From contig CM037878.1 in NCBI GenBank assembly GCA_021292165.1, positions 5,148,804 to 5,212,803 of the forward strand: a stretch of DNA of 64,000 bases, written 5' to 3'. The notes beneath the pieces are model-generated. The model had not been told where the DNA came from and did no database searches. It worked only from the letters and a program-made list of their open reading frames with translations. The first letter of the stretch is position 1, and every line of letters starts with the position of its first letter. The position numbers and the translations under genes are program-made. Shown piece after piece: positions 1 to 64,000 of the stretch. The stretch comes from Shinisaurus crocodilurus. Its lineage: Eukaryota; Chordata; Lepidosauria; Squamata; Shinisauridae.

Positions 1-966
1 TCACAAATTCAGATAACTGCAAGCCATGTTAAATGTCTGTGTAGCACAGACGTAACTTAGTGTCAAACTCAGATATCATCTGCAGTTGCCTGAAGAACTC
101 ATGCTCTAAAACTACTTTTCCTTCCTGACTTTTATATCCACAGCCCCTTCACAGATGCCTACGTGGTGTAACCTCTCTCTCTCTCTCTCCCCGTGTGTGT
201 GTGTGTGTGTGTGTGTGTGTCTCACCCCTTCTTCAAGGTAAACTTTCCCCTCTTGGGTTGCAAATTTGTGATTTAACAAATACCTTGTTAGTGGATGGGA
301 TCGGGGTGGGTTTTGATCAGGGCTGCAATGAATATTCAAGGGTGAACATTTCCAGAGCAAAAAAAGTGGGGGCTTGTGGGGGGCAAAATAATTGAGGCTC
401 TGATCAGCTGCTTCAGCACACGTTCCCCCCTTCCACTGGATCTCCTTATTCCTCAGTCAGAACATGTTCCCAGCACATCAGGGATCACATCATGATGAGT
501 GTAATGATGTTACAATACCACATAGCCAATCAGATTTGGCACTGTGACATCACCGAGAGCCAAGGTAGCCCATTCAACATGACAGTGATGCTTCCTACAT
601 TGCATTGCCCTCTCTCTGGAGAGAAGGGAATATTCAATGCCAGGCAGGAGAGGAAGGGACGTGTAAGCTAGCGGCTCTTGTGGGTTCTGCTGCTGCAACT
701 GCTAGGAAAGTAAGATGAAAATACACAGCTCTTCCTCAAAATTGCCAAAAGATCTGGGAGATGAGTGCTTTTAGTTCCTGGAAACAAGGTTGTGAAAATT
801 GGGCATCTGTTTCAACTCAGACCAGGTTTGCACCAGGTCTCTTCTTTTGTACTGTAAAGAGCTACCATGATGGCATTGTCATTGTATTATGTGTAAACTG
901 CCCAGAGTGCTTTGGCTATTGGGTGGTACAGAAATGTAATAATTGAATTGAAATGAAATTAATTGT
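1..966. other. Unassigned intergenic sequence with a CT/GT microsatellite
   Basis: I see no gene here. A compound microsatellite, (CT)n then (GT)n, lies at about 172-222. The short open frames carry no recognisable domain and are low-complexity over the microsatellite. The rest looks unique or anciently repetitive. Confidence 0.5.
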
Positions 967-1050
967 ATAAATCAGCCTTCCCCAACTTGGTGCCCTCCCA
1001 GATGTATTGGACTACAACTCCCAGCATCCTGTGGGCTCCTGGATCTGTGT
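967..1050. repeat. Half copy of an old palindromic MITE-like repeat
   Basis: It contains 'cagccttccccaacttggtg', a CCAGATG motif and 'ggactacaactcccagcat'. The same arm recurs, facing its reverse complement, at about 9.5, 24.3, 26.3, 39.2 and 54.7 kb. Only one arm is clear here, so it is a truncated copy. Confidence 0.5.
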
Positions 1051-2513
1051 TCCATAGTCCACCACTAATGGATCACTCACTGGGCACTTTGCACAAAAGA
1101 GCCTGGCCTCAGAACACACAGGAGAACTTGAGCACTTTGCTAACGCTTCTCTGCCTAGAACCCTAAATGGTATCTTGGGACTCCAGGCACATAATCAGAA
1201 ATCTCTGGTCCTGATGTGACATGCTCATTAGGCATGTGTAAAGCAGCAAAATCCAAGCTGCGGGTTCTCTGAATTCCCCCTTGAAGTTCATTCTAACTCT
1301 TGTCTGTATCAGATTGTGAGCTTTCGTTTGTTTTTTGTTTTGTTTTTTTCGCATGAAAATGTACACATTTTTAGAACACTTTGTTGTTGTTGTTCTGCAA
1401 ATCCCATTAGAAGCTTGGAAATATATGGACTTCGACTGCAGGTTGTGTTTGGGTCCACATTCCATTCCAAGAACTGCACACTGAATAAATTCTGGTCAAA
1501 GACAAGCTGAAATGAATTTCTCATACATCCCTGGTGTGTATTATCAGGAGGTTTGTGCATAAAGGTTGCACAAGAGCCATGGTGAAATTGACCAGAGTTC
1601 CCCCTCCACAATGCTCAAGGAGCACTGAGCTTTCTCGGACCAACGTGCAAAGAAATGAAAGGGGCGGGGAGAAGGAGCCTTTTCAGGGTGGGGGAAGGGA
1701 ACATATGGCATTGCTGGAGTTGTTCAGAAACTACTTGGATCTCCAAAACATTCCATAGAGTTTCTATGCATTTCTGATACCATGGGTAGAAGAACAGCAG
1801 AAAATTCCTGAGCAAGAAAAGGACACTTTCCACACATCCTTGCAACAGCCAATGACTAACAAAAGGCGGCGGGTGGATCTGGATGAACCAGGCACAAGAT
1901 GATGGAGGGTTATATACAAAACAGAACAAAAGAGAAAGAATCTGGTAAATGCAAACCAGCTTGATCTCCTTAACCAACACCTCCCCACCTCCCCTGGTGA
2001 CCTGCACAAGCCAGAGATGCAACACCAACAAAAACACTTAATGAATGATGGCCCAACACCTCTCCTGATCGCTAGACTTGATGTTAATGAGAGCCAGAGT
2101 TCAGATGCTCAGCCAGACAGGACTGTTGGACTGGTGAGAATCTTGCCCAATTATACTAACAAGGAGCAAGCATGATTGGGAAGAGACTCAAAATAGCCAC
2201 ACTGATAATTGGGACAGGAAGCTGTGCAGGTTGCTGGGGGCTAGACAACGACTGGCATGTACAAAGGGTGGTCTGAGATGGGCTGGGGGTATTTTGTTTT
2301 CATCTTGATTCTTAGAAGTGGCATGATTGCCAATATTATAAAGTAGGGAGCAGACCTGAACTGGTAGGTTAATTCTACCCAGTATGTGAAACCCAGTAGT
2401 GTGGTAGCTGCTCTCTTGGCTCATATCCACCGCATAAGGTTGCCAGGTCACAATGCTGCAATGACAGGGCATGGTCTAGTTAACCCTTAAGCTGATGTGT
2501 GTCAGTGCTTACA

Positions 2514-2515
<2 letters not shown>
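1051..2515. other. Unassigned intergenic sequence
   Basis: No gene or named repeat was recognised. The 140-codon frame on the minus strand at 1615-2037 has no domain I know and no support from splice or start context. I regard it as chance. Confidence 0.4.

Positions 2516-2516
<1 letters not shown>

Positions 2517-2557
<41 letters not shown>
2517..2557. repeat. (CT)n microsatellite
   Basis: An uninterrupted dinucleotide tract of about 20 TC units. Confidence 0.9.
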
Positions 2558-2562
<5 letters not shown>

Positions 2563-2636
2563 ATAGCAGCCAACCTGTTATCTCCAGTGGGTGGAAGTCA
2601 GAGATCCACAGAGAACAATAATATAGAAATGAACTA

Positions 2637-3235
2637 AGTCAGCCTTTCCAAAACTGGTGCTGTCCAGATGTAGAACCATAGAATCATAGAAAAGTAGAGT
2701 TGGAAGGGGCCTATAAGGCCATCAAGTCCAACCCCCTGCGTAACGCAGGAATCCAAGTCAAAGCATCCCTGACAGATGGCTGTCCAGCTGCACCTTGAAT
2801 GCCTCCAGTGTGGGAGAGCCCACCACCTCCCTAGGTTATTCATTCCATTGTCTTATTGCAGTCAGGAAATTTTTTCCTGATGTTTAGGTGGAATCTAGGT
2901 TCCTGTAACTTGAGCCCATTATTCCGTGTCCTGCAAACTGGGATGATTGAGAAGAGATCCTGGCCTTCCTCTGTGTGACAACCCTTCAAGTACTGGAAGA
3001 GTGCTATCATATCTCCCCTCAGTCTCCTCTTCTGAAGGCTAAACATGCCCAGTTCTTTCAGTCTCTCCTCACAGGGACTTGTTTCCAGTCGCTTTATCAT
3101 CTTTGTTGCCCTCTTCTGAACCCTCTCCAGTTTGTCTACATCCTTCTTGTTGGACTTCAACTCCTTTCATCCCCATTGGCTATGCTGGCTGGGGATGAAA
3201 GGTGTGTAGTCCAACGTATTTAGCAGTTTGGGAAC
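2637..3235. repeat. Old palindromic MITE-like repeat split by a CR1 insertion
   Basis: The left arm (2637-2671, 'cagcctttccaaaactggtg') and the right part (3148-3235, 'ttggacttcaactcc' ... 'gtagtccaac') belong to one MITE-like repeat. A reverse-strand CR1 fragment sits between them, so the MITE-like repeat is the older of the two. Confidence 0.55.
2672..3147 (-). mobile_element. CR1 LINE, 5'-truncated, 3' UTR and end of ORF2
   Basis: Read on the minus strand it ends in the CR1-type 3' UTR with the 'tagaatcatagaaaagtag' motif. The upstream frame encodes the C-terminal part of CR1 ORF2: a KLERVQ/RATKMI block, then [25 protein letters not shown] and [19 protein letters not shown]. The frame is broken after the NIRKKF block. 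This is a dead, 5'-truncated copy, as is usual for the family, and several close relatives occur in this window. Confidence 0.9.
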
Positions 3236-3629
3236 GGCTGAGCTCAGTTATTCAAAAGTTTGAATGGCTGAAACAAGGTGAAGCAAAGTGGAGGGTGTGC
3301 AGCTTTCTTGTTGCAAAAAAGAAAAAAGAAATAAAAAGCAGGTATCACGGGTGGTGGTGGTGGTGGTGGTGTGTATACTGTATACTACAGAATAAAGACA
3401 GTTTCCTAAATACTCTTAGGAAAACAAGACGCCATCGAAATAAAATACCAGGACTATTTGTTTATATATGTCTATCTTTAAATTGTTTTATTTTTATTAC
3501 TATTTTGAATAACAATGTTGAATTCTTAGTGTACTTTAGTTGTTAAAAGGTATCCATTTTTAAGGTACCCTGAAGCACATTAAGACTTGGTACTTTCTAT
3601 TTAGAGAATGAGAACAGAAAAAGAGCACT
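3236..3629. other. Unassigned intergenic sequence with a GGT microsatellite
   Basis: No gene is seen. A short (GGT)n tract lies at about 3350-3371. The remainder is AT-rich and unrecognised. Confidence 0.4.
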
Positions 3630-4395
3630 GATTGATCAGCCCAAAGGCCTATATCAGTGTTCTCCAACCTTGGGTCCCCAGATGTTTTTGGCCTACATGT
3701 TGTAGGCCAAAAACATCTGGGGACCCAAGGTTGGAGAACACTGGCCTATATCATACCAACCAGATGCCTGTGGGAAGCCCAAAACAGCAGGACAGGAGTG
3801 CAACAGCACTCTCCCATCCATGTTCCCCAGCAACTGGCATACAAAGGCACACTGCCCCTGATACTGGAGGTTATACATGGTCATCATGAATAATAGCCTT
3901 CTCCTCCATGAATCTGTCGAATCCCCTTTTAAAACCATCCATGTTGGTGGCCATCACTACATCCTGTGATAGCGAATTCCATAGTTTAAGTATGTGCTGT
4001 GTGAAGAAGTCCTTCCTTTTATCTGTCCTGAATCTCCCACCATTCAGTTTCAGGGAATGGCCCCACTGTGTTCTAATATTAGGAGAAAAGGAGAAAAACA
4101 TCACTATGCATTTTCTCCATGCATAATTTTACACACCTCTATCGTATCCGCCTATTACTTACCATTTTCTGCGCAAAAAAAGCTCCAAATCCTGTACCAT
4201 TTCATCATAGGCACATTGTTCCAGCCTCTTCATCATTATGGTTTTCCAGCTCTGCAATATCCTTTTTGAGCTGGCGGTGATCAGAACTTTAAACAGTATT
4301 CCAAGTATGGTTGCGCAACAGACTTGCATAAAGGCATCGTGATATTGGTGGTACCCACTTCATTGAACTTTTCCTGTTGTATTTGGGCATGGTAG
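3630..4395 (-). mobile_element. CR1/L3-like LINE fragment interrupted by a hAT MITE
   Basis: Minus-strand LINE. The 3' UTR (about 3630-3890) holds the dispersed 'tgttccccagcaactgg' and 'ctgatactggagg' motifs. The ORF2 C-terminus follows, with LNGGRFRTDKRKDFFTQH and LKLWNSLSQDVV, and then upstream RT-end sequence to about 4395. A palindromic hAT MITE is inserted at 3655-3743. Many frame breaks show an old copy. Confidence 0.75.
3655..3743. mobile_element. hAT MITE family A, short palindromic copy
   Basis: An 89-bp near-perfect palindrome starting CAGTGTTCTCCAACC and ending GGTTGGAGAACACTG. It has a perfect 8-bp target duplication, gcctatat, at 3647-3654 and 3744-3751. CAGTG ends with 8-bp duplications are hAT hallmarks. 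The centre lacks the CCCAGCATGCCCCAG arm of longer copies. Confidence 0.9.
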
Positions 4396-5159
4396 TTTCT
4401 CCTACAACTCATCCCAAAGCCCGTAGGACATGCCAAAAAAACAGTCCTCATGGAGAGGGCTTTTGAACTAGTATCCAAATGGAAACTTTATAGGGATGTA
4501 TGTGAATTTCATTTTTGCTTGCAAACCATGGGAGTGTGCCCCATTTGAAGCTCCAAACGAGAGCGCAAGCACGTGCCTGCTGAAAATACTCAGAAATCAT
4601 CAAGCATGTGCTCATGTTTATCTCATTCCTGATTTCCAATTCAAATGGCACACTTTCCCAAAATGTGCAAATCTCCTCCTCCATAGACCGAATCAGCCCC
4701 ACTTTAGCCTATGGAGAAAAGTTGCACAAGTTAGGACATTTGCGCAAATGTGCGGAAACTTGTGCAAACCTCCTGTTCCATCACTGCTCATTCATGCACA
4801 GCAAGCAGCAACTGAAAACATGAACAGGGATCCAGCACAACAAGACAAGTGGCAAGACGATGTGTGGAGGATCCTGGTGATCTCGAACATGGCTCGTTTG
4901 CCTGTCCCTATGTATGACCTGCTTCAGTTACAAACCGGGCCAACAACACTCTTGTGGTGGAGAAATGAGTTCTCCCACACTCCTCCACCACACAGATAAC
5001 CTCTTGGATGATGTTTGTACTCCATGGGAATGCCAGATAGTGTGGATACCCAATTCACACAACCTTCCTCTGCTTTTTAAAGAGGGAAACAATGGCACAC
5101 ATCAGGTGTTTGCACATATGGGAATCCACATGAAGCACAGTGCCAGCTCCAGGTTTTGG
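4396..5159. other. Unassigned intergenic sequence
   Basis: No known domain is recognised in the 167-codon plus-strand frame (4496-4999). Composition is ordinary and no repeat family is identified. Confidence 0.35.
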
Positions 5160-5440
5160 AGGGCCCTTTGAGCTGGAACAGGCGAGCATCGTCGAATCTC
5201 GTTCGCAAACAAACAGAGCTAAAAGGAGAACGACCGCGAACAGATTTGCGTGAGTTGAGCAAGATCGCGAACGGACTTGCATGAAACCAGCAAGAGCCAA
5301 ACAAGATCACGAACAGACTCGCGTAAGCCGAACAAGGCGACTTCGCACGTGAACAGACTCGCGTAACGTAAGCCAAACACGGAACAAGGCGAGTTCGCAC
5401 TTGCTGAACCTTGAACGGCTCTCCAAAAATTCTCATCCCG
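5160..5440. repeat. CpG-rich degenerate tandem-like tract
   Basis: Variants of 'gaacagactcgcgtaagcc' and 'caaggcgagttcgcac' recur several times, separated by similar spacers. The tract is unusually rich in CG dinucleotides compared with its flanks. It looks like an irregular minisatellite or a repeat core. No coding function is supported. Confidence 0.5.
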
Positions 5441-6049
5441 TCTCTCCTCCATCATTGCTACCACTCGCTTGCTTAACAGGCAGAGACCCAGGGAGCAAGT
5501 ACCGGTAGGCAATAGCTTCTGCTGCTCGCCCCTCTCACCACCACCCCTGTCTGGGCCGGAGCAGGTGAACAAGAGGCAGGTGGAGAAGCAGGTGGCAATG
5601 GTGAAGAGAAGGAGCAGGTCCAGGGGGCTCTTGTCAGTGGGTCCCTGTTGGGGGGGTGTGGGCCCTCAGCAGGTGCCCGACCACACCTGTCCTTGCCAGC
5701 AGCAATGTCCTGTGCATCCCGGCAGCGTTGGGATGCACTCATTCCTTCACCCTAAGAAAAGCAGCAGCTGACCCAGCACAAATCTGAAGAGCTGTGGCAA
5801 TGCAAAAGGAAGGGAGAGGTTTTGAAAAGCTTCATCATAATTTGCCTTCTTAGCCTGCCGAGGAGGCGGTTTGGTGGGTGAACATCAAGTGGTGTGTGTG
5901 TGTGTGTGTGTGTGTAGTTTGATTGCCAAGCTTCTAACAAAGTCACATCAGTTCAAGGTGAGACACTTCTAGGACCCAAAAAAGAAGGGGGGAAAGTGGA
6001 GTTTATTAGCCCAATGTCAGAGAAGCACTTTCTACAGTTAACAGACAAG
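5441..6049. other. Unassigned sequence with a GT microsatellite
   Basis: No gene is recognised. A (GT)n tract lies at about 5890-5914. The GC-richer part (5440-5760) has overlapping frames of about 90-120 codons on both strands, none with a domain I recognise. Confidence 0.35.
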
Positions 6050-6480
6050 AGGAGCTTTTACACAGCTATGATTCTACGAGCTACCCTGGCATTAAGAGCA
6101 AATTAAATGCCTTTTAGCTGTGAGATGGTTATTATGTAAAGCCAAAAGGGAAGGAGAGAGAGGGGGGGGAAGGGAGGGTGGTTGGGGGAGAAAGAGTGAT
6201 TTCTCCATTCTTATTCTTATTCTTTTTTCTTTATTGAAGATGCATTTTCTACAGAATAGACCAATTATGCCTGACACTTTAATTGACAGCCGACTCAGGG
6301 AGATAAAACCATTTTCTAAAGTAGTTAACTCTCATTGATTTTGATATCAGCTGCAGTTTTTATTTCATTTCATGTCGCCTTACTTCTTTTTTTTTTTTTA
6401 AATTATTCCTCCACATTTACAGTCATTTTGAAAGGCTCATTAATGATGTATGAAGCCGCCTGAGCTCTGTTTATTTATTT
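6050..6480. other. Non-repetitive AT-rich island, candidate conserved non-coding element
   Basis: This stretch lacks the window's repeat families. It carries homeodomain-type and other AT-rich words, such as 'gcaaattaaatgcc', 'actttaattgacagccg' and 'agtagttaactctcattg'. That is typical of vertebrate conserved non-coding DNA but proves nothing without alignment. Confidence 0.3.
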
Positions 6481-6842
6481 ATTTTAATAGGAGGGTATCA
6501 GAGAGTGCCACACCGGGAGAGGCTGTTGTCTTAACAAATGCTTTTCCAAAGCAAAAACATTCCTTGATTGAGACGCATGGAAGAGGGGAACCAGCAAAGG
6601 AGTCTCTTTTCATGCTAAGTAAATTGCAAGTTGGGTTAAAAAAAGAAAAAAGAAAAAAAATCAATGTCACTTTTGATTTCTGGAGGAAAATTGAGTTGAA
6701 TAATGGCATGGTTACATGTCTGGGATATGCAGACATACGTAAGAACGTCATAAATGCCTGCTGTATCAGATCAATGGTCCTTCTAATCCTGTATCCTTTT
6801 TCCCAATGAGGAGGGAGGCGCAGCTTGATGCTTCCACAAAGC

Positions 6843-6977
6843 CAGTGTTTCTCAACCTTGGGTCCCCAGATGTTTTTGGCCTACAACTCCCAGCATGCCC
6901 CAGCCAGCGTAGCTGGCTGGGGCATGCTGGGAGTTGTAGGCCAAAAACATCTGGGGACCCAAGGTTGAGAAACACTG
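6843..6977. mobile_element. hAT MITE family A, full palindrome
   Basis: A 135-bp element whose two arms are nearly exact reverse complements (CAGTGTTTCTCAACC...GGTTGAGAAACACTG) around a central AGCGTAGCT. It has a perfect 8-bp target duplication, cacaaagc, at 6835-6842 and 6978-6985. No coding capacity. Confidence 0.93.
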
Positions 6978-7078
6978 CACAAAGCCCACAGCGAAGGCCA
7001 GAAGACAATGTCCATCCAACTGAACATAGGAACATAGGAGCTGCCTTCTACTGAGTCAGACCCTATGTCCATCTAGCC

Positions 7079-7175
7079 CAGTGTTCTCCAACCTTGGGTC
7101 CCCAGCTACGCTGGCTGGGGCATGCTGGGAGTTGTAGGCCAAAAACATCTGGGGACCCAAGGTTGGAGAACACTG
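7079..7175. mobile_element. hAT MITE family A, internally deleted copy
   Basis: A 97-bp copy lacking much of the left arm, with CAGTG and CACTG ends. Flanks atctagcc (7071-7078) and ggctagcc (7176-7183) match at 6 of 8 positions, a decayed target duplication inside a tRNA-derived SINE. Confidence 0.85.
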
Positions 7176-7188
7176 GGCTAGCCCAATA

Positions 7189-7446
7189 TTTTTTATTTTA
7201 TTTATTTATTTATTATATTTATACCCCGCCTTTTTTCCTGCAAGGAACTCAAGGCGGCTTACATAGTCCTCCTCCTCCTCCTCCTCCTCCTCTCCATGTT
7301 ATCCTCACAACAACCCTGTGAGGTAGGTTAGGCTGAGAGTCAGTGACTGGCCCAAAGTCACCCAGTGAGTTTCATGGCCGAGAGGGGACTAGAACCCGGA
7401 TCTCCTGAGTCCCAGTCGAACACTCCAACCACTATGTCACATTGGC
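7189..7446 (-). mobile_element. Sauria-type tRNA-derived SINE
   Basis: Minus-strand copy. The tRNA-like head is at the right end with box B 'gggttctagtcc'-like sequence, and the body holds 'gactttgggccagtcactg' and 'cacagggttgttgtgagg'. The tail 'gggtataaatataataaata' is at the left. It contains a (TCC)n expansion at about 7268-7293. It is inserted in another SINE. Confidence 0.88.
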
Positions 7447-7598
7447 ATCAGTATTGTCGACACTGATTGGCAGCAATGGCCCTCCAGGGTTTCAGGCAGG
7501 AATTATCCCTAGCCCTACCCGGAGATGCTGCCGAGGATCGAACTGGGGACCTTCCGCATGCAAATCAGGGGCTCTGCCGCTGAGCTACAGGGACCAGA

Positions 7599-7841
7599 CA
7601 TGGCACCGACAGTACTTTGTTTTTGGTACTTGCTGAAGACTTTTCTTTCCAGGCAAGTAGTTCCTGACCGATGAGAAAATTCCAGCCACCGTTTTATTGA
7701 TCCCTTTTGCTTTTCCCGTAACCTTTTTTTTTTTTGCATTTTGTGCTTTAATTGATTGCACATTGTTCCAATATCTCTCGATGTGGAGAGGTTTATAAAC
7801 TCCTTAAATAAATACTTAAATAAATAGTAAATGGCCCTCTT
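7599..7841. other. Unassigned intergenic sequence
   Basis: AT-rich, with poly(T) near 7728 and an (AAATA)-like tail near 7805-7829. It may be the remnant end of a retroelement. No gene is seen. Confidence 0.3.
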
Positions 7842-7940
7842 CTGTTGCTGCTCCCCAGCGACTGGTACCTGGTGGCATGCTGCCTCTGATCCTGGAGCTT
7901 GCTTGTCGCTAGCCATCTTGACTGGTAGCCACTGATGGGC
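7842..7940 (-). mobile_element. CR1/L3-like 3' UTR fragment
   Basis: It contains the family motifs 'ctccccagcgactggtacct' and 'gcctctgatcctggagct', which recur in the longer CR1/L3 copies at 3.8, 27.0, 39.4 and 45.8 kb. Only this short piece is recognisable. Confidence 0.65.
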
Positions 7941-8678
7941 TTAGCCCCCGTGAATTTGCCCATGCCTCCTCAACATCTACTTCCTTTCTGCCCCAACCTC
8001 ATTTTCTATATACTATGGCTAACCCTGCCTTTCTCGTGCTGCCACCAACAACCAGCTGCTGACAAAAAGAGCCACGATGTCACTCTTCCTTGTACAATTT
8101 TGCAAGCTGTGGCCCTCCCTCTTTTCCCCTGTTTGCAAAAATTCTGGTTCACACACCTGGTCATCTCCCAAGACTCCTGCTGCCTTCTCTTTTATGGCCC
8201 TCCGTTGTTGTACCTCGGCCCTCTCGCCTCTCTCACGCTAGAACTTTACTTGAACTTTAATGCTGAGAGAGAGGAGAGTTGCCAATAATTTCTATTGAAA
8301 CATGGAGTGTTAGGAAAACAAAGGCATCATTTTTCTCCCTGCATCATCAGTGGGCAATTAGAACCTTGCCGTGCATCGCACAGGCGCCAGTTCCTCCATC
8401 ACCCTCCCCACCAATTTCCCCCTTTTTCAGGAATAAATCCATCACAAGCGGCTTCTTGGGTGCCGTAACTAGCTATTGATTTTACGTTTACTATTGTGGG
8501 GGGAAATCTCATTCTGTGTCTCGGGAGTAGAATGCACTCAGTGCTCAGCTGGTGTATTTTGCCCCGAATATGTTTGTTTTAACCCAATGCTACTGTGTAA
8601 GAGCTGCAGTCTTGAGCAGAAAACCGGTGTGGGAGGGAGAGAAAATCCGGCTTAATCTTTTCACATCTGGCCATCTTT

Positions 8679-8714
<36 letters not shown>

Positions 8715-9465
8715 TCACACACACACACACACACACACACACGCCCTTTCCAAAATGGTGTTTCCAACATGCAGCAGGAAAGATACAGCTAGATACCCAT
8801 ATCTTCTTGTCCGTCACAGGACAAAACCAGCCGAGGAAGTGGAATTCTAAGTGAGGAAACAGTTGGAGGGGGAAGGGTCAAGCAGCACTCCTACCTGCTG
8901 ACCCATGCCAATCTTTGCAGCCTCCTGTGATGGCTTTTGGTTTTTCAACAAACCTGGGGGGAAATGTACACTACTGACCATCACATGCAGTTTGGGCCTA
9001 AGAAGCACGGGGAAAAAAATCACAAACGCACAAAGGCAAGCGCAAAATCAATAGCCAGTTATGGCACCTAGGAAGCCATCCATATTTGATTTATACCTGA
9101 AAAGGAGGGAATTGGTGGATAGAAGCACAGCGGAGCTGGTGCCTTCTTGATGCAGGATGAGGTTCTAATTACCCGCCAAGGACGCAGGGAGAAAATAAAT
9201 CGTTATTTGGTTTCAAACACTACAAATCTCAGTAGTAAATATTAGCTGTTATCATCACTAAAGGTGTAGGAAGGGAGAAGGTTAGGCTGTTAGGTGATCC
9301 AATCAGGGTGCACAAAACTGGAGCCTCCCACCCCCAACACCATCATCTGAAGCCTGCCCAACAAGTAAGAGTAGAACCATTGCAAAGCAGTACCACCTAT
9401 TCCATAACCCGCAAGAAGCTGCAGAAGGATGCCATGGTTGACGGTAAGAAAAGCTGGCCTACCGC
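7941..9465. other. Unassigned intergenic sequence with a CA microsatellite
   Basis: No gene is recognised. A long interrupted (CA)n lies at about 8682-8743, split by 'tatact'. Open frames of up to 117 codons have no known domain. Confidence 0.4.
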
Positions 9466-9600
9466 AACCAGGTGCCAGATGACTACAACCTCCATCATTT
9501 CCAGCCAGCATATCCATTGGCCATGCTGGCTGGGGGTGATTGGGAGTTGTAGTTCAACACATTTGGAGGGCACTAGGTTGGGGAAGGCTGGCCTAGAAGA
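9466..9600. repeat. Old palindromic MITE-like repeat
   Basis: Two imperfect inverted arms: 'gccagatgactacaacctcc' on the left, and on the right 'gggagttgtagttcaacac' plus 'ggttggggaaggctgg'. The centre is 'ttggccatgctggctggggg'. This family is more diverged than family A and shares its inner core words. Confidence 0.55.
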
Positions 9601-9761
9601 ATCAACAAGGAAGGATACATTCCCACCCAGTGACTATTCCTGGCGAGGGTCATCCATCAGCACAACCAAAGCAGTTCCTGTCCCAAAACCAAGCCTGAAA
9701 CCAAAACCGATAGAAATGGGTCCACAAAAAATATTATCCAGAGAACCTGGAGCTGGCCTAC

Positions 9762-10172
9762 CATCATCATCATCAGGCGATCACTCGTGACCGAGTAAGA
9801 TTGTCTTCCGGGATAAAAGGAGGAAATTCTAAAGAAGATTGCGTAGACTCTAGCGATGGGTCCGTAAGTGACTGTGGAGGCCAATTCTAGATCCACACAG
9901 CTTCCCACAGTGAGGACACAGGTTACCAGATGGAAGATGGTCCTGTAAAGGATTCATTTGACGTGCTTTTCGCTTAGCACGTTTCTCCCTTTCACCTTGC
10001 ACTCGGGCTTCTTCAAAGTCCATGGAACCTTTGTGAAAGGCCAACCTCCATTTAGATCGTTCATGGGCCAGAGCTTCCCAGTTTTCGATGTTTATATTGC
10101 ATTTTTTTAGATTAGCCTTATGAACATCTTTAAACCTCTTATATTGACCACCGATATTCCGCTTTCCATCTT
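9762..10172 (-). mobile_element. 5'-truncated copy of the 17.9-kb LINE (3' end only)
   Basis: The reverse strand encodes the last 119 residues or so of the ORF of the full-length LINE at 17858-21834, including the C-terminal C2H2 motif (CPHCGK...HSHLRTH), with almost no change. The short 3' UTR and a (TGA)n tail follow, at the left end. Homology stops near 10172. High similarity to the complete copy implies recent activity of the family. Confidence 0.88.
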
Positions 10173-10364
10173 GCCCCAGAAAGGCATCATGAAAGGTTTG
10201 AGACTGGGTGATCATTTTCTGGAGCCAGAGCTTCCAAAGATGGCTCTATGGGCCCTATAGCTCTCAGAGCACACGGTCCAAGGTTCAGTCCCTGTCATCT
10301 CCAGGTAAGGCTGGGCAAGTCCCCTGCCTGAAACCCAGGAGAGCCATTGCCAGTCAGTGTAGTC

Positions 10365-10453
10365 CAGTGTTCTCCAACCTTGGGTAGCTGGTTGGGGCAT
10401 GCTGGGAGTTGTAGGCCAAAAACATCTGGGGACCCAAGGTTGGAGAAGACTGG
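10365..10453. mobile_element. hAT MITE family A, left-arm-deleted copy
   Basis: CAGTGTTCTCC start and GGAGAAGACTG end. Flanks gtgtagtc (10357-10364) and gtgtagac (10454-10461) match at 7 of 8 positions. The left arm is mostly deleted. Confidence 0.85.
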
Positions 10454-10549
10454 TGTAGACAGTACTGAGCCAGGTGGAGCAGTGGTTTGATCCAGTATAA
10501 GACTGTTGCCTGTGTTTGTGGCTGTGGCTTCTTTAAGAATGGCTGTACT

Positions 10550-10714
10550 CAGGGTCGGTGCAAGGCAGTTTGGTGCCCTAGGCAAGATCAGATATTTAGC
10601 GCCCCCCTCTTCCCACTTGAGCCCTCCCTCCCTCCAGCCCTATGCTCCTGGCGCCCCCTTTAGCCCGGCGCCCTAGGCAGCTGCCTAGTTGGCCTAATGG
10701 TAGCACCGGCCCTG
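10550..10714. mobile_element. hAT MITE family B
   Basis: A 165-bp element with imperfect terminal inverted repeats CAGGGTCGGTGC / GCACCGGCCCTG and inner arms 'tgccctaggcaag' / 'cgccctaggcagctgcctag'. Perfect 8-bp target duplication gctgtact at 10542-10549 and 10715-10722. Non-coding. Confidence 0.9.
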
Positions 10715-10722
10715 GCTGTACT

Positions 10723-11587
10723 ATGGTCTCATGCAGACAACCAGGGACGACTGCTCCTTCCCTCGTAGACATGTTGTCAATCAAGCTGTCTGAAGGGCTC
10801 GGCCAGTGTCTCCCTGCTAGCGAGCACCAGCCATGAAGGGCTAGGTGACAGAGCACAGGTGGCTGGCTGACCAGACATCGGAGCCTCTTCCACATCCTCA
10901 GGCTGCAACAACTGAAGATCATCCACGTGAGCGTGACAAGAACTCTGTCCATCATCATTACCACTTGCTCTTTTCCTTCAAGGGCGTTTCTCTGCTCTGC
11001 TGTAGGACTAAAACCTGTGTCATCTGTGAAGATCATGCATATGTATGAAGAGCAGTGCATATTTTATTGAGAAGATGCACTTCCTGAGAAATCGCAGCTG
11101 CCTGCAAGTCCCCAAAGACTATACACGTGTCATAATAATGGACTCTTTTCCCAACCAAAAAATCCTCCTCAACCTACTGAAATTTGATTGTCTGTCCTCA
11201 AATCACTGCTCATCTAAGGTTCAAACTATGCATTGCATAACATTCTGTGGGTTTGATCCTGTGTGGGAGGGAGGGAGGACCTTGCAGGAAAGGCTAAAGG
11301 ACTGGGGTCTTTTTAGGCTTAAAAAAGGTATCGAAGGAGGGACATGACAGAAGTTTATAAAATTATGCATGGTGAGGAAAAGAGAAGTATAGATAAATAG
11401 GTTTTTCTCCCTCTCCCATAATGCTGGAACCGGGATCCATCCACTGAAATGGTTGGCAGCAGATTCTGGACAGGCAAAATCAAAGTGCTTCTTCTTCACC
11501 CAATACATCATTAATTTATAAAATTCACCAACAGCTCAGATGTCTTTAACAGGGGATTAGATACATTCATCTATCATTGTTGTATGA
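10723..11587. other. Unassigned intergenic sequence
   Basis: No gene is recognised. The 11240-11500 part resembles, weakly, the end of a LINE ORF ('cttaaaaaaggtatcgaagg' and following), but the match is too degraded to name. Confidence 0.3.
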
Positions 11588-11892
11588 CAGGGAGGGGCAA
11601 CTTTGGAGGGTTGGTGGGGGGTCGCATTGGCCCTCCCTGGAAACATCCACGGGTTGCACCCTGTGGAAGCCACCGAAAGTGGCCGCACCACTGGAATCCC
11701 GGGAATTCTTCTGGGAAACAAAGTCAGTGCTCCTCACGCCTTGCTGCTACCCAGAAGAATCGCTACAGCAAGGTGGTGGTGGTGATTTTTGGCAATGGTG
11801 ATTTTTGGTGGCATGGTGGTGGAGACTGGAGTTGCACAAACAGCCTTGATGGGCCACGTTGCGGCCCGTGGGCCACGTGTTCCCCACCCCTG
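11588..11892. mobile_element. hAT-like non-autonomous element, family E
   Basis: Ends CAGGGAGGGGCAACTTTGG and GGGCCACGTGTTCCCCACCCCTG-like form imperfect inverted repeats. The flanks ttgtatga and gttgcagg are similar but shifted by a base, so the target duplication is decayed. A similar start, CAGGGGTGGGCAAC, occurs at 49471. Confidence 0.6.
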
Positions 11893-11948
11893 GTTGCAGG
11901 ATGACGATACACACTCAACCTCTATGTCCAGCGGCCATATGACACAGA

Positions 11949-12116
11949 CAGGACCGGTGCAAGGCAGTTTGGTGCCCTAGGCAAGATCAAATATTTAGCG
12001 CCCCCACCTTCCCACTTGAGAGCGCTGTATTTTTTTTTTCAAGGCGTTTCTGGCGCCCCCTTTAGCCCTGCGCCCTAGGCAGCTGCCTAGTTGGCCTAAT
12101 GGTAGCACCGGCCCTG
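11949..12116. mobile_element. hAT MITE family B
   Basis: A 168-bp copy with CAGGACCGGTGC / GCACCGGCCCTG ends and a perfect 8-bp target duplication, gacacaga, at 11941-11948 and 12117-12124. Same inner arms as the copy at 10550, with a poly(T) stretch at its centre. Confidence 0.92.
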
Positions 12117-12149
12117 GACACAGAACACCAGCAGCTGGGGAATAGCAAC

Positions 12150-12285
12150 AGGAGTGGGCTATTACCATCACAGTCTCTGCGTAGGTTTCCCAGCAGCATT
12201 TGGTCGGCCACTGTAGGGGAATCAGCTGCTGGAGTAAATGGACCATTGGTCTGATCCATCTGGACTCTTCTTATGTTCTAGCTCA
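12150..12285 (+). mobile_element. CR1/L3-like 3' end fragment
   Basis: It ends in 'ctggactcttcttatgttct', preceded by 'ccattggtctgatcca', the 3' terminus shared by several LINE copies in the window. Only the 3' UTR is left. Confidence 0.7.
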
Positions 12286-12379
12286 GGCTCCCCCGACCAG
12301 GCACCCTCCAGATGTGTATGGCTACATCTCCCATCTTCCTCAGACAGCATGGCCAGTGGCCATGCTGGCTGGGAATTTC

Positions 12380-12455
12380 ATAGATTATAGAATTGGAAGG
12401 AGTTGGAAGGAGCCTACAGGGCTATCGAGTCCAACCCCCTACTGATGGAAGATGC
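12380..12455 (-). mobile_element. Short CR1 3' UTR fragment
   Basis: 'agattatagaattggaagg', 'gagcctacagggctatcgag' and 'tccaaccccct' match the CR1 3' UTR seen in full at 51222 and 43534. Heavily truncated. Confidence 0.65.
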
Positions 12456-12545
12456 AGCCAAGCACATCTGGAGAGTACTGGACTGAGGAAGGCTGCTTTA
12501 TTGTGTTTCACAATGTTGCTCAGTACTGCATCCCGATCCTTCGTC

Positions 12546-12700
12546 ATTCCAGTTCAGGAGCCTAGGAAGCTGCCTTACACTGAGTCAGACCCTGGGTCCA
12601 TCTAGCCCAGTATCGTCAACACTGACTGGCAGCGACAGCTCTCCAGGGTTCCTGGCAGGAGTTTTTCCAGCCCTACTGGTGACTGGCTTTTCTGGATCCT
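12546..12700 (-). mobile_element. tRNA-derived SINE, body and tail only
   Basis: It matches the body of the SINE at 7021-7598 ('gctgccttacactgagtcag', 'gactggcagcgacagctctc'). The tRNA-like head is missing. Confidence 0.65.
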
Positions 12701-13469
12701 GGATCCATGTTTTACCCCTCCGCTGTGTGTTGTAAAAACTCAGTAACTAATGGGTTAAAATGGAGGGGGGGGACGTGTGAGTGAGGCGATTTTTGAGCTG
12801 AAAGATGACAGGTGCAAAGCCCTTCATCAGCCCTTCTTGATCTTCCTTTTGCAACCCTGTCCATGGAGAAAACCCGGCAGAGGTCAGCTGAATGTGTAGT
12901 CGAAGCCTTGGCCAGTGAATTTGATCCTGAATTCATCCAAGAAGTCGGATCTTTAAACCTCATTCGGCATTTTCCCACCAAGCCCTAATGAAAATTTTTT
13001 TGGGGGACCTCCACGATCCTCACTGAAATCTGAATTGGCAATCCTGCTGGAAACACCTAATAAGAATTCTGTCATGTTTGGGCCCCTCCACTGGGGAGAT
13101 ATGGTGGGTGTATGGATAAATAACACTGCAGCAAGCAAACACTCTCCTGGAAGCAACTGTCTGAGCGATAAATAATTATGCAAGTGGGAAACTCAGAATG
13201 TCCTGCTGCTGCGTACCATATTAGTTTAATGTGGCATCAAGTGTTTTCCCTCCCCCCCCCCCCGCCGCCCATCTCCACCATCACACCACCACTTAAGTTC
13301 CATTTCTGCCTGGGAACGTGGATTTGGCCATTTGTAATGGAACAAATTCCAGGAGCTCAGCTGCCTCTTTCCCCATCACAGGAGGTCACAGCTCTGGCTC
13401 TCAAAAAGAAAAGAAAAGACACCCTCCCCCTCCTCCCAAAACCCTCTCCAATGAACTGCAAATCCTCCG
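12701..13469. other. Unassigned intergenic sequence
   Basis: No gene or repeat family is recognised apart from a poly(C) run near 13250. Open frames are short and without domains. Confidence 0.35.
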
Positions 13470-13800
13470 ACCTGGAAATTTGAACAATTAGCAACCAAAG
13501 AATCCTATCCTTCCTGAAGCCTTGATGGTGGCCACAAGAGTATTTGCCTTCTAACGAATCACTAAGCACAAGCAAACATCGTCTGGATCAGTCAATAATT
13601 ACTTTAGAGGAGCTGGCCTCTCAGTGGGACAATAAAAATGAACTTATCTACCCTGTGGCATTACTTGGTGGGGGCGAGCCCGGACTCTCGCCCCCCCTTG
13701 CCATAATGGCTTTATTATTCCAATGTCATTAGTGGAATTCTTCTGAAAGTTCATGCTAATAGACCGACATCTAATGAGCGTATGCAGGGTGAGTCATGCT
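13470..13800. other. Non-repetitive island, candidate conserved non-coding element
   Basis: AT-rich single-copy-looking DNA with words such as 'gtcaataattactttagagg' and 'aggtgagtcatgctctg'-like AP-1 type sites (TGAGTCA near 13790). No coding frame is supported. Suggested only by composition and absence of repeats. Confidence 0.28.
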
Positions 13801-13827
13801 CTGTTTCCTTTATTTAGAGTAGGTTGG

Positions 13828-13868
<41 letters not shown>

Positions 13869-13870
13869 TA
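13828..13870. repeat. (GATA)n microsatellite
   Basis: About nine to ten tandem GATA units, followed at about 13937-13961 by an (AAAT)n run. Confidence 0.9.
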
Positions 13871-14094
13871 GATATACCAACATTGATATAAATATCATCT
13901 GCCAGAGAACATTTGTTATTGGGCAGATTAGAAATGTAATAAATAAATAAATAAATAAATATTTGGACTGTTGTTGCTGCTGTTGTTTAAATCGGGAAGC
14001 AAAGGCCAGGGGGACACTCTAATTCTGAGTGACAATTGTAAGATCTGGTATTAGAATATATAAAGCATTGTAAAATTCAATGAAGGTATGATGT

Positions 14095-14229
14095 GGGTGG
14101 GATCCAGACTTCGTCAAACTTAGAGGAGACCCATTCAAACCAATGGGACTTAAGTTAGTCATGATGAACTAAAGTCCCATTGATTTCAGTGGGTCTACTC
14201 TTAAGTATAACTGAGTCTGGACCCAGCCT
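14095..14229. repeat. Palindromic MITE-like repeat, GGATCCAGACT arms
   Basis: The left arm (ggatccagact ... cccattcaaaccaatgggac) and right arm (agtcccattgatttcagtgg ... agtctggaccc) are inverted and imperfect. It fits a non-autonomous DNA transposon. A target duplication is not clear. Confidence 0.6.
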
Positions 14230-15285
14230 CATGTGTGTCCCGATCCTGCCACAAGCACACAAAGCAACCTCAGTCGGATAATCTCTCAGCAGCGATGTCC
14301 ATCACCTTTTCAATGGGGAGAAAGGAGTGTGGTGACTAAATCAGAGGCAGTGTTAGGGGGCGGGCCACTAGGGTTGGAGCCCCGAATCTTTCATTTGCAG
14401 CCCCAAATCTCTGGGAGTCCATCTGCCCCACCACCCTGCAGTCCAGGGGCACTTGCTGAAATAAAGGTACCGTACAAGGGCCTGTTGATCTCTGTTGCAC
14501 CTGATCCCCCTGGATGAGCTGGATTCTTGCCCACATGTGCTTCACCTCCTGCTGCCCCCCCCCTTGAATCTTTCTGACTAATTACCACTTCCAGGCTGGG
14601 CACCCCCCAACCCACCCCCTGCGATCCTCTTCATTCTGCAAAACCTAAACTGTTTCAGAAGACAGGAGTCAAAAAGGTTCCCTTTTGACGTGAGCGAGGG
14701 GCATTGTGCATGACAGGAAAACTTTTGTGTGAGCAGCCTATCAAATGTCAAAAAAGGAAGGGGGGGGGACACACAATACAGGCCAAAGCCGCATCCTTCT
14801 GATTAGCGATTTTGCTGCCAAAACTGAGGCGGCTCCCACGCAGGCAGCTGTGTCTGCTGCCTCCGACTCTCCTTACATTTAAGTGCGTGGCATTATGCGC
14901 TGGGTTGTGTTTATCGCTGCCCCAGCCTCGTGGACCTGTTTGTGTGAGATTTCCTCCCACATACAGAGAGCAGACATCACAATCCCACCCACCCATCTGA
15001 GAATGCAAATCCAGGTGAACCTTTTGTTCTTTGAGGGGAACGCAACCTGCAATTTGGATGCCCATACTTGGGAATATGCCACGCCTGGTCTTGCCTGATG
15101 TGAGCGATCAGGCAGTGCGTAATAATTTCTAAAAGGAGAGGTTTCCGGGTTAAAACGGGTTGGAGATGCGAACCTTTTTGGCCCTGGATTAGAAGCTCTT
15201 CCAACAAACCGTAATGCTATTGTGCCGATGAGTGTCATTTCTGACTAAAAGTGCACGCGTATGTGTGCGTTTGCTGAATTTCTAA
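14230..15285. other. Unassigned intergenic sequence
   Basis: No gene is recognised. Frames of 105-119 codons on the minus strand (14748-15238) overlap one another and carry no known domain. The sequence looks largely single-copy. Confidence 0.35.
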
Positions 15286-15409
15286 GGGCTCAATTCTATG
15301 CATGTTTAGACAGAAAAAAAGTCCTACAACTCCCAACATTCCCCAGCCAGCCAGAATGCTGGGAGTTGTAAGACTTTTTTTCTGTCTAAACATGCATAGG
15401 ATTGCGCCC
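15286..15409. mobile_element. PIF/Harbinger-like palindromic MITE
   Basis: A 124-bp palindrome with ends GGGCTCAATTCTATGCATG / CATGCATAGGATTGCGCCC and long matching inner arms around 'ccccagccagcc'. The flanking trinucleotide TAA (15283-15285 and 15410-15412) fits the 3-bp target duplication of PIF/Harbinger elements. Superfamily is inferred from the flank only. Confidence 0.7.
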
Positions 15410-15698
15410 TAAAGCAATTTTAAAACACTGCTTTTTCTGAGTAGGGATCCCTAGTAACTATCAGATTTTGGGATTGGGGGCTGATTTTTGCATTTTTGGC
15501 CCCACGTGCAACTGGGATTCAGCCCCCCCCCAAGACCTTCCACAACTGAATTCAGCCCTCGACCTGAGCAAGGTCCAACACCCCTGCTAATAAAATGTGT
15601 TTGTGCAGGTTCTGGCTACTCTGTGGTGAGGGAAAAGGTACTCTGCGACCTTGTCTGATGGTGCCTGCTGTGGGTTCGAGCAGTGCAACATCCTGCAC

Positions 15699-15806
15699 AC
15701 ATTGCCTAAGACAACCTGATCTGGCAGCCAGGTTCTTCTTATGTTCTTATTTGTTTGTTTAGCTTGTTAATTGTATTACTGTTCATATATCTCAACTGTC
15801 TTTCTC

Positions 15807-15838
<32 letters not shown>

Positions 15839-16190
15839 ATCAAGCTGGCTAACAAAAGAAATATTTTTTAAAAAATGGCTCAAGGCAAGCCAGTAAGACA
15901 GAACCGTCTGCAGCCGCAGCATCTTATCCTGAGCAAGCCTTCTTTGACCTGGTGCCCTCCAGATGTCTTGGAATACAACCCCCATAATCCCTAGCCAGTA
16001 TGGCTACGCTGCTTGGGAATGGTGGGAGCTGCAGTCCAATGCATTTCATCAATGAATTCTGCTTTATGTGAAGAATACGTGTTTGTTAGAGACAACGTGG
16101 TCTCTCCTGATGTTACTCCCCAATGCCTTAGACCAGTATTCTCCGACCTTGGGGTCCCCAGATGTTTTTGGCCTACATTGCCTAAGACAA
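15699..16190 (+). repeat. Copied 460-bp segment flanked by a 16-bp duplication
   Basis: Positions 15715-16174 are nearly identical to 24391-24838. A 16-bp direct repeat, acattgcctaagacaa, brackets the copy at 15699-15714 and 16175-16190. The segment runs from the end of an L3-like 3' terminus through an (AAC)n tract and an old MITE-like repeat, and stops abruptly in the left arm of a family A MITE (16134-16174). Shared private variants (TTCTCCGACCTTGGGGTCC) point to the 24.4-kb locus as source. No poly(A) is present. Confidence 0.85.
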
Positions 16191-16613
16191 AAGCAACATG
16201 AGAGGGGGTGCTTGTGAGTTTCCAGCACCTCCATGTCAGAGCGCAAAACAGAGGTCCCGTCAGCCTCTTGGTTCGTTGCTTGGCAGCCTGAGGTGTTGCA
16301 GGCTCATGAACAGTGCACGAGTGCCTTGCCTGCTCAGAATGGGGAGCATCTTAAGACCGTCAGACCAGCAGGTGTTGGAGTAGGCAGATAGGAGGAATCC
16401 ACTGACACAGGGCCAGCAGTAGGGCTCAGCATTTTGGGGGCAGATCCTAACGTCCCCCAGACCCAAGAGAGGCTACTGCTTCTGGGGGTTCCCTGAGGTT
16501 GCTCCTCACTGACACCACGAACAACCCACAGTTCACAACCCATCAACAAACCATGAGTCCTCTTACTCTTCATGGGTTGTTTGCAGGAAAGAAAACCATG
16601 GTTTGTTAGCACA

Positions 16614-16731
16614 GCTGGGTTCAGACAGCACAATATCCCACATTTCAACAACAACTCATGGTTCAACATCAACCCACACTCGACCCATACTCAACCCTTG
16701 AGTGTGGGTCATCGTGTTGTCTGAACCCAGT
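16614..16731. repeat. Palindromic repeat with GGGTTCAGACA arms
   Basis: The left 'ctgggttcagacagcacaa' and right 'cgtgttgtctgaacccagt' are inverted repeats, and an inner pair around 'acccacactc' / 'gagtgtgggt' extends the stem. Probably a non-autonomous DNA transposon. Confidence 0.55.
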
Positions 16732-16746
16732 CAGTCATCTCACAAG

Positions 16747-16892
16747 CAGTGCTTTTTTTCTGGAGAAAAGGGTACCGGAACTCTTGGATTACATTTCCTC
16801 GGGAGTAGATGGCGATTAAATTGTAATGCAATTAATAGAAGAAAAGGTGCTGGAACTCAGTTCCGGTGAGTTCCACCAGAAAAAAAGCCCTG
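16747..16892. mobile_element. hAT MITE family H
   Basis: A 146-bp element with ends CAGTGCTTTTTTTCTGG / CCAGAAAAAAAGCCCTG and inner arms 'ccggaactc' / 'gagttcc'. Perfect 8-bp target duplication ctcacaag at 16739-16746 and 16893-16900. Confidence 0.9.
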
Positions 16893-16921
16893 CTCACAAG
16901 CAACCCCCTCCCCACTTCTCT

Positions 16922-17025
16922 AGTCCAGTCTTCGCCACCTGCTGCCATTCAGTTGTGTTGGACTACAACTCCCATCATCCATGAGGTAGCTCAACACATC
17001 TGGAGGGCACTGGATAGAAGGCAAG
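16922..17025. repeat. Old palindromic MITE-like repeat, partial
   Basis: It contains 'ttggactacaactcccatca' and a trailing 'acatctggagggcactgga', as in the other old copies. Arms are shortened. Confidence 0.45.
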
Positions 17026-17033
17026 CTCTAGTC

Positions 17034-17168
17034 CAGTGTTCTCCAACCTTGGGTCCCCAGATGTTTTTGGCCTACAACTCCCAGCATGCCCCAGCCAGCT
17101 ATGCTGGCTGGGGCATGCTGGGAGTTGTAGGCCAAAAACATCTGGGGACCCAAGGTTGGAGAACACTG
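17034..17168. mobile_element. hAT MITE family A, full palindrome
   Basis: A 135-bp, near-perfect palindrome with CAGTGTTCTCC / GGAGAACACTG ends. Flanks end and begin with ctagtc (6 bp), an incomplete target duplication. Confidence 0.9.
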
Positions 17169-17764
17169 CTAGTCATTGCACACTGTGCAGTTTGATTTAT
17201 CTCTTTGCAACGGTGCACCAGATTATGAAATTGCTCTGAGGTTTATCTCCCGAAGCATAATGTCAGCTGCTCATAATAGTGATAATCTTCATTAAAAAAA
17301 TAAAATAATAATAACAAGAAGGCAGAAATAGTGCCATAGGAGCTCTCTCCCTGCAGTTACTAAATCTGGCTTTCAGCATATCTGGCTTTCGGCGTGCTTT
17401 AAAGCTTTAACGCAGGAGCAGATAGAATATGATTAATTCATAAGGTGGTAAATATCACCTCAGGGCCAAAACGAACTTATTTTTTTCTCCATGGCTGCAA
17501 GCTCGGGTTCGCTATGCTGGATAGAAACGTGAGCACACTCCCTGTCTCTTTCTCTCCCGTATCTCTCAGTTGTGATGGGGGCGGGAAGGGGGAAGAGGAA
17601 ATGTCTCAGAGGGTTTGGGTTAATGGGATTCTATGCTTCTTCCCTTCAAATCGCTCGTTTTAGTTGGTGCACTGTTATTGTTGTGTGATCATCGTTTTGG
17701 AGGACTGTGTCGGAGACAAGGAAAGGATTGCAGCAAATCTTTCTCAAGCCAAGTGCCTACCACA
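17169..17764. other. Unassigned intergenic sequence
   Basis: No gene is recognised. AT-rich in 17280-17320 and otherwise single-copy-looking. Confidence 0.35.
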
Positions 17765-17857
17765 GCCTTTCCAAACCTCATGCCCTCCAGATGTTGGACC
17801 ATGCGTTGGCCATGCTTGCTGGAGATGGCCAACGCATGTAGTCCTACATGGAGCTGT

Positions 17858-20800
17858 CCCCTCGCTGGATCGTCACCTTGAAGTGGTGAGTGGGCTTGCG
17901 TGTTCCGATGAATCCTGTGAGCAATGCCGTCGGGAGCTATGTACTCCCAGTAGGGTCACCCATGGCGGTAAGGTCCGGGGAGAGGAACCAGACAAAGAAC
18001 GATCCAAAACAAAGTCCTCAACGGCAGAACAGGCGGAAGATAATTAAACCTAAATTACAACGGCTGTGAAGGCGGATGAAGGCTGCAGCAGAGAATGGTT
18101 TTCCAATCGTCAGGGTAACCGTGCCATTGGATCTCTGCCGTACTCTGTCAAGTTTGTGTGGTGATTCGTTGTGCACCGATCTCCCCACATAAAACAGTTT
18201 CACGCACAGGCGTCTTCCAACCCAACCCATCCAACCCAACCCAACCCAACCAAACAAACATAAAAAAAGTCCCATGGCGACTGGCGAACGGTGACGGGGG
18301 CAGGACTGTGAATCTGGAAGCCCCTAGCCATGGACCAGCACATGGGCGGTGGATGCAGACTCAGTCGCCCTGTTCAAGGAACGAGGTAGTCGAGCAGCTC
18401 GGCAGCTGTATCCATGACTGAGCAGCCCTATTTAGGATCCACTCTGCTCACCCCGTATGGGGAGGGGGCTAGAAAAGGTGCCCTAAACATAGTCTACCTC
18501 TTTCTCCCCTGACTGGATTACCGCGTCCAGTGGGGTCACCATTTTAGCGGTCGAAAAAGACATTTGAATTTTGGAACATGGAATATACGGACATTGCTGG
18601 ATAACATAGATAGTGAATGCCCTGAGCGTAGGACTGCTATTATTGCAAGGGAGCTGAGACGGTTTAAAATTGACATAGCAGCACTTCAAGAAACTCGAAG
18701 GGCAGGAGAGGGACAGTTGAAAGAAGAAAAAGGAGGTTATACCTTCTTCTGGAAAGGACTACCTGAGCAGGACCGACGAATACATGGAGTAGGCTTTGCC
18801 ATCAAAAATGAACTAGTGAACTCTTTGTCAGAAGTTCCTACTGGCATTAACGAACGCCTGATAACTCTTCGATTAAAGCTCGCCAATAACCAACAGGTAA
18901 CTATTTTGAGCGCTTATGCACCAACATTAGATGCTGATGATGACATCAAGGAAAGTTTTTATAGCCAGTTGGACACTCTCCTGTCAGAGATACCTAAGGA
19001 GGATAAAATTATCCTCCTGGGCGATTTTAACGCAAGAGTCGGGCGTGACTCTGATTTATGGCCAGAAACTATTGGAAAAGACGGAGTTGGTAATAGCAAC
19101 CCGAACGGACTCTTACTTTTGTCTATATGTGCAGAGCATAATCTCACTATTACAAACACGCTCTTTCGACAGAAGAATAAGCTTAAAACATCATGGCAGC
19201 ACCCACGGTCAAAGCACTGGCATCTTCTGGATTATGTAATTGTCCGTGTTAGAGATCGCCGCGATGTACTTCTTACTAGGGCCATGGTGAGTGCCGACGA
19301 CTGCTGGACAGACCACCGACTAATCAGGTCCACAATGGTTATCAACATTGCTCCCCAACGTAGGCTTCAAGGAAGGAAACCAAGGCGTAAAATGAACATC
19401 CAAGTCCTTCAAGATCCTATTAAGCAAACTCGTCTTCAATCACTTCTTAAGGAACATCTACCTACGGAACCTCCTGACAACATTGAGGACCATTGGTCTA
19501 AGCTGAAAACCTCCATTACTGCAGCTTGTGAACAAACTATTGGATATGAAACTAAGAAACATCAGGATTGGTTTGATGAAAATGATAATGAGATTAAATA
19601 TATAATTGACCAAAAAAGGAAAGCCTTCCAAATATGGCAAAATGATATTAACTGCGCTGCCAAGAAAAAAACCTACGCTAGCGCAAAGGCTGAGGTCCAA
19701 AGAAGAACAAGAGAACTTAAGAACGCTTGGTGGAAAAAGAAAGCTGAGGAAATTCAACAACTTGCAGAATCTCATGATGCACGGGGCTTTTTTAAGGCCA
19801 CAAGGGCCATTTATGGACCAAAAACCTATGGTACAAACCCTTTACAATCAAAAGATGGCACCAAACTCTTAAAAGACAAAGAGTCTATTGCACTGCGTTG
19901 GAAAGAGCATTATTATGACCTTTTAAATCGTAAATCTAAGGTGGATAATGAGATTTTTTCGCAAATCCCACAAAAACAAATTAAAGAGGAACTTGCAATA
20001 CTCCCCACTTTGGATGAAGTTATAAAAGCCATTAATCAAATGAAGAATAACAAAGCTAGTGGACCAGATGGGATTCCTGCTGAAATCTTTAAAGAAGGGG
20101 GCCCCGAACTTGTACAACATCTTCATAAACTCATTGAAAAAATCTGGATAAGAGAAGAGATCCCAGAAGACTTCAGGGATGCCATAATTATCACCCTCTT
20201 TAAGAAGGGTGATAGAACAGACTGTGGAAACTATCGGGGCATTTCTCTCTTAGCAACCGCAGGTAAAATATTTGCTAGGATTCTCGCAAACCGTCTTCTA
20301 TCTATTTCAGAAGAGATCCTCCCTGAAACTCAATATGGTTTCCGCCCCTCTAGAGGGACAGTAGACATGATTTTTACTGCACGTCAGCTCCAAGAAAAAT
20401 GCCGGGAGCAAAATCAACCCCTTTATATGGCATTTATCGATTTGGCTAAGGCCTTTGATACTGTAGACCGTACAGCTCTCTGGACTATCCTTATGAAAAT
20501 TGGATGCCCCAATAAATTTGTGAATATCTTGCGACTTCTCCATGACAACATGACGGCAACGGTTTTGGACAACAACGGCTCTCATGGTGCTCCATTTAAA
20601 GTGGGATCAGGTGTTAAACAGGGATGTGTTATCGCCCCAACATTATTTGCCATTTTCATCGCCATGGTTTTACATCTTGTCAAGGGGAAACTTCCCACTG
20701 GTGTGGGAATTATATATCGAACAGATGGAAAGCTTTTTAATCTCAGCAGGCTGAAAGCAAAAAGTAAGGTAATTACAACCTCCGTTGTGGAACTTCAGTA

Positions 20801-21834
20801 TGCTGATGATAATGTAGTCTCCGCACATTCAGAGGATGATCTCCAAACTATCCTAAATGCTTTTGCAGAAGCATACGAAAAACTTGGTCTCTCACTTAAC
20901 ATCAAAAAGACCAAAGTGCTTCATCAGCAAGTGCAAGCTAACCCTTTGGTGATGCCATCTATCCAGCTTGGCGGGACAATACTGGAAAATGTCGATCATT
21001 TTCTCTATCTTGGCAGCTATCTTTCTGTTACAGCTAACATCGACAGTGAAATCCAGCATCGTTTGAGCTCCGCAAGTGCCGCATTTTCTCGAATGAAACA
21101 TAGAGTGTTCGAGGATCGGGATATTTGTAAGAAGACCAAAACACTGGTTTATGAAGCCATTGTATTACCAACTTTATTGTATGCCTGCGAAACATGGACT
21201 ATCTATAAACGTCACTTCCACCTCCTTGAAAGGTTTCATCAACGTTGCCTCCGGAAAATCCTGCAAATTACTTGGGAAGATAGGCGAACAAATGTCAGTG
21301 TACTGGAAGAAGCAAAGACTACTAGCATTGAAAAAATGATCCTTCAACGCCAACTTCAGTGGACCGGTCATGTTGTTCGAATGCCTGACTGCCGTCTCCC
21401 AAAGCAGTTACTTTACTCCCAACTCAAGAATGGAAAGCGGAATATCGGTGGTCAATATAAGAGGTTTAAAGATGTTCATAAGGCTAATCTAAAAAAATGC
21501 AATATAAACATCGAAAACTGGGAAGCTCTGGCCCATGAACGATCTAAATGGAGGTTGGCCTTTCACAAAGGTTCCATGGACTTTGAAGAAGCCCGAGTGC
21601 AAGGTGAAAGGGAGAAACGTGCTAAGCGAAAAGCACGTCAAATGAATCCTTTACAGGACCATCTTCTATCTGGTAACCTGTGTCCTCACTGTGGGAAGCT
21701 GTGTGGATCTAGAATTGGCCTCCACAGTCACTTACGGACCCATCGCTAGAGTCTACACAATCTTCTTTAGAATTTCCTCCTTTTATCCCGGAAGACAATC
21801 TTACTCGGTCACGAGTGATCGCCTGATGATGATG
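17858..21834 (+). mobile_element. Full-length non-LTR retrotransposon (I-superfamily / Vingi-like, inferred)
   Basis: A complete LINE of 3977 bp. A perfect 12-bp target-site duplication, acatggagctgt, lies at 17846-17857 and 21835-21846. The order is a GC-rich 5' UTR (17858-18512, with a (CCAAC)n tract near 18217-18260), one long ORF, an 85-bp 3' UTR and a (TGA)n tail. The element has a single apurinic-type endonuclease plus RT protein and a C-terminal C2H2 finger. That organisation and the EN/RT wording resemble Ingi/Vingi-type elements annotated in reptiles, often mislabelled 'craniofacial development protein 2-like', but clade assignment needs a tree. Two truncated relatives occur at 9762 and 46599. 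Confidence 0.92.
18564..21749 (+). CDS. LINE endonuclease/reverse transcriptase polyprotein
   Basis: The 1061-codon frame would encode the protein that nicks target DNA and copies the LINE RNA in place. Residue numbers count from 18564. The N-terminal endonuclease domain has FGTWNIRT at 3-10, the QETR catalytic block at 42-45, GDFNAR at 153-158 and the catalytic TDHR at 249-252. The RT domain follows, with AFIDLAKAFD (catalytic Asp 626) and YADD at 746-749. The C-terminus is a classical C2H2 finger: Cys1040, Cys1043, His1056, His1060. The frame is open from 18513, but position 18564 is TTG. There is no in-frame ATG before the one near 19284, which would delete the endonuclease, and a TGA lies in frame at 18510-18512. 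So the natural start is either non-AUG or lost in this copy. Otherwise no lesion is visible. Confidence 0.9.
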   Translation: MNFGTWNIRTLLDNIDSECPERRTAIIARELRRFKIDIAALQETRRAGEGQLKEEKGGYTFFWKGLPEQDRRIHGVGFAIKNELVNSLSEVPTGINERLITLRLKLANNQQVTILSAYAPTLDADDDIKESFYSQLDTLLSEIPKEDKIILLGDFNARVGRDSDLWPETIGKDGVGNSNPNGLLLLSICAEHNLTITNTLFRQKNKLKTSWQHPRSKHWHLLDYVIVRVRDRRDVLLTRAMVSADDCWTDHRLIRSTMVINIAPQRRLQGRKPRRKMNIQVLQDPIKQTRLQSLLKEHLPTEPPDNIEDHWSKLKTSITAACEQTIGYETKKHQDWFDENDNEIKYIIDQKRKAFQIWQNDINCAAKKKTYASAKAEVQRRTRELKNAWWKKKAEEIQQLAESHDARGFFKATRAIYGPKTYGTNPLQSKDGTKLLKDKESIALRWKEHYYDLLNRKSKVDNEIFSQIPQKQIKEELAILPTLDEVIKAINQMKNNKASGPDGIPAEIFKEGGPELVQHLHKLIEKIWIREEIPEDFRDAIIITLFKKGDRTDCGNYRGISLLATAGKIFARILANRLLSISEEILPETQYGFRPSRGTVDMIFTARQLQEKCREQNQPLYMAFIDLAKAFDTVDRTALWTILMKIGCPNKFVNILRLLHDNMTATVLDNNGSHGAPFKVGSGVKQGCVIAPTLFAIFIAMVLHLVKGKLPTGVGIIYRTDGKLFNLSRLKAKSKVITTSVVELQYADDNVVSAHSEDDLQTILNAFAEAYEKLGLSLNIKKTKVLHQQVQANPLVMPSIQLGGTILENVDHFLYLGSYLSVTANIDSEIQHRLSSASAAFSRMKHRVFEDRDICKKTKTLVYEAIVLPTLLYACETWTIYKRHFHLLERFHQRCLRKILQITWEDRRTNVSVLEEAKTTSIEKMILQRQLQWTGHVVRMPDCRLPKQLLYSQLKNGKRNIGGQYKRFKDVHKANLKKCNINIENWEALAHERSKWRLAFHKGSMDFEEARVQGEREKRAKRKARQMNPLQDHLLSGNLCPHCGKLCGSRIGLHSHLRTHR

Positions 21835-22169
21835 ACATGGAGCTGTAGTCCAAACTTGTGGGTACCAGGTTGGAGAAGGCTGATCTATTGCTGAAGTTCT
21901 GAAGCATGGATTAAAAATGAAAGACTTCCTTGTGGAAGACAAAGCCAACTAGGGGGGAAAGATCAGCCTCCCGAAGACAAAGCCATCTGAGGTGGGGGGG
22001 TGGGGGTGGGAGATCAACATGGTGGTGACCACATCACCCATCCCCTGACATGACTGGTGCCAGCAGTGTCTCGATGTGCCATGAATGAGTGCCGTCACTT
22101 TCTCACTTGTCTTCTGCAAACTGAGGGGCCATGATCAGGAGAGGGTTGTTATTCTTATTCTTATTATTT

Positions 22170-22480
22170 TCAACATTTACATACTGTTCCACATCTAAAC
22201 ACATTCCGGAGTGGTGAACAATAAGAAGATAAAACAGATAAAAAGAATAAAACAATATGTTAAGACAGATTCAATTAAAACCATGGCTGGTCAGTCAAGG
22301 AAAGCTTCCTGAAATAAAGATGTTTTTAGGAGGTGCCAAAAACAATACAATGTTGGTGCCTGCCTGACCTCCAGAGGCAGGGAGTTCCAGAGAAATGGAG
22401 CCACCACACTGCAGGCTCTTCTCCAGGTGGACTCCAATCGGACCATAGGTCCATGTAGACCCACCAAGAGCATGCTGTCC
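22170..22480 (-). mobile_element. L2-like LINE fragment, ORF2 C-terminus
   Basis: The minus strand encodes a diverged 'VVAPFLWNSLPLEVRQAPTL' plus 'LLKTSLFQEAF' block, typical of the end of L2/CR1-group ORF2, followed by an AT-rich 3' region. Frames are broken outside this block. Confidence 0.65.
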
Positions 22481-22524
22481 TATGACGTCAGTGACCAGGC
22501 AGTTTGGTAAGGGAGGTTATACGG

Positions 22525-22655
22525 GAGGTGATTGCCCTCATGTCCTGCTTGTGGGCTTCCCATTGGTTGGCATCTGGTTGGCCACTGTGGAAACAGAATG
22601 CTGGACTAGATAGGCCTTTGGTCTGATCCAGCAGGGCTCTTCTCACATTCTTATG
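22525..22655 (+). mobile_element. CR1/L3-like 3' UTR fragment
   Basis: Contains 'catgtcctgcttgtgggctt', 'ggccactgtgg', 'cagaatgctggactagatag' and the terminal 'cagcagggctcttct...cttatg'. 3' end only. Confidence 0.75.
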
Positions 22656-23397
22656 TTTGACAAAGGGGACAAGGGCTTGAGTAGTGTAATAGCAAAGTCC
22701 AGAGCTGGGGGAATTAAGGCATAAGCCACATGAATTAGAAATGCATAAACATATTAATTAACTGGAGCAGGCAAACACAGTATGGTTCTGTTTGTCTATA
22801 ACTGATTTGTCCACAGCTGGAGGCATCTTCCATGGCACTAGGCAAGCCTGCCTGTCTCATCACATTATCTCCCGAAACCAAGAGCATCTCTCGAGTTTAA
22901 TGACATTAATTGCACCCGGACAGAAACAAACACATTTCTGCTGTCATCTCTTCTCTTCCCCCCTCTGCTTGCACATGGCTACTTGTCATTCTATGACCCC
23001 CCACCGGGTGGTTCTTGTACTTAATTACCAGCATGCCGACCCTTCAGCTGTGGATGACGTGGCACCCATGTTTCTTTCTACTCTACAATGACAGCCTCCA
23101 ACAGCAACATAATATGCTAGACCATTGAGACAGCACATAAGACGGAAGGAGGCTCGGTTCCAACCGGTCTTCATCCTGCTTTGAACAGCAGCAAGGAGCC
23201 TGCATTTTCAACATCACCCGATTAACGGAATCGTGCCTGGGAACATTTCGAACAGCCGCCATGTTGTGCTTTGCCAGATGAGGTCCAAGGTCAGCCTGGT
23301 CTAGTTCTTGATCGCCTCTGCAACACAGGAAAGCCAAAGGCCACAAAGGAAACATGAAGAGAACCCCTCTTGTACCTGGGCAAGAGTCCATGTAGCC
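22656..23397. other. Unassigned intergenic sequence
   Basis: No gene or clear repeat is recognised. Largely single-copy in appearance. Confidence 0.35.
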
Positions 23398-23532
23398 CAG
23401 TGTTTCTCAACCTTGGGTCCCCAGATGTTTTTGGCCTACAACTCCCAGCATGCCCCAGCCAGCATAGCTGGCTGGGGCATGCTGGGAGTTGTAGGCCAAA
23501 AACATCTGGGGACCCAAGGTTGAGAAACACTG
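23398..23532. mobile_element. hAT MITE family A, full palindrome
   Basis: A 135-bp copy with the CAGTGTTTCTC / GAGAAACACTG end variant. Perfect 8-bp target duplication atgtagcc at 23390-23397 and 23533-23540. Confidence 0.94.
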
Positions 23533-23540
23533 ATGTAGCC

Positions 23541-24234
23541 CAAGATACGATTTCCAACAGTGGCCAACAATAGGAAGATCGAAAGCATAACGTGACGAGA
23601 GCGGCTAGGGCCAAGCTGAAATCCCCCACGGCACAATATTTCAACTCCCCTTTCATGGATGGCGAAATGGGGTGATGTTTTGGGCAATTTCTCCGGAGAG
23701 AATCATAGGGCAGTAGTATATCCAATGGTGTCATTCCCCTAGCACAAATGACATTGTGCAAGTGGAAACCAAACCACCCAGTGAGCTTCAGCTATTGGGC
23801 GGTATAGGAATCTAATAAATGAAATGAATGAATGAAACTTGGTTCCAAACTATGCACAAGAGGAGAATCCAACTGAAGTTACATTTAAAGTTGCATTGGT
23901 GCAAGCAGTTGCACAACCACTTTCAGATGAGTGGGCCACCAGACACTGCTAGTGCAACACGCTCTGCTAGTGCAATGCACAAGTGCTTGAGCAATCAGCA
24001 ATGCACAAGCGCTTGCGCAATTGAAAGATTCCTGAGAGCTCCGCAAGTGCTATTTGCATTTGCGGATTTTACACACACACACACACAGAATTTTCTGAGT
24101 GGGTTTGAGGAACCCTTTCACCAGTCTGCAGTACCACAAAATTTAAGATGAATGGTCTCTATGGAAAACGTTCAGCTCAGCTCCCTGCCCACTTGTTCTC
24201 AGCATCTGGCATTTTTAAAAAAAAAACATTCACT
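23541..24234. other. Unassigned intergenic sequence
   Basis: No gene is recognised. A short (CA)n lies at about 24070-24089. 'agtgcaatgcacaagtgctt' related words recur a few times at 23950-24050. Confidence 0.35.
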
Positions 24235-24345
24235 GTCCCTAGACATTGACGTTCCAAGGTTAGCTTATGGCAGCTGGGGATGATGGGAGCTATAATCCAA
24301 CAGATCTAGAAGGCACCAGGTTGAAGAAGGCTGGCGTAGCAGATA
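24235..24345. repeat. Old palindromic MITE-like repeat, right half
   Basis: 'ggcagctggggatgatggga' then 'aggttgaagaaggctgg' match the right arm of the old MITE-like family. Confidence 0.5.
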
Positions 24346-24425
24346 GCTACTGTGGGAAATAGGGTGATGGACCACCAGACAGCCCTTGGGTCTGATCTGG
24401 CAGCCAGCTTCTTCTTATGTTCTTA
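24346..24425 (+). mobile_element. CR1/L3-like 3' end
   Basis: 'tgtgggaaatagggtgatgg' leads to the conserved terminus 'tctgatctggcag...cttcttatgttctta'. The downstream part of this end is included in the copied segment at 15.7 kb. Confidence 0.7.
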
Positions 24426-24838
24426 TTTGTTTGCTTAGCTTGTTAATTGTATTACTGTTCATATATCTCAACTTTCTTTCTCAACAACAACAACAACAAC
24501 AAATCAAGCTGGCTAACAAAAGAAATATTTTTTAAAAAAATGGCTCAAGGCAAGCCAGTTAGACAGAACCGTCTGCAGCAGCAGCATCTTATCCTGAGCA
24601 AGCCTTCTTTGACCTGGTGCCCTTCAGATGTCTTGGAATACAACCCCCATAATCCCTAGCCAGTATGGCTACGCTGCTTGGGAATGGTGGGAGCTGCAGT
24701 CCAATGCATTTCATCAATGAATTCTGCTTTATGTGAAGAAGTCCTTCTTTGTTAGAGACAACGTGGTCTCTCCTGATGTTACTCCCCAATGCCTTAGACC
24801 AGTGTTCTCCGACCTTGGGGTCCCCAGATGTTTTTGGC
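24391..24838 (+). repeat. Presumed source of the 15.7-kb copied segment
   Basis: Near-identical to 15715-16174, differing by scattered substitutions and in (AAC)n length. Here the sequence runs on naturally on both sides: a longer L3-like 3' end to the left and a complete family A MITE to the right. That makes this locus the likely donor. Confidence 0.75.
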
Positions 24839-24921
24839 CTACAACTCCCAGCTACGCTGGCTGGGGCATGCTGGGAGTTGTAGGCCAAAAACATCTGGGG
24901 ACCCAAGGTCGGAGAACACTG
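24800..24921. mobile_element. hAT MITE family A, variant copy
   Basis: A 122-bp copy with matching variants in both arms (CTCCGACCTTGGGG on the left, AAGGTCGGAG on the right) and a partly deleted left inner arm. Flanks ccttagac / ccttagct (24792-24799, 24922-24929) match at 6 of 8 positions. Confidence 0.88.
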
Positions 24922-24929
24922 CCTTAGCT

Positions 24930-25479
24930 GATGCCATCAAGCCCTGGTGTTCTTTGTTTGTTGTCGTTTTTGACAGAGAGGGGGCCTATTTATATGACAA
25001 AGTGAAAACTGGTTGAACAACCATTTTGTATTCCCAGGGAGAAGAACTATGGTCCTATGGGGAAGTTTAGGGTGCTGTCTTTAACAGATCATTCTGTGCG
25101 CCTCACAAAACTGCATTTCCTTGATTTGGGGGGGGGGGGGCGAACCCCATGACAGCTTTAAACAGGCATCAGATAGATATGTTTGTCACTTAGGAATGCA
25201 GAGAGTTGGTGCCACTGAGCTCTACGGAATTTACTTCTGACATGCACTAACAAACAGTACATTTGGGAGTCAGCAGCATCCAGGTCACGGGGCGGGGTGT
25301 GTGTGGGGGATTTTCAGCAGAAAACTGGTGTGGTGGTCTGGTCCAGATCAGGCACATATTCTGGATTAGGGCCCCATGGCTGCTTTTTCTCCAGAATAAA
25401 AGCTGCCAGGTTAAGCACGCTTGTTTAAACATGTGACAAACATTGATTAGCCCTGATGCCAACATTCTTAACTATACCA
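24930..25479. other. Unassigned intergenic sequence
   Basis: No gene is recognised. A poly(G) run lies at about 25127-25141. Confidence 0.35.
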
Positions 25480-25990
25480 GCAGTTCAACCAGCAGAGTAA
25501 GATTCCTGGAGAACCTGTAGAATCCACTTTGTTAAAAGTAAGGCAGATCATGAAATTCTCTCTCTCCAGATTTCTCCCGGAACATAGTGGTTTTGATTGG
25601 CCTCTTTTCTCTCCGTAGAGTGGAGTGGGTTCAGTGGTGACATGCCATTATTTTAAGGTTGCATTTTACTAAACAAACAAAAAAAATATGAGAGGAAGAA
25701 AAATATATAATGAGAGGAAATTAAAGCCTCCCCCCTGCTGTGGGGACCAAAGCAGACAGGAGTGCAATTAAGAGAGGCTATTCCAGTTGCAGTTAATAGG
25801 CTATGCACCATCATCATAATCCCCCATCCATTCTCATCAGGAAGCAATAAAATAGGCTAAACCTGCAAACAGGAAGTGTTTAATTAAAGGCAAAGGAGCC
25901 CTTAAAAGCCTCAGTATTGCTTTGCCGCTCCACCCAAAGCAGGCTGGTGCTGTATTTGATCACACCCAAAATATGGTCACGAATCTGATT
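25480..25990. other. Non-repetitive island, candidate conserved non-coding element
   Basis: AT-rich, without known repeats, with words such as 'caggaagtgtttaattaaag' and 'gcagttaataggctatgcac'. No coding frame is supported. Proposed only from composition. Confidence 0.28.
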
Positions 25991-26157
25991 TGAAAATCCA
26001 GTTGAGGACAAATACAGGGAACACTGGTCTGCAGCAATCTGACATCAGTGTGGCCTGGATGCTCTGTAAAAAGAATGAACAAAGGCTGGCAACTCGTAAG
26101 AACAGGACACGTCTAGAAGCACCTCTAGTAAGTGCTGGCTGGTGGGATCCCATGGAG

Positions 26158-26292
26158 CAGAGTTCTCCAACCTTGGGTCCCCAGATGTTTGTGGCCTACA
26201 ACTCCCAGCATGCCCCAGCCAGCGTAGCTGGCTGGGGCATCCTGGGAGTTGTAGGCCAAAAACATCTGGGGACCCAAGGTTGGAGAACACTG
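26158..26292. mobile_element. hAT MITE family A, full palindrome
   Basis: A 135-bp copy whose left end has drifted to CAGAGTTCTCC and whose right end is GGAGAACACTG. Flanks ccatggag / ccatagat match at 6 of 8 positions. Confidence 0.88.
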
Positions 26293-26307
26293 CCATAGAT
26301 GATCCAC

Positions 26308-26435
26308 GACCACGTATCCCAACCTGATGCCCTCCAGATGTGTTAGACCACAACTCCCACTAATGGCCATGATCGCTGGGGATAATGGGAGTCATAGTCT
26401 AACATATCTAGAGGGACCCAGACATGGGGAACAGC
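26308..26435. repeat. Old palindromic MITE-like repeat
   Basis: Inverted arms: 'ccaacctgatgccctccaga' on the left; 'gggagtcatagtctaacata' then 'ccagacatggggaacagctg' on the right. It lies just beyond a family A copy. Confidence 0.55.
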
Positions 26436-26735
26436 TGCTCTATGGAATTCCATAGTGATTCATTGGTGACGACCATTGTTTTCTCTTGAAGTTCCTCAAG
26501 AAGCTTATTAGGATTTCAGTGAGGAGATCAGGAAAAGCAGTTAAGCTTCCCCTGAAGGCAGCTGTGCACTACTGGCAAATGACACCTCACAATCTACAGC
26601 TACAGGGGGTGTGTGTGCATGCGTCTGTGTGTTCTAGGGGAGACATCTCAGTTCAAGCAGGGCAACAGTGAGGCCCAAAACATCATAAGAACATAAGAAG
26701 AGACGGGTTGAATCAGACTTACGGTCCATCTAGTC

Positions 26736-26870
26736 CAGTGTCCTCCAACCTTGGGTCCCCAGATGTTTTTGGCCTACAACTCCCAGCATGCCCCAGCCAG
26801 CTATTCTGGCTGCGGCATGCTGGGAGTTGTAGGCCAAAAACATCTGGGGACCCAAGGTTGGAGAACACTG
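26736..26870. mobile_element. hAT MITE family A, full palindrome
   Basis: A 135-bp copy starting CAGTGTCCTCC and ending GGAGAACACTG. Flanks atctagtc / ctctagtc match at 7 of 8 positions. Inserted in an L3-like 3' UTR. Confidence 0.92.
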
Positions 26871-27157
26871 CTCTAGTCCAACAAACAATTTACACAGTGG
26901 CCAAACAGCTGCCCGTGACACACACATAAGCAGGACATCGGTGCAACCCTCGCACCCATGTTCCCCAGCAACTGGTGTACATAGGCATACTGCCTCTGAT
27001 ACTGGAGGTACCATATAGCCATCAGGACTAGTAGCCGTCGATAGCCTTCTCCTGCATGAATTTGTCCAATCCCCTTTTAAAGCCACCCGAGTTGGCGGCC
27101 ATCACTACATCTTGCGGCAGTGAATTCCAGAGTTTAACTCCGCACTGTGTGATGATG

Positions 27158-27373
27158 CAGGGGGGGGGGGCTGGTGACTTCCTATGTCAGTGGGGCTCCT
27201 TATCTGTTGCATCTTTTATTCTGAGCTTCATAGGAACTATCCATGGTGCTCCATGGTGGTGAACGGATTTTGGGGGTGGAGGTACAGCGCCGTGGATAGC
27301 TCCTGTAAAGCTCAGAATAAAAGCTGCAATGAATGAGGAGCCACACTGGCACAGGCGTCACCGGCCTCCCCTG
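27158..27373. mobile_element. hAT MITE family D
   Basis: A 216-bp palindromic element. The left end is CAGGGG with an expanded G run then CTGGTGAC, and the right end is GTCACCGGCCTCCCCTG. Inner arms are 'gtggggctcctta...tgcatcttttattctgagct' and the reverse. Flanks tgatgatg / tgaagatg match at 7 of 8 positions. Confidence 0.9.
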
Positions 27374-27483
27374 TGAAGATGTGCTTCCTTTTATCTGTCT
27401 TGAATCTTCCACCACTCAGCTTCATAGGATGACCTATGGTTCAAGTATTATGGGAGAGGGAGAAAAACCTATCCACTTTTTCC

Positions 27484-28172
27484 CAGGGATGTTGAAGAGT
27501 CCTTGGTCTCGAGTCACGAGTCGAGTCACGAGTCTTTGGACCCGAGTCTCGAGTCCGAGTCCAAGTCCTTGCTCCAAAATGGTGACTCCCGAGTCCCAAG
27601 TCACTCCCAAAGCTGACTCCACGAGTCCCTATTAAAATCAATGGGGTTTTTCCCCAACAAAATAAGGCTACTTCAGATGTGTGGCTTAAATAAATTCTAG
27701 GCACAAGTGTGCCTTTTTATCTCAAAACTCTGCAACTGATTTTGATAAGAACAGACCAGGCAGACAAACCCAAAATAACCAGGCAGGCAGAGGAGGCGGG
27801 GAACCCCAAAGCAGGCAGGCAGAGGCATTTGTCTTGGACAATTCAAACTGTGGAACTGGTTAAGAAGAGACCAGGCAGGCAGAGGAGGCAGGGAACCCCA
27901 AACAGGCAGGCAGAGGCAGCCAAACCCAAAATGTCTGAAAGGTTGCATTAGGAAAATGATTTTAAAAAATAAACTTGGATTGTTACTGCAACTGGGTCCA
28001 GGCAGCACCTGCAGGTGGCATCAAGCAGGGATGTTGACGAGTCCTTGGTCTCGAGTCCCGAGTCGAGTCTCGAGTCCCATTAAAAATATTGGGACTCGAG
28101 TCCGAGTCGAGTCAGAGGGGAGACTCAGTCCGACTCACGAGTCGAGTCCTCGAGTCCGAGTCCCCATCCCTG
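27484..28172. mobile_element. hAT-like non-autonomous element family C, GAGTC-rich ends
   Basis: A 689-bp element starting CAGGGATG and ending CATCCCTG, with a perfect 8-bp target duplication, ctttttcc, at 27476-27483 and 28173-28180. Both ends are dense in GAGTC/GACTC and CTCGAG words. The right end (28026-28172) itself starts with a CAGGGATGTTGACGAGTCC block, so it looks like a complete small element fused to the larger one. The middle has 'gaccaggcaggcagaggagg' tandem-like words. No transposase frame is seen. Confidence 0.92.
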
Positions 28173-28199
28173 CTTTTTCCACACCAGGTATACGTTTGT

Positions 28200-28528
28200 G
28201 TACAACTCTTTCTTACCAAGAAAGTCGGAGAAATCTGCAATGGATTTCTATGGATCTGACTTGCAGATTTCACAGTGGACTGGCTTGTGTTGTTGTTTGG
28301 TTTTTTTTGAACTTGTAGACTGCTTGTTGTTGTTGTTGTTGTTTTACTTTGGGCGGGGTTTTGTGCCCATTTGTGCTTGCTCCAATGCACCTTTGCACAA
28401 GTGGAGTGAAATTCTCATAGATCCCTTTTAAAAATCCAATTTTATCAATGAGCAGATGATGTAACGAAAGATGCCTGATAATCTACCAAACACAGACGGA
28501 ATGGGTTTAGCAAAATCATGCATCCCTA
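28200..28528. mobile_element. hAT-like family G copy, left end unclear
   Basis: The body matches the element at 47862-48154 ('agaaatctgcaatggatttc', 'cttgcagatttcacagtgga', 'cacctttgcacaagtgg', 'gcatgcatcccta'-like end). The left terminus has been lost or diverged. A (TTG)n run lies at about 28322-28345. Confidence 0.65.
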
Positions 28529-28544
28529 CCCCTCACTCACCCTT

Positions 28545-29345
28545 TTTCTAAGCTAAACATTCCCAGACATTGCAACCTTCCCTCACTGGGTGTTGCTCCA
28601 GCCCCTTAATCATTTTGGTTGCCCTTTTCTGCACCTTTTCAAACTATTATTATTTATTTATTTATTTATTTATTTATTATATTTATACCCCGCCTTTCTT
28701 CCTGCAAGGAACCCAAGGCAGCTTACATAATAATCCTCCTCCTCTCCAGTTTATCCTCACAACAACCCTGTGAGGTAGGTTAGGCTGAGAGTCAATGACT
28801 GGCCCAAAGTCACCCAGTGAGTTTTATGGCCGAGCGGGGACTGGAACCCGGATCTCCCGAGTCCCAGTCCAACACTCTCACCACTACACCACACTGGCTC
28901 TCCATGGTGGTGAACTGGTGGTGGTGGTGGTGGTATTATTCATTCACCCATCCATTTGATTTGTACCCCGCCTTTGTACAAAGAAAAAAGACACTCAAGG
29001 CAGCTTTCAATCATAAATAAAGCCTGATTAAAACAATAATGAACTAAATGCATAAAAGATAATTAAAAGACTCTACTACACAACAACATCCTTATTCAGG
29101 TGTGATGACCAGAACTGTACACAGTATTCCAAGTGTGGTTGCAACATAAATCTGTATAAGGCCAGTTTTATTTTCAGTTCTTTTTTCTGTTTATGCCCAC
29201 ATGGAATTTGCCTTTTTCACAGCAGCTGCATGCCAGGTTGGCATTTCACTGAGCTGTCCACCACAACTCCAAGATCTCTTTCTTGGTCACTGGTCAGTCA
29301 CCACCAACTCAGATCCCATCAGCGTATATGTGAAGTTGGGATTCC
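28545..29345 (-). mobile_element. CR1-type ORF2 fragment split by a Sauria-type SINE
   Basis: The left piece (28545-28644) contains 'tccagccccttaatcatttt'. The right piece (about 29093-29345) contains 'gatgaccagaactgtacaca', 'gtattccaagtgtggttgca' and 'aactccaagatctctttctt', matching the RT C-terminal region of CR1 on the minus strand. A SINE and another short repeat lie between. Confidence 0.7.
28645..28902 (-). mobile_element. Sauria-type tRNA-derived SINE
   Basis: Minus-strand copy. The head reads GAGAGCCAGTGTGGTGTAGTGG, shortened here, with box B-like 'gggttccagtcc'. The body holds 'gactttgggccagtcattga' and the tail is (AAATA)n at the left. Confidence 0.88.
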
Positions 29346-30137
29346 CCCTGCCCTGCCCCAACGTGCATTAGCAATGCCCACAAGAACAGAGTAAATTTCC
29401 TAGAACATGCCCCAAACTCCTCTGGAATCTACTGTGGCTTCCATGGCAGACATACAAGAGTTCCTGGGCAAATGAGCTGATGTGGAGAGGGCTCCTTGAG
29501 GGCAAAATGTCTGGAAAGCATTGGGGTATGTAACAGTGAGTATTTCGTGCATGAGCTTGGATGTCCTTTGGAGCTCCATTCATGGCGCACCATGTGGCTG
29601 ATAAATGCAGGAAGACAAACCAAGATGAATTCTTTCTGACCGTCCTTACCCTTTAAACCACTTGATCAATGAAACTGCATCATTACATATTTCAACTCGC
29701 ACAGTTGTCCCAAAAAGTAGGATTTGATGCTAAATCCAGTATCATTTAGACAACTTTAGATCCCTTCTTAGACAGCCAGAGATGGATGACATTTCTGCGT
29801 CAAAAAAATAAAAATAAAATGCAGCCTTTTCTGTCGAACAGAGGGGAAGAAGAAGAAACCCCAGGACTTTTCCCTTGTAAGGGCAAGAAGCGAAATATTA
29901 ATCCAGCTTTCTCTTTTGAAGCTTTCTCCAGTTAAATGTGTTTGGGTAAATCCAAGAAGAAAACACAATGCCTGTTCTCCAAGCTCCAGGCATCTGCTTC
30001 ATGCTGACTGGGTTAAGAGTCTTACCTTAGATCAAAGAACTGCAGGAGGGAGGTTGTCTTTTTTAGTATTATTGCTATTATTATTATCATTGGATACTTT
30101 AAGGAGAGGGAAGAGAAACAGAGGGGGGAAAGGGAGA
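29346..30137. other. Unassigned intergenic sequence
   Basis: No gene is recognised. Largely single-copy in appearance. Confidence 0.35.
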
Positions 30138-30880
30138 GAATCATAGAATCACGGAGTTGGAAATGGTCAAACAGCCCTGTTGCCCTGGTTTCCCCCCGCC
30201 AAAAACATAGCGCGGGGGTCCAGCGTGCCGGAGCAGGGTCCCGTCGCGTCACTTCCGCCACGCCGGAAGTGACGCGACGGGACCAGCGCGGCCGGCGCCA
30301 GCAGCTCGAGCGGCACGGAGAACACTCCGCGCCACTCAGAAGAACGAGGCGGGGGTGGCGCCGCCACGGAGAGGAGAGGCGGCGGCAGAGAGGTGAGGCC
30401 CCTCCCCCCACAGGTTCATGAACACCACTATCTCATAGGACTTAGTTTGTAATCCCCTGGTCATCTTTGTTGCTCTTCTCTGAACTCGTTCCAGAGTTTA
30501 TCTGAATCCTTCTTAAAGTGTGGTGTCCAGAATTGGACAGAGTATTCAAGGTGAGGAGGTCTGACCAGCACAGAGTAGCGTGGAACTATCACTTCCCATG
30601 ATTTAGCAACTATACTCCTATCAATGCAACCTAAAATTGCATTTGCCTTTTCTTTTCTTTTTTGCAGCCATATCACATTGCTGACTCCTTTTCAGTTTGT
30701 GATCAACTCCAACTCCAAGATCTTCTCCACATGTATTATTGGCACACCAAGTATCCCCCATCTTATACCTGTGCATTTTTAATTTCTTTTTTCTAAATGC
30801 AGAACTTTGCACTTGTCCCCGTTAAATTTCAGTCTGTTATTTTTCTGCCCGGTTTTCTAACCTATCAAGATCATTTTGAA
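30138..30880 (-). mobile_element. CR1 LINE fragment interrupted by a GC-rich repeat
   Basis: A short CR1 3' UTR piece ('gaatcatagaatcacggagt') is at 30138-30170. After a GC-rich block, CR1 ORF2 C-terminal sequence appears at about 30420-30880 on the minus strand: [20 protein letters not shown], then [19 protein letters not shown]. Frameshifts are present. Confidence 0.7.
30171..30415. repeat. GC-rich repeat with a 19-bp perfect hairpin
   Basis: It shares 'aaacagccctgttgccctgg' and 'agcgcgggggtcc' with 53077-53150. Its centre holds a perfect 19-bp inverted repeat (30238-30256 with 30265-30283, GTCCCGTCGCGTCACTTCC arm) around an 8-nt loop. Very CpG-rich. Probably a non-autonomous element, not a promoter. 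Confidence 0.6.
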
Positions 30881-31275
30881 ATGTTGTTTCTGTCTTGGGA
30901 GACTAAAGAGGGAGAAGGAGAAAGAGTGCAACAGCAGAAGAAGTGGGAAGAGGAGATGCAGGAGGAGATACGCTCAGGAACAGAGAGGTGCACTGCAGAA
31001 CTCTCGAAGGGTCTTCTCACGGTCACTGGAAGTGGAAAGCAAACTTGAGGGAGAATGTTGTGAAATGAAAGTATTTATTAAAGTACAGTACTACGGGGAC
31101 TGTGATGACAAGGGCCTGCTCTTCAAAACTTACCACTATACCACTGTTCACATTCCTGATTTGGCCAAAAATGAGAGTGTGTGGCGGAAAGAAACCCCAC
31201 ATTCACAATTCCAGGTAGAGGAGGAATACTTGCTGAACTCTGAACTTGGGCTGGCAACTCATTCAGGTGAGGATT
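30881..31275 (+). other. Exon-like open segment of unknown identity
   Basis: A plus-strand frame (30876-31319, 147 codons) runs through non-repetitive sequence. An internal Met begins a 60-70 residue stretch (MKVFIKVQYYGDCDDKGLL at the start) that reads like a globular protein. It ends at 'cattcaggtgagg', a good splice-donor match (CAG|GTGAGG near 31266), just before L1 sequence. I do not recognise the protein. It may be an orphan exon, a retrocopy remnant or chance. Confidence 0.3.
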
Positions 31276-32690
31276 TGATTTATTTTTTTTTAAATATTTT
31301 TTTATTTAAAAATGTTTAAACAATACAAAGAAAATAACACACACATATAACTAATATAGTGCTCCCATCACCATGGGACCAAATAATACAATGACTCTAT
31401 AATTGTTCATTATTCCAAAAATACAACATATCCTGACAGGGTAAACTCCCTTTCCCCTTTTTTAACATATTCCAGAAATAAACCCCAAATATCCTTGAAA
31501 ATATTTTTCTTTAATTGACCCCTTTTGCATTTGATATTACAAGTCAACATATCATTCAATGCCATATCCCATACTTCTTTATACCAATCAGTAATAGTGA
31601 AAGCTTGCTGAATTTTCCATTTCCTTGCTATCATTAGTCTACCTGCCGTTAACAAATTTATAATTAATTCTTTAACATTTTTAGGACCTATCACCTTTTC
31701 TGTTATTGATAGCAAAGCTAGTTTAGGACAAACCTCTAAATCAGCTCCAACAATTTCTGACATTTCCTCAAAAATCATTTTCCAAAAATCCATTACATTT
31801 TTACAACTCCACCACATATGAGCATATGTACCCAACTCCTGACATCCTCGCCAACACACTGGAGAACATTTATTATCTATTCTATTTAATCTCACCGGAG
31901 TCAAATACCATCTCCAAATTAGCTTATAAAAATTCTCTTTAATTCTTATAGACATATTTTTCAATATTCGCCTATCCCAAATCTTGTTCCACTCGTCCTT
32001 TGATATTTCCTCTTCAAACTCTGTATCCCAAACTATTTTAAGATTTTCTGCTTGCTCTTCTGATTTCTGCAACATTTTATATAACATCTTTGTAAGACCC
32101 CTAGCTGATGCATTTCCTTCTATGAGTTCTCTGGACATAACCAACTGCTCAAATGCGGTGAAATCCCTTTCATGCTCATGTCTCCTCTTCCATTTCTTAC
32201 CCCATTGTACTAATTGAATTAAATTTAACCACGAAATTCTTCCTGCCCCAACCCTATCAATTATTTGCTGTCTTGTCTCCATTTTTTCCAGCCAATCCAT
32301 TAAACTTATCACCTTTTTCTCTCTAAAAATCCGTTCTAAATGTCTAACATTATCTGGAAAATCCTCCATAACCACCACTGGAGTAAGCGGGGATATGCCT
32401 GGTAAAAATATTTCCTTATTTCTACCCAAAATTTCTAACATATTTTTTAAAAAGGGATTTTCTAATCTTTTTGCCATAATATGTCCTTGTTTTGTAAATA
32501 AAAATTTCTCCACCCTATTACCCAATTCAAATGCTTCTATTTCCCACCACATAAAATCTTTTCTAACAATAATATCCATAATATATCTAAGTTGATTAGC
32601 TATATAATACCATTTTAAATTAGGGAGACCAAGTCTGTGGACAATTGCCCATGAACATCCATTGCTCCCCACCAAATATTGGACCTACTA
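31276..32690 (-). mobile_element. L1 LINE, 5'-truncated
   Basis: Minus-strand L1 fragment of about 1.4 kb. It contains the ORF2 C-terminus, a short 3' UTR and an A-rich tail (poly(T) on the plus strand at about 31276-31310). Homology starts abruptly near 32690, as expected for 5' truncation. Confidence 0.88.
31410..32675 (-). pseudogene. L1 ORF2 C-terminal fragment (421 codons, open)
   Basis: The frame encodes the post-RT region of L1 ORF2. A LGLPNLKWYYIANQL block lies near the N-terminus. WRWYLTPVRLNRID follows, then the L1 C-terminal cysteine motif (CWRGC...GTYAHMWWSC). These features are characteristic of L1 and absent from CR1. The endonuclease and the RT catalytic core are missing, so the fragment cannot mobilise itself, yet it has no stop over 421 codons, which indicates a fairly young insertion. 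The Met used here is simply the first in frame and not the native start. Confidence 0.88.
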
Positions 32691-33305
32691 AAGCCTAAAC
32701 AGAAGGTCACTTTGCAAAAGAGGACAGTACAGTATTCTCTCAACATTTGCCCCAATCCCCAGCTGTTCTGCCCTGATGCTCTTCTTAAAATATTTTGTAT
32801 TAGATTCATGAATACATAGGGAAAACGACTGACAAGAGAATACAGAATTACTACAGAATAACTGAAGTCTGAACACAATTAACACATTTATAGCAGCCAA
32901 AAAAAATCGATCAAGACATAAATACAATATCAAGATAAATACTACATGCCAAAAAAAAAGAAAAGCCCACTGGTTTTAAATTATTTTGGCATGGATCAAC
33001 ACATCTGCAACCAAGAGGCACAGGAGACAAATGGTTGTTATCTTCTCTACAAAATTGGTAGTTTCTAAACAAAAGGCTCCCCCCCCCCAATAAAGCTGAT
33101 GGTTTAAGATATTAGAGGAGAAAGAAGCCCTTTCTTGTGGCTTGGCATATTGAAGATGTACTTCCCAGCTTTGTCTAGCAGGTTATTGGTTATCAGAGAT
33201 GGTGCTGTCAAGAGACAAGGGTAGATGGACTGGAGGACCATAAGTTTCCTCATTATCTTAGGCACTCCCAATGTTCTCTGGAACTCACTCATTAGGATAA
33301 GTAAT
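32691..33305. other. Unassigned intergenic sequence
   Basis: No gene is recognised. AT-rich, with a short poly(C) run at about 33080. Confidence 0.35.
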
Positions 33306-33534
33306 GCCATTGTGAGAGTATTGGACAAAAACTCAGGAGATCTGGGTTCTAGTCTCCACGCATCCATGAAGCTCACTGGGCCAGTCACTGACTCTCAGCC
33401 TGCCTAACCTGCCTCACAGTAGAATAAAATGTCTAAGATTAGGATAAAATGGAAAGGAGGAGGACCATGTAAGTTGCCTTGGGTTTCTTGCAAGAGGAAC
33501 AAAGGCAGGATGTAAATGTAATAATAAATAAATC
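33306..33534 (+). mobile_element. Sauria-type tRNA-derived SINE, diverged
   Basis: 'tgtgagagtattggacaaaa', box B-like 'gggttctagtc', 'gggccagtcactgactctca' and the tail 'gtaataataaataaat' match the family. The first bases of the head are lost and the body has small deletions. Confidence 0.75.
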
Positions 33535-34079
33535 CTATTTTCATGCGTGCAAGTGGACATGTTTCAGTTTCTGTGTCTCTGTGTGTCGTTTTGTTGTTTT
33601 TTTTAAAGGAAACACCATAGATGAATTAAGAGAGACAGCCAGATGAATTCCCTTCTTCTATTTTCTACCCACACAGGATTCCAGCTGTCTCCTTGCCAAA
33701 CTGAATTCATGCATTGTTTTGGAATGGATCCACCTCTAAGAACAGCTCCTAACAGAGCACCAGTTGTCCCTGCGTATGGCAGCCTGCAAACTGTCTGCGT
33801 AGCAGCGGGGTGTCTGGATAACTGCTTGCCAGAGGCTTCGAAGCATAGTCGTCCTTCCTCTCCTGGTGAGGCGGCCACTTTTTCCCTTGCAGAATTCAGT
33901 CCCGTAGGACCTATCTACATGATGAACACAGATCTGTTTTACGAGCTCTCGTGCTGTTCTCCAAAGAACCCTGGGTAGGGCGGCCACTTATGCATCACCA
34001 AAACAGAGGGCACACATTTGCACAAAAATTGCATTATGCTAACGATGCAAATTTTGAAATGATTACTATGATTTAAATA
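33535..34079. other. Unassigned intergenic sequence
   Basis: A 111-codon frame (33643-33978) has no recognised domain. 'agggcggccacttatgc' near 33976 and 'gaggcggccactttttcc' near 33868 are similar, suggesting part of a dispersed repeat. Confidence 0.3.
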
Positions 34080-34204
34080 AAAAATGCAGTATATTTTGTA
34101 TAAAATATATTTGTATAAAATATTTTGTATAAATATATTTTGTATAAAATATTTGTATAAAATAAAATATTTTGTATAAAATAAAATATTTTTGTATAAA
34201 AATA

Positions 34205-34236
<32 letters not shown>
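34080..34236. repeat. AT-rich minisatellite and (AT)n
   Basis: Tandem variants of 'attttgtataaaatat' (about seven) run directly into an (AT)n tract at 34208-34236, which abuts the first base of a SINE. Confidence 0.85.
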
Positions 34237-34241
<5 letters not shown>

Positions 34242-34482
34242 CCAGTGTGGCGTAGTGGTGAGAGTGTTGGACTGGGACTCGGGAGATCCGGGTTCTAGTC
34301 CCCACTCGGCCATGAAGCCCACTGGGTGACTTTGGGCCAGTCACTGACTCTCAGCCTAACCTACCTCACAGGGTTGTTGTGAGAATAAAATGGAGAGGAG
34401 GAGGAGGATTATGTAAGCCACCTTGGGTTCCCTGCAGTAAAAAAGGCAGGGTATAAATGTAATAAATATAATAAATAAATAA
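34237..34482 (+). mobile_element. Sauria-type tRNA-derived SINE, complete
   Basis: The best copy in the window. The head is GAGAGCCAGTGTGG with box A-like 'gtagtggtgagagtg' and box B GGTTCTAGTCC at 34291-34301. The body holds 'gactttgggccagtcactga' and 'cacagggttgttgtgagaat', and the tail is (AAATAATA)n. Transcribed by RNA polymerase III in the family at large. The body-to-tail part resembles LINE 3' ends. Confidence 0.92.
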
Positions 34483-34996
34483 TATCTCACTATAGTAAGG
34501 GTAACTGTGACCTCTTGACCCGTGTGCCTTGCTGAGCCGGCTCTCCTGGGGCTCTCGATGGGCAACGTCAAGGCCCTTCAGCTCTCCCTTCTGAGGGCTC
34601 TTGAACTTTATACCAAAATTGGACAGGACAACCCTTCAAACAGAGGACTGTCCTCAGATAGCTCTTCAAATAGAGCGCTGTCCTCTACGAAGTAGGACAC
34701 ATGGCCACCCAGCTTGGTGAGGAGGGCCCAGAAGCAACAGAGTAATGAAAATGGTGATGGCTACAGCTCTTTGGTTCAGCACTTCTCTTCTCTTAGTGCT
34801 AAGCCCTAAACATTTTTTTAAAAAAATAAATAAATAAATAAATAAATTTAAATTACATACAATATTTATTTGACACACCACAAAGCCTGAATTACTCATC
34901 CTCAGTCAGATAGGAATACTACTGCCCTGTGTCAACTGAATAGATGCTCATCTCTCTAGGCCAGACGTTCCCATGTCTACAGCGGTGCCTTTATAG
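34483..34996. other. Unassigned intergenic sequence
   Basis: No gene is seen. An (AAAT)n run lies at about 34826-34850. Confidence 0.35.
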
Positions 34997-35131
34997 CAGT
35001 GTTCTCCAACCTTGGGTCCCCAGATGTTTTTGGCCTACAACTCCCAGCATGCCCCAGCCAGCTACGCTGGCTGGGGCATGCTGGGAGTTGTAGGCCAAAA
35101 ACATCTGGGGACCCAAGGTTGGAGAACACTG
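34997..35131. mobile_element. hAT MITE family A, full palindrome
   Basis: A 135-bp copy with CAGTGTTCTCC / GGAGAACACTG ends and almost perfect arms. The flanks ctttatag and agacagac do not match, so the target duplication has been lost or a flank was rearranged. Confidence 0.9.
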
Positions 35132-35810
35132 AGACAGACAGTGCCTGGCTAGCTAAAAGTACTTGCTTGAATGGGCACCAATAAGCAGTCAATGGCTGGA
35201 TCCACAATGGAAGTTTATTGCGGTACTGTATCGCTGCATAATCATTCCTTGTTTCTTCCGGAATTTGCCAGACTAGGTTTATCATGGCTTTTTCAGTTAT
35301 TGCACTTCACTACCGCGGTACGTGACTAGTGTGTGCTCAAGTGGTGCTGTCATTGCCCACCCGAGAAAGTGTCGTCACTGGAGTTAGCCAGTAGTTTCCG
35401 AGGGGCGGGGGAAATGCGGCTTGAGTGACGTGTGTCTCCCAAAGTGGTGGGGAAGAGAGGTGTTGTATGGCGGTTCGCCTTCTTCCTCGGAAGCTTCTTA
35501 ATTTTTTATTTTTTATTTTTTGCTTGTAACCGTTCCTGCGCACCTCTGCACCTCCGAGCAGGCTGCTTCAGGAAATCGCGTTTGGGAGTTTTTAAAGCAA
35601 AACCAAAAAACCCGCAATCTCGCTCCTGCACATATGTGCACCTCCACATAAGCAGCAGACCAGGGGGGGGGGGGGAAACCTCTTGTGAAATGGCCGTTTC
35701 CCCTGCATGTGAAAAGCAGTACCCCCAGGATAACTGCCATGGTGGAATTTGAGAGGGGACGGGAGCGGGAGGCTTTCCCCCCCTTGTTGTAACAGCCACG
35801 TACACGGTAC
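35132..35810. other. Unassigned, CpG-enriched sequence
   Basis: No gene is recognised. A T-rich stretch near 35500-35520 and a poly(G) near 35670 are present. Overlapping frames of 106-162 codons in both directions lack domains. Confidence 0.35.
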
Positions 35811-35976
35811 CAGGGCCGGTGCTACCATTAGGCCAACTAGGCAGCTGCCTAGGGCGCAGGGCTAAAGGGGGCACTAGAAACACCTTGGGAAAAAAATACA
35901 GCGCTCTCAAGTGGGAAGGGGGGGCGCTAAATATCTGATCTTGCCTAGGGCACCAAACTGCCTTGCGCCGGTCCTG
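35811..35976. mobile_element. hAT MITE family B, inverted relative to other copies
   Basis: CAGGGCCGGTGC start and GCGCCGGTCCTG end, with the same inner arms as the copies at 10550 and 11949 but in the opposite orientation. The target duplication is unclear: cgtacac follows the element and also occurs a few bases before it. Confidence 0.85.
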
Positions 35977-37259
35977 CGTACACCCCCTTCCCAAAAGAAC
36001 GGGAGTGGTAAATTAGCCAAATGGCATGTCTGCTCAGAAGTAAATCTCTTTCTCTCCAATGCCCTTACTCCCAAGTGTATCACATTGATTCAACAGGAGC
36101 CTTGTGCGCGGGAAACTCAGAACGGGAGGAACACCGCTTTGGGAAGTTACATTTGGGTGGAGGGGAGGGGCGCCCTGATCCTGCTGGATTCATCCCAACC
36201 CCGTGGGAGGGCGGCGGTGGCGGCAGCAGCAGCATCCTTCTCCTTCTTTTTAGCGAGGGGTCGGAAGAGCTTTTTCCTTTCTTTCTTTAAAGATCGCGTC
36301 TGCGCTCATTCGCACCTGTGCAGAGATGACGAAGCAATTAAAAAAAAAAAAAAAGCCCTTTTCAAGGGAACACCCAGTTCTACCGCCACGGAGTTAGGTG
36401 TGGGTTGGCAAATCAGGATGAGTGCAGTGCATTTAACGAGAGTGTGCCCTGTGAGGAGTGACTGCGGAATGTGAATATAGCAGTGCCGTTCTGCTAACTT
36501 GACGATAGACAGCGTAAATAATGTAGAGCGGCCGCCCAATGTTTCTCAAGCCAAAAATGCAGGTCAGTCTCCTCCGCACAACCCACCACCTGCCAGCACA
36601 GGGGCTGGAAGAAACCATGTTGCATTTTGCAATGCGGCCCGCAGCAGAGAGAGAGGCAGCCTGAGTTGTGTCACTCGCTTGCTTCAAATACTGAACACTT
36701 CCTGTCTGGATGTCAGCTTCCTCTCTCTTATTCAGTGTATATCTCTGTGAAACAGATATTACAAGATCACCACAAGACTCCGAAATCCCTTCCTCAGAAT
36801 AAAACATCCTGTAAGAGGCTGCCCTTGGAACCTGCTTAGGGAAATAGCGAGCGTGAATTCTCAGTTTGGGATGGATGGATCTGATCGTTTCAGTTTCAGT
36901 TTCTCATTTGTTTCCAATCTTAAATTCGATTCATCCTAAACACTGAGAATTTTTCCAGTCATAGGTTTGGTACCCATTTTTGTATGCATTGTCGTGTGCA
37001 TTCCTAATACGTGCATTTTTGTACGCAATAATTTTACCAAATATACACATTTTTTAATTCATTTTTTTAAAACTGGAGGCCTCCATTGCAAAAATTCAGA
37101 GGCGTGTCAGCTTCAAAGGATAACTGAGTTTCAGTTGTCACATTGGTTGGAAAGTGCAAAATTAGGTGAGTTTGCATTCAAATGTGGACCGAATGAATAT
37201 CTTCCCCCATTCCAACTCGGTATATTTTCTTCCTCCCCTTGTATGCTTTTTGAGCTTCC
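35977..37259. other. Unassigned intergenic sequence
   Basis: No gene or named repeat. A 187-codon frame (35911-36474) overlaps the MITE and a poly(A) run and is dismissed. Confidence 0.35.
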
Positions 37260-37800
37260 CATCTAGAAAGCTCTTAATCATATTGCTCAGAAGAAGGGCC
37301 ATTTAATCCATGCCTTGTAAGTCTTTCTTTTCTATCACAATTATTTTAAAGCATTGAAAACATTCCCCCATGGAACTGGCGGCAGAGTGGCTGTCTATAA
37401 CCAGAGGTCTCAAGGACTTTTCTTTTCTTGTATGGAGCATAATGTTCCCACTTCTGATAAAGTGCAGGAGAGATTATTTTTTTCTAGTTACAACGTGCTA
37501 CAGCAAGGCCATTAGGGTGGGCCGAATATCTGCCAATTTAAGACAGGAGAGCAAACTACCCGGCCACCACCAATTCAAAAGCTTTCTAGCTGTTCTCTCT
37601 TCATGTTCACGGTTTCAGTCTTAGTGGCGCTGCAAGAGAACTGGTTAGAATTGAGATATTTGGATGGGCCTTTCTCTTAATTTCCCTAGGCTCACAAAAC
37701 AAACTTTACTAATTTGACACGGGGGCCAAATCGACCCCAATTAGGGCCTGCTAATTAGGGGCCTGGGGAAGGAGCCAATGGGCCAGAAGTGGACCTCCCA
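37260..37800. other. Non-repetitive island, candidate conserved non-coding element
   Basis: Single-copy-looking, with AT-rich regulatory-type words ('gggcctgctaattaggggcc', 'caccaattcaaaagctttct', 'gggccatttaatccatgcct'). No coding support. Proposed only from composition. Confidence 0.3.
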
Positions 37801-38318
37801 TGGGCCATCTCACCCTGTGGGCGAGAGGTGCCTCTTCGCTGCTACAGGATCTCACACTGATACCATGATAAGTCTCTTTTTCCTTCCAAGGATCCCTGAA
37901 GTATGAGTTAAAATATTCTGAATGGTTAACACTTTCTATCTTAAGCGCTGCCTCAAGATAAAGTAGATAATAAGCCACAATAAGCCACGGTGGGTTGGTT
38001 ATTATGTGAACAACCCACGGTGAGCCCGACAGCTCACTGTGGATTATGTGAACAACCCCTCGGTCCCACAGCTGGTATCCCAGGGGACTTGGCGGCAAAA
38101 ACCAGCTCGTGTCCTCCTCTCCCTGCTGTGATCGTGAGCCATTTTTTGGCTTGCCATGGCTCCCCCCCCCCCCCCGGGAATCAAATCGTGAAGAGCAATC
38201 TCTGAATTGACAGCCAGTGACAGCCCCTCCAAAGTGCTGAAGTGGCACATTGGAGGCGCTGTCACTGGTTGGCCATCTCTTTTTTAAAATTATTTTTGCC
38301 CCCCAAATGTGCACATTT
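37801..38318. other. Unassigned intergenic sequence
   Basis: It contains related words 'aataagccacggtgggttgg' and 'gtgaacaacccacggtgagc', part of an unnamed repeat. No gene is seen. Confidence 0.35.
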
Positions 38319-38319
38319 T

Positions 38320-38360
<41 letters not shown>

Positions 38361-38374
38361 TATTATTATTATTG
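38320..38374. repeat. (ATC)n(ATT)n microsatellite
   Basis: About 13 TCA/CAT units followed by ATT units. Long low-complexity His or Ser frames here are artefacts of the repeat. Confidence 0.95.
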
Positions 38375-39233
38375 TCAGATCTCTGCAAATGCAAAGGTGT
38401 GCAGTTCTGTGGGTCCAAAAATGGGAAGCCTCACCTGGGCAATGTCCTGGGGGGGGGGGGGTACCTGCTGTCAAAGTGCAGCAGATACCAACCCTGGACA
38501 TTGACCCAGAGAGGCTCCAAATATAGGTTTTTTCTTCTTCACTTTGCTTCAACTTGACAGCTGTCAAAGGGTGAGCTGTCAACTCAAAGCAAAGCTGCAA
38601 GTGATCTTTGCTCGTGAAATGGATTAGGTGTCTTCCCCCCCCCCTTCGCAGTGAGGTCCTGAGGGTTCTGAGTCCCGCCCCGCCCCATAGGTCCCAGTGC
38701 CCCAAACTTTTCTACCCATTCCCGTGACTCTAGGTGCTTGTGAAGGTGGGAAAGGGGTGCACACACCCCTTTGCTAACACTTGCTTTTAACAGCTGTCAA
38801 AGGTAGGGGTTTCTTTGAAAACAGGGATTTAGGCAGGGCTAGACAAGGTAGTTTGGACAGAGACATAATACAGATTTCCCAGCATCCCCATGGAAATGTA
38901 CTGTCATTTGCCTGCCAGGGATGCTGGACTTGAAAACGCTGCCCCTCCTCAGTGGGGAAAGATACCCCCTTGGGGAGCTAGATATCCTACCACTGCCATC
39001 TTCACCACTGCCTCACACTTCTCCTTCGTCAGGTAAGGTTAGGCTGGGGGGGGCAGCAGAGAAAGTAGTCGCCCACATTTGTGGGGTGAGAAGGGTCCTG
39101 CCCACCACACAAATGTTTGAAAGCATTTGAACAGGGATGTTCACATTTAACTAGCATCCTTTTCCAAATGCCTGTATCATCTTTAATGGAGCCTGATGTG
39201 CCATAGCCTAGCAGGAAAAGCTCTATTTAATAG
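38375..39233. other. Unassigned intergenic sequence
   Basis: No gene is recognised. Poly(G) and poly(C) runs lie at about 38450 and 38635. 'gacagctgtcaaaggg' and 'acagctgtcaaaggtagggg' recur. Confidence 0.35.
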
Positions 39234-39320
39234 CCTTCCCCAACATGGAGCCCTCTGGATGTTTTGGACCATAACTTCCATCAGCCCCATCTAGCCAGTG
39301 GTCATGGATGATGGGAGTTG
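39234..39320. repeat. Old palindromic MITE-like repeat
   Basis: 'ccttccccaacatggagccc' and 'gatgatgggagttgtagtca' are the two arms of the old family. Confidence 0.5.
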
Positions 39321-39327
39321 TAGTCAT

Positions 39328-39990
39328 AGGAATATAAGAAGTGCCATGATGGATCAGAGTCCATCTAGTCCAGCATTTTGTTCACCCAGTGGCCAACCAG
39401 CTGCCCACAGGGTCCCACAAGCAGGACATGAATGCAACAGCACCCTCCCGCCCATGTTCCCCAGCAACTGGTGTACATCGGTGGACTGCCCCTGATACTG
39501 GAGGTAGCATAGAGCCATCAGGACTACTAGTCATTAATAGCTTTCTCCTCTACGACTTTGTCTAATCCCCTTTTAAAGCCCTACAAATTGGCGGCCATCA
39601 ATTCCATACTTTATGCACTGTGAACCAGGTTGGGGAAGGTTGACTTTCAGGGTACTTTTCTAACATCTTCTGCTCAGTTATGACCCCCCCAAAAAATGCA
39701 TACGCCGCCCCCGCCCCCCACTTATCCACCTCCTTTATGGACTAAATAGGCCCAAACGTTGTCGCCGCTCCTCTTAGGGGAGTTGCTCCAGCCCCCTGGT
39801 CATTTTGGCAGCCCTTTTCTGCAACTTTTCCAGCTCTACAATATCCTTTTTGAGATGTGGTGACCAGAACTGTACACAGTCTTCCAAGTGTCGCTGTACC
39901 TTGGATTTGTATACAGGTATCATTATTCTTTTGCCAAACAATCTCTCCAGTCCCCCACAAAGATGCTTATATGTGCACATACATTTGCAT
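39328..39990 (-). mobile_element. CR1/L3-like LINE fragments
   Basis: Minus-strand. The 3' end is 'ggaatataagaagtgcc', the 3' UTR has 'tgttccccagcaactggtgt', and a diverged ORF2 end follows to about 39640. After a short gap, 'tccagccccctggtcatttt' and 'gtgaccagaactgtacacag' (39785-39985) encode the upstream RT tail (VQRHLEDCVQFWSPHLKKDI). Broken frames. Confidence 0.75.
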
Positions 39991-40842
39991 TACTTATGAA
40001 GATGTCCCATATATTTATTTATTCATTCGTTGGCTGCAGAGGGTTCATCCAGTCCTGTCTGCTTGGCTTGGGGTTGAGGAAGGACAAGCTAACTGGCCGG
40101 GGGGGCGGGCGGGCTCCCTCCACAGATCCTGTTCCCCTGCTCTCCCTGAGTTCAGTTTGTTTTTTTTATGAATCAAGCCTTTAATCACAAATTAGGGTTT
40201 CTGTGCACATCCTCCAGCACTAACACCTCCTTAATAGGTTCATTCCATTAACGGCTCATTTGCAGGAAACCTACAGTTGCGAAGGAAAAGAGATTACCCA
40301 GGGCATCATCGCATGATGCAAAGCGAGAAGAGAAACACACACACACACACACACACACACTGGAAATAATATATTCTGCAGTGCGAGAAAGATAAAATGC
40401 ATATAATGACCCCCAACGGCCCTTTGATGGAGACTCAGGCATTACAGAACAACATGGCCGGGAGGGGGTAGCAACGGAGCAACCACCGGAGGTCATCATC
40501 AGCCTGAGGTTCCTTGACGAGATTGTCCCTTTTTTTGCTAGACCAGTAATTCCCAAATAATGTGCTGGGGCACATTAGGGCGCCATGAGAGAACGGCTAG
40601 TGTGCTGCAACCGATGAACCAATCAAATAATTAAAGGCTCTTATGGGGCCCGGAACACCAGTCCACAGAGGGGGCCGGTGGCTGCTGCCTCTCTCTGAAT
40701 TACCATCCTGAACAAACTTCCTTCTCATCAGGCTCCTTCCGGGAAGTCGCTGGGTCTGCTGGGTCTTTGCACTGGGAGTGATCAAAGGAGCCAAAGTCAC
40801 CCGGGGGGGCAGAGCTGTGGTGGAGCGGCCTGCACTCAGAGG
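39991..40842. other. Unassigned intergenic sequence with an AC microsatellite
   Basis: (AC)n lies at about 40336-40361. No gene is recognised. Confidence 0.35.
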
Positions 40843-41522
40843 CAGGGATGTTGAAGAGTCCTTGGTCTCGAGTCACGAGTCTTTGAACCCGAGTCTCGAG
40901 TCCGAGTCCGAGTCCTTGGTCCAAAATGGTGACTCACGAGTCCCGAGTCACGAGTCACTCCCAAAACTGACTCCACGAGTCCCTATTAAAATCAATGGGG
41001 TTTCCCCCCAACAAAATAAGGCTACTTCAGATGTGTGGCTTAAATAAATTCTAGGCACAAGTGTGCCTTTTTATCTCAAAACTCTGCCACTGATTTTGGC
41101 AAGAACAGACCAGGCGGACAAACCCAAAATAACCAGGCAGGCAGAGGAGGATGGGAACCCCAAACAGGCAGGCAGAGGCAGCCAAACCCAAAATGTCTGA
41201 CCCTAACCCAAACCCCCCACAACAACACATCAATCAAAATAAATCTCAACACATCGTTGGGGCTGCGCTCCTGGTAGCTGTCCCTAGTGGCCGAGCAGCG
41301 GCGCGCCTCGCTTCCATGCGCTCTTCACCGGTGATCGCGCTCCTTCTGGCACAGCCAGAAGACTCGTCAACAGCCCAGGGATGTTGACGAGTCCTTGGTC
41401 TCGAGTCCCGAGTCGAGTCTCGAGTCCCATTAAAAATATTGGGACTCGAGTCCGAGTCGAGTCAGAGGGGGGACTCAGTCCGACTCACGAGTCGAGTCCT
41501 CGAGTCCGAGTCCCCATCCCTG
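40843..41522. mobile_element. hAT-like non-autonomous element family C
   Basis: A 680-bp second copy with a perfect 8-bp target duplication, ctcagagg, at 40835-40842 and 41523-41530. The left 370 bp and the right block (41376-41522) match the copy at 27484. The DNA just before the right block (41216-41375) is different and CpG-rich. No transposase frame. Confidence 0.93.
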
Positions 41523-41530
41523 CTCAGAGG

Positions 41531-41808
41531 TGGCGGCTTTGTGTTGTTGTCGTTGCGTGTGGGCCCAGCTTCGAGCAGTAGCCGGGCCATAGCACCTGAA
41601 GGACTGGAGGCCAAGTGCCCAAAGGCCCAGCTGTCGAAGCTGCAGCCGCAGGCCAAATCTGGCCACCTGAGGTTTCAGTGTCCAGCACTTTGGGGGTTCC
41701 CCAGGTGGACATGCCCCTTCCTCTGGCCACACCCCCTTCCTCCTGACTCCCAATGGTTTGGTGGTTTCCAGACTTTTACACAGTTTCCTTCCTGCCCATA
41801 TTCTAAAA
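41531..41808. other. Unassigned, probably old hAT-type remnant
   Basis: 'ccaggtggacatgccccttc' and 'gtggtttccagacttttac' recur, diverged, at 54890-54980, so this is part of a dispersed repeat. No gene is seen. Confidence 0.35.
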
Positions 41809-41922
41809 CAGTGTTCTCCAACCTTGGGTCCCCAGATGTTTTTGGCCCACGGCTCCCAGGGCTGGGGCATGCTGGGAGTTGTAGGCCGAAAACATCTGGG
41901 GACCCAAGGCTGGAGAACACTG
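41809..41922. mobile_element. hAT MITE family A, internally shortened
   Basis: A 114-bp copy with a perfect 8-bp target duplication, ttctaaaa, at 41801-41808 and 41923-41930. The left inner arm is partly deleted. Confidence 0.93.
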
Positions 41923-42007
41923 TTCTAAAAGGTTGAAATGCCTGTCCTGAGCCTTAGTTGCTGCAAGTAAGAAGAGCTTTAAGCTGAACACTCTTTGTTT
42001 GTTTGGT

Positions 42008-42251
42008 TATGATATTTAGATCCCATCTTTTTTCCTGCAAGAAGCCCAAGGTGGCTTACATAATCCTCCTCCTCCTCCTCCTCCTCCTCCTCTCCAGTTT
42101 ACCCTCACAACAACTCTGTGAGGTAGCTTAGGCTGAAGAGTCCATGACTGGCCCAAAGTCACCCAATGAGCTTCATGGCCAAGTGGGGACTAGAACCCAG
42201 ATCTCTCGAGTCCCAGTCCAGCACTCTCACCACTGCACCACACTGGCTCTC
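42008..42251 (-). mobile_element. Sauria-type tRNA-derived SINE
   Basis: Minus-strand copy. Head at the right ('ccaccactgcaccacactgg' complement), box B-like 'gggttctagtcc', tail at the left, and a (TCC)n expansion at about 42063-42093. Confidence 0.88.
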
Positions 42252-42566
42252 AGCCAGCCACACTGGCTGGCTGCTGGTATTCTTGGTACAGTACTATTTT
42301 GTATTTTCCCCACTCATCTCCCCCTGTTTGCCTTTGGCCCCATCCTCCATTGGAATGGGTCCCCTGAGAGCTTCTCCAAAACTGAATTTGGCCATCAGGG
42401 TTGAAAGAGGTTTTGACACCCCTACCCTAAGAAGTCCTGGGTCCCACGGCAAAGGCATTGCAAGCACGACACACAAGCCCTGACACGAATCTGGGACACA
42501 CAGGCATCCAGAGCCACCCTGAGATGGAGCCTCTACCTGAACCAGACCCCCTTGGGGTGGTCCTGT

Positions 42567-42872
42567 CATAGAATCATAGAAAAGTAGAGTTGGAAGGGGC
42601 CTACATGGCCATCGAGTCCAACCCCCTGCTCAATGCAGGAGCCCAAGTCAAAGCATCCCTGACAGATGTCTGTCCAGCTGCACCTTGAACGCCTCCAGTG
42701 TGGGAGAGCCCACCACCTCCCTAGGTTATTGGTTCCATTGCCATCTTGCTCTAACTGTCAGAACGTTTTTCGTGATGTTCAGCCAGGATCTGGCTTCCTG
42801 TAGCCTGAGCCCATTATTTCGTGTCCTGCAATCTGGGATGAGCAAGAAGAGATCCTGGCCCTCCTCTGTGTG
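42567..42872 (-). mobile_element. CR1 LINE 3' end
   Basis: The 3' UTR with 'catagaatcatagaaaagta' and part of the ORF2 C-terminus on the minus strand. Diverged ('ttttcgtgatgttcagccag' in place of the usual sequence). Confidence 0.85.
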
Positions 42873-43375
42873 GCTTCCTCATCCCCACGGACCTGTCAGT
42901 CTCCACGCACACACCCTTCTGGCAAAGACGGCTGGGCTTCACTGAGGCAGCTTCAAGGTGGGGGGCTCCTCCCAGCGCCACCAGTCAAGCCCAAAGTCGG
43001 TATCAGGATGTTGGAGCGAAGCAATGTCAGGCAGGCATTTGGCTTGTGCACAGCGCCTCCCTCTGGACAAAAAAGGAACTGCTGGAGTACCTGCCAGAAC
43101 TGAAAAGAAGCTTCTTAACTGAGGAGCTGCCAAAAATTCGTCTAGTCCAATTCCATGCGCAAAGTACTGTTTGCGCGCATGGGGGGGGGGAATGTTATCC
43201 AGTCACCACCTCCACCCCATGCTTACCTTTTTTTGCACCTGTTCAGTGCTGTTTGCCGCCCTCTCAAGCTGCTGCTTTGGTGCCAAGAAAAACCAACCCT
43301 GGGTAATCTTGTTGCTTGAAAGTGATCCCAGCTTGTCGGGGATCATGTAGTGAGCGTGTGATGCAGAGAGGGATG
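42873..43375. other. Unassigned intergenic sequence
   Basis: No gene is recognised. A poly(G) tract lies at about 43181-43190. Confidence 0.35.
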
Positions 43376-43880
43376 CCAGAGAGATCCACAATGGATTAAA
43401 ATGAGATCGTATTTTTAATCCGATGTTTTCCTGAGTTGCGCTGATTCTGCACACTTGCAGACTGTTGTTGTTTTTTACTGGGGGGGGGGGGATTTGCACA
43501 AGTGCTGTTAGCGCAAGTGCACGTTTGCAAATGAATCATAGAATCATAGAATCATAGAAAAGTAGAGTTGGAAGGGGCCTACAAGGCCATCGAGTCCAAC
43601 CCCCTGCTCAATGCAGGAATCCAGGTCAAAGCATCTCTGACAGATGTCTGTCCAGCCGCACCTTGAATGCCTCCAGACTGGGAGAGCCCACCACCTCCCT
43701 AGGTAGTTGGTTCCATTGTCTTATTGCTCTGACAGTCAGGGCAACAATGAGCAACATTCTCATAGAAACAAGTCCGATTCTGTTAGTGCGCGGGCAACAG
43801 AGCGAAAGAAGCCGGACAATCCACCAAGCACGGAAGGAATGGATTTAACAAAATGTGGACATCCGTACCGTGACGACGAC
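43376..43880. mobile_element. hAT-like family G copy split by CR1
   Basis: The left part (43376-43533, 'gagatccacaatggattaaa', 'cttgcagactgttgttg') and right part (43746-43868, 'gccggacaatccaccaagca', 'gtggacatccgtacc') rejoin into one family G element. The CR1 at 43534-43745 is younger. Confidence 0.65.
43534..43745 (-). mobile_element. CR1 LINE 3' end
   Basis: Starts with three tandem 'aatcatag' units, the CR1 3' tail, followed by the 3' UTR and the ORF2 end. About 210 bp. Confidence 0.88.
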
Positions 43881-44678
43881 ATCGCAACACCAAGCAGCCA
43901 ATTGGATTTGGCTTCATGATGACTTCAGAATGGCGATGGGTAGTGAGGGCAAATGCTTCCTGCATCACATTTCCCAGCAGCAGAGTCACTACACCACATG
44001 ATGGGTGAGCACCTTCTCCCTCTTTTGCAATCTTCATCCCCACCACCGAAAGAGAGAGCTTTTCGGGGCTGTTGGATGTTTTCACAGAAAGCCGCCCACC
44101 CTTTAACAATAGGCCAGAGTGGGGGGGTCATGTGGCAAGGCCTGGCCCTCTAAGAACTTCCGGGTCAACTGTGTTCCTTGTGAAAGACTAGCCTCCTCCC
44201 TCTTCCCGGCCTCCATCCACTGGCAGGACAGGAGATGGGCCTGATACACGGTGCAAAGCGAGTTGGCCTTCAGTGAACCTGAACAGGGGGGGAACTGCGA
44301 AGCTGAGGAGCGGCCACCAAGAACACCTTCTCTGTGCCCTTACCGTTTAAACCTCTTGCAAAGACTGACAGCAGGCCCTTCAGTTGATCATAAAGGTTGT
44401 GACTTGCGATAGGACATCAGGATGGCTGAGGTCCCATAGCTTGGAGGGTGGATTTTAAACGAAGTTAATTTAAATCACCAAGGAAGGAAGAAAAGGTGGA
44501 TTTAAATAGGTACCCTCTTGCCCATCAAAGGGTCTGGGCATACATAAACACATACGGTATATTAATAAATGAAATTAAAATGAAGCAAAATGGAATTACC
44601 AGTGAAAACCTTATAAACCCAACTGTAGAACTCAGAATTTCTGGAAGGCCAGTGGCTCCAAGGTCAGACAGAGGGCCA
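43881..44678. other. Unassigned intergenic sequence
   Basis: No gene or clear repeat is recognised. Confidence 0.35.
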
Positions 44679-44792
44679 GTGTATCCACTCCAGGTTGTAG
44701 TCTGAATCCTTAAGGAGCTGTCCATGGTTCTGAACCCATCACGAGCTTGGATGGCTCCTTAAAGTTCAGACTAAGATCCAGAGTGGATACAC
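44679..44792. repeat. Palindromic MITE-like repeat, GTGTATCCACTC arms
   Basis: The left 'gtgtatccactccagg' ... 'ccttaaggagctgtccatgg' and right 'ggatggctccttaaagttca' ... 'gagtggatacac' are inverted arms. Non-coding. Confidence 0.65.
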
Positions 44793-45492
44793 CACCCCAC
44801 TGAAATTGGAACCACCACTGGTGGCCATGGTAGTCGGTTGCAGCAAAAACAACAAAGGGTCTTGTGGTACCTTAAAGACTAACTAATTTATTCTGGCATA
44901 AGCTCTTTTGGACTATAAGCAACCCTGTCACAGAATTCCTGCTCTCCATAACTTTTCCCCGCAAGGAAACTAATTTTTTTCACCTTTTTTTCTGAGCTGA
45001 GTAAGCCATATTCTATAAGACAGGCTCCCCGCCCCCCCCCCAAGGATTCTCATCAAAATGATCTGTCATCTAGGCATTAACAAGGCAGTTCAAGGGGGTG
45101 GGAGAAGTGTTGTAAAATGCAGAGAAGCGACATTATCTGCTGAAAATAAGGAGAGAACCAAAAATGCTTTTGCATTTGCTCACTTAGCTAATTGTTCTTT
45201 ATGGAGCCCTGATGCCCCCCCCCCCGGGGAAAACTTCACCAAAACAGCAACAGGCAGGCTCAGGAAAAAAGGTGAAACATTCTCATAAAAAGAAACAACT
45301 CCCGTCCCTCTGGGAGTGCTACTTTTACTCCAAAACCAGAAATGGCTGAATTATTGTGCCAGCTTTGTTCGAAATAACCGTCATGCCTAATGAAACACCT
45401 TGCTTGGGGTGCTTTTTTTTAGCTCCACCCCCCCCCCTTTCGTTCATACAAAACTTTCATTCTGCCCAGTGTATAAAACGTGGGGTCATAGA
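44793..45492. other. Unassigned intergenic sequence
   Basis: 'tcttgtggtaccttaaagac' followed by 'ctaatttattctggcataag' (44857-44905) is a dispersed repeat end that I cannot name. No gene is seen. Confidence 0.35.
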
Positions 45493-45687
45493 CAGGGGAG
45501 GCCGGTGACGCCTATTTCGGTGGGGCTCCTAATCCATTGCAGGTTTTATTTGAAGCTTTATGGGAGCTGTCCGTGGTGTTGAACTCCACCCAAAAAATTA
45601 AGTTTCAGCACCATGGATAGCTCCTATAATGCTCAAGATAAAACCTGCAATGGATTAGGAGCCCCACTGAAATAGGAGTCCCCATTG
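45493..45687. mobile_element. hAT MITE family D
   Basis: A 195-bp palindrome. The left end is CAGGGGAGGCCGGTGACG and the right end has decayed to GGAGTCCCCATTG. Inner arms match the copy at 27158. Flanks gtcataga / gtcatagc match at 7 of 8 positions. Confidence 0.88.
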
Positions 45688-45814
45688 GTCATAGCATTAG
45701 AAGGACCCCAAGGGGCAGTCAGTCCAGCTCCTGTTGCTAGGAAGGATCTACATTGCCTCCCCCAACCCCCATACATCAAGCCATGTACTCCAGATTTGAT
45801 GTGTGCTACAAAAC

Positions 45815-46000
45815 AGAGGCAGTATCAGAGGCAGTACGCCTTGGTACACCAGTTGCTGGGGAACATGGGCAGGAGGGTGCTGTGGCACTCATGTCCTGCT
45901 TGTGGGTTTCCCGTGAAACCACTGGTTGGCCACTGTGTGAACAGAATGCTGGACTAGATGGTCCCTTGGCCTGATCCAGCAGGGCTCTTCTTATGTTCTT
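45815..46000 (+). mobile_element. CR1/L3-like 3' UTR
   Basis: Plus-strand 3' end: 'accagttgctggggaacatg', 'catgtcctgcttgtgggttt', 'cagaatgctggactagatgg' and the terminus 'gggctcttcttatgttctta'. Confidence 0.85.
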
Positions 46001-46550
46001 AAATGTCCCCGAATAAATGTCCCCGTAATAAATATTCACATCCAAATTGATTTGATGGAAGCTTGATCATTCCATGCCCCAAACTGATCTTATTTTATCC
46101 TTAAATATCTCTGTGCCATTCTGATTTTGGATTCTAATTGCGGGGGGCACTTCTTATGAACACTTCTGGCAGTGTTAAAAAGCAATAGAAAAGTGATTTG
46201 GTGGACTTTGCAATACTAGAGAACTAAAGTGTGTGCCCATTAAAAGTGAGAGAAATGTCTCCTAGAGGCTGCTATACTTGCCCTCCGTGACATCATGTAG
46301 CCAGCTTTTTGTTGCACCATCCTTCTGTTCAGTACATGACCCCAGATGGACCATCCCAGGAAGGAGAACCAGTTTCTTAAAAATAGTGCGGTGGCAGCAA
46401 TAGAACAGTGAAATCATGTTTAAAAGGTTCCTCTCAAAATAAAACATTGGATTCAAATTATGAAAATTCCCAAACTTTGCCAAATTTTTAATTGGTATGA
46501 AATATAGATTCAGTTTGATCTGCCTGGCAGAAAATCCAAATGGTGGTTAA
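46001..46550. other. Unassigned intergenic sequence
   Basis: AT-rich. No gene or clear repeat recognised. Confidence 0.35.
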
Positions 46551-46562
46551 AATCATCATCAC

Positions 46563-46593
<31 letters not shown>

Positions 46594-46773
46594 TTCTTCC
46601 ATCTGGTGACCTGTGTCCTCACTGTGGGAAGCTGTGTGGATCTAGAATTGGCCTCCACAGTCACGGACCCATCGCTGGAGTCTACACAATTTTCTTTAGA
46701 ATTTCCTCCTTTTATAATTTTCTTTTTGTAATTTTATCCTGGAAGACAATCTTACTCGGTCACGAGTGATCGC

Positions 46774-46825
<52 letters not shown>
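46551..46825 (+). mobile_element. 3' end of the LINE family between two (ATC)n tracts
   Basis: 46599-46773 matches the last 175 bp or so of the full-length LINE at 17.9 kb (C2H2-coding end and 3' UTR), with a duplicated 'tttataattttctttttgta' insertion. (ATC)n tracts of about 44 and 52 bp flank it. The family's own tail is (TGA)n, so the right-hand tract is on the unexpected strand. Confidence 0.8.
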
Positions 46826-46826
<1 letters not shown>

Positions 46827-47540
46827 CGAAGCACAACACAATTGACCATTTGCTGCCCTTTGAACACCACTCACAAAATCAGAGGCTGGAGGTGGCCCCC
46901 TTCATTCTGTTTAATAGGAGGGCTGGACCAGTCGAAGGTATCCAACAGGTGGCTTTGGTTTCTCTCCATGCTGACTTCATTCTGAACAAAGCCAGAGGTT
47001 TTTTTTGGCATGATTTTCCAAAAGCTTTCAAATAATTATGGAATAGGAGCAAACAGACACTTCACACTTGATTAGCTAATCCATATTATGGCTCCATTAA
47101 ACACACAACCAACGGCACTTCTGCCATCTCTTCCCCCCCACCCCGCCACCGCCTTTTAAATTTTTTCCAAGGATGGATGCTCACTCAAGTCATCAACCTT
47201 AATTGCTGGCAAAACAGAAACGAAGCTCCTAAAAGGAACATTGCTTTTGAAGGTCTAATCTGATTAATTAGGAGGGCTCATTGTTTCCATTTTAAGCAGG
47301 CAGGAGAAGAAGGGGGGGGGAACCTCCCGCAAAGTTAATATTTATTAATTGTAATGCACAGGCCTAATAATGACACAGCCTGGTTGGGCAGGAGCTGCAG
47401 AGATGCTCCTTGCGAGGGTTTTTGCATGCCTTCTGAGTAAACAGGAAGGAGATCAAGCAGAGTTCTCTGCCAATTAAGAATATGCTGTTCCTAACCTAAT
47501 GGGACTCTTCGAGCATTAATCGCATGTTGCATATTATATG
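46826..47540. other. Non-repetitive island, candidate conserved non-coding element
   Basis: The strongest such island in the window: about 500 bp (47040-47540) with many TAATTA/ATTAAT-type words ('cacttgattagctaatccat', 'aatctgattaattaggaggg', 'gttaatatttattaattgta', 'gagcattaatcgcatgttgc'). No known repeat and no coding frame. An enhancer role is inference only. Confidence 0.38.
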
Positions 47541-47861
47541 CAGATGAAATCAAAAGAGCAGCTCCCCTGTAGCGGATCCCAGGATACAGAAGCAGAGAGC
47601 AAAGATGCTAAAAAAAAACCCAAACATTTGATCTGGAATGCATATACAGTGCGGGGGCACATAGACAGTTGTCTTTCTAAGATGCTCCCTCCCTCCTTCC
47701 CCACACACACACACACACACACAGCTGTGAAAGTTCTTGGTACCTTTGAAAATGTTATTAGCACATGGGAGGAAGCCATTTTAATATCAAATGTACATTC
47801 TTGCATAAAGTCAGGCTTACATTTAGATGTGGAAAATGCGAAAGATCTGATGTATTCTAGC
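47541..47861. other. Unassigned sequence with a CA microsatellite
   Basis: (CA)n lies at about 47702-47724. A 108-codon frame (47538-47864) crosses it and has no known domain. Confidence 0.35.
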
Positions 47862-48154
47862 TAGGGGAGAAATCCACAATGGATTCAAAGGAGTTTGAAT
47901 TTCTATGAATCTGACCTGTGGATTCCACAGCGGAGTGGCTTTTCTGTGTCACACAGATTCTGCAGACTTCTGTACCAGTTGTGTTTTTTTTTACCTGGGG
48001 GGGGGCAGGGGGAATTGAGCAAATGCACCTTTGCAAACAGGAACAAAATTCTCATACATCCCGTTTCCATCAATGAGTGGGTGATGGAATGAAAGACTCC
48101 TGACAATCCATGAAACACAGGTGGAACGGATTTTTAAAAATCTGTGCATCCCTA
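47862..48154. mobile_element. hAT-like non-autonomous element family G, complete
   Basis: A 293-bp element with TAGGGGAGAAATCC / GTGCATCCCTA ends and a perfect 8-bp target duplication, attctagc, at 47854-47861 and 48155-48162. Inner arms around 'aatccacaatggattcaaag' and 'gtggattccacagcg'. Non-coding. Confidence 0.88.
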
Positions 48155-48204
48155 ATTCTAGCCTACCATTCCTGTGATCTGCTTCCAGATGCCAACTTTT
48201 GCTA

Positions 48205-48312
48205 GCAGCCCTTGCCTCTACAACTCCCATCAGCTCTAGCTAGCATAGGCAATAGTGAGGGGTCACAAGAGTTGTAGGCCAAAACATCTGGAGTGCCAAA
48301 TGTTGCCCACCC
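48205..48312. repeat. Old palindromic MITE-like repeat, partial
   Basis: 'acaactcccatcagctctag' and 'ttgtaggccaaaacatctgg' match the old family. Arms are incomplete. Confidence 0.5.
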
Positions 48313-48524
48313 TATTCTATGCCTTTTATAGCAGCATGGTCTGCAGATATTATCAGGTGATAGTGATTATCCCCAGCTTTCATAACAAGCTTCACCAGCT
48401 GATTTATTTAGATACAGAAGTTTCAGAAGTCAAAGATACAGAAGCCGGACAGGACCATTCCTCCCTCCCCCCCCCCGGCAACCCTAGATTTGCTCAGTTT
48501 CTATATAGGGATTTTAAAAAAATA

Positions 48525-49350
48525 ACATAAAAAGGCCTGTGCTGGATCAGACCAAAGACCTATCTAGTCCGGCATTCTGTTTACACACTGGTGAACCAGA
48601 TTCCTGTGGGAAGCCCACAAGTAGGACATGAGTGCAATAGCACTCTCCTGCTCGTGTTCCCCAGCAACTTTGTACACGTCTGTGTTCCTTTTTGTTCTCC
48701 TCATTTGGGCAACAATTCCATTTTCTGAAGGAAGCCTTTTCTCTCTTTCTCTCTATTAGCATCCTAGAGACTGCTCATTAACCATGCTAATGACCCCTTG
48801 GACATGCTGGTACCTTTCCTGACCTCCGGTATGCATTCTAGCTGAGCATATTAGTGTGGTTTGGACAGAGATTTTTGACCTTCTTGACTTTCCCTTTCAA
48901 CTTCCTTTTTACCAATCTCATTTTTTTCGAAGTTTCTACTTTTGAAGCTAAATATATTATTGTCGTGGACTTTAAGAACATAAGAAGAGCCATTCATATG
49001 GAATCTGATACCACACCATGTAGTGATGGCCATCAATTTGAATGGCTTTAAAGGAGGATTAGAGATATTCACGGAGGATAAGGCTATCAGTGGCTATTAG
49101 TCATGATGGCTATATATTACCTCCAGTATCAGAGGGAGAAAAAACCTATCCACTTTAGGCTTATCTACACCATGCATAATTCCGTACACCTCTATCATGT
49201 CTTCCTGTACTCACCTTTTTTCTAAGCTAAAGAGTCCCAGATGTCGTATCGTTTCTCATAGGAGAGTTCCTCATTTTGGTTGCCCTTTCCTACACCTTTT
49301 CCAACTTTACAATATCCTTTTTTGGAAGCATACATTAGGAATGTCTATTA
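48525..49350. mobile_element. Rearranged CR1/L3-like fragments
   Basis: 48529-48690 is a minus-strand 3' UTR piece ('tgttccccagcaactttgta'). 49024-49135 reads as plus-strand 3' UTR. 49136-49330 is minus-strand ORF2 end ('tatccactttaggcttatct', 'gttgcccttt'). The switch of orientation indicates rearrangement or separate insertions. No open frame. Confidence 0.6.
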
Positions 49351-49470
49351 GATCACCCCTGTCCACATGTTTATTGGCACGCTCAAAGAACTCTAAAAGG
49401 TTAGTGAGGCAGGCCATACCTTTGCAGAAGCCAGGTTGATTCTTTTTCAGTAGGGCTTGTCCTTCTATAT

Positions 49471-50450
49471 CAGGGGTGGGCAACTTTGGGATGGGATTTC
49501 TGGGGGGACATTTTTGTACCCTGGGTCCCCTCCTTGTTGGTCACACTCCCGCCGCCGCCACCATGCCGTCAAATTCGGCAGCGGCAGCAAGAAACAAACC
49601 CCAGTGATTTGCCACTGATCGAAAACAAGCAAACCCAGGACAACATGCCTCCTTTCCCTACCGCCGGGCGAGCCGACCGCACGGCCCGGTGGGGGGGCAT
49701 TGCTTTCCCCCACGGCCTCCTCCCAGGGAGACCATGGGGGGAAGCCACTTCTCTCCCCTCCGCCAGGCGGGAGGGACCCGCTGTGCTAGCCTTCCTCGTG
49801 GGGGAGGCAAGCACGGCGGGCCCCTATTTATTTATTTATTTATTTATTATTAATATTTATTTATCGCCCATCTGGCCGGCAACCGGCCACCCTGGGCGAT
49901 GTACACAGAATAAAAGCAATAAAATACATTTAACAATATAAAAATTTTAAAATCTTAACCCACCCCATATTCAGGCAGGGACGAGGAGTCGGCCAGAAGC
50001 CAGCCCCTCTCCCCCTGCACTGCGTTCCCGCCTACCGCTCGGCACTGAGAACAAAGGAGCTTCCACAGCTCCTTCCTCTCCAGTGCCAGCCAAAACAGCA
50101 GGCAGGGATGTGTTGTTGAAGGGGAAGAGGAGTTGGCCGCCTGCCGTTTCAGCGGGAAAGAGCTGTAGTGGTGGTGGGGAGCACGGCTCCTGGCGGCACT
50201 TGCTAAGTTCAAGTGAGGCCGGGCGCCTGGATCCCCCGCCACTGCTGCAGTCTTTTGGGGCTTCCCCCCACGCTCCAGCTGATTCCGGGAGAGCGTTGGC
50301 CGGAGTGCGGGGGGAAACCGATGACAGCTGGCCAAGTGCTGCTTTGGTGCTTGGCCGGCTGCAGAGCCCCTTGGCCAGAGCGGCTGCCATTTTTGGCCAC
50401 TCTGGCCAAGGGTCTCTGTGCCTTCTTGGCTTGCGAGAGGGTTAGTGTGT
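49471..50450. other. GC-rich block with a possible hAT-like left end
   Basis: It begins CAGGGGTGGGCAACTTTGGG, like family E. GC-rich, CpG-rich DNA follows. A short LINE/SINE 3' tail is embedded at about 49825-49960 ((ATTT)n, 'ccctgggcgatgtacacaga'). Frames of 120-151 codons on both strands overlap and carry no known domain. A CpG island cannot be excluded, but no transcript structure is visible. Confidence 0.4.
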
Positions 50451-51221
50451 CATCTGGGTTTGGACAACAGACTAAACCTCAGTAGGGTAAGTAAACTCTA
50501 CCGCAAGCCATGGCTTAGTAGGGTGGTTAAGGGGACTCTCCTTAACCACTCTAGTAACCCTTCCCAGGTTCACACATCACAGTAAACCTATTGAGGTTTA
50601 CCGCGTCCCGTGCAAACCCAGGTTCCCTTAGCGAGCGAAGGCAGTCATTAAGCCTAACACAGCATGTGGTGAACCAACAATGCATTATGAATCGCAGACG
50701 CACATGCAGTTGCACACCCGAGCTGATAAATATGTCTCCAGTGTGAGTATCAGGTTTATTATATTTTTAATTATCATGACTCTATTTAATGGTAGGCTTT
50801 TTATTGCTTTGATGGATTTGTTTACCCTGCCTGTGTTTATTTTACATTGCTCTTTCACCATGCTTGCTCCTTCTTCCTTGAGTGTTGCTTCCTGGAATCC
50901 AGTCTGGCTCATTATACAAGAAAATGAAAACAGAGTTTGGCCAAAGAAAATGCAGCATGCATGCTGCTTAATAACACTTGTGTGTGTATGCGCGCTTTCT
51001 ACATCCCTTTTCTGAGCTGGTTACGGAAAGTAGCTTTCACACACAATAAAGCTCAAAACTGCCCCTCACATCCATGCTTATTAACCGAGCTTCAGTGATG
51101 TCATGGAATGGTCACCATCATTCTAACTCCTGAAGGGGAAAGGGTGCGCATGATGAAGGTCAGTTTTGACTGAAGAAAGCCTCACCAAATCAGGGTTGAG
51201 AACAGGCCCCCTTCTTTTGAC
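50451..51221. other. Unassigned intergenic sequence
   Basis: A weak palindromic region lies at 50465-50620 ('aaacctcagtagggtaagta', 'taaacctattgaggtttacc'). The remainder is AT-rich and unassigned. Confidence 0.35.
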
Positions 51222-51910
51222 AGAATCATAGAATCATAGAATCATAGAAAAGTAGAGTTGGAAGGGGCCTACAAGGCCATCGAGTCCAACCCCCTGCTCA
51301 ATGCAGGAATCCAGGTCAAAGCATCCCCGACAGATGTCTGTCCAGCCGCACCTTGAATGCCTCCAGACTGGGAGAGCCCACCACCTCCCTAGGTAGTTGA
51401 TTCCATTGTCTTATTGCTCTGACAGTCAGGAAATTTTTCCTGATGTTTAGGTGGAATCTAGGTTCCTGTAACTTGAGCCCATTATTCCGTGTCCTGCAAA
51501 CTGGGATGAACGAGAAGAGATCTTTGCCCTCCTCTGTGTGACATCCCTTCAAATACTGGAAGAGTGCGATCATATCTCCCCTCAGTCTCCTCTTCTGAAG
51601 GCTAAACATGCCCAGTTCTTTCAGTCTCTCCTCATAGGGCCTTGTTTCCAGTCCCTTTATCATCCTTGTTGCCCTCCTCTGAACCCTCTCCAGTTTGTCT
51701 ATGTCCTTCTTAAAGTGAGGTGCCCAGAACTGGACGCAGTACTCAAGATGAGGCCTAACCAGTGCCGAGTAAAGGGGAATTATCACTTCCCGCGATTTGG
51801 AAGCTATACTTCTATTAATACAGCCCAAAATTGCATTTGCCTTCTTTGCAGCCACATCGCATTGCTGGCTCATATTCAGTTTGTGATCTACCACAATTCC
51901 AAGATCCCCT
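51222..51910 (-). mobile_element. CR1 LINE with an open 192-codon ORF2 tail
   Basis: The longest and best-kept CR1 copy. The 3' tail has tandem 'aatcatag' units at the left, then the 3' UTR. A minus-strand frame (51316-51894) runs through [46 protein letters not shown] and NQLPREVV to its stop. It covers only the region after the RT catalytic core, so it is inactive. The lack of stops implies relative youth. Confidence 0.92.
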
Positions 51911-52074
51911 CAGAGGCGCTGGGCTTCAGGCAGGGGTAATGACAGTGGGAGTTCCCATTCCTCTTGCATGCAGCAGACAACCTCACCACCACACAGCCCA
52001 CAAGTCACAGGCACAGGGTCCTTCTGATGCATCCACCCACCCATCCAGTCAGACTAGCTAGCTAGTTGCACAGG

Positions 52075-52348
52075 CATAGAATCATAGAATCATAGAAAAG
52101 TAGAGTTGGAAGGGGCCTACAAGGCCATCGAGTCCAACCCCCTGCTCAATGCAGGAATCCAGGTCAAAGCATCCCTGACAGATGGCTGTCCAGCTGCACC
52201 TTGGATGCCTCCAGAGTGGGAGAGCCCACCACCTCCCTGGGTAGTTGGTTCCATTGTCTTATTGCTCTGACAGTCAGGAATTTTTTCCTGATGTTTAGGT
52301 GGAATCTAGGTTCCTGTAACTTGAGCCCATTATTCCGTGTCCTGCACG
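52075..52348 (-). mobile_element. CR1 LINE 3' end
   Basis: 'catagaatcatagaatcata' tail, 3' UTR and the last part of ORF2 ([32 protein letters not shown] on the minus strand). 5'-truncated. Confidence 0.9.
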
Positions 52349-52717
52349 GAAGGACCAGTGTAGACATGGAAAATGAGAACCAACATTGTGAATGAGCCAA
52401 GGTGGCCAGGAGGTCCATCTTGGTTGAGATGGGGGAATAGCATGGTGCTCACAAGGCTGGAGCAGATCTTGGAATGGGACTACTATCTATCACTGTGAAG
52501 GTAGGTGAAACTCAGCAGAGCCATAGGCAGCTAAGAAGGGCAATCACTTCTCACCTGCCTCTTTCCATCAGCTACAGTTCAGGCTTGGTCTTCGTTGTGC
52601 CACGAACATCACAGCTGGCTAGCCATGCCTGCGAAATATCCCTCCACGCTGGTCTTATCTGATGCATTACTCCTCCAATCAGGGGGTGATAAAAGGGTTC
52701 CGCAAATGCATTTTACA

Positions 52718-53185
52718 CAGGGCCGGCGCTACCGCTAGGCAAACTAGGCGGTTGCCTAGGGCGCGTGGCTGAAGAGGGCGCAGAAACGCTGCACTCCTCT
52801 TCGCTGCAGCCGCCACCACCCCCGCCGCCCCCCCCGGTGCCCCCGCCACCGCCAGGCCGCCACCGCCGTGCTGCCACCGCCGCCACCGCGCCCCCACCGC
52901 CCCCACCGCGCTGCCACCGCCGGGCCTCCCCCCCCACCGCCACCGCCGCCGCCGGGCCGCCTCCCCCGCTGCCGCCACCACCACCACCACCCGACCCCCC
53001 CGCCACCTACCTTCTCCGCGCCGCTTCTGGAGCCCCGCCCACGTTGTTTTGGTGGGAGGAACCAGGGCAACAGGGCTTAAACAGCCCTGTTGCCCTGGTT
53101 TCCCTGGCCAAAAACAGAGCGCGGGGGTCCCATCGCGTCACTTCCTCCTCGAAGGAGGAGGTGGCCAGGGCGGGGGGGAAGGTAG
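52718..53185. repeat. hAT family B left end joined to GC-rich repeats
   Basis: It starts CAGGGCCGGCGCTACCG, a family B-type end, with 'gttgcctagggcgc'. It then passes into a (CCACCGCCG)-like low-complexity tract (52800-53000) and the GC-rich repeat shared with 30.2 kb (53040-53150), including a 'ccagggcaacaggg' / 'ccctgttgccctgg' palindrome. No right end was found, so internal expansion or fusion is likely. Proline- and glycine-rich frames here are artefacts. Confidence 0.55.
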
Positions 53186-53545
53186 GTGGCGGCGGGGGGG
53201 TGGCGGATATGGAGGTCCCAGGTTATGACATGCACTGAAGTAGCTGCATGGATTTCATTAATTCTGTTTATTCTAAAGATTAACATACCGCCCTTTAGCA
53301 GAGTTTGCAGGGTGGCTTACAATAGGAATGGGAGAGCCAGGGTGTTTGAGCTCACCGAAACATCTCTGAACTTTACTTCGAAGCTTGGTTCAGCTCGCTC
53401 CCACTTTCATTGGCGGCCTGTTTTTTGGTTCGTTCGAAAGGGGAAAGCACACATTTCAATGTGCAGTTTCAAAGGTGCACACTTTTTTGCCCGTTGACTA
53501 TCGCATGGACATTCTTATCCTTTGAAAAGTGCACATTTCAAAGTG
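53186..53545. other. Unassigned sequence
   Basis: It includes a short LINE/SINE tail-like piece ('acataccgccctttagcaga', about 53283-53325). No gene is seen. Confidence 0.3.
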
Positions 53546-54125
53546 AAGCCACGCCGCCGCCGAAGAAGCCCCGCTGCCGCCGAAGAAGCCCCGCTGCCGC
53601 CGAAGAAGCCACGCCGGGGCTTCGGCGGTGGCGAGGCTTCTTTGGCGGCAGCGGGGCTTCTTCGGCGGCGGAAGTTGGCGGCGGAAGTTGGCAGCAGTGG
53701 GGCTTCTTCGGTGGCGGAAGTTGGCGGCAGCGGGGCTTCTTCGGCGGCGGGGAGGCTTTTTCGGCGGCGGGAGCAGGTACGGTGACGGGGGTGGCGGAGG
53801 GGGTCTGGGGGTGGCAGCAGTGGTCCTGGGGGGGGCTTCGGCAGCGGCGAGGCTTTTTCGGCGGCGGCGAGGCTTTTTCGGCGGCTGGGAGGCTTTTTCG
53901 GCAGCGGGAGCAGGTACGGTGATGGGGGGTGGCGGAGGGGGTCTGGGGGTGGCGGCAGGGGTCCTGGGGGGGCTTCGGCGGCGTGGCTTTTTCGGCGGCG
54001 GCGAGGCTTTTTCGGCGGCGGCGAGGCTTTTTCGGCGGCGGGAGCAGGTACGGTGACGGGGGTGGGGGGGCTGGGGGTGGCGGCAGGGGTCCTGGGGGGG
54101 CTTCGGCGGCAGCGGGGCTTTGGCG
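53546..54125. repeat. GC-rich minisatellite with about 135-bp higher-order units
   Basis: The basic unit is about 20 bp, 'ggctttttcggcggcggcga' and variants. A larger unit marked by 'gagcaggtacggtga' recurs at 53771, 53908 and 54042 (137 and 134 bp apart), each followed by 'ggtctgggggtggc' and 'ggtcctggggg'. The left edge (53549-53615) carries the unit inverted ('gaagaagccccgctgccgcc'), so the array can fold back. Ala/Gly- and Pro-rich frames on both strands are repeat artefacts. Confidence 0.85.
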
Positions 54126-54220
54126 GCGGCGGCACTGACTCGAGTATAAGCCATGGGGGGCATTTTTCAGCACAAAAAATGGGCTGAAAAACTCGGCTTA
54201 TAGTCGAGTATATACGGTAT
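54126..54220. repeat. Palindromic repeat with CTCGAGTATAAGCC arms
   Basis: 'gactcgagtataagcc' faces 'ggcttatagtcgagtatata', and 'ttttcagcac' / 'gggctgaaaaa' extends the arms. It ends 'tatatacggtat'. Probably a DNA-transposon end that hosts the adjacent minisatellite. Confidence 0.6.
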
Positions 54221-55622
54221 ATCCTGTCTTTTTTCCTCTTGCAAGGAACCCAGATATCATACCAGTTCCATTACCTGTAGCCTGGTGGTCTTGGAGATAC
54301 TCCTACCGATAATAGGCCCAAGTAGGCAGGATGCAAAGGGTCACTTGTAAGTACCCCATTTCTGCCCAGGAGCTGGTTTTCCAAATTAGCTGGTTTTCTT
54401 TGTGGAGCGGCAGTCCACTGTTCTTCCATGTTTGATTCCTGGACTCTGTACAGACCACTGTGCCTGCACAGTTAGCTAAGGCTTCCTTCGGTTATGTTCA
54501 TTCGTGTCATTGTTGTTGTTGTTGCTGCTGTTGTTATTATTATTATTACCACCATATTGCAGTAAACAGGGCATGAGGTTTCAGTGCCCTGCATAACCCC
54601 TATGAATGTCTGAAGCTGCCTCAGCCTGAGTTAAATCAGGGTGGGCAGAAGGTAGATCTCCAGATTTTTGACTCCAACTCCCAGAAGCCCCTGCCAGCAT
54701 GACCAATGGTCAGGAAAGCTGAGAGTGGAAGTCCGAAACATCTGGAGATTTACTTTCTGCCCACCCCTGAGTTAAATCATGAGCAGAATAAATTATGCCA
54801 AACAAAATCTGCATAATTTATTCAGATTAATTACTCTGCCCTTTTCATCTATGGAAAGCTTTGAGCAGGGGTGCAGAACCTCAGGCCGGGGAGCCAAATC
54901 CTGCCCCTTCCCCTGGCCCTGGCCCCTTTCCTCCAGCTACTAGGTTTTTGGTGGTTTCCCAGCTTTTGTGCAGGTTCCCACCACCACCACCCCACATTCT
55001 AAAAGGTGGAAATGCCTCTCCTAAGGCTTAGTTACTGGCAGGAAAAGCTTTTAACTAAAACAGGCTAGTATTTTTGGCCCTGCCCTTTTGGCCCTTGACC
55101 CCGCCCACCCCTGCAATGTGGCCCCCAAGAGATTCTCCGAAATAGGATTCGGCCCTCAGGCTGAAAGAGGTTCAACACCTTGGCTTTGAGGAACTCGGTT
55201 AGATAACTGGTCCAGCATGTCGCCCAGCCACTCTCTCTTTATTCTGAGTAGCATCCTCAATCTTTCCCTTCTATTGAGGCCTCCTTTTCATGGCTGATGA
55301 CTGAACTGGGGTAAGACTTCATGAACACAACACGTATGGTGCTCCCCGTTGAGCTGCGGTGGTTTAGCCCTGCAGCCATCACCCCCCATGGCATTGCCAG
55401 CCCATCCAACAAGGCCCAATGACCCAATGACCCTGTGGCACCTCTTTTGTTTTAGGTAGGTGGTTGATTTTATTGTTTAGTTTTTCACCTCGTGAATGAT
55501 TTGCTGGCCTGAGCGGGAGGGCCAGTGAAAAGTATACCTGACCAAATCATGGACCCTCTGCACCTGGGGACGCCTTCCTTGAAGTGTTTGGGGCACCGGG
55601 GACATGTCACTGCAGTCTCAAT
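54221..55622. other. Intergenic sequence downstream of the CKAP5-like gene
   Basis: It contains an old MITE-like repeat at about 54640-54775 and a hAT-like remnant at about 54865-55185 ('gcaggggtgcagaacctcag' ... 'ctgaaagaggttcaacacct'). Nothing else is recognised. Confidence 0.45.
55469..55474 (-). terminator. Candidate polyadenylation signal for the CKAP5-like gene
   Basis: AATAAA on the minus strand about 150 bases past the stop codon. Sequence match only. No poly(A) remnant is visible to mark the original retrocopy end. Confidence 0.4.
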
Positions 55623-58600
55623 CTAAGCCTCTTTCTCGGCAGGAGAGCAGATCATCTGTTTGCTTTCTCTCTCTGATGCGATAACTGCCAAACCATGCTT
55701 GACGTAACTCCGGAAGAGCAGGGAGCAGTTCTTCAAGAAAGGTTCTAAGTCTGCCTTGGGGTGTTTTTCCTTGCATTCGTACAGCTCCTCAAGGCCTGCC
55801 CTGGCAGTCTCCTTGGAGTTGATCTTCTTGAAAATCTCAGCCAGTGTATTGTCGATTCTGTCCTCAGCTGGGCAAGAAGCACCTTTGTCCCCATCCACAC
55901 CAGCCTGCTCCACTGAGTGACTCACAATCTTCCATAGGTGGGCCTCCAACTCGGACTCATCTCTGTCCTCTATCAGGGTGAGATGATCCAAGATCTCAGC
56001 TCCCTTCAGCTTGCAAAGGGTGTGCAGAAGAACCTTCAGTGCCCGGAGAGGGTGACTGCTCTCGTACTGCTTCAGCTTTTCTTTAGGCCACATCTTCATG
56101 AAGATGTGGATATCCAGCAGAATCTGTTCCAAACTGACACTGCCAATGGTTTGTGGAAGGTACTTGGCAGTTTTCCACAAGCACTTGGCCACCATTTCAG
56201 AAAAGGCAAAGAGATTGGTGGCTGCCAAGCCTTCATGGAGCAGAAGAAGCAAAGAACTGAAAAGTCTGGTCTGGTCCGATTTCTCCAGCACCTTGGTTAT
56301 CAAGAGATTGACAGACTGGATACCATCCTGCCCTTCCTGAAGCTCTTCGACTGGGGGATCCAGCAATAAGGTGATGAGACTGCTCATGAGGTCCTTCAGC
56401 ACCCCAGCGGAGGCTTCCTGGGCCAGGCTCTCCACCTGGAAGAGGGAGACCATGTTGCAAACAACACAGCTGTAAAGCTCAATGACTTGTCCCTTCCTCA
56501 TCTCCTCCTCGGACGTCATGTGGAGCCGATGGATGAACTTCAGCTGTTGGATTGTTGCTATCAGAAATTGGTTTGTATGGCCAGACATCATCTCCACTTT
56601 GTCCTCTTGCTTTATAATCTCTTGGATCTGCCGTAGGGCCTCAATGCTGGTGCTGATGTTGCCACCGGCGACATTGCAAATGATCATATTGATGTTGGGA
56701 ACGACGCTGCTCTCAGCCTGAGATTTCAGGTTCACAGGTTGGGTGATGCTGTCAGCTTCTTTTGGATTTTTGTGGAAGGCCATGCTGTCAACATACTCAA
56801 CCTCAGCTCGGTCCATATGGGAAATGTAATATTCTTCCCCTGTGTGGCTGCCAGTTCCATGGCTCAATTTGGAGCCCTCCACTGACTCCGCCCAAGCAGC
56901 TAGGTTGAAGACCTCAGCATCCACTTTTTCTTCCCTGAGTTGCTTGGCTTCTGCTTCTTTTATGCTCTCCTCCAATAAGCTCATATGTTTTTCAGATATA
57001 TTCCCGATCGCCTTGAATGCCTCGACTCCATACACATTCCGAGCAGTTGCAATGACCTTCAAGGCAGCGCTATGGACAGCATTGTTTGAATCGCCCGTCA
57101 AAGTGATGATCATCTTCAGGACTTTGCTTGGGTTTGGCTGGCACACAGCTGGACCATACGTCTTCAGCAGCCATCCCAGCTCTTTCAAGCATCCTACTCG
57201 CTGGTTCGCATTCTTGGCCTGGGCTCCCTCCAGGAGGAAACAGAAAATCTTGCAGGCTGGGTAGACAAGGGTTGTTTGCTTCACTATTGCCCGCACCTCT
57301 TTGAGGATGGACTCCTTCGTCCCCCCCATTTTCAGGAGAAGGTAGGGAAGGAAGGAGGAGGCCTCGTTCTCCATCAGCTGGTATCTCTCCTCAATCAGCA
57401 GACTGAAGAGTCTTTTGAGATACTCCAAGGTCTTCATCAGCACCCATGTGTTGGTGTCAAACAACCGCAGGCTAAGCCATTTCAGGACAAGGTCCAAGCA
57501 GCTGATGACTCCATCCCTCTCGGTTTCCAAGTGCTTGGTCATCACAGTCAGAGCTTTGATGTGGTGCTGGAAATTGGAGTGAAACAGCTCCTCCTGCAGC
57601 CAGTTGGAGAGGCAGCCACACATCTGAGCCTTGAGCTGCTCAACGTACTTGCTACTTGGGGTGCTGAAGTTCCATCTCAGCACCTTCAGAGCCTTCTCAT
57701 CCTTGGCCCTCTGCTCTTTTGCCTTGGGAACAATAATGAAAATGGGGCCTGGCTTGTTACTGTCTTCCTTCATGCTAGGTTTTCCTGGCACCTTCACATT
57801 GGGTAGTCTCTTAGCTTTGGGAACGGTTCCTTCTGATTTGGCTTTTCTTATATCCAAGCTCAGTTCACTGGACCCCACATTTTCAGTAGAGCAGGAGGCT
57901 GTACTGGACTGTTCGGGAGGAGCCAAGGTCGACTTGGCCCAAGACTTGCCCCTCGGTAGCTTGGAAGGTGACTTAGAGATGTTGAAAGTGGCCTTGTCTG
58001 GCTGGCCAGCTTTGGCTTTCTCCAGCAGTGACAGCACCTCATCTCTGGATGGTGGCTTCATTTTATTGGCAGCTTCAGACATCTTCTCAAAACCAAGGTA
58101 GAGAAGGAAGAATGGCAGGGCTTCATGAGCTGCCATGCGTGTTTCCTCATGACAATCCTCCAAGGCCGAATAGAGATGAGGCACACAACGAAGCAGGTCA
58201 GTGGAGACAGAACTGGGGCACGGCAACTTCTCAGCCAGCCATCCCAGGAGCCCCTGCCTCTGGAAAAAATTCTCCTTCTTCAGATCTGTTGAGAGGTGGT
58301 CTTCCCCTTCCAGCCATTCTTTCATGCCGGTCTGCTCAGCCCAGGCTTCCACAGTGGCGAGGGCTGCCGCCCGCAAGCCGCTCTTGCTGTCCCTTAGGGT
58401 GGCAATGATGGACATCCCCAGAGTCTTGACATGATAGCGGATGCCGGGGCCCATGGCCCTCGCTAGCTGCTGAAGGACAATGAGGGTCTGCTTCACAAGG
58501 GCTTTGTTGGGGTCCTGCAAGCAAGCCCTCAAGGCAACTGGAAGGTCTCCAATGCTTGGCTGGATGGAACTGACATCACTGAGGATCCTGGAAACCTCCT

Positions 58601-59501
58601 CCAGCCCTTCTTTGCGTACCTTCCAGCTCGTATCCTGCATCTTTGACATCAGCTCTGCCGAGATCTTCTTGCTGATGTCTACAGCATCGTTCCTCCTGCA
58701 CGGCTGTGCATCCCCTCCCCTCTGGTCATTCCCGCCATCCCTGCAGAACTTGCAGCGGCCTCGGGTGGGAAGCGGAGGACTCTGGTCACTCACCTTCTCA
58801 AACTCTGCATCGATCTGGGAGAGAAGACGTGGCTTTTCGTCCTCAAAGAAGGCCCTCAGCGGGGCTCCTACATACAGGTACATCACCCCCAGGAGGTTGA
58901 AGGCGGATGCCCGCACATCCGGATGGGCTGCCTCCAAGGCAAATTTAATGTACCCAACAAAGCTTCTGGCATCCAAGCCATCAAAGCCAAAGTCCATAAT
59001 GGCACTAGACAGCCAGTTGAGGGTTTCTGAATGGGTTCTCGGGCTGTCTTGCAAGAAGGCCGCTTCCGTTACCTTCCCTGCTGTCCAGGGCAATCCACAC
59101 GCTTCAGCCACCGCAGTCAAAGCTTCCTTGGTGTCACTACTACAGATAACATCCCCAATCTTGTCCACTAGGTTTCCCAAGACAAACTGAGCTGAGGTTT
59201 TGGAGAAGTTCCCCCTCTGGGCAATCAGGGTGACGATACGCAGCTTCTTCTGCATCACTTGGAGTTTGGTCTCATTCCATCCAGGTTCTTTATCCAGCAA
59301 CCTCACTAGAGCTTGGCAGGGCATCTGGTTTTTCTCCATCTCTTCCACGGCCCTCTCAAAGGTCTCCAGGCAGGAAATTCTTTCTTTCCAGTTGCTGCTG
59401 TCCAGATGTTGGAGGCAGGATGCGGGGAGGACTGCTGCTGCTTCCAGCTCACATGATTCTTCTGAAAGTTCCTTCTCAGGCACGTTCCTTGGCTCTAGCA
59501 T
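55623..59501 (-). CDS. CKAP5/XMAP215-like TOG-domain protein, intronless retrogene
   Basis: A single-exon 1292-codon frame with no stop or frameshift. CKAP5 (ch-TOG) adds tubulin at microtubule plus ends through TOG domains. By family knowledge the blocks here are TOG3 (about residues 22-245, with LDSSNWKER, RGNFSKTSAQ, LLGVMYLYVG, FFEDEKPRLLSQIDAEFEK), TOG4 (about 275-500, WKVRKEGLEEV, TGMKEWLEGED, GWLAEKLP), TOG5 (about 605-850, VLRWNFSTP, WLQEELFHSNFQHH, ENEASSFLPYLLLK) and the C-terminal helical domain (about 935-1285, EALRQIQEIIKQEDK, LLDIHIFMK, KLKGAEILDHLTLI). TOG1, TOG2 and the last C-terminal segment of CKAP5 are missing. The Lys/Ser/Pro linker between TOG4 and TOG5 is kept. The start ATG at 59499-59501 has A at -3, and an in-frame TAG lies seven codons upstream, so it is the first possible start. 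The lack of introns marks a retrocopy. The sequence is clearly diverged from CKAP5 yet intact, suggesting function. Confidence 0.9.
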   Translation of the reverse strand: MLEPRNVPEKELSEESCELEAAAVLPASCLQHLDSSNWKERISCLETFERAVEEMEKNQMPCQALVRLLDKEPGWNETKLQVMQKKLRIVTLIAQRGNFSKTSAQFVLGNLVDKIGDVICSSDTKEALTAVAEACGLPWTAGKVTEAAFLQDSPRTHSETLNWLSSAIMDFGFDGLDARSFVGYIKFALEAAHPDVRASAFNLLGVMYLYVGAPLRAFFEDEKPRLLSQIDAEFEKVSDQSPPLPTRGRCKFCRDGGNDQRGGDAQPCRRNDAVDISKKISAELMSKMQDTSWKVRKEGLEEVSRILSDVSSIQPSIGDLPVALRACLQDPNKALVKQTLIVLQQLARAMGPGIRYHVKTLGMSIIATLRDSKSGLRAAALATVEAWAEQTGMKEWLEGEDHLSTDLKKENFFQRQGLLGWLAEKLPCPSSVSTDLLRCVPHLYSALEDCHEETRMAAHEALPFFLLYLGFEKMSEAANKMKPPSRDEVLSLLEKAKAGQPDKATFNISKSPSKLPRGKSWAKSTLAPPEQSSTASCSTENVGSSELSLDIRKAKSEGTVPKAKRLPNVKVPGKPSMKEDSNKPGPIFIIVPKAKEQRAKDEKALKVLRWNFSTPSSKYVEQLKAQMCGCLSNWLQEELFHSNFQHHIKALTVMTKHLETERDGVISCLDLVLKWLSLRLFDTNTWVLMKTLEYLKRLFSLLIEERYQLMENEASSFLPYLLLKMGGTKESILKEVRAIVKQTTLVYPACKIFCFLLEGAQAKNANQRVGCLKELGWLLKTYGPAVCQPNPSKVLKMIITLTGDSNNAVHSAALKVIATARNVYGVEAFKAIGNISEKHMSLLEESIKEAEAKQLREEKVDAEVFNLAAWAESVEGSKLSHGTGSHTGEEYYISHMDRAEVEYVDSMAFHKNPKEADSITQPVNLKSQAESSVVPNINMIICNVAGGNISTSIEALRQIQEIIKQEDKVEMMSGHTNQFLIATIQQLKFIHRLHMTSEEEMRKGQVIELYSCVVCNMVSLFQVESLAQEASAGVLKDLMSSLITLLLDPPVEELQEGQDGIQSVNLLITKVLEKSDQTRLFSSLLLLLHEGLAATNLFAFSEMVAKCLWKTAKYLPQTIGSVSLEQILLDIHIFMKMWPKEKLKQYESSHPLRALKVLLHTLCKLKGAEILDHLTLIEDRDESELEAHLWKIVSHSVEQAGVDGDKGASCPAEDRIDNTLAEIFKKINSKETARAGLEELYECKEKHPKADLEPFLKNCSLLFRSYVKHGLAVIASERESKQMICSPAEKEA

Positions 59502-59904
59502 CTTGGCTGACCTTGAGTTCTAGAACTTTGGCTAGCCACGTTGGGCATGGTGACTTTGCCCTCGGTTGGGTGGCTCTCGGCTCAGAGAGAGCAAAGCACA
59601 TTCCGGGAAACAAGAGGAGCCTGCGGTATCTTTGGGGATGTTTCTTGCTGCCCCCACCCTCCACCCTGCCCCCCCAGAAAGGAGCTGATGGTTCCCAGAG
59701 GCTGGGGACGGGGGCCTTCCTATGGGGCTGCTGCCTCCTGCTTATGTGGTGACTCTTGCCTGAAGGACCATTGTGAGGTCACTGGTGCATTGGCAGGAAT
59801 GTGGCAGCCACAGACTACAGAGAGACCAAAATGGCAGGAGAGAACCTGTGTGGTGCTAAGAGTACGATGGCGATCATATCTTGCTTCTGTGTTCTTTTGT
59901 TCAT
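59502..59904. other. 5' flank of the CKAP5-like gene
   Basis: No homology to the missing CKAP5 N-terminus is recognisable here, so the copy was 5'-truncated on insertion or has lost it. No TATA box is evident on the minus strand. The promoter is unknown. Confidence 0.4.
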
Positions 59905-60145
59905 GGGGTGGGCGGTTTGGTGGTAGAACACTTGCTTGACATGTAGAAGGCTCTAGGTTTGGTCCCCGGCAACTTCTGCTAAGAGGATTTCAGAGAGCAG
60001 AGCTGCGCAAGTCCACCCACCCACCCACCTGAGACCTTGGGGAGGTAGTTGATCTCAGTCAGCAGGGCTGGTGGGAAAGGCCTCCTCCACCTGAGATCTT
60101 AAAGAACCGCTGCCTATCCGAGCAGGCAGCATTGGCCTAGGTGGA
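59905..60145 (+). mobile_element. tRNA-derived SINE, diverged
   Basis: The head 'gggcggtttggtggtagaac' with 'ggctctaggtttggtccccg' matches, diverged, the box A and box B region of the SINE family at 7447-7598 in the opposite orientation. The body contains 'gagaccttggggaggtagtt' and 'aggcagcattggcctaggtg'. Confidence 0.65.
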
Positions 60146-60437
60146 TGGGACTCAGCAGAAGTTCCGGATGGACATCCTACACGACAACAGAGGTTTGCTG
60201 TATCCAAGCTGGACTAAAAAGTCGAGTCTGGGCTCTCCTTTCGTAGCCGCACAGTCTTTGCTTTTGGACTCGGCAACCAGAAACGGGCAGCAGAGAAGCA
60301 GAAAAGAAAAGAAAACTGGAAGAGGAAGAGGAACAGCAGAACAGAAGAGAAGAACCAGGACAGGGGTGAAGGGATGCCAACTGGTGTCAGGCTGTCAGCC
60401 AATGCAAGACACGAAGAACAAGCGAGGCAGGAGAAGG
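60146..60437. other. Unassigned purine-rich sequence
   Basis: An AG-rich tract (60290-60365) gives a basic 111-codon frame without a recognised domain. No gene is supported. Confidence 0.35.
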
Positions 60438-60986
60438 TGTTGGGTTTTGCATAGGCAGAACGAGATTACCACCTGACATCGGGATTATCACCTGACCTGG
60501 TGGATGTTACTTGAGTTCAAGTATACAAGGCCTTTGGTCAGGAGACATGGTCTCGAGGTGATGTGACTCAGCAGCCTTGAACAGGTTTGAAGCAGTAAAC
60601 ATGTTGATGAATGGGTTATACACTGGAGTGAGTAATATCCTATTTATAGGTGCAGGGTCTGGGGTATATAAGCTGGCACACTTGCTGATAGCTTCATTCC
60701 GTTCTTCCGTCATTCCTCTTCATCTCTCTCTGCTGCTTGTTCGTCTCGACATGTATTGTCTTGGACTTCACTTCATCTAGCCTTACCACTGGGGTAGTGG
60801 GTTTGAGTCTGCAATGATGTAGTGAGTAGAAATGCATTGATTGCCTTAATCCCATGTAATTGGGTCTTACAAATAAACTCTTTAATCTTTATTAACTGCT
60901 GTTATCTCCTCCTTCCGCTTGCGTGACTGGGACTGAGGGTCATTGGCTAGGGGAGCTTTTGAACCCGGGTCAGTCCAACTCTCACA
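60438..60986 (+). mobile_element. Candidate long terminal repeat
   Basis: About 549 bp starting TGTTGGG and ending CTCACA. A TATA-like box ('ggtatataagctgg', about 60662) lies about 210 bp before AATAAA (60871) followed by T-rich sequence: the promoter, R and poly(A) order expected in an LTR. 'ttatgggcccagattacg' follows and could be a primer-binding region, but I cannot match a tRNA. The partner LTR would lie outside the window. Confidence 0.45.
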
Positions 60987-63900
60987 TCGGTTATGGGCCC
61001 AGATTACGATCTGATGGTTATCTTAGATGGGCAGATAAGCCACAGAACGCAGTTTGGAAAAATTCAGCAGTTATAGAGTTAAAGGAATTTGTTTACTATT
61101 TGTAAGAACGGTTTGTAAACAAACCGGAAGGCAATGCAGTGTTGCTAGAGCTGGTGCTGATAACAGCGGCTTGGAATGCAGCTGAGAAATGCAAAGACAG
61201 AGAGACGGAGGATTTTTCGTTTTGAAAGCAGCTAGAACGGAGGTGCCAGGCTTGGCAAAATCCAAGGCTACAGACTGTGAAGCTGGTTCGGGCAGCTACT
61301 AGGCTGAAAAGTGAACAACGCTGGACACAAGGATTTCGTATTCCACAGCTTGCTGGAGTGATTGTCAAGGAGCTGTATCGGGCAAGGAAATAATCTTCAG
61401 GAGGCTCTGTGTGTCAACTCATTTGAGTCAAGGCTACAGCAGCAGGAGGATCATATTTCTTTTACAGTTTTCTTCTTCACACAGCAGCGGATCAGCTATC
61501 TTTTGCATTGTATCAACAAGTGGCTTGGATTACAAATGCGTGGATTACGTCTGACGTGGGTAAAGCGTCTGGAGCGTCATGTCGCAGCAAAGCAAGGTCA
61601 CGTGTGACAAACGTATCTCGGGAAACCTGATACTTCACGGGAGGCTGTATCAAACCAGCGGAGGCGTGGTTTTAACACAGCAGGGGAACAGCGCGGCAGT
61701 TTTGAACAGAGAAAGCTGTGCTTAAAATGTGAAGCTGTTCTTCATTTTCTTCATGTGGGATCACAGAAGAAGGAGCTTGAAATCAGCAGGGGTGCTGCTG
61801 AAGGGACAACCTTTGTGTTTTAACCCAGGACATAACAAAATGGACATTATTTTGTTGTGGACCAGAAGCAGTGGATTGTTTAAACGAAGCTTTCTGTGTT
61901 GGACATAAATAAGCAGGAAGAGGACTATGAAATGGTCAGAGTTTAACAGTCATGTTTTGAAACTGTATTTCTTGAAAGTTGGATAACTTGGAATCAAGAA
62001 AGTGTAATATATGCTCTGAAATGTCAGGAAATGTACTGAATGTATATATGACTTGAGTATATTGTGAATTTTCTGTAGCAAAATATAAAATACTGAATAA
62101 TTAGGTATGTTTATATGGCAAAGCTAAGAGATGGATTATTTCTTTTATACTGTAATAGTAAATAAAGAAATGGAAAGTTGTACTGTTGCAACTATAAAAA
62201 GTTAAATGCTTATATGTATGACATGTACCTGCATGCATATCACATGATTGTTTGATCATTTAGATTCACAGGCCTGTGAAAGAAAATGCAAACTGTGTTG
62301 GTGGGGAAATTGTAATTATCACATGAAAGGTAATTTTGTGCACATAAACAAGGGATGCTAGCTTCAACAGGTAAACTGGAAGGCAAGCTGAAAAACAGTT
62401 CATTTCATTAAATTTGTTCTTGGTGATCTTGTGGATACTCTGATGGTTTTTAGAGGAAAGGCACGTTATTTCATGATGTTAATTGATCAATACACGAGGT
62501 ACAGGTTGTGTACATGTTAGATAGAAAGCTGGAGTATTGAACAGAGTCAAGGTGTTTTGTGCTTGGGTGGGAAACAAGCATATTACCCATGTTACCTATT
62601 TCTTTTCAGATATGGGGAAGTTCAATTCAGTGCATGTTTTGATGACTTTCTAACAGGATGTGATATTGAACACATGGATTGTGTGGAAGAGTAAACAAAC
62701 ACTCAGAAGAGGTGATACTAATTTGGATAATGAGGTTTGGGTAGAAGCTCTTAAATGTTTTGATTATGTACATACCGTAATAGAAGTTTTAGTTCTGTGT
62801 GATTGAACTGTACACCTTATAGAAAGTAGTGTAGAAGGAAGAATCTTCTGGAGAAACATTTCAGGATCTTGGATCTGATATGTAGGTACATACACCTCAA
62901 AGTTAGAAGAAATCTGTAAGGGAGCTTACATGAGATTTTTCTAGAAATGAGAATATTGTGTTTTACATGAATAACACTTGGATAGTGAGATTATCTAGAA
63001 GTGTTAAGTATAATGCTAAATGAAAAAGTGAGATCATTTTTCAAAATTAATTCTGTTAATGCAGGGGATGCATCAAGGTCAGAGTCAGAATAGAAAAGCA
63101 TTTGCTGAAAGACAGTCAGGTAAATTTGACAAACTGATACACATCTGGTTTAGTGGAGACTAAACAAATGATTGTTCATCATTGGTGCAAGTTTATTGGA
63201 ACAGAAACCTGATAACTGATGAGGTAAGGAACAGGTGAGTCAAACAACCTGTGAGATATCAGGATGAATTTGCAGGAAAAGCCATTTGAAAACTTCAAAA
63301 TTTCAAAGAGGTGAAAAAATTGTCTGTTAAGGAAGCTGAACCATAGCTTCAGGCTATGCAAGCTGAGTTGAATTCTTTGGATAAAGAACAAAACATGGAA
63401 GCTGGTGAAACAAACAGCAGTCCATGGAACTCATTGTTACCAGATAGATTTTTTAAATGAAAACTAACCAGATTGGAAAAGGTTATATGAAAAATAGCAA
63501 GATTGGTTGCTTGTGATTTTTGCTTAGTTAAAAGGAGCTGGGTAATCATAGATGAGTGCAACAACAATTTGCTTTGGAAACAGTTAGACTGATGTTTAAG
63601 AATGTGAGATGTATGGATATTTCACAGTTGAAATATTGGAACATAAGTATTTTAAATGAGAGGAAGTCTTTAAATGGAAAACTGTCTGAGATTTTCTGTA
63701 GAAAAGCTAGAATCAGCTGGAGGCTGGAATTCTGTTTTGAACTCAAACATTGTTGAAGTGAGGTTTGCACAGAGAGGCAGATCAATGTTTGTTTGTTAAA
63801 CAGGAGGAACAGGGACATAGACTGTATGTACTTTGTTTAGATGGGTGATCTATTGTTTTTTCTGGACAGATAAAAGCAATATGATATAATTGATCCAGGG

Positions 63901-64000
63901 TTTGAAATTTCATTGAATTGAAACTGCTTGGTGGTGGATCAACTGTTTATTTGTAAATAGAGGTTGAGGGAGAACCAAGAGGGCAGTACTTACTGCAACA
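60987..64000. other. AT-rich sequence without long frames, possibly decayed LTR-element interior
   Basis: No frame exceeds 90 codons and no gag, pol or env motif is recognised. 61040-61600 has several short frames in series that could be a broken coding region. Beyond 61900 the DNA is strongly AT-rich with no repeat family I can name. Either a degenerate retroelement body or ordinary intergenic DNA. Confidence 0.35.

Follow-up and report, generated by a model that had tools for sequence, protein, structure and literature searches.

Introduction

An animal is usually taken to have a single XMAP215 gene, whose product combines every function of the family in one chain. The same view is taken for eukaryotes other than yeasts in the accessible part of PMC9701203, which also describes fission yeast, in which two TOG/XMAP215 paralogues, Dis1 and Alp14, are present in one organism and one of them is unconventional in activity. 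The gene considered here, CKAP5L, would provide a similar pairing with CKAP5, but it lacks the N-terminal TOG domains that Dis1 and Alp14 retain. Another likeness is offered by the laboratory construct ch-TOG-345C, whose layout of TOG3-4-5 plus C-terminus equals that of CKAP5L. According to the available text of PMC9879976, this construct showed some pericentriolar localisation only with endogenous ch-TOG and did not rescue nucleation. Being cut from human CKAP5, ch-TOG-345C presumably carries the TACC3-binding helix H5 (defined in the accessible part of PMC11921806) and the mitotic basic pair, whereas in squamate CKAP5L both H5 and the first of the two Lys are gone.

CKAP5L was named by Karin, Gamble and Jackman (2019; PMC7038749), who also reported its transcripts. 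In the available portion of that paper the gene is mentioned a single time in the main text and used purely as a marker for phylogeny; nothing is said there of its TOG content, H5, the basic pair, Trp686 or function. The accessible text of PMC3038937 deals with a transcript running antisense within an intron of Ckap5 and is unrelated to CKAP5L. As far as searches of the open-licence PMC literature went, the ch-TOG-345C-like layout, the H5 loss, the loss of Lys from the basic pair and the fixed TOG5 Trp are apparently new.

Structure of the CKAP5L Frame

In the window, that is, the whole 64,000-nucleotide stretch of Shinisaurus crocodilurus DNA that was analysed, a minus-strand frame is uninterrupted over 1292 codons plus stop (55623..59501; ATG 59499-59501, TAG 55623-55625), with an in-frame stop at 59520-59522 upstream of the ATG. 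The longest open stretch of the window reaches 1298 codons, whereas in 100 Markov-1 resamplings of it the mean was 197 codons and none exceeded 282. The initial annotation had described a single exon without stops that is homologous to CKAP5, begins at TOG3 and contains TOG3, TOG4 and TOG5 but not TOG1-TOG2, and all of this is borne out in the genomic DNA. All eight PDB sequence matches at E <= 0.001 are XMAP215-family chains (CKAP5, Msps, ZYG-9), and the protein carries the TOG-domain array characteristic of the family. Believable homology begins at about CKAP5 residue 583-587, which is the start of TOG3. CKAP5 residues 1-500 have no match anywhere in the window (tblastn, E up to 10). Upstream relics of TOG1-TOG2 or of the following linker were rejected, since the 80-residue extension of the main match, from CKAP5 residue 501, is of low quality and crosses two stops. 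Nothing was found in the window with Rfam at gathering scores, and the viral_contigs scan yielded no relatives.

The encoded order, with all features on the minus strand, is TOG3 (residues 17-249, 58755..59453, PDB 4y5j match), TOG4 (residues 274-501, 57999..58682, PDB 4qmi match), a basic linker (residues 502-584, 57750..57998), TOG5 (residues 585-855, 56937..57749, PDB 9c13 and 5vjc matches), a TOG6 region mapped from human 1517-1802 (residues 922-1197, 55911..56738) and a C-terminal helix bundle H1-H4 (residues 1212-1279, 55665..55868, the PDB 9f4c match spanning 1214-1285). The protein ends 13 residues past the bundle, ahead of H5, so that of the C-terminal domain claimed earlier helices H1-H4 stand and the TACC3-binding helix does not. 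All these parts are shared with CKAP5/ch-TOG/XMAP215, and each folded domain is 56-66% identical to its counterpart in Elgaria CKAP5. CKAP5L differs from CKAP5 in lacking TOG1-TOG2 and H5, in the loss of the first basic-pair Lys and in evolving 11 to 14 times faster (three species pairs).

Origin and Distribution

The tree and the site counts over 25 rows were based on 25 of the 47 CKAP5L proteins and 18 CKAP5 proteins, hand-picked for spread. The CKAP5L rows omitted (P0007, P0008, P0011, P0013-P0015, P0017, P0019-P0021, P0123, P0134, P0138-P0142, P0146, P0149, P0167, P0172, P0207) are Logan, short or flagged records and some full-length named ones. All 47 were scored for the Trp site and the C-terminus, the fragment P0207 included. 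One CKAP5 row, P0153, a Logan record labelled fish, groups with Periophthalmus.

The CKAP5L rows form one clade (support 100/100, 100% of 200 bootstrap trees), and the window protein groups within this reptile clade, away from CKAP5. Protein-database matches place CKAP5L in squamates, turtles, Alligator and birds, with no passerine CKAP5L among the matches listed. The gene is not a lone, private diverged copy but a member of a single-origin clade found in squamates, turtles, crocodilians and some birds. The tree broadly tracks the species tree, with long branches for Alligator and Pavo CKAP5L and odd composition for Pelodiscus and Alligator CKAP5L. A separate squamate origin was rejected (AU p 6.5e-6). 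In the best tree CKAP5L falls outside amniote CKAP5 with weak support (80/65), and a single clade of CKAP5L and reptile CKAP5 is compatible with the data (AU p 0.131), so that the gene may date from the stem lineage of reptiles or from a time before mammals branched off. Judged by species splits, its separation has lasted hundreds of millions of years.

The start region is common to squamates, turtles, Alligator and birds: 42 of 46 CKAP5L proteins start 14-22 residues ahead of an AAAVLP-type motif. The exceptions are P0122 and P0161, with longer ends lacking an initial Met, P0137, with 55 residues before the motif, and P0123, which lacks this end. Retroposition is suggested by the single exon. 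Outside the window, the single exon rests on the accessible part of PMC7038749 and, indirectly, on one 1255-aa bird-type Logan ORF from a cluster whose longest contig is 36.9 kb. No poly(A) tail or target-site duplication was seen by eye in the flanks, nor any flanking direct repeat of at least 25 nt; persistence of such marks over this age would be unexpected. A 5′-truncated CKAP5 mRNA would have given rise to CKAP5L once, in an ancestral early reptile or amniote, with purifying selection acting since.

Changes in the TOG Domains and Linker

The HR-A loop Trp is kept in TOG3 (W38, 25/25 aligned CKAP5L rows) and in TOG4 (W293, 23/25, with one Gly and one gap). Several presumed tubulin-side basic residues are eroded: TOG4 retains Lys at K294 in 12, Arg at R296 in 15 and Arg at R455 in 13 of the 25 rows, TOG3 R197 is Gln in 7/25, and the TOG5 Arg is replaced by His or Cys in 22/25. 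A derived residue, W686 (57444..57446), falls within the predicted HR-B loop of TOG5, two positions after the conserved Asn N684. Trp occupies this site in 47/47 CKAP5L proteins. Of the 171 other proteins, 138 could be scored and all of them lack the Trp, having Ser (126), Thr (11) or Ala (1) instead; 33 were unscorable. This Trp is predicted to lie on the tubulin face of TOG5. More widely, at 17 of 1292 sites CKAP5L is nearly fixed for a residue that none of the 18 CKAP5 rows shows.

An 88-residue segment covering the TOG4-TOG5 linker has a net charge of +9 and a pI of 10.0 in the window protein. Its pI is 9.7-10.6 in 11 squamates, and two birds are not basic (Oxyura 5.3, Pezoporus 6.8). The mitotic basic pair, human K1142/K1143, aligns with V569-K570 (57792..57797). 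Its first Lys is replaced in 25/25 CKAP5L rows and its second kept in 23/25, whereas both are present in 15 of the 18 CKAP5 rows, the remaining three being gapped.

Possible Function and Evolutionary Constraint

These features suggest that CKAP5L is most likely a non-polymerase factor binding tubulin or the microtubule lattice. TOG3, TOG4, the modified TOG5 and the basic linker would hold tubulin or the lattice jointly. Lack of TOG1-TOG2 would make CKAP5-style tubulin feeding impossible, lack of H5 would prevent TACC3 docking, and the broken basic pair would leave kinetochore error correction of the CKAP5 kind not expected. Because these three elements are missing or broken, CKAP5L is proposed to associate, beside ordinary CKAP5, with nucleation sites or with microtubule arrays that already exist, and to stabilise or temper these, probably in certain kinds of cell. 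The explanation as a whole, in which the window frame is the squamate orthologue of a once-made, selected CKAP5L, a natural TOG3-4-5-C form of the XMAP215 polymerase with this binding mechanism, is held at about an even balance. Against it, much of the change may reflect relaxed constraint, given the rate, several presumed tubulin-side basic residues are eroded, ch-TOG-345C differs from squamate CKAP5L in H5 and the basic pair, and some records look damaged or partial: Pantherophis and Amazona are flagged low quality, and Pogona (1063 aa) lacks most of TOG3. More tentatively, and with rather less expectation of being right, CKAP5L may represent a re-purposed second XMAP215-type protein of vertebrates. 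In this view it would have abandoned tubulin feeding, docking by TACC3 and error correction at kinetochores, would early on have acquired the Trp on the tubulin face of TOG5, and would now control stable or specialised arrays in reptiles and some birds, arrays that mammals build without it. CKAP5L, its polymerase half gone, offers a natural separation of function in which TOG3-5 and the C-terminus can be viewed on their own.

The initial annotation had suggested a competitor, a scaffold or a tissue-restricted factor, for example of the germline, as roles that the protein could have. The strongest alternative, a real contender although short of an even chance, is a retrogene-like germline or early-embryo factor whose rapid evolution would follow from expression chiefly in testis or oocyte. 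Fast evolution and patchy absence are typical of germline genes, and CKAP5L evolves rapidly and is absent from part of the birds. According to the available text of PMC7038749, transcripts of all RELEC loci, CKAP5L included, were found in a crested gecko pool of testis, ovary and embryo; however, this pool also held eye, brain and tail and, with somatic tissues mixed in, shows no tissue restriction.

A dominant competitor is unlikely. Such a protein would take tubulin, lattice or gamma-tubulin sites, slowing CKAP5 where stable, slow microtubules are needed. It would agree with the absence of TOG1-TOG2 alongside the kept HR-A Trp/Phe and HR-B Asn determinants, with the basic linker of squamates, and with ch-TOG-345C, which in the accessible part of PMC9879976 appeared more stably bound to pericentriolar material than the full-length protein, without nucleation rescue. 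The targeting part, however, shows the greatest acceleration relative to CKAP5 (19.1 in TOG6 and 33.5 in the C-terminal bundle, the latter with only 2/204 CKAP5 differences), and the bundle is not intact in any of the 17 neognath records.

This erosion belongs to a series over the 47 CKAP5L proteins that would favour a slowly dying duplicate, weakly selected, redundant and lost piecemeal. H5 is recognisable in 5/5 turtles (Emys with a small gap), degenerate in Alligator and 3/3 palaeognaths, and absent in 21/21 squamate-type proteins (three of them Logan records). The missing passerine matches and the eroded tubulin-side residues point the same way. The dying duplicate is nevertheless quite improbable in view of the derived Trp held throughout, of 157 sites invariant across 25 CKAP5L and 14 amniote CKAP5 rows, and of the missing stops. 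The tree of 11 squamate CKAP5L has a length of 2.10 changes per column over 1258 columns, or about 2,640 inferred replacements; at a nonsense/missense ratio of 0.048-0.057, 127-150 stops would be expected and none is observed, in protein databases that mostly keep open frames and would under-represent decayed orthologues.

Folded domains exceed linkers in conservation by 0.293, a difference reached by 2 of 1291 circular shifts, and TOG5 is the best conserved domain among the 11 squamates (mean pairwise identity 0.819). Together with the missing stops, these protein-level proxies argue against neutral decay and for purifying selection, as the initial annotation had supposed of the open frame; the clade and its constraint are well supported. 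A neutral pseudogene open by luck, which fast evolution and nothing else would favour, is rejected at the protein level and has a negligible probability: besides the missing stops, proteins of similar length are orthologous across squamates (as database proteins, not DNA), and of 1000 simulated neutral copies at 5% divergence, 5 stay open under substitutions alone and 0 with indels at 10% of substitutions.

Open frame and domain layout

CKAP5L lies on the minus strand (59501-55623) as 1292 open codons closed by a TAG terminator, with an in-frame stop 6 codons 5' of its ATG. Stop-free runs in the window reach 1298 codons, against a maximum of 282 in 100 Markov-1 resamplings. Searches with Pfam and PDB sequences recover TOG domains and, after them, the beginning of the C-terminal bundle, arranged as in CKAP5. 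The initial annotation was right in describing an intact CKAP5-like ORF beginning at TOG3. Human boundaries given in PMC11921806, transferred via the alignment, place TOG6 at residues 922-1197 and helices H1-H4 at residues 1212-1279. Human CKAP5 numbering is taken as marmoset numbering + 1, and with this offset the residues Y1935, R1938, L1939, and L1942 of PMC11921806 land on Y, R, L, and L.

Distribution and origin

The closest protein is an Elgaria CKAP5-like entry (88% identity), and at least 20 clusters, comprising 17 from named squamates and 3 Logan records, show 69-88% identity, both among the 120 matches listed of 992. Two further searches, with Emys and Gymnogyps queries trimmed to 915 and 880 residues, which puts full-length CKAP5 outside the length range, retrieve CKAP5L-type proteins also from turtles, Alligator, and birds. 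Among the matches listed, none of this type comes from a mammal, amphibian, fish, or passerine (about 8000 candidates scored per search). The N-terminus in turtles, Alligator, and birds is mostly M-FELELS or a near variant, at the place of IFEPELS in CKAP5, and in squamates it lies a few residues farther out and is MLEP or similar. Ordinary CKAP5 is present besides CKAP5L in Elgaria, Alligator, and Pelodiscus. Two Tamandua CKAP5-like entries (P0179 and P0180; 988 and 1236 aa) do not have the CKAP5L layout, since the TOG5 site cannot be located in them.

In a 43-row tree, CKAP5L forms a single clade with support 100/100, whose internal order broadly matches the species (geckos, other squamates, turtles, Alligator, birds); the Alligator and Pavo copies have long branches, and those of Pelodiscus and Alligator have odd composition. 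The framing as a diverged lone retrocopy does not hold, as one clade of the same protein type extends across squamates, turtles, Alligator, and birds. The sequence features and this clade are observed directly. CKAP5L is real, old, already named (PMC7038749), and constrained at the protein level. The AU test rejects that the squamate copies arose on their own from squamate CKAP5 (p 6.5e-6) and does not reject that CKAP5L arose later than the mammal split (p 0.131). That CKAP5L has one exon and is truncated at its 5' end suggests an origin by retroposition; no poly(A) was noticed in the flanks, and no direct repeat of at least 25 nt flanks the copy.

Because CKAP5L is not among the four exons listed as incompletely sampled in PMC7038749, all 17 squamate genomes of that study, Pantherophis guttatus and Pogona vitticeps included, should carry it. 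Transcripts for all loci of the study are reported from a pooled crested gecko transcriptome (PMC7038749). Reptile CKAP5L contradicts the statement in PMC9701203 that non-yeast eukaryotes have one XMAP215-type gene.

Constraint and evolutionary rate

The 11-squamate subtree has a length of 2.10 changes per column, which for 1258 columns amounts to about 2,640 replacements. At 0.048-0.057 nonsense per missense changes for this gene's codons, 127-150 stops are expected; 0 are observed in the 11 squamates, ten of whose frames are database proteins, and databases favour intact frames. Among copies simulated at 5% divergence, 5 of 1000 are still open, and 0 of 1000 with indels. Despite the database preference, survivors so diverged are hardly expected under neutrality. 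Conservation is focused on the folded domains (difference to the linkers 0.293; equally large in 2 of 1291 circular shifts). Squamate and archelosaur CKAP5L are correlated in per-site conservation (Spearman 0.38 over 1284 sites; 0.32 in folded parts), and the correlation with amniote CKAP5 is weaker (0.27; 0.20 in folded parts). Counting against constraint, however, three species pairs show CKAP5L evolving at 11 to 14 times the rate of CKAP5. The acceleration is strongest in TOG6 (19.1-fold) and in the bundle (33.5-fold, a ratio based on 2 of 204 CKAP5 differences), as compared to 5.5 to 7.0 in TOG3-5.

Predicted tubulin-side residues

The tubulin determinants of Stu2 TOG2 include the HR-A Trp and the HR-B Ala/Asn (PMC6641166); by hand count from W341, Stu2 A384-N385 corresponds to CKAP5L T683-N684. 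The HR-A loop Trp is retained in TOG3 in 25/25 CKAP5L rows and in TOG4 in 23/25 (1 Gly, 1 gap), and TOG5 keeps its HR-A Phe and HR-B Asn in all 25. The TOG4-TOG5 linker is basic in squamates and turtles, but not in all birds. A late TOG5 HEAT-loop Arg is His or Cys in 22/25 rows, TOG4 retains Lys at K294 in 12, Arg at R296 in 15, and Arg at R455 in 13, and TOG3 R197 is Gln in 7; these changes make strong tubulin binding less probable.

At 17 sites CKAP5L is near-fixed for a residue absent from all CKAP5 rows. The most striking is W686, 2 residues past the HR-B Asn, which is Trp in 47/47 CKAP5L proteins; the 138 other proteins scorable there have Ser (126), Thr (11), or Ala (1), a further 33 being unscorable.

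Basic pair and C-terminus

In human cells, chromosome error correction depends on both lysines of the basic pair (human K1142/K1143) together (PMC7773332), and the first of them is substituted in 25/25 CKAP5L rows. Among the 47 proteins in hand, the TACC3-binding helix H5 is absent from 21/21 squamate-type copies, and recognisable in 5/5 turtles, while Alligator and 3 palaeognaths have a degenerate H5. All 30 of these proteins have the complete bundle H1-H4. The bundle is not intact in 17/17 neognath-type records (P0132, P0134-P0143, P0146, P0149, P0161, P0167, P0172, and P0207). Judged by eye, P0138 and P0139 terminate in what looks like more distal pieces, so that some of these records may be damaged or wrongly annotated instead of neatly truncated.

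Possible role

The function of CKAP5L is not addressed in the literature found; what it binds, where it localises, in which tissue, and to what effect are matters that we infer. Human ch-TOG TOG3-4-5-C, identical in domain layout, shows some pericentriolar localisation with endogenous ch-TOG present and apparently more stable binding there, and rescues neither gamma-TuRC recruitment nor nucleation (PMC9879976). For XMAP215 TOG5-C, binding to gamma-tubulin is reported, with no stimulation of nucleation from gamma-TuRC by this fragment alone (PMC7338055). By the behaviour of these fragments, CKAP5L may be read as a tubulin- and lattice-binding family member devoid of polymerase function, which would act alongside CKAP5 and, in squamates, independently of TACC3.

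Other elements in the window

An uninterrupted 1061-aa ORF (18564-21749, plus strand) with endonuclease and reverse transcriptase domains is apparently an intact non-LTR retrotransposon ORF. Two minus-strand ORFs (421 aa, 31410-32675; 192 aa, 51316-51894) have no Pfam match at E 0.01 and are putative pieces of LINE proteins. Overlapping low-complexity Pro/Ala-rich ORFs on both strands (52765-54190) probably mark a GC-rich repeat. A 31-nt inverted repeat (54639-54766, plus strand), with arms 90% complementary and a 66-nt spacing, is located about 0.9 kb beyond the CKAP5L stop codon.
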